From NCBI RefSeq assembly GCF_003987015.1, contig NZ_PIPQ01000006.1, positions 1-64,000 on the forward strand: 64,000 nt of DNA. Direction: 5' to 3'. The stretch is from Aliidiomarina taiwanensis. GTDB lineage: Bacteria; Pseudomonadota; Gammaproteobacteria; Enterobacterales; Alteromonadaceae. Shown in pieces: positions 1-64,000 of the stretch. A program made the translations under genes and the position numbers. Position 1 is the stretch's first letter; every line of letters starts with the position of its first letter. The notes under the pieces were generated by a model, which saw only the letters and a list, made by a program, of their open reading frames with translations, searched no databases and was not told where the DNA came from.

Positions 1-36
1 TTTGTAAGGCTCTTCCATTCAAAAGTTCAACAATTG

Positions 37-50
37 CCAACCGAAGTTGG
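37..50 (-). other. UUCG-tetraloop hairpin in rRNA leader
   Basis: On the minus strand the transcript reads CCAAC-UUCG-GUUGG, a five-pair stem closed by a stable cUUCGg tetraloop. It lies between the antitermination boxes and the expected 16S start beyond the left edge. It may take part in leader folding or RNase III processing; that role is inference. Confidence 0.6.
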
Positions 51-80
51 TCTTTATGTTGATGCTTTTGTCTGCAAGTG

Positions 81-137
81 CCCACACAGATTACTTGGCT
101 TGATAAATTGTTAAAGAGCGTTGCTTCGTTCCGAAGC
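81..137 (-). promoter_or_regulatory. rRNA operon leader antitermination site (boxB-boxA-boxC)
   Basis: Reading leftward on the minus strand there is a small hairpin GCTTCG/CGAAGC (123-137, boxB-like), then GCTCTTTAACAATTTA (104-119), which matches the boxA of enterobacterial rrn leaders. TGTGTGGG (81-88) follows and matches boxC. BoxA is the NusB/NusE loading site that makes RNA polymerase resistant to Rho on untranslated rRNA. The same boxA also occurs in 16S-23S spacers, but two promoters just upstream make this a leader. The 16S gene should start just left of the window. Confidence 0.88.
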
Positions 138-147
138 AGGGAAGCGT

Positions 148-175
148 ATTCTACGCTTCCGGCCAGTAAAGTCAA
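148..175 (-). promoter_or_regulatory. rRNA operon promoter P2
   Basis: Minus-strand -35 TTGACT (170-175) and -10 TAGAAT (148-153) are separated by 16 bp. The discriminator is GC-rich (ACGCTTCCC), as in stringently controlled stable-RNA promoters. An A/T-rich stretch (AAGAAAAATAAATTTA) directly upstream of the -35 resembles an UP element. Initiation is expected near position 141, about 20 nt before boxA. Confidence 0.82.
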
Positions 176-245
176 GGGCTAAATTTATTTTTCTTAGCGC
201 TCCTTTTCTTGGCTGTTGCCGGTTTGTGCCTGACAACGGATGCGA

Positions 246-273
246 ATTATAGAGATCATTTTCATTAGATCAA
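246..273 (-). promoter_or_regulatory. rRNA operon promoter P1
   Basis: Minus-strand -35 TTGATC (268-273) and a perfect -10 TATAAT (246-251) are separated by 16 bp, followed by TCGCATCCG. AT-rich sequence precedes the -35. It lies about 98 bp upstream of P2, the tandem P1/P2 arrangement known from E. coli rrn operons. No intrinsic terminator is seen between yajQ and P1. Confidence 0.78.
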
Positions 274-346
274 CCACTATTTTCAAAATAAGTTTTGATC
301 GAACAAAAAACGAACCGATCGCCTTCAAAACGTACAAATTTGGGGC

Positions 347-832
347 TTAATCCCTAAAGTTTTCGAATTGAAGCGGTAATTCAATGTTTGATTCTTTCAG
401 TAGCGCTATCGTTTGTTGCAAATCATCACGCTTCTTTCCGTTAATGCGAACCTTGTCACCCTGAATAGAAGCTTGCACTTTAAGTTTGGCATCTTTAACG
501 GTTTTAACAATCTGCTTAGCAGTTGGCTGATCAATCCCCTGTTTAAAAGTTAAGTTTAATGAGAACGTCTTGCCACTATGAACAGGTGCGTCTTCTACAT
601 CAATACCTGCTAGGCTAATGTTTCGCTTCGATGCGCTATTACGAAAAATTTCTAATAGCTGGTTGACCTGAAAGTCTGACTCAGATTTCAAAGTGACCGT
701 AAGATCATTCAATTCAATCGAGGCTTCAACGTTACGGAAGTCAAAGCGGGTGGATAACTCACGATTCGCATTCTCAACTGCGTGGCGAAGTTCTACTTTA
801 TCGATTTCAGAAACTACATCAAAACTTGGCAT
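347..832 (-). CDS. yajQ: YajQ family nucleotide-binding protein
   Basis: A 161-residue protein with the typical YajQ start ([11 protein letters not shown]) and an EASIEL segment, full length for the family. YajQ folds as two ferredoxin-like domains, and members have been reported to bind nucleotides, including cyclic-di-GMP in Xanthomonas. The cellular role in most bacteria is not settled. It lies alone between the alpha-operon terminator and the rrn promoters, on the same strand as both. The upstream gap contains a TATATATAGTAT stretch that could hold a -10, but no good -35 was found. The family call is firm; function is only family knowledge. Confidence 0.93.
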
Positions 833-902
833 AAAAAGACCTACTAACTAATAAGGAATGGAAAATACTATATATAGTACATGAGATAACTTATTTATGA
901 GC

Positions 903-931
903 AAAAAAAAACGGAGCCATTAAGACTCCGT
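903..931 (-). terminator. Rho-independent terminator of the alpha operon
   Basis: On the minus strand, after rplQ, ACGGAG (926-931) pairs with CTCCGT (911-916) and runs into about nine T residues (plus-strand A run 903-911). It closes the rpsM-rplQ transcription unit before yajQ. Confidence 0.88.
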
Positions 932-955
932 CATTTCTTTGCTTTTAAGTAGAAA

Positions 956-1354
956 TTACTCTTCAGTAACTACTTCTTCAGCAACTTCGTCGTTTACCGG
1001 ACGGTCAACTAGCTCAACATAAGCCATTGGAGCGTTGTCACCAGTACGGAAACCACATTTCAGAATGCGAGTGTAACCACCCGGACGTTCTGTATAACGT
1101 GGACCTAACTCGTTGAACAATTTACCAACTGTTGCTTTGTCGCGTGTACGAGCAAACGCTAAACGGCGGTTTGCTACGCTATCTTCTTTAGCCAATGTGA
1201 TCAGAGGCTCGATTACACGACGCAGCTCTTTCGCTTTTGGCAATGTGGTTTTGATCACTTCGTGACGAACCAACGAGCTTGCCATATTGCTGAACATCGC
1301 TTTGCGATGGCTGCTGTTGCGGTTAAGTTGACGACCACTTTTACGATGGCGCAT
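956..1354 (-). CDS. rplQ: 50S ribosomal protein L17
   Basis: A 132-residue L17, starting [20 protein letters not shown], a diagnostic N terminus. L17 is a globular protein on the solvent face of the 50S subunit near the exit tunnel. The core matches the family. The C terminus carries a short acidic tail ([10 protein letters not shown]), slightly longer than the 127-residue E. coli protein. It is the last gene of the alpha operon, 50 nt after rpoA, and is followed by a clear terminator. Confidence 0.97.
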
Positions 1355-1404
1355 ACTAAATACCCTTTTTTGTAAACTTTTTACCCAGCGATCTAGTGGG
1401 AAAG

Positions 1405-2394
1405 TTAGTCGTTTTCTAACAAGCTTGCTGGCGGCCAGTTCTCTAGGCGCATACCTAGTGAAAGTCCACGTGATGCAAGCACATCTTTGATTTCTGTTAG
1501 TGACTTCTTACCTAAGTTAGGAGTTTTCAATAACTCAACTTCGGTACGTTGTACTAGATCACCAATATACTGAATCGCTTCTGCTTTTAGACAGTTTGCA
1601 GAACGAACAGTCAGCTCCAGATCATCGACCGGACGCAACAGAATCGGATCAAACTCTGGCTTTTCTTCTTTCTCTTCAGGTTCGCTCTTATCGCGTAACT
1701 CAACAAAGGCATCTAACTGTTCAGCTAGAATTGTTGCTGCGCGACGAATTGCTTCTTCAGGATCTAGAGTACCATTGGTTTCCATATCGATAACCAACTT
1801 GTCTAGGTCTGTACGTTGTTCAACACGAGCTGAATCAACAGTATAAGCAACACGCTCTACTGGGCTGAAAGAAGCGTCTACCAGAAGGTGACCAATCGAA
1901 CGACCTTCATCGTCATTCTGCTTGCGTACGCTTGCAGGGACGTAACCGCGACCTCGTTCAACTTTAAGTTGCATTTTCAGTTCAGTGTCACCGGTCAACG
2001 TACAAATAACGTGATCAGGATTAACAATCTCAACATCACCGTCAGTTGTAATATCACCTGCAGTTACAACGCCCGCGCCTGATTTACTTAAAGTTAACAC
2101 GGCTTCATCTTTGCCATGTAGAATTACAGCGAGACCTTTAAGGTTGAGCAGGATTTCAATGATGTCTTCCTGGACACCCTCTTTCGTGCTGTACTCATGC
2201 TGTACACCGTCTATTTCAACTTCAGTTACGGCACAACCCGGCATTGAAGATAAAAATATACGGCGAAGCGCATTACCCAGCGTATGACCAAAGCCACGTT
2301 CAAGCGGCTCCAACGTTACCTTAGCGCGGTTGGTGCTGATTTGCTCGATTTCAACGAGACGTGGTTTTAGAAATTCGGTTACAGAACCCTGCAT
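1405..2394 (-). CDS. rpoA: DNA-directed RNA polymerase alpha subunit
   Basis: A 329-residue alpha subunit, the same length as in E. coli. The N-terminal dimerisation and assembly domain (about residues 1-235) scaffolds beta and beta-prime. An acidic linker ([12 protein letters not shown], about 237-248) connects to the C-terminal domain. That domain carries the [13 protein letters not shown] motif, whose arginine (about 265) contacts UP-element DNA. This fits the AT-rich UP-like tracts upstream of the rrn promoters in the same window. It lies in the alpha operon between rpsD and rplQ, the standard order. Confidence 0.98.
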
Positions 2395-2419
2395 TATGTC
2401 CCCTCTTTATGCTGAGGCC

Positions 2420-3040
2420 TTACTTAGAGTAAAGCTCTACGATCAACTGTTCGTTAATATCTGCAGACAGGTCAGTGCGTTCTGGAATACGTTTGAAAGT
2501 GCCTGACATTTCTTTCGTATCCACTTCGACCCAGATTGGCTTCTCACGCTGTTCAGACAGCTCAAGAGCAGCTGCAATACGTGCTTGCTTTTTCGCTTTT
2601 TCGCGAACGCTCACTACGTCTTCCGGCTTTACCTGGTAAGAAGGAATATTTACTACGCGACCGTTAACTACAATACCTTTGTGACTTACCAACTGACGTG
2701 CTTCAGCACGCGTAGAGGCAAAGCCCATACGGTATACTACGTTATCGAGACGACTTTCTAAAAGGACAAGAAGGTTCTCACCTGTGTTACCTTTTAAACG
2801 AGCAGCTTCTTTATAGTAGTTACGGAATTGCTTTTCCAGCACACCGAACATACGACGTACTTTCTGCTTTTCACGTAACTGAACGCCGTAATCAGACAGG
2901 CGGCCACGACGGGCACCGTGCTGTCCTGGTGCAGTTTCCAATTTACATTTGGAATCTATTGCACGCACGCCGCTTTTAAGGAACAAGTCTGTTCCTTCGC
3001 GACGACTTAGTTTGAGTTTTGGACCCAAATATCTAGCCAT
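2420..3040 (-). CDS. rpsD: 30S ribosomal protein S4
   Basis: A 206-residue S4 (starts [20 protein letters not shown]), the normal bacterial length. S4 is a primary 16S rRNA binder that nucleates assembly of the 5' domain, and contains an S4 RNA-binding domain (about residues 96-160, [20 protein letters not shown]). There is no zinc-binding cysteine set at the N terminus, so it is the zinc-free form. In E. coli S4 represses the alpha operon by binding the rpsM leader. Here the predicted leader is short (about 40 nt), so the same control is not assured. Confidence 0.98.
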
Positions 3041-3070
3041 GTTCTTTCTCCAACTATCGTATCACGCCAA

Positions 3071-3460
3071 TTAAACGCGACGTTTCTTGGGCGGACGACA
3101 ACCGTTGTGAGGAATCGGTGTCACATCAGTGATGTTCGTAATTTTGTAGCCGATCGCATTTAGTGCACGAATCGAAGACTCGCGACCTGGACCTGGACCT
3201 TTTACGAACACTTCAAGATTTTTCAACCCGTGTTCCTTCGCCACTTCACCTGCACGTTCTGCTGCTACCTGAGCTGCGAACGGCGTAGACTTACGTGAAC
3301 CACGGAAGCCTGAGCCTCCAGATGTAGCCCACGACAGAGCGTTACCCTGTCTGTCTGTAATAGTGATGATGGTGTTGTTGAAAGACGCATGGATGTGCGC
3401 CATACCGTCGGTTACTTGCTTTTTAACGCGCTTCCGACTGCGAGCAGGTGTTTTAGCCAT
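3071..3460 (-). CDS. rpsK: 30S ribosomal protein S11
   Basis: A 129-residue S11 with the conserved core [16 protein letters not shown] and the glycine-rich C-terminal end [14 protein letters not shown] / [14 protein letters not shown]11 sits on the 30S platform next to the mRNA exit site and helps shape the E-site. It lies 12 nt downstream of rpsM and 30 nt upstream of rpsD in the alpha operon. Length and motifs are standard, with nothing unusual. Confidence 0.98.
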
Positions 3461-3472
3461 TGCTGATTCTCC

Positions 3473-3829
3473 TTACTTCTTAATCGGTTTACGCGGACCT
3501 TTACGAGTGCGCGCATTTGTTTTAGTGCGCTGTCCACGTAGAGGTAAGCTGCGACGATGACGCAAACCGCGGTAGCAACCGAGGTCCATCAAACGTTTAA
3601 TGTTCATTGAAATTTCACGACGAAGGTCACCCTCTACAGAGTATTTTGCTACTTCGTCACGGATTTTGTCTAATTCAGCCTCTGACAAGCTACCAATTTT
3701 AGTAGTTTCAGCGATACCAACAGTATTCAGAATTTCTGAAGAAAGGGTACGGCCTACACCGTAAATTGATGTCAGTGCAATCACTGCATGCTTATTGTCA
3801 GGGACGTTAATGCCAGCTATACGGGCCAC
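3473..3829 (-). CDS. rpsM: 30S ribosomal protein S13 (GTG start)
   Basis: S13, 118 residues from a GTG start at 3829, giving the canonical N terminus [19 protein letters not shown]. An in-frame ATG two codons upstream (3835) is less likely. It would add Leu-Val and sits only 2 nt from the Shine-Dalgarno AGGAG, whereas the GTG has an 8-nt spacing. S13 contacts the 50S subunit in bridges B1a/B1b and the anticodon stem of P-site tRNA. It is the first gene of the alpha operon and is preceded by its own promoter. Confidence 0.95.
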
Positions 3830-3875
3830 TAACATATCTCCTATGGTTTATGGGCGCCAGGTTGAAAAGCCCGTT

Positions 3876-3904
3876 AGGATACTCAACCGGTTACCTAATT
3901 GCAA
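3876..3904 (-). promoter_or_regulatory. Putative alpha-operon promoter upstream of rpsM
   Basis: Minus-strand -35 TTGCAA (3899-3904), 17-bp spacer, -10 TATCCT (3876-3881). The -35 overlaps the T tract of the spc-operon terminator. It lies about 45 nt upstream of the rpsM GTG, the position where E. coli also starts the alpha operon. Confidence 0.55.
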
Positions 3905-3938
3905 ATAAAACACAGCCCGATGCTTACACCGGACTGTG
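3903..3938 (-). terminator. Rho-independent terminator of the spc operon
   Basis: Immediately after rpmJ on the minus strand, CACAGTCCG (3930-3938) pairs with CGGGCTGTG (3911-3919), with one G-T pair, followed by TTTTATTT. It separates the spc operon from the alpha operon, although it may be only partly efficient. Confidence 0.75.
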
Positions 3939-3949
3939 CACTTACTTTG

Positions 3950-4063
3950 TTAACCCTGCCGTTGTTTATGCTTTGGGTCTGTGCAAATGACACGAACTAC
4001 GCCGTGACGTTTAACGACCTTGCAATTCCGGCAGATTGTCTTAACGGAAGCACGAACTTTCAT
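3950..4063 (-). CDS. rpmJ: 50S ribosomal protein L36 (zinc-ribbon form)
   Basis: A 37-residue ORF starting [20 protein letters not shown] and ending KHKQRQG, read directly between secY and the spc terminator. Cys11, Cys14, Cys27 and His32 form the CCCH zinc site of the C+ paralogue of L36. L36 is the smallest 50S protein and joins late near helices 89-91 of 23S rRNA. It is the last gene of the spc operon, the normal place. S14 in the same operon is the zinc-free form, so the two proteins differ in zinc demand. Confidence 0.95.
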
Positions 4064-4087
4064 TGCTATTCTCCGTAATGTGCTTTC

Positions 4088-5416
4088 TTATCGGCCATAG
4101 CCTTTAAGATTTGCTTTTTTCAGCACCGACTCATATTGATGAGACATCATATGAGTTTGTACTTGTGCCATGAAATCCATGGTGACCACTACAATAATTA
4201 GAAGTGAAGTACCACCGAAGTAGAACTGCACATTCCAAGCGATCATCATAAACTCAGGTACCAAACAGATAAAGGTAATGTACAAAGCGCCTGCTAATGT
4301 AAGACGTGTCATTACTTTATCGATGTATCGTGACGTTTGTTCACCTGGACGAATACCTGGTATGAAAGCACCAGACTTCTTCAAGTTGTCTGCTGTATCA
4401 CGAGGGTTAAACACCAACGCAGTATAGAAGAAACAGAAGAAAATAATCGCCGCAGCGTAGAGCATAACGTATAAAGGCTGTCCCGGTGACAATGTCAACG
4501 CAACTTCCTGTAATACGTTTGCAACAGCACCTTCACCTGAACCAAACCATGTGGCTATTGTACCAGGGAAAAGAATAATGCTTGAAGCAAAAATTGGCGG
4601 AATTACACCTGCCATATTCACTTTTAATGGCAAGTGCGAAGTTTGTGCCGCAAATACTTTACGCCCTTGTTGGCGTTTTGCGTAGTTTACCACAATTCTT
4701 CTTTGACCGCGCTCTACAAATACAACTAAATACGTCACTGCAAAAACGACTACGCCAATCAGAAGTAACAGCAACAAGTGTAGGTCACCCTGTCGTGCTT
4801 GCTCTGCTGTCTGACCAACGGCCGAAGGTAATCCTGCCACGATTCCGGCGAAGATGATAATTGAGATACCATTACCAATTCCACGCTCAGTAATCTGCTC
4901 ACCTAACCACATTAAAAACATGGTACCGGTAACCAAACTTACAATTGCTGTGAAATAGAAGGCAAACCCGGGGTTTATAACAAGCCCTGGGACTAGATTT
5001 GGCAGTCCTGTGGCAATCCCGATGGACTGCGCAGTCGCCAAAACTAGGGTACCCCACCGCGTGTACTGGCTGATCTTACGTTGGCCCGCCTCACCTTCTT
5101 TCTTAAGCTCTGCTAACTTTGGGTGTACCACAGTTAACAGCTGCATAATAATTGAAGATGTAATAAACGGCATAATACCAAGAGCAAGAATAGAAGCACG
5201 CTCCAAAGCACCACCACTGAACATGTTAAACATGGCCACAATGGTGCCTTGTTGTTGTGCTATTACGTCGGCCAAGACCGCGGCATCTATTCCAGGAATC
5301 GGCACGAAAGAAGCAGCACGAAACACAATGATTGCACCAAGCACAAACAACAAACGTGATTTGAGCTCTGACAGTCCGCCTTTCGCACTAGACTTTTCCA
5401 ATCCTGGTTTAGCCAT
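4088..5416 (-). CDS. secY: Preprotein translocase subunit SecY
   Basis: A 442-residue SecY, the channel-forming core of the SecYEG translocon in the inner membrane. Hydrophobic segments fit ten transmembrane helices. The plug region after TM1 ([21 protein letters not shown]) and cytosolic loop 5 arginine ([19 protein letters not shown]) are recognisable. It lies in the spc operon 7 nt after rplO and 24 nt before rpmJ, the standard arrangement that couples translocon supply to ribosome synthesis. Length is normal and no anomaly was noted. Confidence 0.98.
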
Positions 5417-5423
5417 GGGTCAA

Positions 5424-5858
5424 TTATCCTTCGATTTTTCCGCCGGCGGCTTCGATTGCTTCGCGCGCGCCTTTAGTGACTTTAATGCCTTGCACGGTGA
5501 CAGCACGGTTGATTTCACCTGACTTCATCACTTTCACAAAACGAATGTTTTTAGTGATAAGGCCAGCTTCTTTCAACGCGCTTAGGGTCACAGTGTCGCC
5601 AGATACTTTGCTGATTTCATTCAAAGTAACTTCTGCAGTAACTGCAGAAACACGTGAAGTAAAACCAAACTTAGGTAGACGACGCTGCATAGGCGTCTGA
5701 CCACCTTCAAAACCTGGAGCTACTGATCCGCCTGAGCGTGACTTAAGTCCTTTGTGACCGCGACCACCAGTTTTACCAATACCTGAACCAATACCACGAC
5801 CTACGCGCTTCTTGGTAGTTTTGGAACCTGGTGCAGGTGATAAAGAGTTCAAAAACAT
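5424..5858 (-). CDS. rplO: 50S ribosomal protein L15
   Basis: A 144-residue L15, the same length as in E. coli. The glycine- and arginine-rich N-terminal extension ([22 protein letters not shown]) penetrates the 23S rRNA core. The C-terminal globular domain ends [15 protein letters not shown]15 is a late-assembling 50S protein. It sits between rpmD (3 nt away) and secY in the spc operon. Confidence 0.97.
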
Positions 5859-5861
5859 AGC

Positions 5862-6044
5862 TTAACCCTCCACCTTGATCATGTAGTTAACACGGTTAAT
5901 CATACCACGTACTGAAGGAGTATCTTCTAGTTCTACAGTATGATTAATGCGGCGCAATCCAAGTCCTACTAGTGTTGCACGGTGCTTAGGTAAGCGGCCG
6001 ATTGCACTACGAACTTGAGTAACTTTAATTGTCTTTTTAGCCAT
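5862..6044 (-). CDS. rpmD: 50S ribosomal protein L30
   Basis: A 60-residue L30 ([21 protein letters not shown] start), the bacterial short form. It packs on domain II/V of 23S rRNA. It is tightly placed between rpsE (7 nt) and rplO (3 nt). Some bacteria lack rpmD, but here it is present and intact. Confidence 0.96.
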
Positions 6045-6051
6045 CGTTCAG

Positions 6052-6552
6052 TTACCCCGTAATTGCTTCAACTGAAAGTCCGCGTTTAGCAGCAATCTGC
6101 TCTGGAGAGCTCATTGCTTCCAGTGCCTTGATTGTTGCGCGAACAACGTTGATTGGGTTAGTTGAACCATACGCCTTTGACAGAACGTTGTGAACGCCTG
6201 CAACTTCTAGTACAGCACGCATTGCACCACCGGCGATAATACCAGTACCTTCAAATGCTGGCTGCATGAATACTTTAGACCCTGAGTGGCGCCCTTTAAC
6301 AGGGTGCTGCAGAGTACCGTTATTCAGCTGTACAGTTACCATATTGCGACGTGCTTTTTCCATCGCTTTCTGAATTGCTGCTGGAACCTCACGAGCCTTG
6401 CCATAGCCGAATCCGACTTTGCCTTGGCCATCGCCGACCACAGTCAGTGCAGTGAAGCTAAAGATGCGACCACCTTTAACCACTTTAGAGACGCGGTTGA
6501 CCGTGATGAGCTTTTCCACCAATTCACCGGTTTGAGCTTCGTTATTTGCCAT
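6052..6552 (-). CDS. rpsE: 30S ribosomal protein S5
   Basis: A 166-residue S5. It has the N-terminal double-stranded-RNA-binding-like domain ([23 protein letters not shown] region with the conserved [14 protein letters not shown] loop) and a C-terminal alpha/beta domain. S5 lines the mRNA entry pore and influences fidelity. The loop has no obvious ram-type substitution. It lies in the spc operon between rplR and rpmD. Confidence 0.98.
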
Positions 6553-6561
6553 GTTCGTCTC

Positions 6562-6915
6562 CTAGAACTGAAGTCCTGCTTCACGGGCAGCATCTGCCAG
6601 TGCAGCAACACGACCGTGGTACTTGTATCCGCTACGGTCAAAAGAAACGGCTTCAACACCTTTCTCTTTCGCGCGCTCGGCAATTACTTTCCCGACCACT
6701 TTAGCGGCTTCTTTGTTACCCGCGCTTTTAAGCTCAGAGCGGATAGCGGTTTCAACAGTTGATGCAGAAGCTAGAACGTTAGCACCGTCGGCCGCGATAA
6801 CCTGTGCATAGATATGACGCGGGCTACGGTAGATAACCAAACGGTTTCCACCCAACTCTTGTATTTTTTTACGTGCGCGAGTAGCACGACGTAAGCGAGC
6901 TGCTTTTTTGTCCAT
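6562..6915 (-). CDS. rplR: 50S ribosomal protein L18
   Basis: A 117-residue L18 ([21 protein letters not shown] start; ends [14 protein letters not shown]). L18 binds 5S rRNA together with L5 and delivers it to the central protuberance. Length is identical to the E. coli protein. Spacing to neighbours is 9 nt on each side. Confidence 0.97.
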
Positions 6916-6924
6916 CGTATTACC

Positions 6925-7458
6925 CTACTTTTTCTTGGCTTCTTTACGGCGAACATTCTCGTCGCTATAGCGTACACCTTTACCTTTATAAGGCTCTGGC
7001 TTACGGTAAGCTCGAATGTTAGCTGCAACTTGGCCAACCAAATGTTTATCGGCGCCTTTCACCACTACTTCTGTTTGAGTTGGTGTTTCGATAGTAATTC
7101 CAGCTGGAATATCGAATACCACAGGGTGTGAGAAGCCTAGGTTTAAGTTCAGTTTGTTACCTTGAGCTTGAGCACGGTAACCAACACCTACAAGTGTTAG
7201 TTTACGCTCAAAACCTTTAGAAACACCTTGAACCATGTTGTCGATTAGTGAACGAGCGGTACCCGCTTGGGCTACTGCGTTCTTCACGCCTTCACGAGGA
7301 AGTGTGCGAACTTCTTGCTCTTCTTGAACAACTTCAACAGCATCGTTAACAACGATAGAAAGTTGGTTCTGTCCACTTTTAACTGTTACTTCTTGACCAT
7401 TCAACGTAACTTCAACGCCGGCAGGAATAGCAACAGGTGCCTTAGCAATACGTGACAT
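6925..7458 (-). CDS. rplF: 50S ribosomal protein L6
   Basis: A 177-residue L6 with the duplicated L6 fold and the conserved C-terminal [24 protein letters not shown] (RNA-binding tail). L6 sits near the factor-binding site next to the sarcin-ricin loop and is needed for late 50S assembly. It lies in the spc operon between rpsH and rplR, 12 nt after rpsH. Confidence 0.97.
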
Positions 7459-7470
7459 ATCCTACCTCCA

Positions 7471-7863
7471 TTAAGCTACGTAGCCGATGATCTCGCCGCC
7501 AAGGCCAGCACTACGTGCGGCGCGGTCAGTCATTAGGCCTTTTGATGTTGAAATAACTGCAATACCGAGACCACCCATTACTGTAGGTAGTTCGTTACGC
7601 TTCTTATATATACGCAGACCAGGACGGCTCACACGCTGAATTGACTCGATAACAGCTTTGTTTTCGAAGTACTTCAGGGTGATTTCTAGTACTGGCTTTA
7701 TGCCTGACTCGATTTCGTAACCTGTGATGTAACCTTCTTCTTGCAGAACTTTAGCGATTGCTTCTTTCTGCTTAGATGCAGGCATTTTCACTGTCACTTT
7801 CTTCGCCGCTTGAGCGTTGCGAATTCGAGTGAACATATCCGCAATTGGATCTTGCATGCTCAT
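7471..7863 (-). CDS. rpsH: 30S ribosomal protein S8
   Basis: A 130-residue S8 ([18 protein letters not shown] start) with the C-terminal motif [13 protein letters not shown] that contacts 16S helix 21. In E. coli S8 also represses the spc operon by binding a mimic hairpin in the rplE mRNA; I did not reconstruct that hairpin here. Gene order rpsN-rpsH-rplF is standard. Confidence 0.97.
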
Positions 7864-7889
7864 ATTTGCTTTCTCCCGTGATTCGTCGC

Positions 7890-8195
7890 TTACCAGCTAG
7901 CTTTTTTCAAGCCAGGAATTTCACCACGCATAGCTTTTTCACGAACCTTAATACGGCTCATTCCAAACTTACGTAGGTAACCATGAGGACGTCCAGTGAC
8001 GCGACAGCGGTTACGCTGACGGCTTGCACTAGAATCACGTGGGAGTTTTTGTAAATCTAGAACTGCTTCCCAACGCTCTTCGTCGCTAGACTTAGGGTCT
8101 GCGATAATCGCCTTCAGTGCACGACGCTTTTCAGCGTACTTAGCTACAAGCTTTTCACGCTTTAGCTCTCGCATTTTCATTGAAACTTTTGCCAT
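7890..8195 (-). CDS. rpsN: 30S ribosomal protein S14 (zinc-free form)
   Basis: S14, 101 residues from the ATG at 8195 ([20 protein letters not shown]). A longer reading frame runs 61 codons upstream into rplE in another frame, but that extension is not S14. The protein is the long C-minus type: the region around [21 protein letters not shown] keeps a single cysteine and lacks the two CxxC pairs of the zinc form. S14 binds the 30S head. It lies 10 nt downstream of rplE. Confidence 0.96.
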
Positions 8196-8205
8196 AACTC
8201 TACAC

Positions 8206-8745
8206 CTATTTTCTAAACGGGAAGTTAAAGGCAGACAGCAATGCACGTGCTTCATCATCGCTCTGTGCACTTGTAGTGATCGTAATGTCCAAACCACGTA
8301 CCCGGTCAACCTTGTCATAATCGATTTCTGGGAAAATAATTTGTTCACGAACACCCATGCTGTAGTTTCCGCGACCATCGAAAGACTTCGGATTCAGACC
8401 ACGGAAGTCACGAATTCGAGGAATTGCGATCGAGATAAGACGCTGTAGGAAGTCCCACATACGCTCACCACGTAAAGTCACTTTACAACCAATTGGGAAG
8501 CCTTCACGGATTTTGAAACCTGCAACCGACTTACGAGCAACAGTGCGAACAACGTGCTGACCTGAAATAGCTTCTAGGTCTGCAACTGCGTTGTCTAACA
8601 CTTTCTTGTCTGTAAGAGCAGCACCAACACCCATATTCAGGGTGATCTTTTCAATCCGAGGGACTTGCATGACACTGGTGTAGCCGAACTGTTTCATCAG
8701 CTCAGGAACTACAGTATCTTTGTAAACACCATGCAGTTTCGCCAT
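8206..8745 (-). CDS. rplE: 50S ribosomal protein L5
   Basis: L5, 179 residues from ATG 8745 ([20 protein letters not shown]). The start is chosen because GGAG lies 9 nt upstream and the family begins MAKLH. Five further in-frame codons upstream open only with TTG. L5 binds 5S rRNA and the P-site tRNA elbow. It is the third gene of the spc operon. The typical LNMGVG and [18 protein letters not shown] signatures are present. Confidence 0.97.
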
Positions 8746-8766
8746 CGTATTATACTCCAAACTTAA

Positions 8767-9081
8767 TTAAATGATTTCGTTGGTTGATTTGAAGATACGG
8801 ACTTTTTTGCCGTCTTCAATTTTAAAACCAACTCGATCTGCTTTGCTGGTTGCCGGATTAAAGATTGCAACGTTAGATACATCGATAGGGGCTTCTTTTT
8901 CAATAATGCCACCTGGCTCGTTATTAGCCGGGTTACCTTTCTGATGTTTCTTAATTACGTTGATACCTTCAACCACGACGCGATTTTCGCCAGTAAGAAC
9001 TGAAAGCACTTTACCGCGCTTTCCTTTGTCCTTGCCTGCCAGCACAATTACTTCGTCATCACGTTTTATTTTTGCCGCCAT
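8767..9081 (-). CDS. rplX: 50S ribosomal protein L24
   Basis: A 104-residue L24 with the N-terminal KOW motif ([21 protein letters not shown], about residues 8-28). L24 is an assembly initiator that binds the 5' end of 23S rRNA near the tunnel exit. It lies 10 nt after rplN in the spc operon. Length equals the E. coli protein. Confidence 0.97.
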
Positions 9082-9091
9082 AGTGGACTCC

Positions 9092-9460
9092 TTATAGTAC
9101 TTCCGGCGCCAGTGAAATAATCTTCATGAATTGCTCACCGCGCAATTCACGAGTCACTGGACCAAAGATACGGGTGCCAATAGGCTGAGTGTTATTGTTT
9201 AACAGTACAGCCGCGTTGCGGTCAAAACGGATAACAGAGCCGTCTTGACGACGGACGCCTTTCCGGGTGCGAACGACCACCGCATTTAGAACATCACCTT
9301 TTTTCACCTTACCGCGTGGAATTGCTTCACGCACGGTAACTTTGATGATATCGCCAATGTTCGCGTAACGGCGGTGCGAACCACCTAGAACCTTAATACA
9401 CTTTACGCTGCGCGCGCCGGAGTTATCGGCCACATCCAGCATAGTTTGCATTTGGATCAT
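9092..9460 (-). CDS. rplN: 50S ribosomal protein L14
   Basis: A 122-residue L14 ([20 protein letters not shown]), conserved along its length, including [22 protein letters not shown]14 forms bridge B5/B8 with 16S helix 14 and is the docking site of the silencing factor RsfS. It is the first gene of the spc operon. Here it is separated from rpsQ by a porin-like gene, with a 220-nt promoter-bearing gap upstream. Confidence 0.97.
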
Positions 9461-9565
9461 CTCAGTGCTCCGCTTCAGTTTTAAAATAAACTAGATTCTA
9501 TTGAATCCAAGCTACATCCTTCGACCAAACAAATGGAAGAAGACCCCATACTAAAAGGGCGCAGA

Positions 9566-9599
9566 ATTGTAACAAGAAAAACGCGAGGAAGATAGTCAA
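9566..9599 (-). promoter_or_regulatory. Putative spc-operon promoter
   Basis: Upstream of rplN on the minus strand lies an extended -10, TGTTACAAT (9566-9574), followed by a GC-rich discriminator (TCTGCGCCC). A TTGACT (9594-9599) lies upstream but 22 bp away, too far for a classical -35, so the extended -10 probably carries the activity. The predicted 5' leader is about 100 nt. Confidence 0.5.
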
Positions 9600-9616
9600 A
9601 TTACGAAGAAAATTGA

Positions 9617-9643
9617 ATTCGGGCCTAAAGCCTAGGCCCGAAT
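9617..9643 (-). terminator. Hairpin after the porin-like gene
   Basis: A perfect 11-bp inverted repeat, ATTCGGGCCTA (9617-9627) / TAGGCCCGAAT (9633-9643), with a 5-nt loop. On the minus strand it is followed by TCAATTTTCTT, which is T-rich but not a clean U run. It is probably a terminator that insulates the spc operon from the porin-like gene. Confidence 0.6.
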
Positions 9644-9681
9644 AAGTGAACACGGCTTAATGAGCCATATCAATCATGTAT

Positions 9682-10824
9682 CTAGAAATAGAACCCGAAG
9701 TTTATATTAAACCTATGTTCAGTGGAACCACCATCTTGCCCAATGGACCCATTAATAAAGGGTTGGTTTTGGCCAATCACATAGTCAATATAAGTAAACA
9801 TGCCGCCTGCCGAAACAGCAACGCCCGTTACATTCATCATGGTGTCGTCTTGTAAACCAGACTTGTTAGTTATCAGGCTGTAATTATTGTAAAAGTTTAG
9901 GTTTGTTATCGGCCCTAAAGACACGTCTTTACTATAGGCCACATTTGCCGTGTAAATGTCGGCCGACTCCGGAATGGTGTCAAAGTACGCATAAGCCCCG
10001 ACAACAACGCCATTATTTTCAATATCCATATTGTAGTCGTATGTCGCGTACTGGCCTTGGAACTGCCAAGGTCCATGGTCATACACCATATGAACAGCAA
10101 AGTTTTGACGTGTACCAACCGACGCCACGCCGTCATGGAAACCCCCATAGTGAACAGACGCCCCTAACTCGAACTGCCGCTCTGCACCTAAATTCCATTT
10201 GTGTGCTGCACGCAACATGAAGGTGTTATTCTCTCCAACTGCTTGAGTAGGCTCATCATAAATGCCCTCACCTGGCAGCCGAATACCTGTTACGTCGTAA
10301 TTGTATCTGTCTGCCTTACTGCGTGCTGCACCTGTCGCACCACCAAGCTCATCATTAAGGATGTAGGCAATATCCAAGTCCCAATCAGAAGAACGTTTGG
10401 TAAACTTAATACCCGCGCCATTGTTATCTTCTAACCCTAAATAAAAGTTCGAACTAAAGAAATAACTGTGAGAGTTATACGGCATGGTGCCAAACGGCTG
10501 TATAACAATACCAATTTGCCCTTGCCATTCATCGGTAAAGTCGTACCCCATATAAGCATGTCTTAGAGCCTGCATGTAATTAAACCAGCGATATTGCGCC
10601 GATAAAATAACATCTCCTTTGCGCCCATCAAGATCAAGTCGAAAAATATCGAAGTCTAAATCGCCACCTCGATTTTTCTGCCCCGTGTCATAGTCTGCAA
10701 GGACATATTGAAAACGAACAGCTCCGCCAACGGTTATGCCATCTTCTTCAGCGAAAGCTTTTGGCGAAATAAAGTATGAAAATAGTGAAGTTGTGAACAA
10801 CAGCAATAATACGCTGGCTCTCAT
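9682..10824 (-). CDS. Porin-like outer-membrane beta-barrel protein
   Basis: A 380-residue protein with a Sec signal peptide (hydrophobic MRASVLLLLFTTSLF, likely cleavage AFA|EED after residue 25). The remainder is full of alternating aromatic/polar strands and ends in NFGFYF, the terminal-Phe signature recognised by the BAM complex. The N-terminal strands (GGAVRFQYVLADYD; FDIFRLDLDGRKGDVILSAQYRWF) resemble phosphate-selective-type (OprO/OprP) porins, so a trimeric diffusion porin is likely, but substrate specificity cannot be read. It sits between rpsQ and rplN, exactly at the S10/spc operon boundary, with a terminator upstream and an inverted repeat downstream. It is probably transcribed independently. 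No promoter of good quality was found. The barrel assignment is firm; the subfamily is tentative. Confidence 0.8.
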   Translation of the reverse strand: MRASVLLLLFTTSLFSYFISPKAFAEEDGITVGGAVRFQYVLADYDTGQKNRGGDLDFDIFRLDLDGRKGDVILSAQYRWFNYMQALRHAYMGYDFTDEWQGQIGIVIQPFGTMPYNSHSYFFSSNFYLGLEDNNGAGIKFTKRSSDWDLDIAYILNDELGGATGAARSKADRYNYDVTGIRLPGEGIYDEPTQAVGENNTFMLRAAHKWNLGAERQFELGASVHYGGFHDGVASVGTRQNFAVHMVYDHGPWQFQGQYATYDYNMDIENNGVVVGAYAYFDTIPESADIYTANVAYSKDVSLGPITNLNFYNNYSLITNKSGLQDDTMMNVTGVAVSAGGMFTYIDYVIGQNQPFINGSIGQDGGSTEHRFNINFGFYF

Positions 10825-10882
10825 AGGAAGTCCTTTTATTTCTATACAGTGAGTTTATATTAGCATTCATACCTTCAATAAT

Positions 10883-10911
10883 AAAAAAAGCGACCCTAAG
10901 GTCGCTTTTTT
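10883..10911 (-). terminator. Rho-independent terminator of the S10 operon
   Basis: After rpsQ on the minus strand, GCGACC/GGTCGC with a CTAA loop is flanked by a T run on one side and an A run on the other (10883-10911). It is followed by TTTTTTT. It closes the S10 operon before the porin-like gene. Confidence 0.9.
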
Positions 10912-10926
10912 ACAGTCCAAAAGAAA

Positions 10927-11190
10927 CTAAATTTCTTTTGAACGCTCTACTACGTCTACCAATGCCCATGATTTAGTTTTAGACACCGGGCGTGTTTCCC
11001 GAATCGTTACTAAATCACCTTCACGGCAGGTATTTTCCTCGTCATGAGCGTGAACTTTGGTAGTACGGTTCATGTACTTACCATAAAGTGGGTGCTTTAC
11101 CCGACGCTCAATTGCTACCACGATAGACTTATCCATTTTACTGCTAACCACACGGCCTTGCAGTGTACGGATTGTTTTGGCTTCAGTCAT
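10927..11190 (-). CDS. rpsQ: 30S ribosomal protein S17
   Basis: An 87-residue S17 with an OB fold ([39 protein letters not shown]). It is a primary binder of 16S rRNA 5' and central domains. Its ATG overlaps the rpmC stop by one base (TAATG), a sign of translational coupling. It is the last gene of the S10 operon, followed by a strong terminator. Confidence 0.97.
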
Positions 11191-11381
11191 TATGCACCTG
11201 CCTTCTCGTTAAGCACTGTCTTAACACGTGCAATATTTCTACGCACCTGTTTTAACAAATGAGTCTGGTTAAGCTGGCCGGTAGCTGTTTGCATGCGCAG
11301 GTTGAATTGCTCACGTAACAGGCTTAGCAGCTCTTGATTCAGCTCATCAACGCTTTTAGCTTTCAATTCACTTGCTTTCAT
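11190..11381 (-). CDS. rpmC: 50S ribosomal protein L29
   Basis: A 63-residue L29 ([19 protein letters not shown]), a two-helix hairpin protein at the peptide exit tunnel near the trigger factor and SRP docking site next to L23. It overlaps both neighbours by one base (TAATG at rplP/rpmC and at rpmC/rpsQ). Length equals the E. coli protein. Confidence 0.97.
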
Positions 11382-11794
11382 TACATCACCGTCCGAGTAA
11401 CAAAGGTAGTTTTGAATGGCAGCTTACGTGCCGCTAGGCGGAACGCTTCACGTGCCAGCTCTTCAGAAACACCATCCATTTCATATAAAACACGGCCTGG
11501 CTGAATCTGACATACCCAGTATTCTACGCTTCCCTTACCTTTACCCATACGCACTTCAAGAGGCTTCTGGCTAATTGGCTTGTCTGGGAATACGCGAATC
11601 CAGATTTTACCTTGACGCTTAACGTGACGAGTCATGGCACGTCGTGCAGCTTCGATCTGACGCGCAGTCATACGACCACGTTCAGTTGCTTTAAGAGCAT
11701 AAGTACCGAAGCTAACTTTGTTACCGGCTTGCGCCATACCGCGGTTGCGGCTTTTGTGCACCTTGCGGAATTTCATACGCTTAGGTTGTAACAT
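11381..11794 (-). CDS. rplP: 50S ribosomal protein L16
   Basis: A 137-residue L16 ([20 protein letters not shown]). L16 sits between the A-site tRNA and the central protuberance and is a late assembly protein. The conserved basic loop with [20 protein letters not shown] is present, including the arginine region hydroxylated by the YcfD oxygenase in E. coli; no claim is made for that here. It lies 11 nt after rpsC in the S10 operon. Confidence 0.97.
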
Positions 11795-11805
11795 TTCGCT
11801 TCTCC

Positions 11806-12498
11806 TTACTTACGACCTTTGCCGCGCTTAGCTGGTTTAGGTTGTTGTTGCTCTTCTTGAACTGGCATAGCACCCAAGATTTCACCACGGAAAACCCAAA
11901 CTTTCACACCAATGATACCGTAAGTGGTTTCAGCTTCAGCGGTAGCGTAGTCGATGTCAGCACGCAACGTATGCAATGGAACGCGACCTTCACGATACCA
12001 TTCAGTACGTGCGATTTCTGCACCACCTAAACGACCACTTACTTCAACCTTGATACCTTTGGCACCTAAACGCATGGCATTTTGAACTGCGCGCTTCATA
12101 GCACGACGGAACATAACGCGGCGTTCTAACTGGCTAGCAATGTTCTCACCCACCAATTTTGCGTCAAGCTCTGGCTTACGAACTTCAGAAATGTTGATCT
12201 GAGCAGGTACGCCTGTAAGCTTAGAAATTGCTTGGCGCAATTTCTCAACGTCTTCACCTTTCTTACCAATCACCACACCTGGACGCGCCGTGTGGATAGT
12301 CACACGTACACTCTTGGCTGGACGCTCGATAACAATTCGAGAAACAGAAGCGCTTTTCAGCTCTTTGTTCAAGAATTCACGAACTTGGTGATCACTTTCT
12401 AGATTATCCGCAAAGTCCTTTGAATCTGCATACCATGTAGCATTGTATGGCTTAGTGATACCTAGGCGGATACCATTAGGATGTACTTTCTGACCCAT
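11806..12498 (-). CDS. rpsC: 30S ribosomal protein S3
   Basis: A 230-residue S3 with an N-terminal type II KH domain (about residues 39-107, [17 protein letters not shown] with the GxxG loop GKKG) and the C-terminal S3 domain. S3 lines the mRNA entry channel with S4 and S5 and contributes to mRNA helicase activity. The basic tail ([14 protein letters not shown]) is typical. It lies in the S10 operon between rplV and rplP. Confidence 0.97.
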
Positions 12499-12508
12499 AA
12501 CTTATCTC

Positions 12509-12841
12509 CTAGCTATCTGACACAACCACAGTAATGTGGCTGGTACGCTTTAAGATACGATCCGCGCGACCTTTAGCACGAGGCTTGATGCGCTTCATCG
12601 TAGGACCTTCGTCGACCATGATGGCTGATACTTTTAGCTCATCAATGTCGGCACCTTCGTTGTGCTCTGCATTGGCAATAGCTGATTCAAGAACTTTCTT
12701 GATCAATACCGCAGCTTTCTTTGGGCTGTACGCCAAAGTTTCTAAAGCTTGCGCAACGTTTTGGCCGCGAATTTGGTCCGCAACCAGACGCCCCTTCTGC
12801 GGAGAAAGGCTGGCAAACTTATGTTTAGCAATAGCTTCCAT
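12509..12841 (-). CDS. rplV: 50S ribosomal protein L22
   Basis: L22, 110 residues from ATG 12841 ([20 protein letters not shown]). An in-frame GTG three codons earlier exists, but AGAGGT is optimally spaced (7 nt) for the ATG and the family starts here. The long beta-hairpin (about residues 80-100, [20 protein letters not shown]) reaches the tunnel constriction, the erythromycin-resistance site. It lies between rpsS and rpsC. Confidence 0.96.
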
Positions 12842-12853
12842 TGTATTCACCTC

Positions 12854-13132
12854 TTACCGTTTCTTCGCTTTCTTATCAGCGACGTGGCCGCGATAAGTAC
12901 GAGTCGGAGCAAATTCACCAAGCTTGTGACCAATCATTTCGTCAGAAACGAAAACTGGCACATGCTGACGACCGTTATGAACAGCGATGGTCAAACCAAT
13001 CATATCTGGAATGATCATTGAACGACGAGACCAAGTTTTAATTGGCTTCTTGTCCCCGCTTTCCATCGCTTTCTCCACCTTTTTCAATAGGTGAAGGTCA
13101 ATAAATGGACCTTTTTTAAGAGAACGTGGCAT
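12854..13132 (-). CDS. rpsS: 30S ribosomal protein S19
   Basis: A 92-residue S19 ([20 protein letters not shown]) from the 30S head, where it forms a complex with S13 and bridge B1a. Conserved [26 protein letters not shown] is present in two adjacent stretches. It is placed 16 nt after rplB. Confidence 0.97.
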
Positions 13133-13148
13133 TCTTTAACCCCTTGCC

Positions 13149-13973
13149 TTATTTAGTGCGACGACGCACGATGTACTTGTCAGTACGCTTGTTCTTACGA
13201 GTCTTATAACCCTTCGTAGGAACACCCCATGGTGTAACTGGATGACGTCCACCAGAAGTACGGCCTTCACCACCACCGTGTGGGTGGTCTACTGGGTTCA
13301 TGGCAGCACCACGAACTGTAGGACGAACACCACGCCAGCGCGACGCACCAGCTTTACCCAATTGCTTGAGCATGTGTTCACCGTTGCCTACTTCACCAAT
13401 GGTTGCACGACTATCAGCTAGTACTTTACGTACTTCACCAGAGCGTAAGCGAACTGTTACATAAATGCCTTCACGGGCAATCAGCTGTGCGTATGCACCT
13501 GCTGAACGTGCAAGTTGTGCACCTTTACCAGGCTTTAACTCAACCGCGTGAATTACACTACCGACTGGAATGTTACGCATAGGCATGGCGTTACCAGGTT
13601 TGATCGGAGAGTCTATACCAGACATCACCGGGTCACCTACTTTCAAGCCCTTAGGAGCAAGAATGTAACGACGCTCACCATCTGCATATAAAACCAATGC
13701 AATGTTGGCAGAACGATTCGGATCGTATTCAATACGCTCAACTTTTGCCGGAATACCGTCTTTGTTGCGCTTAAAGTCGATCAAACGATAGTGATGCTTG
13801 TGACCACCACCGATGTGACGAACAGTAATACGACCATGGTGGTTACGACCACCATTCTTACTGTTCTTCTCCAGTAATGGAGCATAAGGCTTACCCTTGT
13901 ATAGGTCTTGGCCAACGACTTTAATGACGTGACGACGACCCGGGGATGTAGGCTTCTGTTTTACAACAGCCAT
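13149..13973 (-). CDS. rplB: 50S ribosomal protein L2
   Basis: L2, 274 residues from ATG 13973 ([20 protein letters not shown]), with a strong AGGAGG 9 nt upstream. A two-codon extension opens only with TTG. L2 is a primary 23S binder required for peptidyl-transferase activity and bridge B7b. The invariant histidine region [18 protein letters not shown] is present. It lies in the S10 operon between rplW and rpsS. Confidence 0.97.
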
Positions 13974-13990
13974 TTTCAATATCCTCCTGT

Positions 13991-14293
13991 TTACTCAGCG
14001 CCGCCAACGAAATCGATGTCCGCACCTTCACCCAGGGTTACGTAAGCTTTTTTCCAATCGCTACGCTTGCCTGAACGCATACCAAAACGCTTAGTTTTAC
14101 CTTTTACGTTAAGAGTACGTACGCCTTTTACTTCGACTTCGAACAGTTTTTCTACAGCAGCTTTGATTTCTGCTTTCGTTGCATCTGTTGCTACCTTGAA
14201 AACAACTGTGTTGTCATTTTCCGCTGTCAGAGTTGCTTTCTCTGAAACGTGTGGTGCTAAGAGCACTTTTAATAAACGTTCTTCGCGAATCAT
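13991..14293 (-). CDS. rplW: 50S ribosomal protein L23
   Basis: A 100-residue L23 ([20 protein letters not shown]). It sits at the tunnel exit and is the main docking site for trigger factor and SRP. The 4-nt overlap with the end of rplD (ATGA) suggests translational coupling. Length equals E. coli L23. Confidence 0.97.
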
Positions 14294-14895
14294 GCCAATG
14301 CCTCCTCAAGCTGTTTCACTGCGTCGGCGGTGAACAGAACCTTTTCGAATGCGATAAGGCTGACAGGATCAATACCCTGAACATCACGAACGTCTACTTT
14401 ATGTAGGTTGCGTGAAGCTAAGAACAAGTTCTCGTCAACTTCTTTGGTCACGATAAGAACGTCCTGAAGGTCTAGCTCTTTCAGTTTAGCCACTAGCTCT
14501 TTTGTCTTTGGCGCATCAACGGCAAAGTTTTCAACAACTAGTAAGCGTTCTTGACGAACTAACTCAGACAGGATGCTTTTTAGTGCACCGCGATACATTT
14601 TTTTGTTTACTTTCTGGCTGTGATCCTGTGGTTTGGCTGCAAAAGTTACACCACCTGAACGCCAGATTGGACTACGAATAGTTCCGGCACGTGCGCGACC
14701 AGTACCTTTTTGGCGCCATGGTTTTGCACCACCGCCAGATACTTCAGAACGCGTTTTTTGTGCACGGCTACCTTGACGTGCGCCTGACGCATAGGCTACT
14801 ACAACCTGATGCACCAAAGCTTCATTGTACTCACGTCCAAAGGTAGCTTCGGAAACTTCAAGAGCGCCTTGAGCGTCTTTTAATGCTAATTCCAT
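14290..14895 (-). CDS. rplD: 50S ribosomal protein L4
   Basis: L4, 201 residues from ATG 14895 ([20 protein letters not shown]). A GTG lies immediately before it, but the ATG gives the family length and start. L4 binds 23S rRNA with an extended tunnel-wall loop (about residues 40-95, [19 protein letters not shown]). In E. coli L4 also shuts off its own operon by causing termination in the S10 leader. The attenuator-like hairpin upstream of rpsJ here is consistent with that control. Confidence 0.97.
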
Positions 14896-14913
14896 CACTA
14901 ATCTCCTCAGACG

Positions 14914-15552
14914 TTACGCTTTAACCGCTGGTTTAACAATGATGTCGCCGCCAGAAGCTCCTGGGACAGCACCTTTAACCAGTAGTAAGTTACGCTCAGC
15001 GTCAACGCGAACAACTTCAAGGGATTGCACAGTTACGCGCACGTTACCCATTTGACCAGGCATTTTCTTCCCTTTGAAGACTTTACCTGGTGACTGGTTT
15101 TGACCCGTTGAACCAAGTGCACGGTGAGATACTGAGTTACCGTGTGTTTGATCTTGGCCAGCGAAGTTCCAACGCTTAATACCACCTTGAAAACCTTTAC
15201 CTTTTGAGGTGCCGGTTACGTCTACTAATTTTGTTTCATTAAATAGTTCGACTGTCAGCTCAGAGCCTACTTCGATGTCACTACCTTCTTCCCCGTTTAG
15301 GCGGAATTCCCATAAACCGCGGCCAGCTTCAACACCTGCTTTCGCAAAGTGTCCAGCTGCTGGTTTTGTGACTCGATTCGCTTTTTTGCTGCCAGTGGTC
15401 ACCTGAAGTGCACGGTAACCGTCTGTCTCCAGAGTTTTTATCTGGGTGACACGGTTTGATAGCACTTCGATCACAGTCACAGGAACTGATTCGCCATCTT
15501 CTTGAAAGATGCGAGTCATTCCTACTTTTCGACCGACTAGACCAATAGCCAT
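14914..15552 (-). CDS. rplC: 50S ribosomal protein L3
   Basis: A 212-residue L3 ([20 protein letters not shown]) with the central extension approaching the peptidyl-transferase centre. The conserved glutamine ([17 protein letters not shown] region) is the residue methylated by PrmB in E. coli. L3 is an assembly initiator of the 50S subunit. It is the second gene of the S10 operon, 34 nt after rpsJ. Confidence 0.97.
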
Positions 15553-15586
15553 GTTAAAACCTCTTATCCAGAATCCTATTGCTTAC

Positions 15587-15907
<321 letters not shown>

Positions 15908-15937
15908 TCATCCAAAAGAGCATTTAAAAAAGAGCAT

Positions 15938-15978
15938 AAAAAAACACACCACTTTACTCATATAGCTATGAGAAGTGG
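15938..15978 (-). promoter_or_regulatory. Attenuator-like hairpin in the S10 leader
   Basis: On the minus strand, CCACTT (15973-15978) pairs with AAGTGG (15949-15954) and, inside it, CTCATA (15967-15972) pairs with TATGAG (15957-15962). There is a 2-nt bulge and a TGTG then T7 tail (15938-15944). The structure lies about 50 nt before rpsJ, the position of hairpin E in the E. coli S10 leader, where L4 stimulates termination. The structure is seen; L4 control is inferred. Confidence 0.72.
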
Positions 15979-15999
15979 GAGCTTTTTCAAACCAACGTT

Positions 16000-16018
16000 C
16001 AACCCCAAATCGGGGTTG
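16000..16018 (-). promoter_or_regulatory. Second hairpin in the S10 leader
   Basis: CAACCCC (16012-16018 read on minus) pairs with GGGGTTG (16000-16006) with a 5-nt loop. It lies immediately upstream of the attenuator-like hairpin and could correspond to hairpin D of the E. coli L4-responsive leader. That correspondence is by position only. Confidence 0.55.
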
Positions 16019-16083
16019 CTGTAACAGACCTAAACAACACTCGCCTCGGCCCGAAATTTACACCTTATAAAAGGCGTGGGCTG

Positions 16084-16111
16084 ATTATACGGCTATCCGT
16101 TCTTGTGTCAA
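16084..16111 (-). promoter_or_regulatory. S10-operon promoter (consensus -35 and -10)
   Basis: Perfect TTGACA (16106-16111) and TATAAT (16084-16089) on the minus strand, with a 16-bp spacer and a discriminator CAGCCCACG. Predicted start near 16077, giving a leader of about 180 nt. It directly follows the stop codon of the DUF6445-like gene. Confidence 0.92.
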
Positions 16112-16124
16112 GCTTTTATCATGC

Positions 16125-16742
16125 TTAACGTGCTGCTTGTGCGGAAGCGAAGAACATTAAATATATAAGTCGTCCATTCTCTATTTTGTCGCCAAAGGAG
16201 TCGCCCGCCGTATGCCATAACCAAGGCCGTAATAACACCAACCGATTAAAGCGCATTGGAACTCGCATGGTCATTTCCCACTTACTGTCGTCCACCGAGT
16301 CTCTGTCTAGAATATCCGAGGTCCATTGCTTCGCAGAAAAAGCCCCGAAACGCTGCATAGCTTCCTGATCATTGTATGGAGCTCGTTCTGTGTCGGTTTC
16401 AATATGACGGAAAAACTCTGTACCGCCGCGACAGTCTTCGGGCTCGCTTAAATATAAAATACCAGACCAATGGGAAGCATCCACGTGAACTTTGGCGGAG
16501 CCTACATCACTTGCCAAAGAGATTCGGCACTTTCCATGAGCTTGATCTTTGTCCATGGGTACCAAAGGTTCACCAACTAGACGTGAAATCTCTTCTGTAA
16601 GCCCCTCTAAGTTTAGACGCTCTACAGAGTTCCTGCCAGGATAAGGCCCTTCCTGTTTGGGGTAGGTTAACTTCAACGCTGCTTCACGCAGTCCTTTTGC
16701 GTTACCAAAAAAGTCATCAACAATAATCATCGATGTGGGCAT
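16125..16742 (-). CDS. DUF6445-type putative 2-oxoglutarate/Fe(II) oxygenase
   Basis: A 205-residue cytosolic protein, start ATG 16742 with AGGTG 5 nt upstream. The sequence MIIVDDFFGNAKGLREAALK resembles DUF6445 proteins. A HxD motif (His86-Val-Asp88), a distal His177 (WLWHTAGDSF) and Arg191 are arranged like the Fe(II)- and 2-oxoglutarate-binding residues of prolyl-4-hydroxylase-type oxygenases. The segment GILYLSEPEDCRGGTEFF is also typical of that fold. Substrate is unknown. The gene lies just upstream of the S10 promoter and downstream of an M19 dipeptidase, separated from it by an 11-bp inverted repeat. The fold assignment is inference from motif spacing. Confidence 0.7.
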   Translation of the reverse strand: MPTSMIIVDDFFGNAKGLREAALKLTYPKQEGPYPGRNSVERLNLEGLTEEISRLVGEPLVPMDKDQAHGKCRISLASDVGSAKVHVDASHWSGILYLSEPEDCRGGTEFFRHIETDTERAPYNDQEAMQRFGAFSAKQWTSDILDRDSVDDSKWEMTMRVPMRFNRLVLLRPWLWHTAGDSFGDKIENGRLIYLMFFASAQAAR

Positions 16743-16773
16743 TATGACACCTATTTGTTTTTATTATGTTTGC

Positions 16774-16807
16774 TCGCTTAGCTGCACTTAACATCACAGC
16801 TAAGCGA
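16774..16807 (-). repeat. Inverted repeat between M19 dipeptidase and DUF6445 gene
   Basis: Perfect 11-bp arms TCGCTTAGCTG (16774-16784) and CAGCTAAGCGA (16797-16807), 12-nt loop. No T run follows on the minus strand, so it is not a classical terminator. It could stabilise or separate the two mRNAs, or be a protein-binding site. Confidence 0.55.
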
Positions 16808-16842
16808 AGTGCTACATTGTTTAGAGTGCACACTAGCGTGTA

Positions 16843-18045
16843 TTAGTAAGAGTGGCTCTGTGCTGCATACGCTTCCGTTGCTTTCCACACGCGTAGGGTG
16901 TTTTTGTACAAAATCTTTTCAATATCTGACTCTGTATACCCGCGATCAAGCAAGCCCTGTATTAGGTTTGGAAACATACTCGCATCCTTTAGGCCTTCAG
17001 GTAACGAATCCCCTACCCCATCGAAGTCTGACCCTAAACCAACGTTGTCAACACTGGTCAGTTTCACTACATGGTCTATGTGGTCTAGTACATGATTCAC
17101 ATGGGCGAATGGGTACGGGTTTTCCTGTTTCATAACCTCTATAGCGGCTTCAGCGGCAGCAGTACCTTCACCTAAACGCTCGTTAATTTCAGCAGTTAAC
17201 GTATTAATTTTATTTCTATATTGGTTTGCTTCTTGACTAATAAAAGAAGATCCAAAGGTTATTTGAATAACGCCGCCGTTCTCGGCTAAGGCAACTATCA
17301 TTTCATCACTCATGTTACGTTGCCAACCAGGTGTAAAGTGACGCGCTGAAGAGTGCGTGGCAATCAGGGGTGTCTTCGACACTTTTAGTGCATCATAAAA
17401 AGCAGCGTCTGTGACATGTGATATATCAACCATCACACCCACGCGGTTCATTTCAGCAATGAGTGACTTACCAAAGGGGCTCAAGCCACCCCAGCTATTT
17501 TTGGTATCGTAAGACGAGTCAGATATATGGTTGTCTTCCGAGTGAGCAAGGGTGATATAGCGCACACCACGGTCATAAAAATGTTGAACGTTTTCTAGCT
17601 TGCCTTCAATGGGAGCACCATTCTCTATTCCCATAGGTAAAGAAATAAGCCCTTCTTTAAACTGCTCTTCAAGTTCTTGTGTCGAATGTGGGATGGCATA
17701 CTTATCTGGGGCCCGATACACCATAGCTTCTACATAGTCGATTAAATGGTTTGCTAAGTTAAACGCCCCATTATTCTCATAGGAAACCGGGATATAAATG
17801 GCCATAAAAGGGGCCGTTAAGCCACCTTCTTTTGCCCGTTCATAATCAAAGTCGCCTTGCTTCGCTGCGCCTGTTAAGTCTTCCCAGTTATTTTTCAGGC
17901 GCCAAGGTGCGTCTATATGCGTGTCGATAATCATGTTGCTATGAGCTATTTCACGGGCTTTTTCACTTACGTGAAATTCATTGGCAACAAGTGGGGTTGT
18001 TAATAGAGTAGCGGCAATAAAGGCCGTAACATACTTCAACTTCAT
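16843..18045 (-). CDS. Membrane dipeptidase, peptidase family M19
   Basis: 400 residues from ATG 18045 (MKLKYVTAFIAATLLTTPLV), with GGAG 5 nt upstream. A seven-codon extension opens only with TTG. A signal peptide with probable cleavage after Ala21 predicts export. Family M19 metal ligands are present: His43 and Asp45 (IDTHID), the bridging Glu in MGIENG, His in the THSSARH segment, and Asp in GLGSDFDGVGD. M19 enzymes hydrolyse dipeptides, including D-residue-containing ones and beta-lactam-like bonds. A periplasmic or lipid-anchored location is possible, but no lipobox cysteine is visible. It lies between dusA and the DUF6445 gene on the same strand. Substrate is not predictable. Confidence 0.88.
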   Translation of the reverse strand: MKLKYVTAFIAATLLTTPLVANEFHVSEKAREIAHSNMIIDTHIDAPWRLKNNWEDLTGAAKQGDFDYERAKEGGLTAPFMAIYIPVSYENNGAFNLANHLIDYVEAMVYRAPDKYAIPHSTQELEEQFKEGLISLPMGIENGAPIEGKLENVQHFYDRGVRYITLAHSEDNHISDSSYDTKNSWGGLSPFGKSLIAEMNRVGVMVDISHVTDAAFYDALKVSKTPLIATHSSARHFTPGWQRNMSDEMIVALAENGGVIQITFGSSFISQEANQYRNKINTLTAEINERLGEGTAAAEAAIEVMKQENPYPFAHVNHVLDHIDHVVKLTSVDNVGLGSDFDGVGDSLPEGLKDASMFPNLIQGLLDRGYTESDIEKILYKNTLRVWKATEAYAAQSHSY

Positions 18046-18086
18046 AGGGGCTCCAAACCAATCCAAAACATGAAGTTAACAACTTA

Positions 18087-19145
18087 TCAAACTTTCACCT
18101 CGCCTTCGAGTCTTTCGCTAAAAGACGCAACATGTTCTGCTGTTCTTTGTGCCTGCTCCAGAAGTAACGCTTGGCCGTCTAATAATGGTTGAATTGAATT
18201 TGCTCGTGGGCCTTGTTCACTTAACAAGCGGCGCCATTGCCGGGCGCCAGGCAAACCTTGGTATAACCCCAGCATATGCCTCACAACATGCCAAAAACGC
18301 CCCCCTTTAGCCAAGTAGCCTTCAATATAGGGAATCATGCGCTCCACCACTTCAAAGCGCTCCTGCACTTTGGCTCTACCGCCAATAACACTATCTATTT
18401 CTTGGAGCATCCAGGGGTTTTGGTAGGCAGCTCGGCCTATCATTACACCATCCACATGAGCTAAGTGTCGCTTTGCTTCCTCCAGCGTTTGTACACCACC
18501 GTTTATATGGAGATCAAAATGAGGGTAGTCACGCTTAGCTTGGTATACCCGGTCATAATTTAGCTCTGGAATATCCCGGTTTTCTTTCGGACTCAGCCCT
18601 TGTAACCACGCTTTGCGCGCATGCAAGATAACACGAGGGCATGACACGTCCGTTAGGCGGTCAAGTAAAGCACATAAAAACTCATAGCTATCATGCTCAT
18701 CAATACCTAAGCGCGTTTTCACCGTCACCGGCACATCTGGTACTGCATCTTGCATTGCTTTAATACAATCAGCAACGAGCTGCGGCTCTGCCATCAAGCA
18801 GGCTCCAAAACGGCCATTTTGAACTCGGTCTGAAGGGCAACCAACATTCAAGTTAATTTCATCGTAACCACGTTCTGCAGCTAAGCGGGCACAATGAGCT
18901 AAGTCTTTGATGTCACTACCGCCTAATTGCAGCGCTACTGGATGCTCTTCGCGGTTATACTCCAACAGGTCGTATTTTCCATAAATGATGGCCCCCGTCG
19001 TGACCATTTCTGTGTATAGCAGTACAGAGTCGGAAAGTTGGCGATGAAAGTAACGACAATGCCTGTCGGTCCAGTCCAGCATAGGGGCCACGGAAAAGGC
19101 ATGTCGATGACTCGAAAAGGACGTAGGCTTGGTTGTTTGGGGCAT
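18087..19145 (-). CDS. dusA: tRNA-dihydrouridine(20/20a) synthase DusA
   Basis: 352 residues from ATG 19145. An 11-codon extension (TTG start at 19178) is less likely. DusA uses FMN and NADPH to reduce U20/U20a in the tRNA D-loop. Family features seen are [15 protein letters not shown] at the FMN-binding strand, the catalytic cysteine in [18 protein letters not shown], and the NGGVQT phosphate-binding strand. It is divergent from zur, as in E. coli, where dusA and zur are also close. A -10 TATAAT (19201-19206) lies upstream, but no clear Shine-Dalgarno is visible, so the exact start is uncertain. Confidence 0.93.
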
Positions 19146-19200
19146 AATAGACTGACTCACTGACACTGGGCTTCTCAACTTGTATTCTCAATTCCGCCGA

Positions 19201-19206
19201 ATTATA
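19201..19206 (-). promoter_or_regulatory. Candidate -10 of dusA
   Basis: TATAAT on the minus strand, followed by TCGGCGG, about 55 nt before the preferred dusA start. No convincing -35 at 16-18 bp, so activity is uncertain. Confidence 0.4.
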
Positions 19207-19280
19207 CAGCAATTTCAATGAAAACGCTGTGTCCCTTTTGGTTTCACTTCATGGCCTTTAAGATCAATGTTTTGTATGGG

Positions 19281-19309
19281 ATTACGTAGAATAAATTGCG
19301 TGATATACT
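19281..19309 (+). promoter_or_regulatory. zur promoter with extended -10 abutting the start codon
   Basis: Extended -10 TGATATACT (TG at 19301-19302, TATACT 19304-19309) with a weak -35-like TTACGT 16 bp upstream. The expected start point, 6-7 nt after the -10, coincides with the A of the zur ATG at 19316. This predicts a leaderless mRNA; there is no Shine-Dalgarno before that ATG. Confidence 0.55.
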
Positions 19310-19315
19310 CAAACT

Positions 19316-19768
19316 ATGACTACTTACAACATTGAACATTTACTCGCTGAGGCTAAGGCCGTTTGTGAACGTCGTGGGGTTCGTATGACCCCCACACGCA
19401 GTGAAGTTTTTCGTATTCTTTCTGGCCGCGAAGAAGCTATTGGTGCTTACGATTTATTAGAGCTGCTCAAGCCCACGGTGCCAAATGCCAAACCGCCTAC
19501 TATTTATAGAGCGCTCGATTTCTTACAAGAGCAAGGGTTTGTGCATAAAATAACGTCAACCAATACGTACGTATTATGTACACACTTTGACCACCAACAT
19601 ACGGCCCACATGCTGATCTGTGTGGAGTGTCATGGTGTGCAGGAAGTACACTGTAAAGGTGTTGACAAGGCTATGCTTGAACAAGCTAAAAAACATAATT
19701 TCAAGCTACACCACCAAACAGTTGAGGCCCATGGTGTTTGCAGTTCCTGCAAGCAACATTCAGAATAG
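19316..19768 (+). CDS. zur: Zinc uptake regulator Zur, Fur family
   Basis: A 150-residue Fur-family repressor. An N-terminal winged helix (about residues 20-85, with KPPTIYRALDFLQEQGFVHK) is followed by a dimerisation domain. That domain has the structural zinc cysteines CxxC (ICVEC, about 101-104) and C-terminal CxxC (VCSSC, about 142-145), plus a His-rich sensing segment (CTHFDHQHTAH). The pattern matches Zur better than Fur. Zur represses zinc-uptake genes when zinc is sufficient. The start at 19316 aligns with the E. coli Zur N terminus, yet has no ribosome-binding site. It is divergent from dusA and followed 28 nt later by cheX. Confidence 0.9.
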   Translation: MTTYNIEHLLAEAKAVCERRGVRMTPTRSEVFRILSGREEAIGAYDLLELLKPTVPNAKPPTIYRALDFLQEQGFVHKITSTNTYVLCTHFDHQHTAHMLICVECHGVQEVHCKGVDKAMLEQAKKHNFKLHHQTVEAHGVCSSCKQHSE

Positions 19769-19796
19769 AAGAATCATAATAAATGGATAACAAACA

Positions 19797-20264
19797 ATGA
19801 ATGTTGAATTCGTAAACCCATTTTTGACGTCGCTACAAAATGTTTTGTCCATGATGGCGCAAATAGACTTAAAGCCTGGCAAAGCTGCATTAAAGAAAGA
19901 CGACCGCGCTCGTGGCGACGTGTCTGGGCTCATTGGTATGATAGCACCACAAACCAAAGGCTCTTTCTCTATTTCTTTTGAAGAAAGCTTAGCCATTGAG
20001 ATAATGCATAAAATGCTTGGCGAAAAACCGCCCCATATTAATAACGATATTATTGATATGGTTGGTGAAATAACCAACATGGTCACGGGTGGTGCAAAAA
20101 AGATTCTTGAGGAAAAAGGCTTCGACTTTAATATGGCTTCGCCTATTGTCGTATCCGGCATTAACCATACTATTAAACACAGAGCTGAAGGCCCTCGCAT
20201 TGTTATGCCCTTTAGCCATGCTGCGGGTAAAGCCTACTTGGAAATTTGTTTCGACAAACTCTAG
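19797..20264 (+). CDS. CheX-family chemotaxis phosphatase-like protein
   Basis: A 155-residue CheX/CheC-type protein. Helix residues DMVGEITNMVTGGAK contain the ExxN phosphatase motif (Glu91, Asn94), known in CheX to hydrolyse CheY-phosphate. The C-terminal strand (GPRIVMPFSHAAGKAYLEICF) fits the dimeric CheX fold. No chemotaxis or flagellar gene is nearby, so it is an orphan. It may act on a CheY-like receiver elsewhere. It lies 28 nt after zur and is convergent with alr (4-nt gap). The family call is good; the partner is unknown. Confidence 0.85.
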   Translation: MNVEFVNPFLTSLQNVLSMMAQIDLKPGKAALKKDDRARGDVSGLIGMIAPQTKGSFSISFEESLAIEIMHKMLGEKPPHINNDIIDMVGEITNMVTGGAKKILEEKGFDFNMASPIVVSGINHTIKHRAEGPRIVMPFSHAAGKAYLEICFDKL

Positions 20265-20268
20265 GCAG

Positions 20269-21372
20269 CTATTTGTCGCTGCCTTCGTAACATAGGTTGA
20301 CGCGCCGAGCCACATTACAAAGCAGTTCATAAGGCACTGTACCCACGTGAGCTGCAATTTCTTCCACCGGTAAGTCTGCTCCCCAAAGCTGTGCTGTTTC
20401 ACCTGGCTCCATCTTACTATCCGGACCCAAGTCAACCGTCACCATATCCATTGCCACGCGTGCTACCAGTGGGTAGCGCTTACCAGCAATCCATACAGGT
20501 GTACCTTCTGGCGCTAACCTCGGGTAGCCATCGCCATAACCAATAGAGACAATGCCTATACGAGTATCACGCTGGCTCGTCCAAGCAGACCCATAACCTA
20601 CACTTTCACCTGCTTTTACATCCCGTGTTGAAATAACATCCGCACACAGTGTCATAACAGGCTTTAGTTTATGTATACGTGGACTCAGAGTTGGCGCGTG
20701 AGTGAGGAAGGGGCTAATTCCATACATTGCTAGTCCAGGCCTTACCCAGTCATGTTCTTGCCCCAGGCGCGCGAATAACGCACCCGAGTTGGCCATAGAC
20801 GTTGCCGTGGGCTTTATTTCATCAACCAGCTGCTTAAACTGTTCTATCTGGTAAGTGTTTTGTGGGTGCTCAGGCTCGTCAGCACAGGCAAAGTGGCTCA
20901 TTAAAATAGGGCTCGCCGCTACATTTGCGGAGTCTGTCAGCGCCTGGTACCAGGCTTGTGCTTTGCTCGGCTCTAACCCAAGGCGGTGCATGCCCGTATC
21001 AACTTTCAGCCATACATGCAGCGGGGCCGGCAAGTCTGTTGCGGCCAAAACCGCCTTCCCCTGCCATTCATGATGAATCACCGGCTGTATATTACTGGCC
21101 GCTAGCATGGGCAGTTGGTCGTCTGCAAAGAAGCCTTCTAGCAGCACGATGGGCCGACTAATACCAGCTGAGCGTAACTCAAACGCCTCTTCTAAGCGAG
21201 CCACACCAAGTGCATCAGCTTGCTCTAACTCTTGTGCAATACGTGTCAGTCCATGCCCATAGGCATTCGCTTTTAAAACAGCCAGTACTTTTCGGCCGGC
21301 AGCTTCCGCTTTTATTAATGCAACGTTATTGCTTAGTGCTTCCAGGTCAATAGCCGCCCAAGCTGCTCGCAT
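20269..21372 (-). CDS. alr: Alanine racemase
   Basis: 367-residue PLP-dependent alanine racemase making D-alanine for peptidoglycan. Lys34 in VLKANAYGHG binds PLP; the opposite-face tyrosine lies in SVGYGSAWTS. The N-terminal TIM barrel and C-terminal beta domain are both present. It starts 2 nt after the dnaB stop, so the two are probably co-transcribed, as in E. coli and relatives. The 3' end nearly abuts cheX on the opposite strand, with no terminator between. Confidence 0.96.
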   Translation of the reverse strand: MRAAWAAIDLEALSNNVALIKAEAAGRKVLAVLKANAYGHGLTRIAQELEQADALGVARLEEAFELRSAGISRPIVLLEGFFADDQLPMLAASNIQPVIHHEWQGKAVLAATDLPAPLHVWLKVDTGMHRLGLEPSKAQAWYQALTDSANVAASPILMSHFACADEPEHPQNTYQIEQFKQLVDEIKPTATSMANSGALFARLGQEHDWVRPGLAMYGISPFLTHAPTLSPRIHKLKPVMTLCADVISTRDVKAGESVGYGSAWTSQRDTRIGIVSIGYGDGYPRLAPEGTPVWIAGKRYPLVARVAMDMVTVDLGPDSKMEPGETAQLWGADLPVEEIAAHVGTVPYELLCNVARRVNLCYEGSDK

Positions 21373-21374
21373 AC

Positions 21375-22766
21375 TTAAAACTCTCCTATTTCTGCATCAG
21401 CGTAGTTATCGAAACGCGAAAGCTGACCATGGAATTTCACTTTGATTCGGCCAATAGGGCCATTTCGTTGCTTACCAATTATAATTTCCGCTAACCCTTT
21501 GTCTTCCGAGTCCGGATGATATACCTCATCACGGTAAATAAACATAATCACGTCGGCGTCTTGCTCAATCGAGCCCGACTCACGTAAGTCGGAGTTAACT
21601 GGGCGTTTATCTGAGCGTTGCTCAAGGGAACGGTTAAGCTGTGAAAGGGCAACCACAGGACACTTTAACTCTTTCGCCAGAGCCTTTAATGAGCGCGAAA
21701 TTTCTGCAATTTCAAGGGTTCTGTTTTCATGCATCCCTGGCACGGTCATCAACTGTAAGTAGTCCACCATAATCATACTAATGCCACCATTTTCTTTGTA
21801 TACGCGGCGAGCACGAGAACGAACTTCTGTCGGAGTTAAGTTTGAGCCGTCATCAATATACAGTTTCCCTTTGTCTTTCAGCATGGTCATGGTTGAGCTT
21901 AACCGCGCCCAGTCGTCATCGTCTAGGTTACCTGTTCGTATATTGGTTTGGTCAACACGACTAAGGGACGCCAACATCCTCATCATGAGCTGCTCAGCAG
22001 GCATTTCTAGGCTAAATACGAGCACTGGGTAGTCCTCATTAAGCGCTGCCTGTTCAGCTAAGTTCATCGCAAAGGTGGTTTTACCCATGGACGGACGCCC
22101 TGCCACAATAATAAGGTCGGACTCTTGAAGACCTGTGGTCATTTTGTCCAGCAGATAGAAGCCAGTAGCTACCCCCGTCACGCCACTGTTGTCTTTTTGC
22201 TGACTCAAAAACTCAATGCGCTCTAGAGTTTTCGAAAGTATTTCACTCAGGTTTTCTGGGCCTTCATCTTTTTTGGCCCGTTTTTCAGCAATTGCAAAAA
22301 CCTTGGTTTCAGCTTCATCGAGCAGCTGTAAGCTACTACGCCCTTGTGTGTCGTAGCCACTTTCTACAATTTCATTGGCAACCGCTATTACTTCACGTAC
22401 TACAGCCCGTTCACGCACAATGTCGGCGTAAGCAAGTATGTTCGCAGCACTTGGCGTGTTTTTCTGGATTTCTAATAAATACGCAAACCCACCAACAGCT
22501 TCCAACTGATTTGTTAACTCAAGGTGCTCAGATAAAGTAATAATGTCAATCGGTTGGCCGTTCTCTAAGAGAGTCTGCATGGCTTCAAAAATTATGCCAT
22601 GGGCGCGTAAATAAAAGTCTTCTTTTATGACGTGTTCAGAAACACTGTCCCAAGCTTGGTTGTTCAAAATCAAGCCACCGAGTACCGACTGCTCAGCTTC
22701 AACTGAGTGTGGTGCTGTTTTCAGTACCTCAACTTTATCATCTTGAAACTTTTTTCTTTCTGCCAT
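21375..22766 (-). CDS. dnaB: Replicative DNA helicase DnaB
   Basis: 463 residues from ATG 22766 (MAERKKFQDDKVEVLKTAPH). A 12-codon upstream extension has no family support. DnaB is the hexameric 5'-3' replication-fork helicase. The N-terminal collar domain (PHSVEAEQSVLGG) and RecA-like C-terminal domain with Walker A (GRPSMGKTTFAMN) and the HELICc-like MVDYLQLM segment are intact. No intein is inserted. It is followed directly by alr and lies downstream of the rpsF operon terminator. Confidence 0.97.
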   Translation of the reverse strand: MAERKKFQDDKVEVLKTAPHSVEAEQSVLGGLILNNQAWDSVSEHVIKEDFYLRAHGIIFEAMQTLLENGQPIDIITLSEHLELTNQLEAVGGFAYLLEIQKNTPSAANILAYADIVRERAVVREVIAVANEIVESGYDTQGRSSLQLLDEAETKVFAIAEKRAKKDEGPENLSEILSKTLERIEFLSQQKDNSGVTGVATGFYLLDKMTTGLQESDLIIVAGRPSMGKTTFAMNLAEQAALNEDYPVLVFSLEMPAEQLMMRMLASLSRVDQTNIRTGNLDDDDWARLSSTMTMLKDKGKLYIDDGSNLTPTEVRSRARRVYKENGGISMIMVDYLQLMTVPGMHENRTLEIAEISRSLKALAKELKCPVVALSQLNRSLEQRSDKRPVNSDLRESGSIEQDADVIMFIYRDEVYHPDSEDKGLAEIIIGKQRNGPIGRIKVKFHGQLSRFDNYADAEIGEF

Positions 22767-22816
22767 GAACACAACATTCCTTAGGAAAAACCAGACAATC
22801 AATAATACACAGGCGC

Positions 22817-22846
22817 AAAAAAAAAAGCAGCACTCACGTGCTGCTT
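22817..22846 (-). terminator. Rho-independent terminator of the rpsF operon
   Basis: GCAGCAC (22838-22844 side on minus) pairs with GTGCTGC (22827-22833 side) across a 4-nt loop, followed on the minus strand by ten T residues (22817-22826). A near-ideal intrinsic terminator between rplI and dnaB. Confidence 0.93.
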
Positions 22847-22871
22847 TTCATATCTCTAACAAAAGCGAGGC

Positions 22872-23324
22872 TTATGCGCTTGCTTCAACCACCAACTTAA
22901 TGGTTGCTAAAACGTCAGCGTGCAATTGCAATTCAATGTCAAACTCGCCCACTTCACGGATAGTTCCGTGAGGCATTAGAATTTCACTTTTCTGAACTTC
23001 AACGCCAGCAGCAGATACTGCAGCAGCAATATCACGCGTACCAATTGAACCAAACAGCTTACCTTCCTCACCAGCTTTAGAGCTGATCACAACAGCTTCA
23101 AGTGCGTTTACTTTCTCTGCACGCTCTTCTGCTGCTTTTAGGTCTGCCGCTAGCTGAGCTTCTAGCTCGGCGCGACGCTGTTCAAACATTTCAACGTTTG
23201 CTTTTGTTGCTGGAACTGCCTTACCTGTAGGGAAAAGGAAGTTACGAGCATAACCAGACTTCACTACTACTTTGTCGCCTAGGCCACCAAGATTCGTTAC
23301 TTTGTCTAATAAAATAATGTTCAT
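22872..23324 (-). CDS. rplI: 50S ribosomal protein L9
   Basis: A 150-residue L9. The N-terminal rRNA-binding domain ([20 protein letters not shown]) is joined by the long central helix ([20 protein letters not shown]) to the C-terminal domain that projects towards a neighbouring ribosome. It is the last gene of the rpsF-priB-rpsR-rplI operon, followed by a strong terminator. Confidence 0.97.
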
Positions 23325-23339
23325 TTATTGCTACTCCTA

Positions 23340-23567
23340 TTACTTATGGCCATCGGTGTACGGTAGCAAGCTCAGGTAACGAGCACGCTTAATAGCGCGA
23401 GCTAGTTGACGCTGATACTTAGCTGACGTACCGGTGATCCGGCTAGGAACAATTTTACCGCTTTCGGTAACATAGTTCTTAAGCGTAGCAATGTCTTTGT
23501 AATCAATTTCTTTAACGCCTTCTACCTTAAAGCGGCAGAACTTACGACGACGGAAAAAACGAGCCAT
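23340..23567 (-). CDS. rpsR: 30S ribosomal protein S18
   Basis: A 75-residue S18 ([20 protein letters not shown]) that dimerises with S6 on the 30S platform. The S6:S18 pair autoregulates the operon in several bacteria. Length equals the E. coli protein. It sits 12 nt after priB and 15 nt before rplI. Confidence 0.97.
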
Positions 23568-23579
23568 GATGTTCTCCTG

Positions 23580-23900
23580 TTAAACCTGTTCTATTCTCTG
23601 TGCGTGCAGGACTAATTTACCCATTCCGTTATGATCTTCATGACGTTGAATAAAACCAGTGACCTTTATTGCACTATCCACAGTTAAAATTTTTGACCAC
23701 GCTTGGGTCCATTCTCCGCTTGCAACCATCTGAATTCGTGCATAGCACTGTCGGTTTAACCCGGCTTCAGTTTGCATTGAACGATGTTCAATCGTTGCAT
23801 GCAAATGCGGTACACCTGCGGGACTCTTACTAACACGGGGTGGCTTTATAAGCCTTCCTGCGAGAGTAAACTGATTGACTCCCAATGCGCTTTCATTCAC
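23580..23900 (-). CDS. priB: Primosomal replication protein PriB
   Basis: 106 residues from GTG 23900 (MNESALGVNQFTLAGRLIKP). PriB is a small homodimeric single-stranded-DNA-binding OB-fold protein that stabilises PriA at stalled forks and recruits DnaT. Conserved segments are NQFTLAGRLIKPPRVSKSPAG and IKVTGFIQRH. Its location inside the rpsF operon is normal for gammaproteobacteria and links replication restart to ribosome genes. The gap to rpsF is only 5 nt. Confidence 0.93.
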   Translation of the reverse strand: MNESALGVNQFTLAGRLIKPPRVSKSPAGVPHLHATIEHRSMQTEAGLNRQCYARIQMVASGEWTQAWSKILTVDSAIKVTGFIQRHEDHNGMGKLVLHAQRIEQV

Positions 23901-23905
23901 TAAAA

Positions 23906-24307
23906 TTACTCTTCAGAAGTAGTTTCAGCTTCAGTTTTTTCGGTCTCAGTTTCAGCTTTCGCGTCGCGACGAGCTTCACGATGATCTTCTTTTGGCTTAG
24001 CAAAAGGTGAAGGCTCATCTACAGCTTCGTCCTTACGCATAATCAGGTTACGAAGAACCGCGTCGTTGTAGCGGAAGTTAGTTTCTAACTCTTCAATTAC
24101 GTCTGCTGGAGCTTCAACGTTCATTAGAACATAGTGTGCTTTGTGCAGTTTGTTAATTGGGTAAGCTAGTTGGCGGCGGCCCCAGTCTTCTAGACGGTGA
24201 ATTGAACCACCACCTTGTTTAATGGCGTCGCTGTAACGCTCTACCATTCCTGGAACTTGCTCGCTCTGGTCTGGGTGGACCATGAATACGATTTCATAAT
24301 GACGCAT
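23906..24307 (-). CDS. rpsF: 30S ribosomal protein S6
   Basis: A 133-residue S6 ([20 protein letters not shown]). The ferredoxin-like fold binds S18. The C terminus is a long acidic tail ([15 protein letters not shown]), where RimK adds glutamates in E. coli. It is the first gene of the operon, about 90 nt downstream of a good promoter. Confidence 0.97.
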
Positions 24308-24404
24308 TTATTGCTCCTTATGGATTAAAGCCTGAGTTCAGCTCAGCCCGGCTGACATGAAGGCAAGGAACTTGACAAATAATTGGGCTGATTCAAGCGA
24401 GCGA

Positions 24405-24433
24405 ATTTTACGCAATACGCTACGCAATTACAA
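24405..24433 (-). promoter_or_regulatory. rpsF-operon promoter
   Basis: Minus-strand TTGTAA (24428-24433), 17-bp spacer, TAAAAT (24405-24410), followed by TCGCTCGCT. The leader of about 90 nt contains complementary segments (TCAGCC / GGGCTGA around 24335-24352) that could take part in S6:S18 autoregulation; I could not confirm the known motif. Confidence 0.72.
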
Positions 24434-24448
24434 GACATTTCACTGCAC

Positions 24449-25192
24449 CTACGCAGTGCGTTGTCTCACCACCTCAAATAAACATACTCCAGCGGCTACC
24501 GAAACGTTTAAGCTACTGACCGAGCCTGCTAGAGGAATTGAAATAAGTTCATCGCAGGTTTCCCGCGTCAAGCGTCGCATGCCTGTATCTTCTGCACCCA
24601 TGACTAAGGCCGTAGGGCCTGTCAACTTCGTTTCGTATAAGGTGCTTGTGGCTTCCCCTGCTGTACCTACAAGCCAAATTCCTTGCTCTTGCAAGTCGCG
24701 AAGGGTACGCGCTAAATTTGTAACCACGACAAAGGGCACAACTTCAGCAGCACCACTCGCTACTTTCCTTACCACGCTGGTTAACTTCGACGACTTGTCT
24801 TTTGGTACCACCACGGCAGTCACACCCGCAGCGTCCGCAGTACGCAAGCAAGCACCTAAATTGTGTGGGTCTGTTACTTGGTCAAGTACCAATAGCAAAG
24901 GTGTTGTTTTTGCGTTATCGATTAAGCTTTTTAAGTCATGCTCATTTAGCTGCGGCTGCGCCATTACAACCGCCATAACCCCTTGATGGTTTCCTTCACC
25001 ACAGCGTTTGTCGAGTACTTTCCGTTGACACTGTTGCGCTTTTACCCCGGCTTTCTTGGCCAGTTTTAAAATTGTGCTGACCTCTTTTTCATTCTTGGTT
25101 TGTTGTACAAATAACTCAACCACTCGCTCAGGGGCATGGGCTAGAATCGACTGTACCGAATGAATGCCAAATACTTCTTCTTTTTTGCTCAT
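24449..25192 (-). CDS. rlmB: 23S rRNA (guanosine-2'-O)-methyltransferase RlmB
   Basis: A 247-residue SPOUT-fold methyltransferase. An N-terminal substrate-binding domain ([19 protein letters not shown]) precedes the catalytic trefoil-knot domain with motif 1 ([16 protein letters not shown]), motif 2 ([15 protein letters not shown]) and motif 3 ([18 protein letters not shown]). RlmB methylates G2251 in the P-loop of 23S rRNA using S-adenosylmethionine. It overlaps rnr by 4 nt (ATGA), the conserved rnr-rlmB pair. A small hairpin (24441-24458) overlaps its stop codon but lacks a T run. Confidence 0.96.
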
Positions 25193-27537
25193 CGTTTTTT
25201 CGCTTTCCTACGTTTGCCTTGCGATTTGCGTTTACCCGCACCTGCTTTGGATGCGCCCTTGCTATTTTTCTTACGGCGACCCGCTTTGCTGCTATTTTTA
25301 GCATGGCGACCTGCGCCTTTATTGCCTTTTGGTATTTTAATTCGCTCTGGAAAAGTTGCCCCGCTCGACTCAATGGAAAGTAGCTCAAAGTCTATTTTGC
25401 TTTCATCCAGGTCCACTCCCATGACACGCACAACCACTTTATCGCCAATCCGGTAGACCTGCCGTGACTGCTCACCTATAAGCATGTGGCGAGCCGCATC
25501 AAAGTGGTAATATTCACTGGGTAAGTTCGAAATATGTGCCAGACCGTCAATCATCATTTCATCGAGCCGGATAAACATACCAAAGTTTGTTACCGACACA
25601 ATGATCCCAGGAAACTCACTGCCCACGTGGTCTTGCATAAATTCACTTTTCAGCCAGTCATCCACCTGCCGAGTCGCATCATCAGCACGTCGCTCAGTCG
25701 AAGAACAATGAGGCCCAAAATACGCAAGTTGTTGCTCGGTATAAGGTTTACCACCCTCTAAGCCTCCATATTTAGGCTTTTGCTTTTGTAGCACGCTTTT
25801 TATCACTCGATGCAAAATCAAGTCTGGGTAGCGACGAATAGGCGAAGTAAAATGCGCATAGGCTTCCAGCGCCAGCCCAAAGTGACCTTCGTTTTCGGCG
25901 CTATAAACAGCTTGCTGTAACGAGCGCAGCAGCATCATTTGGATCAATTCTTTGTCAGGCCGGTCGGCAATATGCTCAAGCACTTCACGAAAGTCCGCAG
26001 GGGTGGGCTCATCCGTAGCAGCCATAACAATGCCCAGCTCTCCAAGCAATAAACGGAAGCTTTCAAGACGGTCTTCGTCTGGCTGCTCGTGTACCCGAAA
26101 GAGCGCCAGCGCGTCATGCTTTTCAATAAACCGAGCTGCAGCAACGTTGGCCACAATCATGCACTCTTCTATCAACATGTGTGCTTCATTGCGATGAACC
26201 GGTTCAATACGTTCAATTTTTCGTTGCGCATTAAATATAAAGCGTGTCTCTAGGGTTTCAAAGTCAATCGCACCACGCTGATCTCGAGCCTTCCGTAAGG
26301 CACCATAAAGCGCATGTAAGTTCTCTATATGCGGGACAATCCCCCCGTATTGGGTGCGTAATTCTTTGTCCCCTTCTAGAATGGCAGCTACCTTGGTATA
26401 GGTCATACGCGCATGAGACCGCATAACAGCAGGGTAGAATTTATAACTGGTTAGCTTGCCTCGAGTGCTTATCACTAACTCGGCCACCATGCATAACCGG
26501 TCTTCATTCGGGTTCAATGAACATAAACCGTTTGACAGCTTTTCCGGTAGCATAGGAATTACATTATTCGGGAAATACACCGAGTTCCCGCGCTCTGTGG
26601 CTTCTGTATCTAGCTGGGTGCCAACACGCACATAGTGGCTTACATCAGCTATCGCCACCCAAAGACGAAAGCCCTTGTTATCACGTTCACAATAAACCGC
26701 GTCATCAAAGTCGCGGGCGTCTTCACCGTCAATGGTTATAAGAGGTAATTGGCGCAAATCAACGCGATCTTGCTTGTCCTGCTCTGTTACTTGCTCAGGA
26801 ATGGCTTCTAATTCACGTAACACTTCCGCTGACCATTCATGGGGTAAGCCATGTTCGCGAATGGCCACTTCTATTTCCATTCCTGGCGCCATATGCTCGC
26901 CCAGCACTTCAACCACTTTCCCCATTGGGTTACTGCGGCGGGTAGGACGCTTGAGTATTTCTGCCACGACCATCTGCCCATGCCGAGCGCCATTGCTATT
27001 TTCGGCCGGAATAATGAGGTCTTGGCTCACACGTGAGTCATCAGGCACCACAAGTGCAACACCTTGGTCCACAAAATAACGTCCAACAACTTCCGTTTTC
27101 CCTTGTTCAATAATGCGCACAATACGTGCTTCCACTCGTCCTTTATGATCGGCAGAACCCGCTTTCACTAATACAGTGTCGCCGTGCATGGTCAATTGCA
27201 TTTGGTGGTAAGGCAAATATAAGTCTTTGCCCCCTTCGTCGAGTTTGACGAAGCCAAAACCATCGCGGTGGCCTATAACCTTGCCGCGCTTTAAGTCCAT
27301 TCGCTCAGGCAAACCATAGGAGTTGGAGCGGGTATACACCAGCTGACCGTCACGCTCCATCGCACGTAGTCTGCGCTTGAGGCCCACGTGTTGACGTTCA
27401 TCTGTAAGTTTAAATTGTTCAATCAAGCTAGCGTAGGAAGTCGGCTTAATATCGGCGTGTACCGCTTTTAGTAGCTCTTCACGCGAAGGGATCTCCACAT
27501 CATATTGTGGAGTAGGTTTTTCATTCGTATCTTTCAT
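25189..27537 (-). CDS. rnr: Ribonuclease R
   Basis: 782 residues from ATG 27537 ([20 protein letters not shown]). Five extra codons upstream open only with TTG. Domains in order are an N-terminal winged helix (about 10-80), two cold-shock/OB domains, the RNB catalytic domain with the magnesium-binding acidic cluster ([16 protein letters not shown]), an S1 domain (about 640-720) and a lysine/arginine-rich tail. RNase R is a 3'-5' exoribonuclease that degrades structured RNA, rRNA and tmRNA-tagged messages. tRNA-Leu lies upstream on the same strand, and rlmB is translationally coupled downstream. Confidence 0.96.
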
Positions 27538-27715
27538 AATCAGGCCACTCAAAATGTGCCAATATTCTCTTCTTTTATATTCATGAGGTTACTATAACAG
27601 TAGACACGCAAGCTGGCTAAAATAAGGTCAAAGTATTTTAGGTACCTTTCATACGGTCGCTTTCAGGAAAATGAACAAATTGAACAAGTAAGAGAAGAAC
27701 GAGATGAAGAGTGTT

Positions 27716-27802
27716 TGGTGCCTAGGGCCGGACTCGAACCGGCACGTTGTCGCCAACGGTGGATTTTGAATCCACTGCGTCTACCAATTTCGCCACCCAG
27801 GC
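27716..27802 (-). tRNA. tRNA-Leu (anticodon CAA)
   Basis: An 87-nt class II tRNA on the minus strand. The acceptor stem GCCTGGG pairs with CCTAGGC (one G-T pair), discriminator A, then an encoded CCA. The D-arm reads TGGCGAAATTGGTAGACGC. The anticodon stem-loop GTGGA-TTCAAAA-TCCAC gives anticodon CAA. A long variable arm (CGTTGGCGACAACG) and T-arm (GCCGGTTCGAGTCCGGC) follow. It decodes UUG. It lies between rnr (163 nt away) and its own promoter, and may be co-transcribed with rnr. The rest of the 27553-27918 gap shows no other gene. Confidence 0.97.
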
Positions 27803-27833
27803 ATTGAGAAGCGTGTCAAACAAAGACGAGCGA

Positions 27834-27861
27834 ATTATACGGAAGAACTGGCCTTTATCAA
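27834..27861 (-). promoter_or_regulatory. tRNA-Leu promoter
   Basis: Minus-strand TTGATA (27856-27861) and TATAAT (27834-27839), 16-bp spacer, discriminator TCGCTCGTC. Initiation near 27827, about 25 nt before the mature tRNA 5' end. Confidence 0.85.
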
Positions 27862-27918
27862 GCAAACAAGCGAGAATTTAGTATGTTTTTTTTAATGCCC
27901 ACAAAAGAGTACTAATTT

Positions 27919-28419
27919 ATGAGCAATGCTTCCTTCCCACGTGTCGGTCTGTTTTTACGTTTAGCCGCTATTATTTATGACCTGCTGGTGGTAGCTGGTG
28001 TCATGATGTTTGCAGCCGCATTGGCTTTGGGAGTAAGCGCTTTGCTCCACGCTATTGGCTGGTGGCCTTTAGCGGCAGAGCAAGACCATGCCTCTCGGCT
28101 GATGGTGAGTTGGGTATACCGTGCCTACTTAGTCATGGTACTGGTCGGCTTTTATAGCTTGTTTTGGAGTAAGGGTGGTCAAACCCTCGGTATGAAAGCT
28201 TGGCGTTTGCGGGTGCAAAACACCGACAACCAAGCTATTAGCTTCCGCCAAGCAGTACTGCGCTTTTTCTTTTCATTCGCTGGCCTTGGCAACTTTTGGG
28301 TCTTGTTCAATAAAGAAAAGCTCGCCTTACAAGACATACTAGCCAAATGTGAGGTGGTCCGATTAAGCCAAGAAGCAAACCAGTTTAAAAATTGGCGTCA
28401 GCCTGCTGTTAAAAAATAA
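27919..28419 (+). CDS. RDD family inner-membrane protein
   Basis: A 166-residue protein with three hydrophobic segments (about residues 12-44, 66-84 and 115-128). The RDD signature appears as LRLAAIIYDLLVVAG, with the Arg-x-x-Ala and a conserved Asp, and KGGQTLGMKAWRLRV. RDD proteins are poorly understood; some have been linked to ion exchange or transport. It is placed next to the lptG-lptF and rnr genes, a neighbourhood also seen in other marine gammaproteobacteria. Its stop codon abuts the lptG stop codon with no base between. Function unknown. Confidence 0.8.
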   Translation: MSNASFPRVGLFLRLAAIIYDLLVVAGVMMFAAALALGVSALLHAIGWWPLAAEQDHASRLMVSWVYRAYLVMVLVGFYSLFWSKGGQTLGMKAWRLRVQNTDNQAISFRQAVLRFFFSFAGLGNFWVLFNKEKLALQDILAKCEVVRLSQEANQFKNWRQPAVKK

Positions 28420-29487
28420 CTAAGCTTTTTCCCGCTGCAATATGTAAATAGCGATTGCAGCAAAGATAACGCCTGGCAGTGCTGCCCCAAGCAAAGGCGG
28501 CACTGCATACACCTGAGAAATAGGGCCAAACACTTCACTTGAAAGGTGAAAGGCAAATCCCGTAATAACACCTAAAAGCACGCGTGCTCCCATGGTAACG
28601 GAACGCAAGGGACCAAATATAAACGACAAAGCAACCAATAACATCACGGCGACTGTGAAAGGCCCTAGCACTTTACGCCAAAAGGCAAGCTCGTAGCGGC
28701 TGGCATTCTGTTGGTTACTCTGCAAGTAATTCACATAGCTATTTAAACCAGAAATAGACAAGGACTCTGGGCGTACTATGACAATACCCAGCTTCTCTGG
28801 GTTTAAGCCTGTTTCCCATTGCCAGGTCGAATAGTGCTCATTATGAATCGCTTCTTCCCCCATAGTGCTCGACCGCACATCTGCTAGTACCCACGAATTG
28901 TTGGCATACACGGCTTGCTCACCATGCAGTACACGCTCTAGTTTCCGTTCGTTAAACTCATAAATAGACACATCGTTTAAAACCCCTGTACTTTCTAATT
29001 CTCCAATATGGATAAAGCTATCACCGTCTTTAGCCCAAATACCGTCAGGAGAACTTAACAAAGACCCACCCGATACTGCATGAGCTCGCATTTGGCGTGC
29101 CTTACTTTCTAATTGGGGGGCTACCCACTCCCCAAGAATAAGGACAAAGGCGGCCATCACAAGGCTGGCTTTCATGACAGAGCCCATCAGGTTTAGTTTC
29201 GAGCGCCCCGCTGCCATCATGACCACAAGCTCGCTGTTACTCGCTAACATCCCCATACCAATCAGGCCACCAAGCAAGGCAGCCATAGGAAAGAAGACTT
29301 CAACGTCTCTTGGCACACTCATAAGGACAAACGCAATAACATCTAGTAAGGAGTAGGTTCCTCGACCTATACTGCGTATTTGTTCGACAAACCGAATGAG
29401 CCCAGACAGCCCTGTCAGCACAGACAAACTAACCAGCGATGTACCTATTACAACTTTGCCAATATAGCGATCTATAATACTTATCAC
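28420..29487 (-). CDS. lptG: LPS export ABC transporter permease LptG
   Basis: A 355-residue LptF/LptG-family permease. N-terminal membrane helices, a periplasmic beta-jellyroll domain (about residues 130-260) and C-terminal helices make up six transmembrane segments. With LptF and the ATPase LptB it extracts lipopolysaccharide from the inner membrane and passes it to LptC. It starts within the last codon of lptF (4-nt ATGA overlap), so the two are co-translated. It is convergent with the RDD gene, with directly abutting stops. Confidence 0.95.
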   Translation of the reverse strand: MISIIDRYIGKVVIGTSLVSLSVLTGLSGLIRFVEQIRSIGRGTYSLLDVIAFVLMSVPRDVEVFFPMAALLGGLIGMGMLASNSELVVMMAAGRSKLNLMGSVMKASLVMAAFVLILGEWVAPQLESKARQMRAHAVSGGSLLSSPDGIWAKDGDSFIHIGELESTGVLNDVSIYEFNERKLERVLHGEQAVYANNSWVLADVRSSTMGEEAIHNEHYSTWQWETGLNPEKLGIVIVRPESLSISGLNSYVNYLQSNQQNASRYELAFWRKVLGPFTVAVMLLVALSFIFGPLRSVTMGARVLLGVITGFAFHLSSEVFGPISQVYAVPPLLGAALPGVIFAAIAIYILQREKA

Positions 29488-30608
29488 GTTTTATTCCTTA
29501 CTAATCGACGTACTTTCTGGCCTATGGTTCTATCTTTGAGTAATAAAGACACGCCTATAAGGAAAAGGCTTAAATGAATCCACCAAAGCCCCGCAATTTC
29601 AGGAATTCGTTCTGCTGCTAAAGCGCGTTTAGCCGCCATAAGCAACATAAAGTACCCCAAGTAAATGAGTATTGCCGGTGCCATACGGCCGAATTTCCCC
29701 TGTCGAGGGTTCACACGGCTTAAAGGAACCGCAATAAGTGCGAGCAGCGGCATAGCCAGGGGAATAGCAATACGCCACTGCAACTCAGCACGTGCCTCAG
29801 CAGAGTCTGTTTGTAAAAGTTCAAAGGTTGAAATGGCTTCTTGTCGCTTCAGCGTTTCGTCTGGGGCTTGCTCCCGAATTTGCATTTGGTACGTATCAAA
29901 GCTCATCACTTGCTGGTCTAAGGCTGTTAAGTGCTGCGTATATCTGCGGCCATCTTGTAAGGAAAGCAGCTGAGCACCCGACTCCAAGCTTACTATATTG
30001 CCTTTACGCGCCATCACCACACTAGCACGCTCTTCATCACCCATAACCGCTTGTGGTGAAAGCTGTTTAGACGGCATTTGTGCGACAAAAATATTTTCTA
30101 GTTCTTGCCCGTCTGTTTGGTTTTCCACAAACACCACAGCTCGCTGACTGGCTACCTGCTGAAAGCGCCCTGTTTGGATAACACTAACACCTGTTTCACT
30201 GCGTGCTTTTTCCGCTATTTGGTGCTCTTGAGAAAGTGCCGCAGGGCCCCACCACAAAGTAAGAAGTGCCGTAAGTACTGACACCGCAAGCGCAAACACT
30301 AAAGTGGTGCGAGTGATATACCATTCACTCACCCCACAGGCGTGTAAGACCGACATTTCGTTGTCACTATAAAGTCGACCATGGGCCAGCAAAATCCCTA
30401 GGAATAAACTGATCGGCAGAATCAGTGACGCCAAACCTGGCAGCTGCAGACCTATCACCAAAAACACCAAATCTGTTGGTATTTTGCCGTCCGAAGCTTC
30501 AGCTAACACTTGAATAAACTGCTGGCTCAAAAAGATAGTCATGAGCACTACAAAAACAGCTAGCTGGGCTTTAAACGTTTCTCGAATAACGTAACGAAAT
30601 ATGAGCAC
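29484..30608 (-). CDS. lptF: LPS export ABC transporter permease LptF
   Basis: A 374-residue partner of LptG, with the same topology (membrane helices at the N terminus and about residues 270-350, periplasmic jellyroll between). The start MLIFRYVIRETFKAQLAVFV matches LptF. It is divergent from pepA, as in E. coli, with 221 nt between the coding regions. A possible -35/-10 pair (TTGTCC-16-TAAAAA) lies in the divergent region but is weak. Confidence 0.95.
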   Translation of the reverse strand: MLIFRYVIRETFKAQLAVFVVLMTIFLSQQFIQVLAEASDGKIPTDLVFLVIGLQLPGLASLILPISLFLGILLAHGRLYSDNEMSVLHACGVSEWYITRTTLVFALAVSVLTALLTLWWGPAALSQEHQIAEKARSETGVSVIQTGRFQQVASQRAVVFVENQTDGQELENIFVAQMPSKQLSPQAVMGDEERASVVMARKGNIVSLESGAQLLSLQDGRRYTQHLTALDQQVMSFDTYQMQIREQAPDETLKRQEAISTFELLQTDSAEARAELQWRIAIPLAMPLLALIAVPLSRVNPRQGKFGRMAPAILIYLGYFMLLMAAKRALAAERIPEIAGLWWIHLSLFLIGVSLLLKDRTIGQKVRRLVRNKT

Positions 30609-30755
30609 CCGAATGCAACCCTTAAGTTAGGTTTTTACTGAAAAACCTGTGACTTTTAAGTAAACTCTACTTTTTTATATCTTTCATCGTCCGGGACAAC
30701 AGAAACCTCAGCGTTTCTCACCTCTTTGGTATATGATAAGAGCTATAAACACGCC

Positions 30756-30769
30756 GACCCGAACGGGTC
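30756..30769. repeat. Short palindrome GACCCG-AA-CGGGTC upstream of pepA
   Basis: A perfect 6-bp inverted repeat with a 2-nt centre in the lptF/pepA divergent region, about 60 nt before the pepA start. It may be an operator half-site pair; no regulator can be named. Confidence 0.4.
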
Positions 30770-30829
30770 TAATAATGCCATGAATAGCCTTGCGTGAATA
30801 TAGGCATTAAACCAGAAAGTGGAGTATGT

Positions 30830-32332
30830 ATGGAATTCAGCGTAAAAAGTGGAAGCCCTGAAAAGCAACGTTCAGCCTGTATTGTTGTAGGTGTTTTCGA
30901 ACCACGCCGCCTCTCACCTGTTGCCGAGCAACTGGATAAAATTAGCGACGGGTATTTAAGTAATATTCTTCGCCGCGGCGACTTAGAAGGCAAAGCCGAC
31001 CAAACGCTGTTACTGCATAATGTGCCAAATATTTTAGGTGAGCGAGTACTGCTTGTCGGTTGTGGTAAAGAGCGTGAACTAGATGAACGTCAATACCGCA
31101 AAATCATAGCGCGCACCATTACCACCCTGAACAACACAGGAGCTATGGAGGCCGTTTGCTTCTTAAGTGAACTGCATGTGAAAGGACGAGACACCTACTG
31201 GAAAGTGCGCTCAGCTATTGAAGCTGCGCAAGAGCAGCTCTACACCTTCGACTCCTTGAAGTCGCATAAGGAAGAGCACCGACGTCCATTGCGCAAGCTC
31301 ACCTTCAACGTGCCAACACGCCGAGAGCTTGCTTCAGGTGAAAAGGCAGTAGCGCACGGTGTAGCTGTAGCCCACGGCATGAACGTTTGTCGTGACGTGG
31401 CCAATATGCCACCCAACATTTGCACACCTACTTACTTAGCTGAGCAAGCCGAAGCCCTTGCTGAACAATACGAGCAACTAACCGTAGAGCGTATTGACGA
31501 AGCGCAAATGGAAGAGCTTGGTATGAACGCTTACCTAGCGGTCAGCCGCGGCTCTCATAACCCAGCCGTTATGAGCATTATGAAATACCAAGGCACAGAC
31601 GAAGACACAGCACCCATTGTACTCGTTGGTAAGGGGCTCACCTTCGACGCTGGTGGTATTTCTATTAAGCCTTCAGAAAGCATGGACGAAATGAAATATG
31701 ACATGGGCGGTGCTGCCGGTGTACTTGGCGCTATGCATGCTTTAGCGCAATTGCAGCTACCCATTAATGTCATTGGTGTTCTGGCCGGTTGTGAAAACAT
31801 GCCCGACGGTAACGCCTACCGCCCTGGCGACATTATTCGTTCTATGTCGGGGCAAACCATCGAAGTACTTAATACCGACGCCGAAGGCCGTTTGGTTTTG
31901 TGCGACGCCCTGACCTACGTAGAGCGCTATAACCCAGAAGTGGTGATTGATGTAGCCACACTTACGGGCGCTTGTGTTGTTGCTTTAGGTAGCCATGCAA
32001 CAGGCTTAATGAGTAACCACAATCCGCTGGCACACGAACTCTTAAACGCCTCGGAACAAAGCGGCGACCGTGCTTGGCGCTTACCTTTATGGGATGAATA
32101 CCAACCCATGCTCGACAGCCCGTTTGCTGACATGCAAAACATTGGTGGCCGTTCTGCGGGAACCATTACCGCTGGGTGTTTCTTATCGCGCTTTGCGAAA
32201 AAGTACCAGTGGGCGCATTTAGATATCGCAGGTACTGCATGGCGCGGTGGCGAGAAAAAAGGTTCAACTGGGCGCCCAGTGCCAATGCTCACGCAGTTCT
32301 TGCTTGGCCGTGCCAACGAACAAGTGAGCTAA
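30830..32332 (+). CDS. pepA: Leucyl aminopeptidase PepA
   Basis: 500 residues from ATG 30830 ([20 protein letters not shown]), which matches E. coli PepA from residue 1; GGAG lies 5 nt upstream. A 12-codon upstream extension is not supported. PepA is a hexameric M17 zinc/manganese aminopeptidase. Metal-binding and catalytic segments [26 protein letters not shown] and NTDAEGRL are all present. In E. coli it is also a DNA-binding accessory protein in carAB control and XerCD recombination. It is followed 3 nt later by holC, as in relatives. Confidence 0.97.
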
Positions 32333-32335
32333 ACC

Positions 32336-32794
32336 ATGGCGGTTGCACGGTTTTACACGCTTGACGAAGTAACCGATAAAGGAGCAGACAGCTTTGTCTG
32401 CTCCCTCGTTTATGAGCTTACGCAACAGCGTCAACGCGTTCTACTGCTGTGCGCAAACCAAGAGCAGGCAGAGCAATACGACGAGCTATTGTGGGCCATG
32501 CCAACCGACGCCTTTATCCCGCATAACTTAGTGGGAGAAGGCCCAGAAAAAGGCACGCCTGTGCTGATTGCTTGGCTGCCCCTTACTGCGCCACTTGGCC
32601 ACTACCCTACAGTGGTCAACCTAACCCAGGCAGCTATACCTGCCGAGGTGAAATTTAGAACTCTTATTGAGCTCGTTCCCGTTGCAGCAGAACAGCGCCA
32701 ACGTGCTCGCGAACATTACAAGCTTTACCGTCAACAAGGTCTGCAAATGCAAAACCTTGTGGCCCGAATAAATGTTGAAGGACATCATGGATAA
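32336..32794 (+). CDS. holC: DNA polymerase III subunit chi
   Basis: A 152-residue HolC-like protein. The segment [25 protein letters not shown] and the [21 protein letters not shown] core fit the chi fold. Chi links the clamp loader to single-stranded-DNA-binding protein. It lies between pepA and valS, its normal place. The 3' end overlaps valS by 8 nt. Sequence similarity in this family is low, so position supports the call. Confidence 0.88.
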
Positions 32795-35645
32795 AACCTA
32801 TACCCCCGACGCTATTGAACAACGCATTTATGACTCCTGGGAGAAAGCGGGTTACTTCAAACCCAGCGGCCAGGGCGACTCTTATTGCATCATGATTCCG
32901 CCGCCCAATGTGACTGGCAGTTTGCATATGGGCCATGCGTTCCAGCACACGCTCATGGACACGCTTACCCGTTATAAGCGCATGGACGGCTACAATACGC
33001 TTTGGCAAGTAGGTACGGACCACGCTGGAATTGCAACGCAAATGGTGGTCGAGCGTAAGCTTGCCGCCGAAAACGGCCCTACCCGCCACGAACTTGGCCG
33101 GGAAGGCTTTATTGACAAAGTTTGGGACTGGAAAAACGAGTCAGGCGGTACCATTACGCAACAAATGCGCCGTCTTGGCGACTCCGTTGACTGGGATAGA
33201 GAACGCTTCACCATGGACGAAGGTCTGTCGAAGGCTGTCCAAGAAGTGTTTGTACGTTTACATGAAGAAGGGCTTATTTATCGTGGTAAGCGCCTAGTAA
33301 ACTGGGACCCGAAGTTAAAAACCGCTATTTCCGACTTAGAAGTGGAGAACAAAGAAAGCAAAGGGAAAATCTGGAACCTTCGCTACCCACTGGCAGACGG
33401 CGCCACCACACGCGATGGTAAGAACTACCTGATTGTGGCTACCACCCGTCCAGAAACCATGTTGGGCGACGCCTGCGTAGCGGTGCACCCAAAAGACGAA
33501 CGCTACCTGGACTTACACGGAGCCTACATCGACTTACCTCTTGTCAACCGTCGTATTCCTATTGTTGCAGACGACTATGTAGATCAAGAGTTCGGTTCAG
33601 GCTGTGTAAAAATCACGCCAGCTCATGACTTTAACGACTACGAAGTCGGCAAAAAGCACAGTATGCCTATGGTTAACATCCTCACAGATGAAGCTTTTAT
33701 TCTAAGCTCCCCTGAAGTGTTTGACAGCCAAGGCAATGCCATCGCAAACGATGGTTATAGCATTCCTGAACGTTTCCAAGGACTTGAACGCTTTGCTGCA
33801 CGGAAAGCCATTGTTGAAGCCTTTGACGCTGCTGGGTTACTTGAAAGCGTGGAAGAGCATGATAATAAGGTCCCCTATGGTGACCGTTCTGGCGTGGTTA
33901 TTGAACCCTTCTTAACAGACCAATGGTATGTACGAGTTGCCCCGTTAGCCGAAACGGCCACCAAAGCTGTAGAAAACGGCGACATTGAGTTTGTTCCGAA
34001 ACAGTACGAAAACATGTACTACAGCTGGATGCGCGACATTCAAGACTGGTGTATTTCACGTCAACTTTGGTGGGGGCATAGAATCCCTGCTTGGTACGAC
34101 AGTGAAGGGAATGTTTACGTAGGACGTAGCGAAGCAGAAGTACGTGAGCAGCACGGCCTTGCAGCAGACCTTGTGTTAGAGCAAGACAATGACGTACTTG
34201 ATACCTGGTTCTCTTCCGCTCTTTGGACCTTCTCAACCTTGGGTTGGCCAGACAACACAGAAGACTTAAAGACCTTCCACCCAACGGATGTCTTGGTCAC
34301 TGGTTTTGACATTATTTTCTTCTGGGTTGCGCGCATGATTATGATGACCATGCACTTCCTAAAAGATGAGAATGGAAAGCCGCAAGTACCTTTTAAAACT
34401 GTGTATGTAACGGGCCTTATTCGTGACGACCAAGGCGACAAAATGTCCAAGTCAAAGGGCAACGTTATCGACCCCCTCGACATGATCGATGGCATTACCT
34501 TGGACGAGCTTGTAAGTAAGCGCACCGAAAACATGATGCAAGACAAGCTTGCTCAGCGCATTGCTAACCGTACTAAGAAAGAGTTCCCCGAAGGCATTTC
34601 AGCCCATGGTACCGACGCTCTTCGCTTTACCTTAGCGGCTCTTGCCTCTACCGGACGCGACATTAACTGGGATATGAAGCGCTTAGAAGGGTACCGGAAC
34701 TTCTGTAACAAGCTTTGGAATGCTAGCCGTTTTGTATTGATGAATACAGAAGCGCAAGGCGCAGAGTTAGGACAAGGCGACATGGAGCTTTCCCTGGCCG
34801 ACCAGTGGATTATTGAACGGTTAAACGAAACCGTCACCCAGCTTCGTCATGCGCTCGACACCTATCGGTTTGACCAAGCAGCAAATATTGCCTACGACTT
34901 TACCTGGCACCAGTTCTGTGACTGGTACTTGGAGCTAACCAAACCTGTCTTCAACTCAGGTACTGAAGCGCAGCTTCGTGGCACCCGCCATACACTGCTA
35001 TCGGTGCTCGAGCAGCTGTTACGCTTACTGCACCCCATTATGCCTTACCTAACCGAAGAAATTTGGCAACGTATTGCACCATTAGCGGGCGTTGAAGTGA
35101 GTGAAAATTGCAGCATTATGTTGCAACCTTACCCACAGGCTCAGCCCTCTCAGTACGCACAAGCTTCCGCAGACATGGAATGGATTAAAAAGGTGATTGT
35201 TGCTGTGCGGACGTTACGCGCAGAAATGAATTTAAGCCCAAGCCAGAGTTTGGAAGTCCTTATTAGTGGCGCAGACGACACGGTCAGCCGCCGTATTTCG
35301 GAAAATGAAAGCTTTCTGAAAGCCCTTGCTAAAATTAGCAGTATCGGGTTTATTGCAAGTGCCGATGAAGCGCCAGCAAGTGCCACTGCACTTGTGGGGC
35401 GTGTTGAGTTCCATATTCCTATGGCCGGCCTTATCGACAAAGAAGCTGAACTAGCGCGCCTCGATAAAAGCATTGAGAAGGTGCAGTCTGACTTAGCGAA
35501 GGTGAACAATAAGCTTGCCAATGAAAACTTTGTCAGCCGTGCGCCTGCACACGTTATAGAGCAAGAGAAAATGCGGTTAGCGGAAGGTGAAGCTACCTTA
35601 GCGCAGCTGCTACAGCAGAAAGAGAAGATTGCGGCTATCGACTAG
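32787..35645 (+). CDS. valS: Valyl-tRNA synthetase
   Basis: 952 residues from ATG 32787 ([20 protein letters not shown]), with AAGGA 4 nt upstream. A five-codon-longer start inside holC is less likely. It is a class Ia synthetase with HIGH-type motif [19 protein letters not shown] motif [10 protein letters not shown], the editing CP1 domain ([10 protein letters not shown]), an anticodon-binding domain and a C-terminal coiled coil ([17 protein letters not shown]). It charges tRNA-Val and hydrolyses mischarged threonyl-tRNA. Length is normal. Confidence 0.97.
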
Positions 35646-35665
35646 CCGCAATATTTTAGTTCAGA

Positions 35666-36049
35666 CTAGTGAGGAAGAGGTGCTTCTTCCTCACTTTCTT
35701 CATCGCCGAAGTAAGTACCCCAGCCATCGTATTCAACGCCCGCAGCTTCCGCTATATCAAAAACTTGCTGAGTCTGCGCTGTAAGTATTTCTTCATCAAT
35801 CGGCGAGCGAGTAACCGCTGCAAAATAAAAGCACAGTTGCCCGTCTTCAGCTTCAAACTCTTCTGCATCTTCAACGTGATAGCCTGCTTTTACCAGCTCT
35901 ACAGCCGCCTTTTCAAGCTTATCGAAGTTTGTGCTTACTATATGGTGCTCAATTTCAAACTCAGACTCAGCATCAACCCCATCATCAAGCAAGGCGGAAA
36001 TTGTGTCTTGGTTCATTTGTAGTAATTCATCTAAATTATTGCTACTCAT
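35666..36049 (-). CDS. rraB: Ribonuclease E inhibitor RraB
   Basis: 127 residues from ATG 36049 (MSSNNLDELLQMNQDTISAL), overlapping the plsC stop by 4 nt (ATGA). The strongly acidic protein has the RraB features: DAESEFEIEHHIVSTNFDKLEKAA, then YDGWGTYFG. RraB binds RNase E and changes the composition of the degradosome. It is convergent with valS (20-nt gap). Co-translation with plsC is suggested by the overlap, though a functional link is not known. Confidence 0.9.
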   Translation of the reverse strand: MSSNNLDELLQMNQDTISALLDDGVDAESEFEIEHHIVSTNFDKLEKAAVELVKAGYHVEDAEEFEAEDGQLCFYFAAVTRSPIDEEILTAQTQQVFDIAEAAGVEYDGWGTYFGDEESEEEAPLPH

Positions 36050-36780
36050 TTCTTTGCTTCCCAATTTTCTTCCACGTCTTTATCAAGCCGCTCAATCGTG
36101 GCGGACATGGCCTCGTGGGTTGTCGCCATCAAAGCACGAATATCTTCTTTATTCATTCCAGTCGTTTCAATAGGCTCAAGCATTTCTATAATCACTTTGC
36201 CATTGTTCCAACGGTTTAACTTAATTTGCCCATGGGTGGTCGACATACATACAGGGACAAGCGGCACACCCGCACCAACCGCTGAATGAAAAGCTCCAGT
36301 TTTGAACTTTAGCAAACCCCGACCATAACTACGGGTGCCTTCTGGAAACAGCCAAATAGACAACTTGTTTTTAGTAATCGCTTCAATTGTGCGGCCTATC
36401 GTGCCGTGGGCTTTACTTCGGTTGTTTCTGTCTATCAATATATTTCCAGCCAGCCAGTAAAGTTGGCCGAAGAAAGGTATCCACTTTAAGCTTTTTTTCC
36501 CCACACTCACAGTTCCGGCAGGCAAGGCACCACTCATGGTAAACATATCCCAAGAGTTTTGGTGGTTTGCCACGTACACAAAGGGTCCCTTATCGCGGAC
36601 CGTGTCAGGCACTCGAATGTCCATTTCCACACCAATTACTTTATGCATATGGCCAAAAAGGTTTGCAAAAATGTGTGTATTGTCCCGGTGAAACGGCCTA
36701 AGTAAGCAAAAAAGGCAGCCCAAAACGCCCACAAGCACTACAAACAGGCCAAGCAAAAACAAACGTATGACAGCTAACAT
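36046..36780 (-). CDS. plsC: 1-acyl-sn-glycerol-3-phosphate acyltransferase
   Basis: A 244-residue PlsC-type enzyme. An N-terminal membrane helix (about residues 5-27) is followed by the HX4D catalytic motif (His73 to Asp78, NHQNSWD) and the FPEGTRS glycerol-phosphate-binding motif. It acylates lysophosphatidic acid at sn-2 to make phosphatidic acid. The gene is next to parC, as in E. coli (parC-plsC). It overlaps rraB downstream. Confidence 0.93.
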   Translation of the reverse strand: MLAVIRLFLLGLFVVLVGVLGCLFCLLRPFHRDNTHIFANLFGHMHKVIGVEMDIRVPDTVRDKGPFVYVANHQNSWDMFTMSGALPAGTVSVGKKSLKWIPFFGQLYWLAGNILIDRNNRSKAHGTIGRTIEAITKNKLSIWLFPEGTRSYGRGLLKFKTGAFHSAVGAGVPLVPVCMSTTHGQIKLNRWNNGKVIIEMLEPIETTGMNKEDIRALMATTHEAMSATIERLDKDVEENWEAKK

Positions 36781-36894
36781 ATCAACCTATTCATTCCAAC
36801 AAAAAAGGAATTATACTCGCACTGAAGCAAAAATGCTCCTGCCATTCGCAAACTAAAACACGTGGTGGCCAGAGGCGGCCTCAGTTCAGGAAGG

Positions 36895-36927
36895 AAAAAG
36901 GCAGGCCTTCAGATATACGACCTGCCT
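36895..36927 (-). terminator. Rho-independent terminator after parC
   Basis: Minus-strand AGGCAGG (36921-36927) pairs with CCTGCCT (36899-36905), followed by TTTTTCC (36895-36899). It lies 15 nt after the parC stop and separates it from plsC. Confidence 0.8.
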
Positions 36928-36941
36928 TACGTGTGTTGCGC

Positions 36942-39212
36942 CTACTCTGCAGTTGGCTCTTTTTCTACGACACTGGCTTCAACCACAAGATCGTCAACAC
37001 GCTGTAAGCCACGAGGCAGCTTGTTACCACGACGACCTCGCTCGCCTCGGTAATGCTCCAAGTCACTCGGCTTCAGGGACAGCTTGCGTTTACCAGCAAT
37101 AACACACAAGGTGGCGTCTTGTGGCAGCACAGCTACAGCGACTACGTATTCTTCACGTAGTTTTGCACGCGTACTGGGTATACTAATGAGCTTATTCCCC
37201 TTACCTCGAGCAAGTTGTGGCAGCTCACTCACGGAGAAGACCAGCAGGCGCCCTTCGTTAGAAACAACAGCTAGGTTGTCGTTTTCAACATCAGTAATTG
37301 GCTGCGGCTTCATCACTTTTGCCGAAGGAGGCAAAGTCAGCATGGCCTTCCCTGTTTTGGTACGACTTAGCATGTCACTAAAACGCGTTACAAACCCATA
37401 GCCTGCGTCAGAAGCAACCAGCCATTGGCTATCGTCTTTGCCCATCACCGCATGCTCTACATTCTCACCCGCTACAATCGAAAAGCGCCCTGTTAGAGGC
37501 TCACCTTGCGAGCGGGCTGAAGGCAGGGTATGTGCTTCGGCACTATAGGTCCGACCCGCACTATCAAAGAAGGCCACCAAGTTGTTGCTTCTCCCCGTCA
37601 CCTGGGTGAGGAAGCTGTCGCCCGAGCGGTAGGACAAATTGCCTCCCTCTACGTCGTGGCCTTTAGCACAGCGTACCCAGCCTTTTTTCGACAACACAAC
37701 CGTAACTGGTTCAGAAGGAGTCAAGTCGCGCTCTGACAATGCACGGGCTTCTGTACGCTCAACTAATGGCGAACGGCGATCGTCTCCATATGCTTCCGCA
37801 TCAGCTAACAGCTCTTTGCGTACCAAAGTGCGTAAACGACGTTCCGAGCTAAGCAATAACGTTAAGCGATCGCGCTCTTTACTTAACTCATCTTCTTCTG
37901 CACGAAGCTTGGTTTCTTCTAACTTAGCTAAGTGACGTAACTTCAGCTCTAAAATGGCTTCTGCCTGGGTATCACTAATGCCAAAGCGCTCCATTAATAC
38001 AGGCTTTGGCTTGTCTTCTTGACGAATTATTTCAATAACTTCGTCGATATTTAAAAAGGCAACGAGTAACCCTTGCAGAATATGCAGTCTTCTTTCTACT
38101 CGGTCTAGCCTGTGCTGCAAGCGACGGGTCACTGTTTGTATACGGAACGTATTCCACTCCTTGAGTACCGTCACTAACGGCTTCACTTGCGGACGCCCGT
38201 CTAACCCGAGCATATTCATATTTACTCGGTAATTTTTCTCTAAGTCTGTGGTCGCAAACAAATGGGCCATCAGCTGGTCTAGGTCCACACGGTTTGACCG
38301 CGGCACTATAACCAGACGTGTCGGGTTCTCATGGTCTGACTCATCCCGCAAGTCCGCCACCATAGGGAGCTTTTTAGCCTGCATTTGCGCCGCAATTTGC
38401 TCAAGTATGCGAGCCCCCGAAGCCTGGTGAGGTAAAGCGTTTACAACAATCTCGCCTTCTTCTACCACATAGCGAGCGCGCATTTTAATCGATCCACGGC
38501 CCGTGTCGTATATCTTACGTATATCGGCTTTTGGCGTAATAATTTCCGCATCTGTCGGGAAATCAGGGCCTTGCACATGTTCCATCACTTGGTCTAGCTC
38601 TGAACTTGGCTTCTCTAATAATAAAGCACACGCATTGGCCACTTCTCGCACATTATGCGGCGGTATGTCCGTTGCCATACCAACGGCAATGCCCGTCACG
38701 CCATTTAGCAGAATATGCGGCAAACGAGCAGGCAGTATTTGTGGCTCATCCATGGTGCCATCAAAGTTTGGAATCCAGTCCACTGTGCCTTGCCCTAGCT
38801 CGCTTAATAAAACTTCACTAAAGCGCGACAGCCTAGCTTCTGTATATCGCATGGCAGCAAACGACTTAGGGTCGTCTGGTGCCCCCCAGTTTCCTTGCCC
38901 GTCTACTAATGGGTAGCGGTAAGAGAAAGGCTGGGCCATCAACACCATTGCCTCATAACAGGCAGAGTCACCGTGAGGGTGGTATTTACCCAAAACATCA
39001 CCCACGGTACGGGCTGACTTCTTATGCTTCGAGGTCGCTGATAGATTCAACTCCGACATGGCATAAATAATACGGCGTTGAACCGGCTTTAAACCGTCGC
39101 CAATATTTGGCAGCGCCCTGTCCATGATGACGTACATGGAATAATTTAAGTAGGCGTCTTCGGTAAATTTGTGTAGCGGTAGGTATTCATACCCTTCTAA
39201 AGATGCGCTCAT
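36942..39212 (-). CDS. parC: DNA topoisomerase IV subunit A
   Basis: A 756-residue ParC. The breakage-reunion domain carries the catalytic tyrosine (Tyr123, [10 protein letters not shown]). The quinolone-determining region [13 protein letters not shown] has Ser83 and Glu87, aligned with E. coli Ser80 and Glu84, i.e. the unmutated type. A C-terminal pinwheel domain (about 500-740) completes the protein. With ParE it decatenates daughter chromosomes. It is separated from the upstream parE by 37 nt, and the two are probably co-transcribed. Confidence 0.97.
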
Positions 39213-39249
39213 GTACCTTTCCGTTTAAGTAAATTCTTATTGTCGTGTA

Positions 39250-41136
39250 TTAAGCTAAGTCGACCAGGTTGCCCTTACTCTCCAGCCACTCTTTACGGTC
39301 TGAAGAACGCTTTTTGGCTAACAACATGTCCATCAAAGCATCTGTTTGCTCTAAGTCTTCCACAGTTAAGCAAACCAACCGGCGCGTGTTCGGGTCCATG
39401 GTGGTTTCACGCAATTGCAGCGGGTTCATTTCACCCAAACCTTTAAAGCGCTGCACACTGATTTTGCCCCGCCGCTTTTCTTTTTCAATGCGGTCTAAAA
39501 TACTGTCTTTTTCACTTTCGTCGAGTGCATAAAACACCTCTTTACCCACATCGATGCGGTATAAAGGTGGCATAGCAACAAACACATGCCCTGCTTCCAC
39601 CAGTGGCCTAAAGTGCTTCACAAGTAAAGCACATAAAAGCGTCGCAATATGCAGCCCGTCCGAGTCCGCATCCGCTAAAATACACACTTTGCCATAACGC
39701 AGACTCGACAAGTCCGTTGCCCCTGGGTCCACACCAAGCGCCACTGTAATATCATGAATTTCTTGCGAAGCTAAAATTTGGTCCGAGTCCACTTCCCAGG
39801 TGTTCAGTATTTTCCCACGCAGCGGCATAATGGCTTGGAACTCTCTATCGCGCGCTTGTTTTGCCGACCCGCCGGCTGAGTCTCCTTCCACTAGAAAAAG
39901 CTCTCCACGAGAAGGGTCTTGGCTTGAACAGTCTGCTAATTTCCCCGGTAATGCTGGGCCTTGGGTTACACGTTTACGCACCACCCGCTTGGCTGCTCGT
40001 AGCCGTTTCTGCGCAGAAGCAATACACAGCTCAGCTATTTGTTCAGCCTGATCTGTATGCACATTCAGCCATAAACTGAAGGCGTCTTTTACCGCGTTCG
40101 ACACAAAGCCTGCCGACTGGCGTGACGACAAGCGCTCTTTGGTTTGCCCTGAAAACTGAGGGTCAGCCATTTTCACAGAAAGAATGAAAGCGCACCGTTC
40201 CCAAATATCTTCAGGCGTTAAACGTACGCCCCTTGGTAATAAGTTCCGAAATTCACAAAATTCGCGCAGCGCTTCTAAGAGCCCCTGACGCAAACCATTC
40301 ACATGGGTTCCACCCTGTGCTGTCGGAATCAGGTTTACATAACTCTCCGACACACCTTCGCCACCTTCAGGTAACCAAGTGACCGCCCAGTCAGCTCCTT
40401 CACTGTCCGTATGCAGTTGCCCGGTAAAAGGCTCATCTGGAAGCTGCTGCCAGCCCTGTAAAGCTTCTTTTAAATAGTCACGTAAACCACCTGTGTATAA
40501 CCAGGTGTCTTCGGTGTCGTTTACTTTGTCTTTAAAGACAATCGTTAGACCTGGGCATAACACCGCTTTTGCGCGAAGCTGATACCGCAGCCTTGAAACA
40601 GAAAACTTCGCGGAGTCAAAGTACTTAGCATCTGGCCAGAAGTGAACACGCGTTCCTGTGTTACGCTGCCCCACCGTGCCTGTTACTTGTAAATCCGACA
40701 CTTTCTCGCCGTTTTCAAAAGCAATTTCATGCATTTTGCCGCCCCGACGAACCGATATTTCGACTCGGGACGACAAGGCATTCACCACGGATATACCCAC
40801 CCCATGGAGACCGCCTGAGAACTGGTAATTTTTATTTGAAAACTTTCCTCCGGCATGCAGCTTCGTCATAATAAGCTCTACACCAGGAATACCTTCTTCA
40901 GGGTGAATATCAACAGGCATACCACGCCCGTTGTCAATCACCTCTAGGGACTGATCCGCGTGCAGAACTACTTCAATGGTATTGGCATGCCCTGCCAACG
41001 CTTCGTCGACGCTATTGTCTATCGCTTCTTGGCCAAGGTGATTTGGCCGTGTTGTGTCCGTATACATGCCAGGTCGGCGCTGTACTGGCTCTAAGCCACT
41101 AAGAACTTCAATGGAGTCCGCTGTATATTCTGCCAT
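39250..41136 (-). CDS. parE: DNA topoisomerase IV subunit B
   Basis: A 628-residue ParE with the GHKL ATPase domain (IDNSVDEALAG, DNGRGMP, GGLHGVGISVVNALS), a transducer domain, and the TOPRIM domain (EGDSAGGSAKQARDRE, DADSDGLHIATLL). It provides the ATP-driven half of topoisomerase IV. It lies upstream of parC. In E. coli yqiA and cpdA come between parE and yqiB; here yqiB follows directly after a 96-nt gap. Confidence 0.97.
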   Translation of the reverse strand: MAEYTADSIEVLSGLEPVQRRPGMYTDTTRPNHLGQEAIDNSVDEALAGHANTIEVVLHADQSLEVIDNGRGMPVDIHPEEGIPGVELIMTKLHAGGKFSNKNYQFSGGLHGVGISVVNALSSRVEISVRRGGKMHEIAFENGEKVSDLQVTGTVGQRNTGTRVHFWPDAKYFDSAKFSVSRLRYQLRAKAVLCPGLTIVFKDKVNDTEDTWLYTGGLRDYLKEALQGWQQLPDEPFTGQLHTDSEGADWAVTWLPEGGEGVSESYVNLIPTAQGGTHVNGLRQGLLEALREFCEFRNLLPRGVRLTPEDIWERCAFILSVKMADPQFSGQTKERLSSRQSAGFVSNAVKDAFSLWLNVHTDQAEQIAELCIASAQKRLRAAKRVVRKRVTQGPALPGKLADCSSQDPSRGELFLVEGDSAGGSAKQARDREFQAIMPLRGKILNTWEVDSDQILASQEIHDITVALGVDPGATDLSSLRYGKVCILADADSDGLHIATLLCALLVKHFRPLVEAGHVFVAMPPLYRIDVGKEVFYALDESEKDSILDRIEKEKRRGKISVQRFKGLGEMNPLQLRETTMDPNTRRLVCLTVEDLEQTDALMDMLLAKKRSSDRKEWLESKGNLVDLA

Positions 41137-41232
41137 CTTACCTACTGGTTTCCGTTGTTAACTAAATGCTCGCCACAATTGGCTAACGTTTTCTATCCTG
41201 TGCTTTGACGTTAAAAAAAACAAGGGTTGATA

Positions 41233-41694
41233 TTATAATTGCGGCAATTCATTTCCATGTTGCCAAGACAACACCTGCCGCCCTTGCTGAATACATAAAG
41301 CGACCCACTCAGCAAGCAAACGCCCCAACTGCTTTTTCTCGTCGGGCACGCTGCCACGCTCCGCCGGTCGCTTCGGCTCTATAGCAGTCAACCGCTTTGC
41401 ACCTTGGTAGCTGGTAATCTCCGCCATACGCACATCATGGTAAAGGCGTACCACAAAGTCTAGCCTATGGTAGCGACTATGCGTGTCGCACGAATGGGAC
41501 ACTTGTTTCACTACAACATCGGTCGTATAAGGAGCGCGTAGCCCATAGGTTAATTCGAAGTCGAGAGTGTCGCCCACTTGAATTCGCCAGGAGTCCGCCT
41601 CAGTTGTAAGCAACAACCTGTTCACGCCAGCATAATTTCGTTCCGCTAAGCTATGCAGCTCTTTTAGATTGGTTACATACTTGCGCTTTATCAC
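41233..41694 (-). CDS. yqiB: DUF1249 protein YqiB
   Basis: A DUF1249 protein, 153 residues from GTG 41694 (MIKRKYVTNLKELHSLAERN). That GTG overlaps the nudF stop codon (GTGA) and gives an N terminus like E. coli YqiB. A 16-codon-longer reading from ATG 41742 would overlap nudF by 52 nt and has no homology. Conserved features are VVRLYHDVRMAEI and the DEKKQLGRLLAEWVALCIQQGR segment. Function is unknown. It is conserved next to nudF across gammaproteobacteria. Confidence 0.85.
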   Translation of the reverse strand: MIKRKYVTNLKELHSLAERNYAGVNRLLLTTEADSWRIQVGDTLDFELTYGLRAPYTTDVVVKQVSHSCDTHSRYHRLDFVVRLYHDVRMAEITSYQGAKRLTAIEPKRPAERGSVPDEKKQLGRLLAEWVALCIQQGRQVLSWQHGNELPQL

Positions 41695-42356
41695 TCTTGG
41701 TTCCACTTTTGTAGTAACTGCTCTCGGTGTAGTGCTAACCATTGCAGGGCAATAACAGTAGCGGCATTGTCTAGGTAACCTTTGTCTAGCAGCTCAAGAG
41801 CCTGGGTCCGCTGTATTTCAAACACGCGAATATCTTCATGCTCGCTTGCAAGCCCACCGTAAGCGCTTGCAGACGTCGCATCCACTTGTGCCACATAAAT
41901 AGTGATGCGCTCCGTTAAGCCACCTGGCGACGACATATAACTTAATGCAAACTCTAAGCGCTCAGCCGTTAAACCGGCTTCCTCTTGCATTTCACGTGCT
42001 GCTACTTCTTCACCGCTTTCGTCACCGTCGACCATGCCTGCCACCAACTCCAGCAGCCAAGGCGAAGCTTCCGGTTGGCTTGGGTGACGCTTGGCCGCCC
42101 CTAAAGCATCAACGGCACCCACCCGAAACTGTTCAAGCATAACAATGCTGTCTCGAACGGGGTCATAGGGTAACACAACCACCGCATGGCCGCGGTCGAC
42201 AACTTCCCGAGAGATCCAGTCAGACCAACCACCGCGAAATAATTTATGCTTGAGCTTTGCCTGATGAACTGTAAAGAAACCACGGTAGGAAAGAGCCGTC
42301 TCTTTCACTTCTACTGCCTGCTGACCATACGTACTTTGATACTTTGCACTGCTCAT
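41691..42356 (-). CDS. nudF: ADP-ribose pyrophosphatase NudF
   Basis: A 221-residue Nudix hydrolase. The Nudix box runs from Gly107 to Leu129 (GMVDGDESGEEVAAREMQEE and AGL), matching GX5EX7REUXEEXGU exactly. NudF cleaves ADP-ribose to AMP and ribose-5-phosphate. A proline-containing ADPRase-type element follows the box (ALSYMSSPGGLTERI), typical of ADP-ribose-specific members. It is divergent from tolC, as in E. coli, and overlaps yqiB by 4 nt. Confidence 0.95.
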   Translation of the reverse strand: MSSAKYQSTYGQQAVEVKETALSYRGFFTVHQAKLKHKLFRGGWSDWISREVVDRGHAVVVLPYDPVRDSIVMLEQFRVGAVDALGAAKRHPSQPEASPWLLELVAGMVDGDESGEEVAAREMQEEAGLTAERLEFALSYMSSPGGLTERITIYVAQVDATSASAYGGLASEHEDIRVFEIQRTQALELLDKGYLDNAATVIALQWLALHREQLLQKWNQE

Positions 42357-42424
42357 ACTGTACCTGTCAGTTAACTTGAGAACCTGGCATAGTACCGATT
42401 ATCAGGGGCAAATAACAAATGGCT

Positions 42425-42433
42425 TGCTATAAT
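42425..42433 (+). promoter_or_regulatory. Putative tolC promoter (extended -10)
   Basis: TGCTATAAT, a TGn-extended consensus -10, about 108 nt before the tolC ATG. There is no good -35 at the normal distance. A second candidate closer to the gene (TTGTCT-17-GACAAT) is weaker. Confidence 0.55.
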
Positions 42434-42540
42434 TTTTGGGTTATTTGCCTTTTTCTGTACTAATAGTTTGTCTCTTTCACCATTACAATGGACAATAATG
42501 ATTAGTACATGTGTTTAACATCCAAAGGAAATTGTAACTC

Positions 42541-43893
42541 ATGAAAATGAAATTCCTGTCAGCTGTGCTGGCTCTAGGTATAACTGGACTCTCTGCTCCT
42601 GCAAGCGCAACTAACTTAGCTGACATTTACATGCTAGCTTTGGAAAACGACCCACAACTTCTTCGCTCAGCTGCAGAACGCAATGCGGCAAAGACGGGTG
42701 TGGATATTTCCCGCGCAGACTGGTGGCCCCAGATCAACTTTGCACTTGGTTACTCTGACACGCGTCAAGACAACGCCACACTCAATAACGCGGGCAGTTA
42801 CGATATCACCACAGGCTCAAGCCGCACCTTTAACAAAGAACTAAGTCTGAGCCAAACGGTTTTCAGTTTACCTACATGGCAAGCGACAGATATTGCCGAA
42901 AAGCAAGCATACCAGTCGGAAGTAGCTTACTTACTGGCCCGCCAACAGCTTATGTTGCGTGTAACAAAAACCTACTTTGGCGTATTAAGTGCAGCCGACA
43001 GTTTAGAATTCGCCAAGGCTGAAAAACGCGCCATCGAGCGCCAGCTTGAACAAACTCGCCAGCGCTTCTCTGTTGGCTTAACAGCCATCACTGATGTGCA
43101 TGAAGCACAAGCGCAATACGACAACGCAGTAGCTCGTGAAATTCAAGCCAACAATGCGGTTGAAATTGCCTTAGAAGGGCTGCGTGAAATAACTGGGCGT
43201 CATATTGAGCGCATCGATATTTTAAACACGGACACGTTCTCGCCAAGCCGCCCTGATCCAGAAGGTGTGCAAAGCTGGATTCAAAAAGCACACGAACGCA
43301 ACTTAAGTTTGCTCATCAACCGCAGTGCCGTTGAAGTGGCCGACCAACGCATCGACTTAGCCCGTGCTGGTCACTACCCAACCGTTCGCTTAACTGCAAG
43401 CTATTCAGACCGCGACCAAAATACCAGTGGCCGCCCATCCCTTAATGGTTTGAACTCACGTTCCATTGGCTTGCAAGCCAACATTCCACTATTTTCAGGC
43501 GGTAAAACCATCGCGAGTACACAGCAAGCTCGCGACAACTATGTCGTGGCTAGCCAAACACTGGAAGAAAGCCGCCGAGCAGTAGAGCGTACCGTTCGTA
43601 CAGCTTACTTTGACGTTGTGTCTAATATCTCCACTATTAATGCGTTGGAGCAGGCGGTGCTTTCTGCTGAAAGCGCATTAAACGCAACGCAAGCAGGCTT
43701 TGAAGTCGGCACTCGAACCATTGTGGACGTACTAAACAGCACCCGCAATCTGTTTAATGCACGCCGTAATTTGTCAGAAGCTCGCTATGCATACATTAAT
43801 AGCACCCTTGCCTTATATCAGGCCTCAGGGGTTATTTCTGAAAGCGACCTACTTGCCATTAATCAAGGGTTAGAGCCAGCTCCTGCAGACTAA
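42541..43893 (+). CDS. tolC: Outer-membrane efflux channel TolC
   Basis: A 450-residue TolC family protein. Signal peptide MKMKFLSAVLALGITGLSAP with cleavage near ASA|TNL. Two structural repeats of the OEP domain are visible, each with a long alpha-helical hairpin (about residues 120-210 and 330-430) and a two-strand barrel contribution (SYSDRDQNTSGRPS). It forms a trimeric trans-periplasmic tunnel for type I secretion and RND efflux. Divergent from nudF with 184 nt between; followed by a terminator. Confidence 0.95.
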   Translation: MKMKFLSAVLALGITGLSAPASATNLADIYMLALENDPQLLRSAAERNAAKTGVDISRADWWPQINFALGYSDTRQDNATLNNAGSYDITTGSSRTFNKELSLSQTVFSLPTWQATDIAEKQAYQSEVAYLLARQQLMLRVTKTYFGVLSAADSLEFAKAEKRAIERQLEQTRQRFSVGLTAITDVHEAQAQYDNAVAREIQANNAVEIALEGLREITGRHIERIDILNTDTFSPSRPDPEGVQSWIQKAHERNLSLLINRSAVEVADQRIDLARAGHYPTVRLTASYSDRDQNTSGRPSLNGLNSRSIGLQANIPLFSGGKTIASTQQARDNYVVASQTLEESRRAVERTVRTAYFDVVSNISTINALEQAVLSAESALNATQAGFEVGTRTIVDVLNSTRNLFNARRNLSEARYAYINSTLALYQASGVISESDLLAINQGLEPAPAD

Positions 43894-43918
43894 AGCAACC
43901 TTGTTTTAGGTATGCATA

Positions 43919-43946
43919 AAAGCCGGCTACCATAGCCGGCTTTATT
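43919..43946 (+). terminator. Rho-independent terminator after tolC
   Basis: A perfect inverted repeat AAAGCCGGCTA (43919-43929) / TAGCCGGCTTT (43933-43943) with a 3-nt loop, then TTTATT on the plus strand. It is 26 nt after the tolC stop. Confidence 0.88.
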
Positions 43947-44020
43947 CTTCTTTCCCCGTTTATTGGTACAATCCGTTACGCTCGACCCAGTTACTCTTAT
44001 TAAACTTAGGTGTATTTAGT

Positions 44021-44989
44021 TTGACAACTCACAGCATTCAACCGCCACGCTTTGAAGGGCGCTTTTTATTACCTCGCTTCTGGCCCACCTGGCTTATGAT
44101 AGGCGTCCTATACCTTATTTCCTGGCTGCCCTACCGACTGCAACTGATGATGGGCCGTGGCCTCGGTCTGCTATTCCTAAAGTTAATGAAAAAACGTGCC
44201 ACCATTTGCATGCGCAATTTAGAGCTGGCCTACCCCGACATGCCCCAAGAAGAACGCACACGTATTACCCGCGAAGTGTTTAAAAATTCGGGCATCGCCC
44301 TCTTTGAAACAGGCATGGCCTGGTGGTGGCCCGACTGGCGGGTAAAGCGTAAATTTAAGGTGAAAGGGCAAGAGCTACTGCAAGAAACCATGGCTAAAGG
44401 TCAGGGCGTGTTTGCTATTCTATTTCACTTCTTGTCCCTCGAATTACATGCTCGCTGTGCTGGCTTAACTTACCCTGCTGTAGGACTCTACCGCCCACAT
44501 AACAACCCGCTCATGGAGTACTTGCAAACGAAAGGACGCAGCCGTAGTAACAAATACTTGCTGCCCAAAAAAGATGTTCGCGGCATGCTTGACGCACTTG
44601 CTCAAGGGGAGCTTGCAGGATACTTACCGGACCAAGACTACGGTCCGCGTCGTGCTGTATTCGTGCCATTATTTGCAGTACCCGATGCGGCCACAACAAC
44701 CGGCACCAGTATTTTTGCTAACCATCCCAATGCGGTCACTTTACTGTGCACTTTTCACCGCTTGCCAGGCGACAAAGGCTATGTTTTAGAGTTTAAAAAA
44801 CCACTACAGCCAATCCCAAGCGGTGACGATACAGAAGATGCAAGGCGCATTAACAGAGAACTTGAAAAAGAAGTTAATGCTTATAAAGAGTCGTATATGT
44901 GGATGCACCGCCGTTTTAAAACGCGGCCAACGCCGGATATGCCCAGCTATTATGAAAAGCGTTTAAAAAAGAATGGAGGCCAGTCATGA
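44021..44989 (+). CDS. lpxL: Lipid A lauroyl-type acyltransferase (LpxL/LpxM family)
   Basis: A 322-residue late lipid A acyltransferase. A single N-terminal membrane helix (about residues 24-36) precedes the HX4E active site (His136 to Glu141, FHFLSLEL). The later motif GYLPDQDYGPRRAVFVPLF is characteristic. It transfers a secondary acyl chain to Kdo2-lipid IVA at the inner membrane. The start appears to be TTG 44021; no in-frame ATG or GTG gives a better start. Whether it is the LpxL or LpxM type cannot be settled. It overlaps the next gene by 4 nt. Confidence 0.88.
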   Translation: MTTHSIQPPRFEGRFLLPRFWPTWLMIGVLYLISWLPYRLQLMMGRGLGLLFLKLMKKRATICMRNLELAYPDMPQEERTRITREVFKNSGIALFETGMAWWWPDWRVKRKFKVKGQELLQETMAKGQGVFAILFHFLSLELHARCAGLTYPAVGLYRPHNNPLMEYLQTKGRSRSNKYLLPKKDVRGMLDALAQGELAGYLPDQDYGPRRAVFVPLFAVPDAATTTGTSIFANHPNAVTLLCTFHRLPGDKGYVLEFKKPLQPIPSGDDTEDARRINRELEKEVNAYKESYMWMHRRFKTRPTPDMPSYYEKRLKKNGGQS

Positions 44990-45633
44990 GCCAGCCAAGC
45001 CAAGGAAAGTTTGGGATTATACTGCTGCTATGTGTCGTGCTGGCTGTTGGTGCCGTTTACTTAGCCTATAAATTTTTTGCCGATATGAATATCTCAGGCG
45101 ACAATCGTTTAACCAACTTGTCAAACCAAGGCCAAGCGACCGAATACGACAATTTGCAAGGCGAAATTTCACGTTTCTTTTATGGCATAAAGCGTTCTGA
45201 ATGGTCTAGCAAAGGAGGTGGCAAAGCGGTGTTGACTGTTGAACTCGGTAGCCAAAGCCTTTTACAACGCCTCGACGAAATAGCCTTAAATACAGAACGA
45301 CCATTACCGTTGAGCTGGTCAGCCCCTATACAAAGCCATTGGTTTATGGAGGAAAGCACCGTCAAACAAAACCTAGCTCGTATGGCACAAGAAAATGACC
45401 TGCAATTGCTTTGGTGGTTGGAAAAAGACTTTGTCGTACGCGCAGCTTTTCAAGTCAGAGCCGACCTACTAACCACAGCCGAGCGAATTGCTTTGTCCCT
45501 CGACAGCCACTTTATGTACGACCCACATGCGTATATATGTCCACAGTTACGTGTGCTGTTGATAACCAGCGACGACCAAGCAGCGAACACCCGTCGGTAC
45601 TGTACGTTAGCTACTGAGTTTCTCACCCAGTAG
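44986..45633 (+). CDS. TcpQ-like domain protein with N-terminal membrane anchor
   Basis: A 215-residue protein with one transmembrane helix (about residues 9-31) and no cleavage site, so probably anchored with a periplasmic domain. Residues about 115-195 (STVKQNLARMAQENDLQLLWW, then DSHFMYDP, PQLRVLLITSD) resemble the C-terminal TcpQ domain found in type IV pilus and secretin-associated proteins such as TcpQ and PilL. It overlaps lpxL by 4 nt (ATGA), implying co-translation. Its 3' end overlaps glnE by 27 nt on the other strand. No pilus gene is adjacent. Function unknown; the domain call is moderate. Confidence 0.65.
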   Translation: MSQPSQGKFGIILLLCVVLAVGAVYLAYKFFADMNISGDNRLTNLSNQGQATEYDNLQGEISRFFYGIKRSEWSSKGGGKAVLTVELGSQSLLQRLDEIALNTERPLPLSWSAPIQSHWFMEESTVKQNLARMAQENDLQLLWWLEKDFVVRAAFQVRADLLTTAERIALSLDSHFMYDPHAYICPQLRVLLITSDDQAANTRRYCTLATEFLTQ

Positions 45634-48501
45634 TTGCAGCCATAGTTTTTGCACTAACTTCCGCTCCGGTGTAAAACTTTTAGGGCTGACAGAACCTTGT
45701 TCTGCGAGTGAAAGCCTATGAGCTTCTTCGCGGAATTTGGTGTATGCGGTAATTAAACCAGACACTTGTTCTTCAGCAAGTAATCCAGCTGCGGCGGCCT
45801 TGGTAAGTACTCGTATATTATCAGGAAAGTCTGTCAAACTCGGGTGGTGAAAGCTTTGGCTTAACACCAAATATTGAGTCATAAACTCAATATCGATCAT
45901 GCCGCCCGCATCATTTTTTATATCAAAAGCACCCTGATGCTTTGCACTAAACTGCTCCCGCATTTTCTTGCGCATGGCGACTACTTCATGTTGTAACTTG
46001 CGAGTTTCCCGGCTTTTTCGCAGTACTGCATTTCGTGTGTCCTGAAAGCGTGTTGCCATTTGCTCAGTACCAAAAATAAGCCGAGCACGTACTAACGCTT
46101 GTAGCTCCCATATCCAAGCTTCTTCGTTCAAGTATTGTGCGTAGGTAGACTCACGTACCACCATTAAACCCGACTGCCCCGATGGTCGTAGCCGCATATC
46201 AACTTCATACAGAACCCCTTGCAAACTTCGGGTCGTGAATAAATGCAAAATGCGTTGGGCCAAGCGTAAATAAAACTGCTGCGCATCTATAGGCTTCACG
46301 CCATCTGTCATTCCGGACGTGCCATCTTCACTCAGGAACACCAAGTCTAGGTCGGAACCATAGCCGAGCTCGTAACCGCCTAACTTCCCATAGGCAATAA
46401 CGGCGAAGCCCATGTCTGACTCATCTTTCCCCGCTGGTACGCCATGGCGCTCGGCAAGTTGACGCCAAGCCATTAATACCACCTGCTCGGTCATTGCTTC
46501 AGCTAAGTAGGTTAAATGGTCACTCACTCGGGTTAAAGGTACACCGTCACTTAAGTCCGCGGCAGCAACTCGCAGCTGAAACACTTGTTTTACTTGCCTT
46601 AGCGCATCCATTTGCACTTCAGGGTCGTCATAAGCCAGTCGGTTCAGCTGCTCCGCCACTTCTTGTTTATAGGTAGTAGGGTCCGGCAAATCGTACAATT
46701 GTTCGGGATCAATCAGCTCATCAAGGAGCAAGGGTAACCGCGCAATTAAACTAGCCACCCATGGACTAGCCGCACAGAGAAATACCAGCTGCTCGCGAGC
46801 TCCCTGGTTCCCTGCTAAAAGCTCTAAGTAAGTGGTGCGGGACACAACTTGTTCCAGCACAGTAAACACCCTTTGCAAAACTTCATCGGTTTGCTCACGG
46901 GTAACGAGAGCCTCAATCAGCTGGGGAACCAAAATGCCCAGTAGCTCCCTGCCTCTGGGACCAGACGAACGTCGCCTGGCCTGCTCACGAAAATCACGAA
47001 TGCGCTGCCATATTTTTTCAGGCTCTTCAGCCCCCGCTTCTTCAAGTACACGAATCGCTATTTCTGGATCAATTAAGTCTTGCCATAACAACGCGAATTC
47101 ACTGTCTTCTGCATTCATCATTTCAGCTTCGCCACCAATAACGTCTAGAAAGGCCTGGTGAGCTTTTCCTGTTACTTGAGCAAAGTCGTCTAACAATCCA
47201 GTCCAGCTTTGTGCCCCACAAATAGCCACTAACCTCGCTTGATCCTCCAAATTGCTAGGTAAGCTTTGGGTTTGTTCATCGTTTATTTGTTGAATGGCAT
47301 GTTCCAGTTTTCGCAACCAGGCATAGCAATCCAATAATTCGCTGACAACCTGCTCTTCCAACACCTTAAACTGCTGAGCTACCTGTAACGCTTCAACCAA
47401 AGAGCGCGTTTGAAACTCAGGTTCACGGCCACCTCGAATAAGCTGAAATACTTGCGCAACAAACTCTATTTCTCGAATGCCGCCCACGCCTAATTTGACA
47501 TTAAGCTGCTTGCCTAGTCGGCGTGCTTCTTGGTTAATCAGCAGTTTCATTTTACGTAAAGCATCAATGGCGCTGTAATCAAGATAACGCCGATACACGA
47601 AAGGTCGAATGAGCTGAGCGAAGCAAGCATGCTCTTCGCCCTTGCTGTCCGGATATGAGATAACGCGACTTTTTACCATGGCGTAGCGCTCCCAGTTACG
47701 CCCTTGCTCTTGATAATAGTCTTCTAATGCGGCCAAACTAGTGACTACGGCACCGGACTGACCAAACGGACGTAGCCTTAAGTCCACGCGGAAGGCTCTG
47801 CCGTCAACCGTTACCTGCTCTAATAAGCGCACGGTTTGCTGCGCTATTTTCGTAAAATACACTTGGTGGTCGAGTGGGCGCCGCCCGCCCTGGGTTTCTC
47901 CTTGCTGTTCAAAGCAAAAGATAAGGTCGATATCTGAAGAGAAATTAAGTTCAGCCCCTCCTAGCTTGCCCATGGCAATAACCCACAGCCGTTGTTCCTT
48001 ACCTGAACTTGACAGAGCTTGCCCATGCCTTTCTGTTAGCTGTCGCTGAGACCACAAGCAAGCGGCGGTAATCAAGTAGTCTGCTATATGGGTATTTGCT
48101 TGTAGGCTATCGTGCAATGCCAACTCGCCGGTGAGGTCTAGGCTAGCTATACGGGCCATCTCCAAACGCCGAAGTCGACGAATTTGATGCATTGCTTGTG
48201 CTTCTGTTTCTGCAGCTAACACTTGCTTATGCACATGGGACTGGCTAAAGCCCTGAGGCTGCAGCAAATGCACTAGGGTGTCTTGTCCATAGGCTAATAG
48301 CACCCGGCCAATAAAAGGGCTGACCGCTAACAACCACATAATTGTCGCTTTTTGTTGGGGTGAAACAGCAAGTGAATGGCGATCAGTAATGTCCTGCCAC
48401 CGTTGAGCCGCTTCCGCTTGTAGCTCAGTGTCTAACTGCTTTATATCCGTATGGTGAGGCTTAAGAGCCCTGACTGGGAAAGCGTTCTGCATACAACTCA
48501 T
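45607..48501 (-). CDS. glnE: Bifunctional glutamine synthetase adenylyltransferase/deadenylase
   Basis: A 964-residue GlnE with two nucleotidyltransferase domains: an N-terminal deadenylase (FSSDIDLIFCFE) and a C-terminal adenylyltransferase (GYGSDLDLVFLSED), joined by a regulatory helical region. It adds or removes AMP on glutamine synthetase in response to PII and glutamine. It overlaps the upstream CYTH gene by 41 nt, the pairing seen in E. coli (ygiF-glnE). The start could be ATG 48501 or the ATG three codons later. The 3' end overlaps the TcpQ-like gene. Confidence 0.95.
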   Translation of the reverse strand: MSCMQNAFPVRALKPHHTDIKQLDTELQAEAAQRWQDITDRHSLAVSPQQKATIMWLLAVSPFIGRVLLAYGQDTLVHLLQPQGFSQSHVHKQVLAAETEAQAMHQIRRLRRLEMARIASLDLTGELALHDSLQANTHIADYLITAACLWSQRQLTERHGQALSSSGKEQRLWVIAMGKLGGAELNFSSDIDLIFCFEQQGETQGGRRPLDHQVYFTKIAQQTVRLLEQVTVDGRAFRVDLRLRPFGQSGAVVTSLAALEDYYQEQGRNWERYAMVKSRVISYPDSKGEEHACFAQLIRPFVYRRYLDYSAIDALRKMKLLINQEARRLGKQLNVKLGVGGIREIEFVAQVFQLIRGGREPEFQTRSLVEALQVAQQFKVLEEQVVSELLDCYAWLRKLEHAIQQINDEQTQSLPSNLEDQARLVAICGAQSWTGLLDDFAQVTGKAHQAFLDVIGGEAEMMNAEDSEFALLWQDLIDPEIAIRVLEEAGAEEPEKIWQRIRDFREQARRRSSGPRGRELLGILVPQLIEALVTREQTDEVLQRVFTVLEQVVSRTTYLELLAGNQGAREQLVFLCAASPWVASLIARLPLLLDELIDPEQLYDLPDPTTYKQEVAEQLNRLAYDDPEVQMDALRQVKQVFQLRVAAADLSDGVPLTRVSDHLTYLAEAMTEQVVLMAWRQLAERHGVPAGKDESDMGFAVIAYGKLGGYELGYGSDLDLVFLSEDGTSGMTDGVKPIDAQQFYLRLAQRILHLFTTRSLQGVLYEVDMRLRPSGQSGLMVVRESTYAQYLNEEAWIWELQALVRARLIFGTEQMATRFQDTRNAVLRKSRETRKLQHEVVAMRKKMREQFSAKHQGAFDIKNDAGGMIDIEFMTQYLVLSQSFHHPSLTDFPDNIRVLTKAAAAGLLAEEQVSGLITAYTKFREEAHRLSLAEQGSVSPKSFTPERKLVQKLWLQLLGEKLSS

Positions 48502-49111
48502 ATCCTCGTTGTGCTTTGCTTTTAAGCCCTGGCTCTAACTGAAAAAGCGCAGCCAGCTCAGCACCAAGTTCAAGTAAAGGCTCTGCTGAGCCTGCTTTTA
48601 ATTCTAATTCAAGCTCTTGTACTGCTTCTTGTTTCCCTGCTGCTATTATCAGCCCCAAATCCAATGCAATTTCGGCGCTATAACCTTCACCATGGTACAA
48701 CCAAGTACGGCGGGTAAAGGTCACCTCAAACTGTGGCTCCAAGGCATTATTTAATTCTTTTAAGCGCCAGTGCTCAGGCCAAATATGGGTAGGAAACAGG
48801 TGTAAATCAGGGCGTAAAGCCTTTGTTTCCACATTGTATTCAGGCCGTTCACTTACGGCTCCTTGCTGCTTACCTGCTAACTTTATAGTTTGCTCACCCC
48901 AGTCGCCGGCACGGCGAATGCGAAGACCCATTTTATGCTTATTCAATAATCGCTCTGGTGTATCAAAGTAGATGTTTTTTAACTCAACTTCTTCACCACT
49001 CGTAGCATTGGTGTCTAGCCAGCGAATAAGTTTTTCGATAGTATTGCTGCGATCTTGGCAGACCTGATACTTCAGCTCTACTTCTACTGATCGTTGTTCT
49101 AACTTAACCAT
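48461..49111 (-). CDS. CYTH-domain triphosphatase, CHAD domain absent
   Basis: A 216-residue CYTH protein. The ExExK signature is Glu10-Val-Glu12-Leu-Lys14 (VEVELKYQV), and the remaining tunnel strands (YFDTPERLL, GLRIRRAG, LELELKAG) are present. E. coli YgiF, in the same position next to glnE, is about 430 residues with a C-terminal CHAD domain. Here the protein ends after the CYTH part, although the reading frame is not obviously broken. Probable activity is inorganic triphosphatase, from family knowledge. It overlaps glnE by 41 nt. Confidence 0.88.
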   Translation of the reverse strand: MVKLEQRSVEVELKYQVCQDRSNTIEKLIRWLDTNATSGEEVELKNIYFDTPERLLNKHKMGLRIRRAGDWGEQTIKLAGKQQGAVSERPEYNVETKALRPDLHLFPTHIWPEHWRLKELNNALEPQFEVTFTRRTWLYHGEGYSAEIALDLGLIIAAGKQEAVQELELELKAGSAEPLLELGAELAALFQLEPGLKSKAQRGYELYAERFPSQGS

Positions 49112-49275
49112 AAAGTCACTTATACTTAGTTGGTGAACCCTTAGGGGTATTGTGGATTGCAGAGCCTATTCTGGTCAACTGCAATAATTTCAGATTGTTT
49201 CAATTAAAGGCACGACTTTACTTTATCGCTTTACGCTTTCCTTCTATTCTTCAGAAGAAAAGTGAGCTACTTGGT

Positions 49276-49298
49276 GGTTACTTCTGGTGTATGTAACC
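49276..49298. repeat. Inverted repeat GGTTAC...GTAACC upstream of putA
   Basis: 6-bp arms (49276-49281 and 49293-49298) with an 11-nt spacer, ending 23 nt before the putA ATG. It could be an operator for proline control, since this PutA has no DNA-binding domain of its own. Purely suggestive. Confidence 0.35.
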
Positions 49299-49321
49299 GG
49301 TGTTTGGTTATTGGAGAAGCT

Positions 49322-52300
49322 ATGTTTAAAGCAAGTCAGGTATTAAGCCAGCGGTATAGTACCGCTCCGTTAAGCGAGCTATGGCAAGCTATTACCGACA
49401 ACTACAGTGTTGACGAAAACGCTTACCTTGAAGAGCTGTTGCAGCTGCATACAGACAACGAACAAGCCATGCAGGCGCTGACCCAAAAAACAGAAGGGTT
49501 AATAACACGCGTTCGCGACAAAGCGAAGTCGGGCGACGGTGTTGACGCTTTCTTACAGCAGTACAGTTTAAATACGCAAGAAGGCGTGGTACTTATGTGC
49601 TTGGCCGAAGCTTTACTTCGTATTCCAGACAGTGCCACCGCTGACGCTCTGATCCGCGACAGATTAGGTTTGGGCGAATGGAAAGAATTTAAAGGTAAAA
49701 GCGAGTCCCTGTTAGTAAATACAGGCACGTTCGGCCTGAACTTCGCAAATAACGTGATCAATCCAGGCGGTCGCACCGATCAAGAGCCTATTTCCTACTT
49801 TCGTCGTTTGATTCGACGCCTTGGTTTACCCGTTGTCCGTAAAGCAACATACCAAGCCATGCGTTTGATGGGTGCTCAGTTTGTACTGGGCCGTACCATC
49901 GAAGAAGCTTTAAAAAACAGCCGTGCTAAGCGCGATGAAGGCTACACCCACTCCTATGACATGCTGGGAGAAGCGGCCTTAACCTCAGCCGATGCCGAGC
50001 GTTACCGCCAAGCCTATGTAGACTCTATTAACCGAGTTGCCGCTGAGAACTTCAATAATCCTGAAGTCGCTCGGCCAACAATTTCCATCAAGCTTTCTGC
50101 ATTACACCCACGCTATGAAGTGGACAACCGTGAACGCATACTCACCGAGTTAGCTGCTACCCTGACCGAGCTGATTGCTCTGGCGAAAAAAGCCGATGTA
50201 GGTGTCACTATTGACGCTGAAGAAATGGACCGACTCGAGCTTTCCCTAGAGCTGTTTGAAAAAGTATATCGCAGCGGTGTTTGTAAAGACTGGCCTCGTT
50301 TTGGTTTAGTGGTACAGGCTTACTCGAAGCGTGCACTACCTACCCTATGTTGGGTCAACGCTCTTGCTCGCGAATGTGGTGATGAAATTCCTATTCGCTT
50401 AGTAAAAGGCGCCTATTGGGACACAGAAATAAAACACGCACAGCAAATGGGCTTATCCGGTTACCCTGTGTTTACGCGTAAAGCCAGCACGGACGTTTCC
50501 TTTGTGGCGTGCGCCCGCTACATGCTAAGTGAACACACCAAAGGGAACATTTTTCCACAGTTTGCCACCCATAACGCACAAACCATTTGTGCCATACAAC
50601 AAATGGATCAGACAGGCCGAGCCTACGAGTTCCAGCGTTTACATGGCATGGGGAAAGACCTTTACGACCAAGTATTACTTGAAGACAAAGGCCGTAGCGT
50701 ACGTATTTATGCACCTGTTGGGGCTCATAAAGACTTGCTTCCCTACTTAGTGAGACGCCTTCTTGAAAACGGAGCGAACAGTTCTTTTGTGCACAAGCTG
50801 CTAGACCCGAAAGTACAGGTGTCTGAACTAGCCAAGCACCCAGTAGCACAGCTTAAAAGCAAGCCAACATTAGCAAACGACAAAATTCCACTACCGGTTG
50901 ATATTTTCGGTACCCGCAAGAATTCCATGGGGTTAAATATGAATATTCATTCTCAAGGCGATGAGTTCATTGCCAACGTTCGTAGTTACCAGAATAACCA
51001 ATGGCAAGGTGGCCCAATTATCAATGGTCAACTCGTCGAGTCAGTACAGCGTGTTGCTGTTACCTCACCGCAGCATACCAACCACCAAGTTGGAACCATC
51101 GGCTGGGCCGACGCTGCCCTTGCGGAAGAAGCGCTCGCTATTGCGAATAAGGCTTTCCCTGAATGGTCTCGCACCGACGTCAACGTACGTGCACAGGCTT
51201 TAGAAACACTAGCCGATAAGCTTGAAGAAAACATTGTTGAACTCGTTGCTCTTTGTACTTTAGAAGCTGGAAAAACGTTACAAGACGGTATAGACGAAGT
51301 ACGTGAGGCTGTGGACTTTTGTCGCTATTACGCCATTGAAGCCCGTAAACTTATGGGCCAAGGCCAAGACATGCCAGGACCAACCGGCGAAACCAACAAG
51401 TGGTCTGTACAAGGTCGTGGTACCTTTGTTTGCATTAGCCCATGGAACTTCCCACTGGCTATTTTCTTAGGCCAAGTGACAGCTGCTTTAGCCACAGGTA
51501 ACTGTGTCATTGCCAAGCCTGCTGAGCAAACGGGCCTAGTTGCTTTCCGTGCGGTTCAGCTTGCCTTAGAGTCCGGCATTCCAGGTGGGGTACTGCAGTT
51601 TGTACCAGGCAAGGGGGCTGAAGTGGGTGCTAGCCTTGTTAGCCAAGAACACATTGGTGGCGTTTGCTTTACCGGTTCAACCACCACAGCACAAGCCATT
51701 AACCGCGCCCTAGCTGCACGTACCGGCGCTATCGTGCCACTGGTTGCAGAAACCGGCGGACAAAACGCCATGATGGTAGACTCCACTGCATTGCCTGAGC
51801 AAGCGGTTACTGACATTGTTGACAGTGCGTTCAAGAGTGCAGGCCAGCGCTGCTCTGCTCTACGCGTACTGTACGTGCAAGACGACGTGGCCGACCGTAT
51901 TATCGACTTAATCAAAGGCGCTATGCAGGAACTCACTGTTGGCGACCCAATGAACCTAGAAACAGACGTTGGCCCAGTGATAGACGGTGTCGCCAAAACC
52001 AACTTAGAACAACACTTAGCGGACATTCAGCATGTGGGCACCTTAATTGGTGAAGCCTCCATGCCTGAATATACAGCAGGTGGCACCTTCGTCGCACCGA
52101 CAGCAATAAAGATAGACAGCATCAGCCATTTAGTGCGTGAGAACTTTGGTCCAATTCTCCACATTATTCGCTTCAAACGTGAGAACCTCGACCAAGTCAT
52201 CGACGACATAAACAACACTGGCTTTGGCTTAACCTTTGGTATTCATAGCCGCAACGAAAGCTTCTACAATGAAGTTGCCAGCCGCGTGAATGTGGGTAAC

Positions 52301-52489
52301 GTTTACATCAACCGTAACCAAGTAGGTGCTGTTGTAGGTGTTCAACCATTCGGTGGACAAGGTCTATCAGGTACAGGACCAAAAGCAGGCGGTCCACACT
52401 ACCTCTACTCTTTTGTCACTGAAAAGGTACTTACCGACAACATTACGGCTGTGGGTGGTAACGCCACCTTGTTGTCCTTGGGTGACTAA
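49322..52489 (+). CDS. putA: Bifunctional proline dehydrogenase / glutamate-semialdehyde dehydrogenase
   Basis: 1055 residues from ATG 49322 (MFKASQVLSQRYSTAPLSEL), GGAGA 4 nt upstream; a 20-codon extension upstream is rejected. The FAD proline dehydrogenase barrel occupies about residues 200-500 (TIDAEEMDRLELS, RLVKGAYWDTEIK). The aldehyde dehydrogenase occupies about 560-1040, with Glu near 809 (ETGGQNA), FTGST near 781 and the catalytic Cys near 843 (AGQRCSAL). It oxidises proline to glutamate by substrate channelling. The N-terminal ribbon-helix-helix repressor domain of E. coli PutA (1320 residues) is absent, so it is enzymatic only. Confidence 0.95.
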   Translation: MFKASQVLSQRYSTAPLSELWQAITDNYSVDENAYLEELLQLHTDNEQAMQALTQKTEGLITRVRDKAKSGDGVDAFLQQYSLNTQEGVVLMCLAEALLRIPDSATADALIRDRLGLGEWKEFKGKSESLLVNTGTFGLNFANNVINPGGRTDQEPISYFRRLIRRLGLPVVRKATYQAMRLMGAQFVLGRTIEEALKNSRAKRDEGYTHSYDMLGEAALTSADAERYRQAYVDSINRVAAENFNNPEVARPTISIKLSALHPRYEVDNRERILTELAATLTELIALAKKADVGVTIDAEEMDRLELSLELFEKVYRSGVCKDWPRFGLVVQAYSKRALPTLCWVNALARECGDEIPIRLVKGAYWDTEIKHAQQMGLSGYPVFTRKASTDVSFVACARYMLSEHTKGNIFPQFATHNAQTICAIQQMDQTGRAYEFQRLHGMGKDLYDQVLLEDKGRSVRIYAPVGAHKDLLPYLVRRLLENGANSSFVHKLLDPKVQVSELAKHPVAQLKSKPTLANDKIPLPVDIFGTRKNSMGLNMNIHSQGDEFIANVRSYQNNQWQGGPIINGQLVESVQRVAVTSPQHTNHQVGTIGWADAALAEEALAIANKAFPEWSRTDVNVRAQALETLADKLEENIVELVALCTLEAGKTLQDGIDEVREAVDFCRYYAIEARKLMGQGQDMPGPTGETNKWSVQGRGTFVCISPWNFPLAIFLGQVTAALATGNCVIAKPAEQTGLVAFRAVQLALESGIPGGVLQFVPGKGAEVGASLVSQEHIGGVCFTGSTTTAQAINRALAARTGAIVPLVAETGGQNAMMVDSTALPEQAVTDIVDSAFKSAGQRCSALRVLYVQDDVADRIIDLIKGAMQELTVGDPMNLETDVGPVIDGVAKTNLEQHLADIQHVGTLIGEASMPEYTAGGTFVAPTAIKIDSISHLVRENFGPILHIIRFKRENLDQVIDDINNTGFGLTFGIHSRNESFYNEVASRVNVGNVYINRNQVGAVVGVQPFGGQGLSGTGPKAGGPHYLYSFVTEKVLTDNITAVGGNATLLSLGD

Positions 52490-52511
52490 ACCAACAAGCT
52501 CACAAGAGCCC

Positions 52512-52545
52512 AAAGCCGTGCTTGGCATCAAGCACGGCTTTTTTA
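52512..52545 (+). terminator. Rho-independent terminator after putA
   Basis: Perfect 12-bp arms AAAGCCGTGCTT (52512-52523) / AAGCACGGCTTT (52530-52541), 6-nt loop, then TTTTTT. 22 nt after the putA stop. Confidence 0.93.
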
Positions 52546-52618
52546 TTGCCTCTGTTCATTCTGTGGTATTATTCTTCTGTGTTCATTTCCAACATATAAA
52601 GGTGTTGTCATTAGCTCG

Positions 52619-54007
52619 TTGTTTGATCGTCGCAAGGGTTTCCGCCCACAGAAAAAGAAAAAAACAGTTCAACCTAACTCGGTAGAGAAAGAGCCCTTGG
52701 GCTGGGATATTTTGCGCCTGAACCACGACGGCCGAGGTGTCGCTATTCGTAAATCAGGTAAAACTGTGTTTGTCAGCAACGCCTTACCAGGCGAACAAGT
52801 TCGCTTGCGAGTCGACAAACAACACAAGCGCTTCGATGAGGCCACTGCGGTTGAAATTCTTCAAGCGAGTCCACAACGCATTCCGCCTGCCTGCCGATAT
52901 GCCGATCGCTGTGGAGGCTGCCAATTACAGCATATGCCCTATGAAGCGCAGTTGAACTATAAAGAAGAGCTACTAACAGATCACTTGAAGCATCTCGCCG
53001 GTTTGCAGGCCGTCAAGCTCGAGCCTTCAGTGGCCGCACCTGATAACGCTTTTCACTACCGTCGCCGCGCTCGACTCAGCATTCCACCGCCAGGCGAAGC
53101 TGTGCGCCTAGGCTTTCGCGCCCGTGGCAGCGACGATGTCATTGCTGTTGAGGACTGTAAGACTTTACACCCTACATTAAATGCCTTATTGCCAGCGCTC
53201 CAAGAAACGCTTAAAGCCATGCACGGCAATCGCTCGCTAGGCCATGTGGAGCTGCTATTAAACGAACAACAAGACAACGCCCATGCCAGTGTTATCGTGC
53301 GCATGCTCGAGTCATTTAATGAAGACGAATCAGCTCTCTGGCAAGCCTTTGCTCGCACCCATAGCTGCGATGTAGTTGCACAGTATAACCATGGTTTCGA
53401 AGTGGTTGCCGCGACCTGTGAAACACCACTAGAGCTTGGCTATCGGGTCGACAATGAACGGCTGCACTATGGGCCGGGTGAGTTTATCCAAGTGAACGCC
53501 CACGTGAACGAGCAGATGGTGGCCCAAGCCCTGGCATGGCTAGAGCTAAAAGGCACCGAGACCGTATTAGAGCTGTTCGCCGGTTTTGGCAACTTCAGTG
53601 TGCCCTTAGCCAAGCGGAGCGCCAAGGTTGTCGCCGTTGAAGTAGCTGAGCAGCAAGTAACACGGGGGAGTATTAACGCAGAATTGGCCAAGTGTCATAA
53701 CTTAAAGTTTATTCGTGCCGACTTAAGCAAGCCTTTTACCGAGTATGCCTTTGGTAAGCAACCCGTCGATGTGATGCTACTCGACCCGCCGCGCGCAGGC
53801 GCTGCCGACGTGGTAGCCGACCTTTCCTATGTACAGCCGGAGCGTATTTTGTATATCTCTTGCAACGCAGCAACTTTTGCCCGTGACGCTGCCGTCATTA
53901 TGGAGCAAGGTTACCAGTTGGTAAAAGTGAGCATGCTGGATATGTTCCCACAAACAGCACATGCTGAGTCCATGGCTCTGTTTATCAAGCAAGCAGACAC
54001 ACTGTAA
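52619..54007 (+). CDS. rlmD: 23S rRNA (uracil(1939)-C5)-methyltransferase RlmD
   Basis: About 462 residues. It has an N-terminal TRAM domain (LGWDILRLNHDGRGVAIRK) and a 4Fe-4S cluster site (CRYADRCGGC plus the Cys of VEDCKTLHP). The class I methyltransferase domain carries ELFAGFGNFSVPLA, DPPRAG and the catalytic cysteine in YISCNAATFARD. It methylates U1939 of 23S rRNA. The start is uncertain: TTG 52619 is in frame, but AAGGTG (52599-52604) is spaced for the codon at 52610, which is ATT. It is convergent with the acyl-CoA dehydrogenase across a shared terminator. Confidence 0.94.
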   Translation: MFDRRKGFRPQKKKKTVQPNSVEKEPLGWDILRLNHDGRGVAIRKSGKTVFVSNALPGEQVRLRVDKQHKRFDEATAVEILQASPQRIPPACRYADRCGGCQLQHMPYEAQLNYKEELLTDHLKHLAGLQAVKLEPSVAAPDNAFHYRRRARLSIPPPGEAVRLGFRARGSDDVIAVEDCKTLHPTLNALLPALQETLKAMHGNRSLGHVELLLNEQQDNAHASVIVRMLESFNEDESALWQAFARTHSCDVVAQYNHGFEVVAATCETPLELGYRVDNERLHYGPGEFIQVNAHVNEQMVAQALAWLELKGTETVLELFAGFGNFSVPLAKRSAKVVAVEVAEQQVTRGSINAELAKCHNLKFIRADLSKPFTEYAFGKQPVDVMLLDPPRAGAADVVADLSYVQPERILYISCNAATFARDAAVIMEQGYQLVKVSMLDMFPQTAHAESMALFIKQADTL

Positions 54008-54020
54008 CTGGTACACCCAC

Positions 54021-54049
54021 AAAAAAAGGAGCCCTTTGGCTCCTTTTTT
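54021..54049. terminator. Bidirectional terminator between rlmD and acyl-CoA dehydrogenase
   Basis: AGGAGCC (54027-54033) / GGCTCCT (54038-54044) with a CTTT loop, flanked by A7 on the left and T6 on the right. It can serve both converging genes. Confidence 0.9.
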
Positions 54050-54068
54050 ATTTATCGCGACAGGTGCT

Positions 54069-55850
54069 TTAAAACTCGTCTTGTTCGAAAGCGAAGAGCT
54101 CTTTGGCACCCGCTTCAATAGACGGCATAAGACCATAAACACGTGGCAAAATACGTGCAAAATAAAACTTTGCTGTTTTCTGCTTCGCTTGCACAAAGCT
54201 TTCAGCATAGTCTGAGCTTTCAGCGGCACGAGCCATTTTCAACCATAACCAGCCATAAGTCACGTAGCCAATCAGGTGCAGGTACTCAACGGCAACACTA
54301 TTAATAATGTTTTCGTCACCCTGCATAACCTGGGTTAGTACCTCGCCGGTTATACGCTCGACTTCCTGCACTAAAATAGCCAGTTCACCATACTCGTTAC
54401 TCCACTCGCCTGCGTCGCCAGCTAAGAAGGTGGAAATTTCTGTCAGTAGTGGCTTCAGTAGCTCGCCTTTACTACCTGCGACTTTACGGCCTAGTAAGTC
54501 GAGGGCTTGAATACCATTGGTGCCTTCGTATATTTGAGCAATGCGGCAGTCGCGTACCAGCTGTTCCTGGCCCCACTCACGCACATAGCCATGGCCACCA
54601 AGTACTTGCTGGCCCAGCACAGTCGCTTCAAAGCCCGTATCTGTTAAGAAAGCTTTTGCGACTGGCGTTAACAGGTCAACTAAAGCCTGAGCTTTGGTTC
54701 TGCCCTCTTCACTTGCAGCGTACTTAGAACGGTCAAGCTGCTTACCTACGAAGGTAGAGAAAGCACGTCCACCTTCAATAAAAGACTTCATGGTCAACAG
54801 CATGCGGCGAATATCACCATGCACTAGAAGTGGGTCTGCTTCTGCTGCTGTGTCACGTGTTGCTTTCGCACCACGTCCTTGGCGACGCTCAAGTGCATAG
54901 TCTAAAGCTGTGCAGTAGGAGCGAGCAGCAGCACCTAGCCCTTGAATACCTACGCCTAAGCGCTCGTAGTTCATCATGGTGAACATGGCTGCTAAACCAC
55001 GATTTGGTTCGCCAACCAGCCAACCTTTTGCGCCATCAAAGTTCATGACACAAGTAGCGGAGCCATGAATACCCATTTTGTGCTCGACCGAGCCTGCAAC
55101 AACAGCGTTTCTTTCACCTAAGCTGCCGTCTTCATTTACTAAGAATTTAGGAACAACAAAAAGTGAAATACCACGGGTGCCAGCTGGAGCGTCTGGCAAT
55201 TTGGCCAAAACTAAGTGAACAATATTTTCTGTTAAGTCATGCTCGCCGCCGGTAATGAAAATTTTGGTTCCAGTCAGCTGGTAGCTACCATCTTGCTCAG
55301 GCTCGGCTTTGGTACGAATAATACCTAAGTCTGTGCCCGCATGAGGTTCCGTCAAGCACATACTTCCTGTCCATTTTCCCGCCACCATATTGGGTAGGTA
55401 GCGTTCTTTTAATTCAGGGCTGGCATGAGAATCTAAAGCAATAATAGCGCCAGCTGTTAAACCGGAGTAAAGAGAAAAAGCCACATCCGCCGCGCACATC
55501 ATTTCTTCATACTGTGCCGACAGAACCTTTGGCAGGCCCATACCACCGAACTCTTCGGAAGCCGTAACCCCGACCCAGCCGCCAGCAGCTAGTTCTGCAA
55601 ACTGCTCTTTATAGCCTTTCGGAGTTGTCACTTCGCCGTCGGAGAAGTGTATTCCTTCCTCGTCTGCAGCACGTAAATTCGGGGCAATCAGGTTTTCTGT
55701 GAGCTTTGCTGCCTCATCAAGAATAGCTTTTGCTGTGTCAGCATCTACTACCTCGCTTAGCTTTGGCATGGTTTCCCAGTCCTTCGCTACAGCAAAAACG
55801 TCGTCTAGCAAGAAGTTCATGTCCTGCAAGTCAACTTTATAATCAGCCAT
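54069..55850 (-). CDS. Acyl-CoA dehydrogenase
   Basis: 593 residues from ATG 55850 (MADYKVDLQDMNFLLDDVFA), AGGAG 7 nt upstream; six extra codons further up are not needed. An N-terminal acyl-CoA dehydrogenase fold, FAD-binding SMCLTEPHAGTDLG and KIFITGGEHD, is followed by the catalytic Glu near residue 440 (IYEGTNGIQ) and a C-terminal extension domain typical of the roughly 600-residue class. It introduces the first double bond in fatty acid beta-oxidation and passes electrons to ETF. Chain-length preference is not readable. It is preceded by the ExeA-ExeB-like gene on the same strand. Confidence 0.92.
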   Translation of the reverse strand: MADYKVDLQDMNFLLDDVFAVAKDWETMPKLSEVVDADTAKAILDEAAKLTENLIAPNLRAADEEGIHFSDGEVTTPKGYKEQFAELAAGGWVGVTASEEFGGMGLPKVLSAQYEEMMCAADVAFSLYSGLTAGAIIALDSHASPELKERYLPNMVAGKWTGSMCLTEPHAGTDLGIIRTKAEPEQDGSYQLTGTKIFITGGEHDLTENIVHLVLAKLPDAPAGTRGISLFVVPKFLVNEDGSLGERNAVVAGSVEHKMGIHGSATCVMNFDGAKGWLVGEPNRGLAAMFTMMNYERLGVGIQGLGAAARSYCTALDYALERRQGRGAKATRDTAAEADPLLVHGDIRRMLLTMKSFIEGGRAFSTFVGKQLDRSKYAASEEGRTKAQALVDLLTPVAKAFLTDTGFEATVLGQQVLGGHGYVREWGQEQLVRDCRIAQIYEGTNGIQALDLLGRKVAGSKGELLKPLLTEISTFLAGDAGEWSNEYGELAILVQEVERITGEVLTQVMQGDENIINSVAVEYLHLIGYVTYGWLWLKMARAAESSDYAESFVQAKQKTAKFYFARILPRVYGLMPSIEAGAKELFAFEQDEF

Positions 55851-55958
55851 TATTTTTCTCCTGCTCAAGGTGCCACGTTTTTAAACGGGCGTTTGATAAT
55901 GGCCACATCATCGCAAAGGTACGACCTCTACGCAAGCTCTTTTCTTGGACAATTAGGC

Positions 55959-58055
55959 TTACATATTTTCCAGTGCTTCAACGCGAAATAGCAGGTCACC
56001 CCAGCTCAAAATACTATAATTCGGCTGAATGGATATGACCCTTAACCCTTGCAGCTGTTCGCCTTCTGCCAATCGCTGCTGCCCTAACCCTATCCACCGT
56101 GCTTCCGGCCTAGACTGGTATACATGTTGGTCGTAACTTAATTTGGGTAACTGCTGCCGCTGCTCTGCAGTGAGCTCTGACAGCAAGGGAACACCTTGTT
56201 GCTGCGCAGGCATTTGCTGTGTTGGTTCATCAAGGTCAAAGCTCCACCGTGTTTCCGCTGGCCGCTCTGGTGTGGCTCGTACTGCCTGCTCAAAAATCGC
56301 TTCTAGGGTGTCGGCTGTTGCATTGCTGTCTGGTTTTTTGCTGCCCACCTCAGCCTCTGCTATGGGCTCTTCTTGAGCTGCGCTTTCTGGTGCTTGGCTC
56401 ACATGCTCCTCTTGTGGTTCTGTTGGCCAGTGCATGGTAAATGTTGGCACGTGTATGTCTGTAAGCGTTAGCGGGCGGGTGCCGTAACGAACTTGCTCGG
56501 CTATTTGCGACTCCTCCACAAGTGGGCGCTCGCTTGGGTAGTCTTCCACAGCAACCGAACGCAGTTGCGGCCCTTGGTAGTCGCCTGAGCTTGCTAGTAA
56601 AGCGAAAAGCCACCCATCGTCATCACTTAACCCCTGTGCTGTGTCCATTAACCAAGTACGCTGTTGCTCAATATCGCTTTGTTGCAGCGACAAGGGCACA
56701 CGCTGTTTTAAGCGTGCGCTAACCCAAGTACGCCAGGCTTCCGTATGGGCTTCATTAACAAAAGGAGGTGGGCTAACAAACAGCAAATACTCGCCGCTTA
56801 ACGCGTTTGCAAGCTCTGACTCTGCTACTCTTATTTCACCTTCAGCGTCCTGCAATAACCATTGGTTATTTTGCTGTCCGCGTAATACAACCGAGCCCCC
56901 GTCGTGCAGGAATGCTAAAGCCGGCACATTCAACGTTGAAACATTAGCCAAGTTGGCATGCCCGTGTACACACACCAGGTTGTAACGCGCTAAGCGCTCA
57001 CATGGCTGCTGTCCTAGGCTCATACTTCCTAATTGCCAAAGCGCCGCCAATTTAGATAGGGAGTCTTGTAGCGGCTGGCCATAAATATGGCGGCTGCTTG
57101 TTTGCACTTCTTCAGTAGGCGTAGGCTCGCTCTGTGTTGTCGGCTGTATCGGCACAAACTGCCACATTGCAAAAGCTACCACACCAACAGCAGCTGCCAT
57201 GGCCCATGGCCAGCTTCGCTTTCCTTTAGGTGATGTTTCCTTTGCTTTCGCCAGAGGTAATATATCTGCAGCTTCCTGCATAATGCGCTTGTCAATCTGC
57301 TTACGCCCGCTCATTGCAGCAAGCTGCAGCGCTCTGTCACATAATAAGTTGATTAAGCGTGGCGTCCCTTGGGTCCATTGCCAAATATATTTTCGGGCTT
57401 GCTCAGAAAAAATACTCGGAGCGCCCTGCGCTACTGTCAGTCGGTGGTCTATGTATGCATTGGTTTCTGTTTGGGTGAAGGGCAGCAATTGGTATCGCGC
57501 CACAATGCGTTGTGCCACTTGCCGTAATTCTTGGCGCTGCAGCAACTCTCGTAACTCAGGTTGGCCAATTAACACCACCGAAAGTAGTTTTTTTGCATCG
57601 CTTTCTAGGTTGGTTAATAGGCGCAATTGCTCAAGAGCTGCCGGATATAAGTGTTGGGCTTCATCAATCAGAACCACCGGGTGCTTGCCTGCTTGAGCTG
57701 AAGTCGTAAGAAATGTGGCAATAGCGTCTGTTAGTGACTTTAACGAGTCCGCCTCATCGACACCTTCAATACCAAAGCCTTGGGCTATTGAAGCCAGTAG
57801 CTCTTGCTCAGACAAGCGCGGGTTTAAAATAAACACCACATTTAATTGGTCTTCAAGCTGACCTAAAATCGCTCTTGAAAGAGTTGTTTTACCCGTTCCT
57901 ACCTCTCCGGTTAACAGCAAGAAGCCACCACTCCCCATAAGGCCATGGTGCAAGTGGGCAAGGGCTTCTTGGTGCCGCGGCCCTAGAAATAAAAACCGCG
58001 GGTCAGGAGCTATCGAAAATGGCTGTTGTGTGAACCCAAAAAACGCTTGATACAT
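55959..58055 (-). CDS. ExeA/GspA-type AAA ATPase fused to an ExeB/GspB-like domain
   Basis: A 698-residue protein. Residues 1-270 are an ExeA/GspA/MshM-like AAA ATPase (MYQAFFGFTQQPFSIAPDPR; Walker A GEVGTGKTT 50-58; Walker B VVLIDEAQ 127-134). A lysine-rich stretch and one transmembrane helix follow (about 284-300). The periplasmic part has a middle domain (about 320-480) that may be peptidase C39/peptidoglycan-binding-like, a Gln/Glu/Pro-rich linker (about 540-620), and a C-terminal segment (about 625-698, QLPKLSYDQHVYQSRPEARW, GLRVISIQPN) that resembles GspB/PilP-type domains. ExeAB normally is two proteins that insert the type II secretin through peptidoglycan. No gsp operon is nearby. 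The ATPase is firm; the GspB part is moderate. Confidence 0.78.
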   Translation of the reverse strand: MYQAFFGFTQQPFSIAPDPRFLFLGPRHQEALAHLHHGLMGSGGFLLLTGEVGTGKTTLSRAILGQLEDQLNVVFILNPRLSEQELLASIAQGFGIEGVDEADSLKSLTDAIATFLTTSAQAGKHPVVLIDEAQHLYPAALEQLRLLTNLESDAKKLLSVVLIGQPELRELLQRQELRQVAQRIVARYQLLPFTQTETNAYIDHRLTVAQGAPSIFSEQARKYIWQWTQGTPRLINLLCDRALQLAAMSGRKQIDKRIMQEAADILPLAKAKETSPKGKRSWPWAMAAAVGVVAFAMWQFVPIQPTTQSEPTPTEEVQTSSRHIYGQPLQDSLSKLAALWQLGSMSLGQQPCERLARYNLVCVHGHANLANVSTLNVPALAFLHDGGSVVLRGQQNNQWLLQDAEGEIRVAESELANALSGEYLLFVSPPPFVNEAHTEAWRTWVSARLKQRVPLSLQQSDIEQQRTWLMDTAQGLSDDDGWLFALLASSGDYQGPQLRSVAVEDYPSERPLVEESQIAEQVRYGTRPLTLTDIHVPTFTMHWPTEPQEEHVSQAPESAAQEEPIAEAEVGSKKPDSNATADTLEAIFEQAVRATPERPAETRWSFDLDEPTQQMPAQQQGVPLLSELTAEQRQQLPKLSYDQHVYQSRPEARWIGLGQQRLAEGEQLQGLRVISIQPNYSILSWGDLLFRVEALENM

Positions 58056-58142
58056 AAGAGCTTATTTCCATGTTAACGACAGGTGTTGAGCGAAATTAAC
58101 CCTAGCAGTATGCCTCTGGCCATGCAACGGATTGCTTTTTTG

Positions 58143-58170
58143 TTACTTTACCTCAAACATCCTTTATGAT
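58143..58170 (+). promoter_or_regulatory. Putative cca promoter
   Basis: TTACTT (58143-58148), 16-bp spacer, TATGAT (58165-58170); start expected about 25 nt before the cca ATG. AGGGTG just before the ATG serves as a poor Shine-Dalgarno. Confidence 0.45.
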
Positions 58171-58201
58171 GTGCACTACAGACAAGGTATTTTAGGGTGT
58201 T

Positions 58202-59326
58202 ATGGAAATTTACTTAGTTGGCGGCGCTGTTCGCGACGAACTATTAGGCTTAGAATTCGATGAGCACGACTATGTTGTGGTGGGCGCTGCAGCTGAAGAG
58301 CTCATTGCGCAAGGCTTTACCCCGGTTGGTAAAGACTTTCCTGTTTTCTTACATCCCGAGACACAAGAAGAATACGCCTTAGCACGTACCGAGCGGAAAG
58401 TAGCGGCAGGCTATACGGGCTTTGAATGCTATGCGCAGCCCGATGTTAGCCTAGAGGACGACTTGCTACGGCGCGATCTCACCATTAACGCCATTGCTAA
58501 AAGCAGCTCAGGTGAGCTCATTGACCCCTGGGGTGGACTTGAAGATATTGAACAGCGCGTGCTGCGCCATGTCAGTCCAGCTTTCAGCGAAGACCCACTG
58601 CGTGTGTTACGTGCGGCTCGGTTTGCCGCCAAGTTACAACCGCTTGGCTTTCACATCGCACCAGAAACCTACACCCTCATGCGGGAATTAGTAGCAGCTG
58701 GCGAAATTCAACACCTCGTGCCTGAGCGAGTGTGGCAAGAGACCGAAAAAGCCCTCAACACAGACGCTCCTAGCGTGTATTTCCAAGTACTACATCAATG
58801 CGGTGCGCTGCACCAACTCCTTACGTTTCCACTGCCAAAGCAAGGCCAGTTTCCATTGCTAACGCAGGTGGCGCAACAGACTAAGCACCCTTTATTGCGC
58901 TTTGCAGCTTGGATAGCAGACCTTGCTCACCCTCCTAGTCAAACACCTCAGGTGCTTACGGCCGTTGCTGGTAGTTTTAAAGCACCAAATGCCTACCTAG
59001 ATATAGCGCGTTTAGCGGGCCTTAGTTTTGATCTACTAGCAAACAGTCACATTACCAGCACCGACGCTTTAGACTTTTACCAGCAGTGCGACGCTTGGCG
59101 ACGGGCTGAGCGATTTGAACAGCTACACACCTTATGCCTGGCCGTTGCAAGCTCAGAAAGCGCGCGCCACCGCGTCCAGCAGTTATTTAGCCCAGTGGCC
59201 AACTTGCGGACCATCAACCCCCAAGCCTTTGTTAAACAAGGGCTCAGCGGAAAAGCTATTGGCCAAGCATTGCGCACACAGCGCAAACAACAACTAGAGG
59301 ATGCATGGGCTGGGGGTTCAATTTAA
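58202..59326 (+). CDS. cca: CCA-adding tRNA nucleotidyltransferase
   Basis: A 374-residue Cca. The nucleotidyltransferase head has GGAVRDELLG, then Glu21-His-Asp23 at the place of the usual metal-binding DxD (E. coli DRD 21-23), DFPVFLHPET and RRDLTINAIA. The body binds the tRNA acceptor stem (EDPLRVLRAARFAA). The C-terminal HD phosphohydrolase motif of E. coli Cca (CHDLGK) is not present, and the protein is about 40 residues shorter. It repairs or adds the 3' CCA end. Divergent from the ExeAB-like gene; convergent with folK. Confidence 0.93.
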   Translation: MEIYLVGGAVRDELLGLEFDEHDYVVVGAAAEELIAQGFTPVGKDFPVFLHPETQEEYALARTERKVAAGYTGFECYAQPDVSLEDDLLRRDLTINAIAKSSSGELIDPWGGLEDIEQRVLRHVSPAFSEDPLRVLRAARFAAKLQPLGFHIAPETYTLMRELVAAGEIQHLVPERVWQETEKALNTDAPSVYFQVLHQCGALHQLLTFPLPKQGQFPLLTQVAQQTKHPLLRFAAWIADLAHPPSQTPQVLTAVAGSFKAPNAYLDIARLAGLSFDLLANSHITSTDALDFYQQCDAWRRAERFEQLHTLCLAVASSESARHRVQQLFSPVANLRTINPQAFVKQGLSGKAIGQALRTQRKQQLEDAWAGGSI

Positions 59327-59346
59327 CCCTCTCCCGACAACATCGT

Positions 59347-59874
59347 TTAAGCTTTTAACCAAAGTGACTCGACCACACCAAGCATGCCCTCATCGCCGCC
59401 AGCCTGCTGCATAGCAAGCCAATGCTCGCGATAGCTCTTGCCCGTTTCAGGGTGCTGCATATAGGGCACCAAGTCCGCCATGGGTGCGAGCACATAAGGG
59501 CTCGTCAGAATCTCACCACGCGGTAGCTTTGGGGTAGACTCAGTGGCTTCACAAACTTGATCGTTATAGAGCAATATATCTATATCCATAGTTTTAGAGC
59601 TAAAGCGCTCATTGTCATGGGCTCGACCTAAAGCCTGCTCTGTTTGCTTGCACCAAACCTGCACTTCAGCCAATGTTCGCTGGGTTTCAACCCAAGCAAC
59701 CAAGTTATAAAAGGGCGGCCCTGCAAAGCCAGCCGCTTCACTTTCATAAACATGGGACAAGCGGACAGTGGTAAAGGCTTGTTCAAGCGCCGCTACCGCA
59801 GCTTTAATATGGCGCTCACGCTGAAGGTTAGAGCCCAGCCCAAACCACACCTGTTGTACTTCTTGACGCGCCAC
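59347..59874 (-). CDS. folK: Dihydropterin pyrophosphokinase FolK
   Basis: 175 residues from GTG 59874 (MARQEVQQVWFGLGSNLQRE). GGAGAG lies 7 nt upstream, overlapping the end of folB. The ATG at 59910 would extend it 12 codons inside folB without homology. FolK transfers pyrophosphate from ATP to 6-hydroxymethyl-dihydropterin in folate synthesis. Signature segments are FGLGSNL and the FSSKTMDIDILLY magnesium/ATP-binding motif. It is coupled to folB, the next step upstream in the pathway. Confidence 0.93.
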   Translation of the reverse strand: MARQEVQQVWFGLGSNLQRERHIKAAVAALEQAFTTVRLSHVYESEAAGFAGPPFYNLVAWVETQRTLAEVQVWCKQTEQALGRAHDNERFSSKTMDIDILLYNDQVCEATESTPKLPRGEILTSPYVLAPMADLVPYMQHPETGKSYREHWLAMQQAGGDEGMLGVVESLWLKA

Positions 59875-59875
59875 C

Positions 59876-60229
59876 TTAAAACTCTCCGCGCACAATGGAC
59901 ACACCCACACTGTTTGCGGCTGGAACGGCCGTGGGTTTATTCACGGTCACTCTGGCACCAGGCACCTGAAACTGGCTGAATAGACCTGCGGCTATTTGTT
60001 CCGCAACTTCTTCAATCAGCCCCCAAGGGCGCGACTCTATTAGCTCCACAACAAAAGAACTGACCGCCGCATAATCTAAGGCATCGTGAATATCGCCCGA
60101 TTCGGCAGCTTTAGCATTGTCCCAGCGCATCTCTAAATCGATATATAAAGGCTGAAATATTTCCTGCTCCCAATCAAATATGCCTATGGTTGCGTCTACT
60201 TTTAGCCCTTTTACAGAAACTGTGTCCAA
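59876..60229 (-). CDS. folB: Dihydroneopterin aldolase FolB
   Basis: A 117-residue FolB (MDTVSVKGLKVDATIGIFDW), with the conserved Glu in the DWEQE turn, VDLEMRWDNAKAAESGDIHDALDYAAVS split over the core, and a C-terminal VTVNKPTAVPAANSVGVSI stretch carrying the catalytic lysine. It cleaves dihydroneopterin to 6-hydroxymethyl-dihydropterin, the FolK substrate. The two genes are separated by one base and are probably one transcript. Divergent from plsY. Confidence 0.94.
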   Translation of the reverse strand: MDTVSVKGLKVDATIGIFDWEQEIFQPLYIDLEMRWDNAKAAESGDIHDALDYAAVSSFVVELIESRPWGLIEEVAEQIAAGLFSQFQVPGARVTVNKPTAVPAANSVGVSIVRGEF

Positions 60230-60302
60230 GATATCCCCTCGCCAACTGATCGGATGGCATTCTGCTTAATTTGCCTTTATGCTTACTAAAAATAAATGAA
60301 GA

Positions 60303-60896
60303 ATGGACCCTATGACATCGGCACTCGCCTTACTCATTATTCTTAGTGCTTATTTATTCGGCTCTATAAGTAGCGCTGTACTTATATGCCGTGTATTTGC
60401 GCTCGACGACCCCCGACTACGTGGCTCAGGCAACCCGGGTGCCACGAATGTATACCGCTTAGGGGGCGCACTGCCCGCTGCTTTAACGCTGTTGTTTGAC
60501 GTTCTTAAAGGTATGCTGCCCGTATGGCTTGCATACTTTCTGGGCCTGCCTCCTATCACCTTGGGCTTTGTGGCCATAGCTGCTTGTTTAGGCCATATTT
60601 ATCCACTTTTCTTTCGCTTTCGAGGCGGCAAAGGTGTAGCCACCGCATTAGGGGCTATGTTCCCTGTAGCCTTACCTATGACTCTCATGCTTATTCTAAC
60701 TTGGGTTTTTGTTTTCCTAGTAACCCGTGTTAGTTCTCTGGCAGCCCTTATTACCGTTGGCCTTTCGCCCTTATATGCCTATTTAGTTAAACCACAATAC
60801 ACAGTTCCTGCATGTATGTTAGCGGCTTTAATTATTTGGCGACACCGCTCCAACATTCAACGTCTTTGGCGCGGTACGGAAACAGGTTTCCGCTAA
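60303..60896 (+). CDS. plsY: Glycerol-3-phosphate acyltransferase PlsY
   Basis: A 197-residue integral membrane protein with about five transmembrane segments. PlsY motifs are [15 protein letters not shown] (motif 1), [17 protein letters not shown] (acyl-phosphate binding) and [12 protein letters not shown]. It acylates glycerol-3-phosphate using acyl-phosphate made by PlsX. The start could be ATG 60303 or ATG 60312; neither has a strong ribosome-binding site. The stop codon overlaps the tsaD stop on the other strand. folB lies divergently upstream, as in E. coli (ygiH next to folB and tsaD). Confidence 0.95.
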
Positions 60897-61939
60897 CCTT
60901 TTCCTGGCTCTGCTAGCTCTGTCATTGGCCAGCGAGGGCGAACAGCCGCTTGGCTGTCTGTTTGTTCCCCAGCAGCTAAGCGATACGCACCTGCAAAAGC
61001 AATCATGGCACCGTTATCCGTACAAAACTCAGCGCGAGGATAATACACCTGACCACCCTGCTTGTGCATCGTGTCGGCTAAGGCTTCTCGCAAACGGGTA
61101 TTCGCACTAACACCGCCAGCAACCACTAAACGTTTTAAGCCTGTTTCTTTTAAGGCGCGGCGACACTTAATAACCAAGGTATCCACCACAGCGTCCTGAA
61201 ACGCGCGCGCTATATCTGCTTTTACTTGGTCGCTTAGCCCTTCGGGGCTGTCGCACTGTGCTTTTTCTTCTGCAATAGCATTTGCCGCAGCAGTTTTTAA
61301 GCCACTAAAAGAAAAGTTTAAGCCTGGTTTGTCGGTCATCGGGCGCGGAAACTTATAACGGTCTGCCCGGCCTGCCTCGGCCATTGCAGCAAGACGTGGG
61401 CCACCCGGGTACTCTAGGTCAAGTAACTTAGCGGTTTTGTCAAAGGCCTCGCCAGCAGCGTCGTCTACTGATTCTCCAAGCAGTTTATAACTGCCTACCG
61501 CATTTACTTGCACTAACTGGGTGTGCCCGCCTGAAACAAGCAAAGCTAAAAAAGGCATTTCTGGGCGTGTTTCTTCCAGCATAGGCGCCAGCAAGTGGCC
61601 TTCCATATGGTGCACACCTATTGCCGGGAGGTCCCAACCAAAAGCTAAGCTACGGCCGACACTCGCCCCCACCAATAAAGCCCCCACTAATCCTGGGCCT
61701 GCTGTATATGCTATACCATCGAGCTCACTCGGCTTGGTGTTGGCGTCGGTTAACGCTTGTTGAATTAAAGGAAGGAGTTTGCGCACATGGTCGCGGGAAG
61801 CTAACTCAGGTACTACACCGCCATAGTCAGCGTGCAGCTTTACCTGGCTATATAAAGCATGCGAGAGCAAGCCTTGCTCTGTGTCATAAACGGCCACACC
61901 TGTTTCATCACAAGATGTTTCAATACCTAAAACTCGCAT
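60893..61939 (-). CDS. tsaD: tRNA N6-threonylcarbamoyladenosine transferase subunit TsaD
   Basis: 348 residues from ATG 61939 ([19 protein letters not shown]). The 26-codon upstream extension opens inside the intergenic region and has no homology. TsaD, with TsaB and TsaE, transfers threonylcarbamoyl-AMP to A37 of ANN-decoding tRNAs. The ASKHA-type ATPase features are present: metal-binding HHMEGH, the VSGGHTQLV loop and the [12 protein letters not shown] segment. In E. coli rpsU-dnaG-rpoD is divergent from it; here the adjacent upstream gene is pilT. Confidence 0.95.
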
Positions 61940-62009
61940 GTTACTACGCCCTTTCGTTGCTCGTGTATTCGTTAGAAAGGGCATAGTGTAAACGATTTTT
62001 ACGCCCGAC

Positions 62010-63038
62010 TCACCCAACTTGATCTAGTTTTGAACGGACCGACTGAGGTGAGACAACTCCCGCATCGAGTAGCTTATTCAACGCTTGATCCATTGTTTGC
62101 ATACCTAAGGCTGCACCTGTTTGAATGCTGGAGTACATTTGAGCTATTTTGTCTTCCCGTATCAAGTTTTTAATGGCCGGAGTTGAGAGCATAATCTCGT
62201 GAGCGGCCACTCGCCCACCCCCTTGTTTTTTAATTAATAACTGTGAAATAACAGCCCGCAACGACTCCGACAACATCGAACGCACCATGGCTTTTTCTTC
62301 ACCTGGGAATACATCCACAATTCGGTCAATGGTTTTAGGGGCAGAGGTTGTATGCAAGGTGCCAAATACTAAATGCCCAGTTTCTGCAGCAGTGAGCGCC
62401 AACCGAATGGTTTCCAAGTCACGCATTTCCCCAACCAAAATAACGTCTGGGTCTTCCCGTAGTGCAGCACGTAAGGCTGCGTTAAAGCTGTGGGTGTCTC
62501 GGTGTACTTCGCGCTGGTTAATCAGGCTTTGCTTACTTTCATGCACAAATTCAATAGGGTCTTCAATGGTAAGAATATGGTTGCTATAGGTTCGGTTAAT
62601 ATAATCGACCATTGCCGCCAGAGTGGTCGACTTACCCGACCCCGTCGGTCCTGTCACTAATACTAATCCCCGTGGGTAGTCTGACACTTTCCTCAGCACC
62701 TCTGGCGCGTTTAAGTCTTCAAGTGACAAGACTTTGCTAGGGATGGTACGAAATACAGCCGCAGGCCCATGGCGCTGCATAAACACGTTTACACGGAATC
62801 GGGCCACGCCTTCCAAACTGAAAGAAAAGTCTGACTCAAGCTTTTCTTGAAAGTCGCTTTGTTGCTCAGCGCTCATGATGCTGTGCACCATAGCCAGCAC
62901 CTGTCGCGACTCCAAATTCTCTGTGCTAATCTTCTGAATATCGCCGTCAATACGCAATACTGGCGGAGTGCCAGAAGATATGTGAAGATCAGATGCCCCT
63001 TTTTGAACACTTAATTCGAGTAATTGTTGAAGTTCCAT
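62010..63038 (-). CDS. pilT: Type IV pilus retraction ATPase PilT
   Basis: 342 residues from ATG 63038 ([20 protein letters not shown]), GGAG 5 nt upstream; an 18-codon longer start is rejected. PilT is a hexameric secretion ATPase that depolymerises type IV pili. Walker [12 protein letters not shown], the Asp box ([10 protein letters not shown]), Walker B ([12 protein letters not shown]), the His box ([10 protein letters not shown]) and the AIRNLIRE-like retraction motif (PAIKNLIRE) are all present. Divergent from yggS, the usual pilT-yggS-proC arrangement. No other pilus gene is in this window. Confidence 0.96.
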
Positions 63039-63103
63039 TTTATCTCCAAGCTCAATAAAGATTTGAGAGTCGTTTTTAATACACATCGGCATAACGGAAA
63101 TCT

Positions 63104-63796
63104 ATGTTACAAGCAACCATAGCAGACCAACTAGAAAAAGTTCGCATTCGCGTGCAACAGGCTGAAAAAAAAGCGAACCGGCCAGCCAACAGCGTCCAAC
63201 TTGTTGCAGTGGCCAAAACCAAGCCCACTGCAGACATAGAGGCCGCCTATGCCGCTGGGCAGCGAAGCTTTGGCGAAAACTATGTGCAAGAAGGCGTCGA
63301 CAAAGTGCAAGCCCTGCAACATTTAAGCGATATCGAATGGCACTTTATTGGCCAGCTACAGTCCAATAAAACCCGAGAGGTGGCCGAGCACTTTCACTGG
63401 GTACAAAGCCTCCACAGGCTGCGCATAGCGACTCGCCTGAACAACCAACGTCCAGCGCACCTTCCGCCGCTGCAGGTATTGATACAATTAAATATAGACG
63501 AAGAGCCGAATAAGGCAGGTATTTCTTTAGCTGAGTTGCCTGAGTTTGCCAAAGCGGTACAAGCCTTGCCAAAGCTACAGCTACGTGGCCTTATGCTAAT
63601 TCCAAAAGCCAACCCAAGCGCGGCTGAACAAGCACATACATTACAGTTATGCCAAACTGCATTTGAAGAATTGCAGCAACAAATCGACAGGGTTGATACA
63701 CTATCACTTGGTATGAGTAATGACCTGGAAGCAGCGATTGCCCATGGTTCAACCATGGTACGGGTCGGCACGGACATTTTCGGTCCGCGCAGCTAA
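63104..63796 (+). CDS. yggS: PLP homeostasis protein YggS
   Basis: A 230-residue YggS/PLPBP protein. It is a TIM-barrel fold like the alanine racemase N domain with the PLP lysine Lys38 (VAVAKTKP) and the phosphate-binding SLGMSNDLEAAI and VRVGTDIFGPRS segments. It has no known catalytic activity. It buffers PLP and affects amino acid metabolism. It lies upstream of proC and is probably co-transcribed. Confidence 0.95.
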   Translation: MLQATIADQLEKVRIRVQQAEKKANRPANSVQLVAVAKTKPTADIEAAYAAGQRSFGENYVQEGVDKVQALQHLSDIEWHFIGQLQSNKTREVAEHFHWVQSLHRLRIATRLNNQRPAHLPPLQVLIQLNIDEEPNKAGISLAELPEFAKAVQALPKLQLRGLMLIPKANPSAAEQAHTLQLCQTAFEELQQQIDRVDTLSLGMSNDLEAAIAHGSTMVRVGTDIFGPRS

Positions 63797-63837
63797 GCCA
63801 CAGCTAAATACATTTAAGAAAAAAGGTACCACTGAGT

Positions 63838-64000
63838 ATGAGTAAACAAGCAGACGTACGCACCATAGGTTTTATCGGCGCAGGTAACATGCCAAGAAGC
63901 ATCATTGGTGGCATGATCCGAGGTGGCTACCCTGCCGATAAGGTATGGGCAAGCAACCGCAGCCGACCGAAGCTCGACGCACTTCACTCGGACTTTGGAA
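63838..64000 (+). CDS. proC: Pyrroline-5-carboxylate reductase ProC (partial, cut by window end)
   Basis: The first 54 codons of ProC from ATG 63838. The NADPH-binding Rossmann motif is seen as TIGFIGAGNMPRSIIGGMIRG, in two contiguous stretches. The usual family motif is GxGNMA-x-A(I)IGG, so Pro-Arg-Ser here is a variation. It catalyses the last step of proline synthesis, opposite to PutA in the same window. AAAAGGT lies about 10 nt before the ATG. The gene continues past the right edge. Confidence 0.93.
   Translation, partial: MSKQADVRTIGFIGAGNMPRSIIGGMIRGGYPADKVWASNRSRPKLDALHSDFG

Follow-up and report, generated by a model that had tools for sequence, protein, structure and literature searches.

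A single-chain GspA-GspB fusion in Aliidiomarina taiwanensis with a probable role in type II secretin assembly

The window, a 64,000-nucleotide stretch of DNA, carries at positions 55959–58055 (minus strand) a gene for a 698-aa protein. A GspA-type ATPase, a membrane helix, a C39-like domain, a linker and a GspB homology-region domain form a single chain in this protein. On the evidence of its sequence, the gene (gspAB) is very probably a natural GspAB fusion that aids assembly of GspD, the secretin of the type II secretion system (T2SS). This role is proposed because the parts of ExeA and ExeB (ATPase, helix, GspB) are present in the protein, a T2SS is encoded in the genome, and neither of the two pilotin families sought was matched. 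Two points are most worth following: a peptidoglycan-binding domain can no longer be recognised, and a clade of the genus has no GspAB.

The gene was read as a single ORF from ATG to stop. The frame has 698 codons and a stop, is uninterrupted and fills 55959–58055 exactly, running from 58055 to 55959; the strand was absent from the first-pass annotation. That annotation had proposed a one-frame fusion of an ExeA-like ATPase and a GspB-like segment, with a membrane helix and a periplasmic domain. Profile searches placed both parts in the 698-aa frame and bore out this architecture. The GspA ATPase and the GspB homology region share one frame, as in a GspAB fusion of the EpsAB kind. Chance or an assembly artefact was rejected as the source of the fusion, since both halves lie in one open frame in 12/17 genomes of the genus. 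The divergent neighbour is cca (58202–59326, plus strand), an ORF annotated by recognition as a tRNA nucleotidyltransferase gene; it is kept beside the gene in relatives and marks the syntenic place. The ORF at 62010–63092 is presumably PilT-like. No gsp operon had been noticed close by, and among the ORFs listed around the gene (50–64 kb of the window) no gsp gene could be recognised.

The GspB-derived segment was delimited by hhalign and NF037978 at about residues 579–698 (55962–56321, minus). The T2SSB (PF16537) homology region was found by Pfam at residues 636–694 (55974–56150, minus), where it scored 53.9 bits (E = 1.4e-14; gathering cut-off 28.4). The C-terminal likeness to GspB, on which the proposed fusion depended, was thereby confirmed. 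Residues 560–698 of the 12 fused members of the genus matched the C-termini of 14 split GspB proteins from about residue 580 with an hhalign probability of 99.66 (pairwise E = 2.8e-25; hhalign E-values here and below are for one profile pair, not for a database). The closest solved chain by sequence was PDB 4wfw, listed as General secretion pathway protein B, at residues 633–696; the E-value was 0.0024 with the single sequence and 4.2e-7 with the 12-member profile. NF037978, the GspB equivalog, matched residues 562–696 with 42.4 bits, under its cut-off of 100. The chain was therefore not filed as GspB in its own right but as a fusion containing a GspB domain.

The GspA/ExeA-type AAA+ ATPase domain was assigned to residues 1–272 (57240–58055, minus) from AAA_22, TIGR03015 and the ATPase tree. 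AAA_22 was matched at residues 42–172 (Pfam, E = 3.4e-26). TIGR03015 (NCBIfam) was matched at residues 1–262 with 253.5 bits, under its cut-off of 324.5, and an XrtA/PEP-CTERM ATPase identity was rejected on this ground. TIGR03015 and NF037978 each matched 12/12 fused members at E ≤ 0.001. The nucleotide-binding motifs of the N-terminal ATPase are intact. In the alignment of the 12 fused members, GEVGTGKT (residues 50–57; 57885–57908, minus), which we take to be Walker A, has seven of eight positions invariant in all members, with T54 variable. VVLIDEAQ (residues 127–134; 57654–57677, minus), presumably the Walker B region, has V127 and I130-D131-E132-A133-Q134 invariant in all members. The ATPase tree grouped the window's fused ATPase with GspA, apart from MshM (100/100).

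A single transmembrane helix was predicted by hydropathy scan at residues 285–303 (57147–57203, minus), after the ATPase as in GspA/ExeA. Among 15 fused proteins scanned, 14 had a segment over the cut, all within 280–310 and none elsewhere; the fused protein of G009 had no segment over the cut. The scan gave no N-terminal membrane helix of the GspB type in the window protein, the sole helix being that of the GspA part. The GspB part is therefore without a helix of its own and hangs on the GspA helix. A variable linker rich in Glu, Pro and Ala was placed at about residues 505–578 (56322–56543, minus) by alignment and hydropathy scan. An in-frame GTG with a Shine-Dalgarno-like stretch upstream lies at residue 552 (56400–56402, minus), and the GspB domain following it has no membrane helix. 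Alternatively, the fused gene could yield two polypeptides, by separate synthesis or by processing, that work as separate GspA and GspB. The length and variability of the linker would allow this, as would the GTG at residue 552 and another at residue 570, likewise with a Shine-Dalgarno-like stretch upstream. A fragment from either codon, however, would be without the sole predicted membrane helix, and separate polypeptides are quite unlikely.

The C39-like periplasmic domain of GspA/ExeA was recognised by hhalign at about residues 325–425 (56781–57083, minus). Residues 320–428 of the 12 members matched the C39-like part of 21 split GspA proteins with a probability of 99.1 (pairwise E = 7.1e-18); probabilities against the ATPase and peptidoglycan-binding parts of split GspA were below 1. 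C352 and C362 are invariant in 12/12 fused members. PF21327 (GspA_C39-like) matched none of the 12 in the Pfam search at E ≤ 0.01.

Residues 428–512 (56520–56774, minus) stand in the place of PG_binding_1 in split GspA, as judged by Pfam and hhalign. PF01471 (PG_binding_1) was matched in 0/12 fused members at E ≤ 0.01 and in 18/21 long split GspA proteins at E ≤ 0.001; these 21 had been chosen for a long periplasmic part, and three came from the window's own family. Compared by hhalign, residues 428–512 gave a probability of 2.8 against the split peptidoglycan-binding part and 5.2 against the whole split periplasmic part. The PG_binding_1 domain of GspA/ExeA was thus not recognisable in the window protein, a point on which the first-pass annotation was silent. 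Full-chain structure prediction from the single sequence had a mean pLDDT of 35.8. PG_binding_1 was not treated as defining for GspA, because GspA of the Alteromonas type is without the whole periplasmic part. Such short GspA proteins are reported for Alteromonas and Pseudoalteromonas in sections of an mBio 2022 paper (PMC9239104).

The distribution of the fusion was investigated in the genus, family and class. T2SSB was matched in 45 of 58 relatives, the own genome included. In the genus, it was found in 12/17 genomes, each time in an open frame of 700–777 aa. The window protein matched both halves in the same 12 genomes; in G001 and G007 the match fell into two pieces within a single frame. 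The 11 other genus fusions were 40–57% identical to the window protein over the alignment. G007, G013 and G015 had a second, weak T2SSB match in a frame of 123–151 aa, which is MshK. Fused gspAB adjoins cca in 12/12 fused genus genomes. Eight of the nine listed sister-genus gspA loci also adjoin cca, five of them with split gspA and gspB and three fused; L058 is not beside cca. The fused genus genes and these eight loci are regarded as orthologous because all adjoin cca. The survey of relatives for split and fused forms, suggested at the outset, accordingly gave the fusion within the genus and split or shorter fused forms in sister genera.

All 17 genomes from other genera of the family had a T2SSB match, in frames of 258–565 aa. 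In a family draw of 295 genomes, T2SSB was matched in 291 at E ≤ 0.001 and in 290 over the cut-off. The sole genomes of this draw without a PF16537 match were G005, G008, G010 and G011; G012 was not in the draw. In a class draw of 369 genomes, T2SSB was matched in 129, of which 99 exceeded the cut-off; an open frame of at least 600 aa held it in the own genome alone. A tblastn search of a plasmid collection gave partial ATPase-like matches, none covering 80% of the query. The search for related loci gave one locus, L036, matching residues 1–272 only.

Five genus genomes have no gspAB: G005, G008, G010, G011 and G012 (loci L128–L132). In these genomes cca adjoins an acyl-CoA dehydrogenase gene with a gap of at most about 0.2 kb and no gspAB ORF, and the locus is otherwise intact. 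GspD was over the cut-off in 17/17 genus genomes. The gsp genes C to N were found in all 17, the lacking five included; gspI (own genome and 16/16 others) and gspG of G011 were found by further search. Since the T2SS operon is kept without any GspAB in 5/17 genomes, GspAB is not indispensable in the genus. In a GspD tree made by a quick method, the lacking five grouped as a clade with SH-aLRT 98, and the 12 were their sister group (99). This placement fits a loss of gspAB in the ancestor of the five. Alternatively, the fusion possibly arose in the 12 after the split pair had been lost in the five.

Candidate replacements for GspAB in the lacking clade were investigated. The pilotin families PF16549 (AspS) and PF09691 (PulS/OutS) had no match in the 17 genus genomes, and a pilotin of these families was rejected. 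MshM was rejected as a substitute in G005, G010 and G011, where the window protein matched no ATPase at E ≤ 0.001. A GspD with its own peptidoglycan-binding domain was rejected, as no extra Pfam domain was found at E ≤ 0.01 in 5/5. D55H and D122A (own-genome GspD numbering) are fixed in GspD of the lacking five (L137, L140, L142, L143 and L144); of the 36 remaining GspD in the first set, 35 retain D55 and all 36 retain D122. D55 falls within the N0 match at 31–100. These changes were rejected as marks of a lost GspB contact. G037 and G055, which are unrelated and without T2SSB, keep both aspartates, and S stands at both positions in G049, a genome with T2SSB, so the link is not general.

The clean absence of gspAB in 5/17 genomes, together with the absence of PF01471 in all 12 fused members, could also be read as the mark of a decaying gene heading for loss. 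Against this, 12 divergent species conserve the ATPase motif residues together with the GspB domain, and their frames have no stops. The PF16537 match is likewise kept in 52/52 sampled genera of the family (291/295 genomes). Decay is highly improbable on these data.

The own genome (2.53 Mb, 29 contigs, 99.97% complete) had a single match to PF16537, the window gene. The separate exeB or gspB that would have refuted the first-pass reading was thus not found, and a split gspB hidden elsewhere in the genome was rejected. A search for gspCDE elsewhere, also suggested at the outset, found a row of gspC, D, E, F, G, H, I, J, K, L, M and N (named by order and similarity) on contig C12, the window lying on C26. 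The gsp gene search covered C to N. GspD of this row scored 531.9 bits for TIGR02517, with a cut-off of 351.35. A cognate T2SS with GspD is thus present in the same genome.

Four secretins were found in the own genome. By recognition, those other than GspD are presumably MshL with MshM and MshK, one beside a CpaF-like ATPase ORF, and one of the thin-pilus type. The own MSHA locus (L003) has MshK at 50–427, MshL at 424–2100 and MshM at 2048–3010. Weak PF16537 matches were also observed on short ORFs in many gammaproteobacteria. The short ORF adjoins a homologue of the own MshL in 10/10 loci examined (L187–L196), followed by an MshM ATPase homologue in 9/10; L195 had no MshM homologue in the stretch examined. 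Because they adjoin MshL and MshM homologues, these ORFs were identified as MshK. Eleven MshK proteins compared by hhalign with the homology region (HR) of split GspB gave a probability of 96.7 (pairwise E = 3.3e-10); the GspC HR gave 83 and two unrelated controls gave less than 2. The MSHA secretin seems to have its own GspA/GspB-like pair. A second GspD-like secretin of 693 and 682 aa was observed at L185 (G006:C14) and L186 (G026:C1); both scored under the TIGR02517 cut-off and lacked the usual N0 motif.

With four secretins in the genome, and a GspA-like MshM and a GspB-like MshK in the MSHA locus, the fused protein might be a specialised paralogue for another secretin, for example that of the MSHA pilus or a thin pilus. 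However, MshM and MshK already stand beside MshL, the fused ATPase groups with GspA in the tree, and the GspB domain of the fused protein matches T2SSB. Moreover, G016 keeps GspAB without an MshM match and with no MshL-like secretin among the matches listed. A paralogue of this kind is therefore very unlikely, and GspD of the T2SS is the preferred partner.

Other fusions were found in the family. A short fusion of 514–564 aa, composed of ATPase, helix, linker and T2SSB, occurs in the sister-genus genomes G023, G024 and G027. In the family survey, T2SSB lay in frames of 537–623 aa in at least 14 genomes; five were examined and all were short fusions. G366 could not be counted as a fusion by ORF length, as it has a 503-aa open frame with T2SSB but gspA in a separate frame; fusion claims were backed by domain scans or frame reading, not by length alone. 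The short GspAB fusions of sister genera (g8, g9, g12, g330 and g338) resemble the window protein in having ATPase and T2SSB in one frame (8/8). They differ in their length of 514–623 aa and in the absence of PF21327 and PF01471 from all eight at E ≤ 0.001.

The ATPase tree needed three changes to account for the 15 fused rows, which formed one clade in 0% of 200 bootstrap trees. In the AU test on this tree, a single clade of fused rows was not rejected (p = 0.068). A single clade for the three short fusions was likewise not rejected (p = 0.17). In the GspD tree, one clade for the 20 fused-or-lacking genomes was rejected (p = 0.00038); both trees have long branches. Because the domain make-ups differ, and alongside these tree results, at least two independent fusions are likelier than a single origin followed by domain change.

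By analogy with homologues, the ATPase would lie in the cytoplasm, and one helix would cross the inner membrane. The periplasm would contain the C39-like domain, the linker and the GspB homology region, the last of which would hold GspD N0 as the pore is led to the outer membrane. ATP hydrolysis would take part in GspAB function. The A:B stoichiometry in the fused chain would be 1:1. With less certainty, GspAB without a recognisable peptidoglycan-binding domain may act more as a GspD tether or chaperone than as a peptidoglycan binder. A broader reading is offered tentatively and is rather doubtful: the working core of GspAB in the family may consist solely of the ATPase, helix and GspB homology region, the peptidoglycan-binding half having been lost by erosion. 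Two fusions of different build would have arisen, and one clade would have dropped GspAB and kept its T2SS. If true, GspAB would be mainly an ATP-driven tether or chaperone of GspD, and the clade without it would place its secretin by an undescribed way.

The passage of secretins through peptidoglycan is still debated, and the genus offers a natural comparison at one locus. Twelve species have a fused GspAB without a recognisable peptidoglycan-binding domain, compared with five that have a T2SS, no GspAB and neither sought pilotin family. This contrast makes the need for the peptidoglycan-binding part and for the ATPase testable. Structural studies of the A-B complex could also use the single chain directly as a construct.

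The GspAB fusion as a kind is already known and is not new here. Literature searches, partial in coverage, gave no recognised paper on the GspAB of this genus, which does not imply absence from print. Vibrio vulnificus EpsAB is a GspA-GspB fusion, and independent GspAB fusions are reported, according to sections of PMC9239104 and PMC6532946. The same sections describe binding of ExeB to ExeD N0/N1 and of the OutB HR to OutD N0 (PMC6532946, PMC9239104), and a single transmembrane segment in all GspB (PMC9239104). EpsAB and the pilotin EpsS are both required for full secretin assembly in V. vulnificus, and evidence in A. hydrophila points to ExeAB as the sole factor required for ExeD assembly, as stated in parts of PMC6532946.

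V. vulnificus EpsAB differs from the window protein in having the pilotin EpsS beside it, the window genome being without a PF16549 or PF09691 match. PDB 4g54, listed as General Secretion Pathway Protein, is presumably the EpsAB periplasmic domain. It matched the split GspA profile at 345–539, the C39-like and peptidoglycan-binding positions (E = 4.1e-36), and was not reached by the 12-member fused profile at E ≤ 1. The 4g54 chain thus matches the peptidoglycan-binding positions of split GspA, whereas the window protein has no detectable peptidoglycan-binding domain. A. hydrophila ExeA and ExeB have the same ATPase and GspB domains as the window protein, and a GspS pilotin homologue is likewise lacking according to sections of PMC6532946. 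However, they are two chains instead of one; peptidoglycan is bound by ExeA, but no binding domain can be recognised in the window protein. The split gspA-gspB pairs beside cca in sister genera have the same locus and partners as the window gene, but as two genes, and many of their GspA proteins, at 303–308 aa, are too short for a periplasmic domain.
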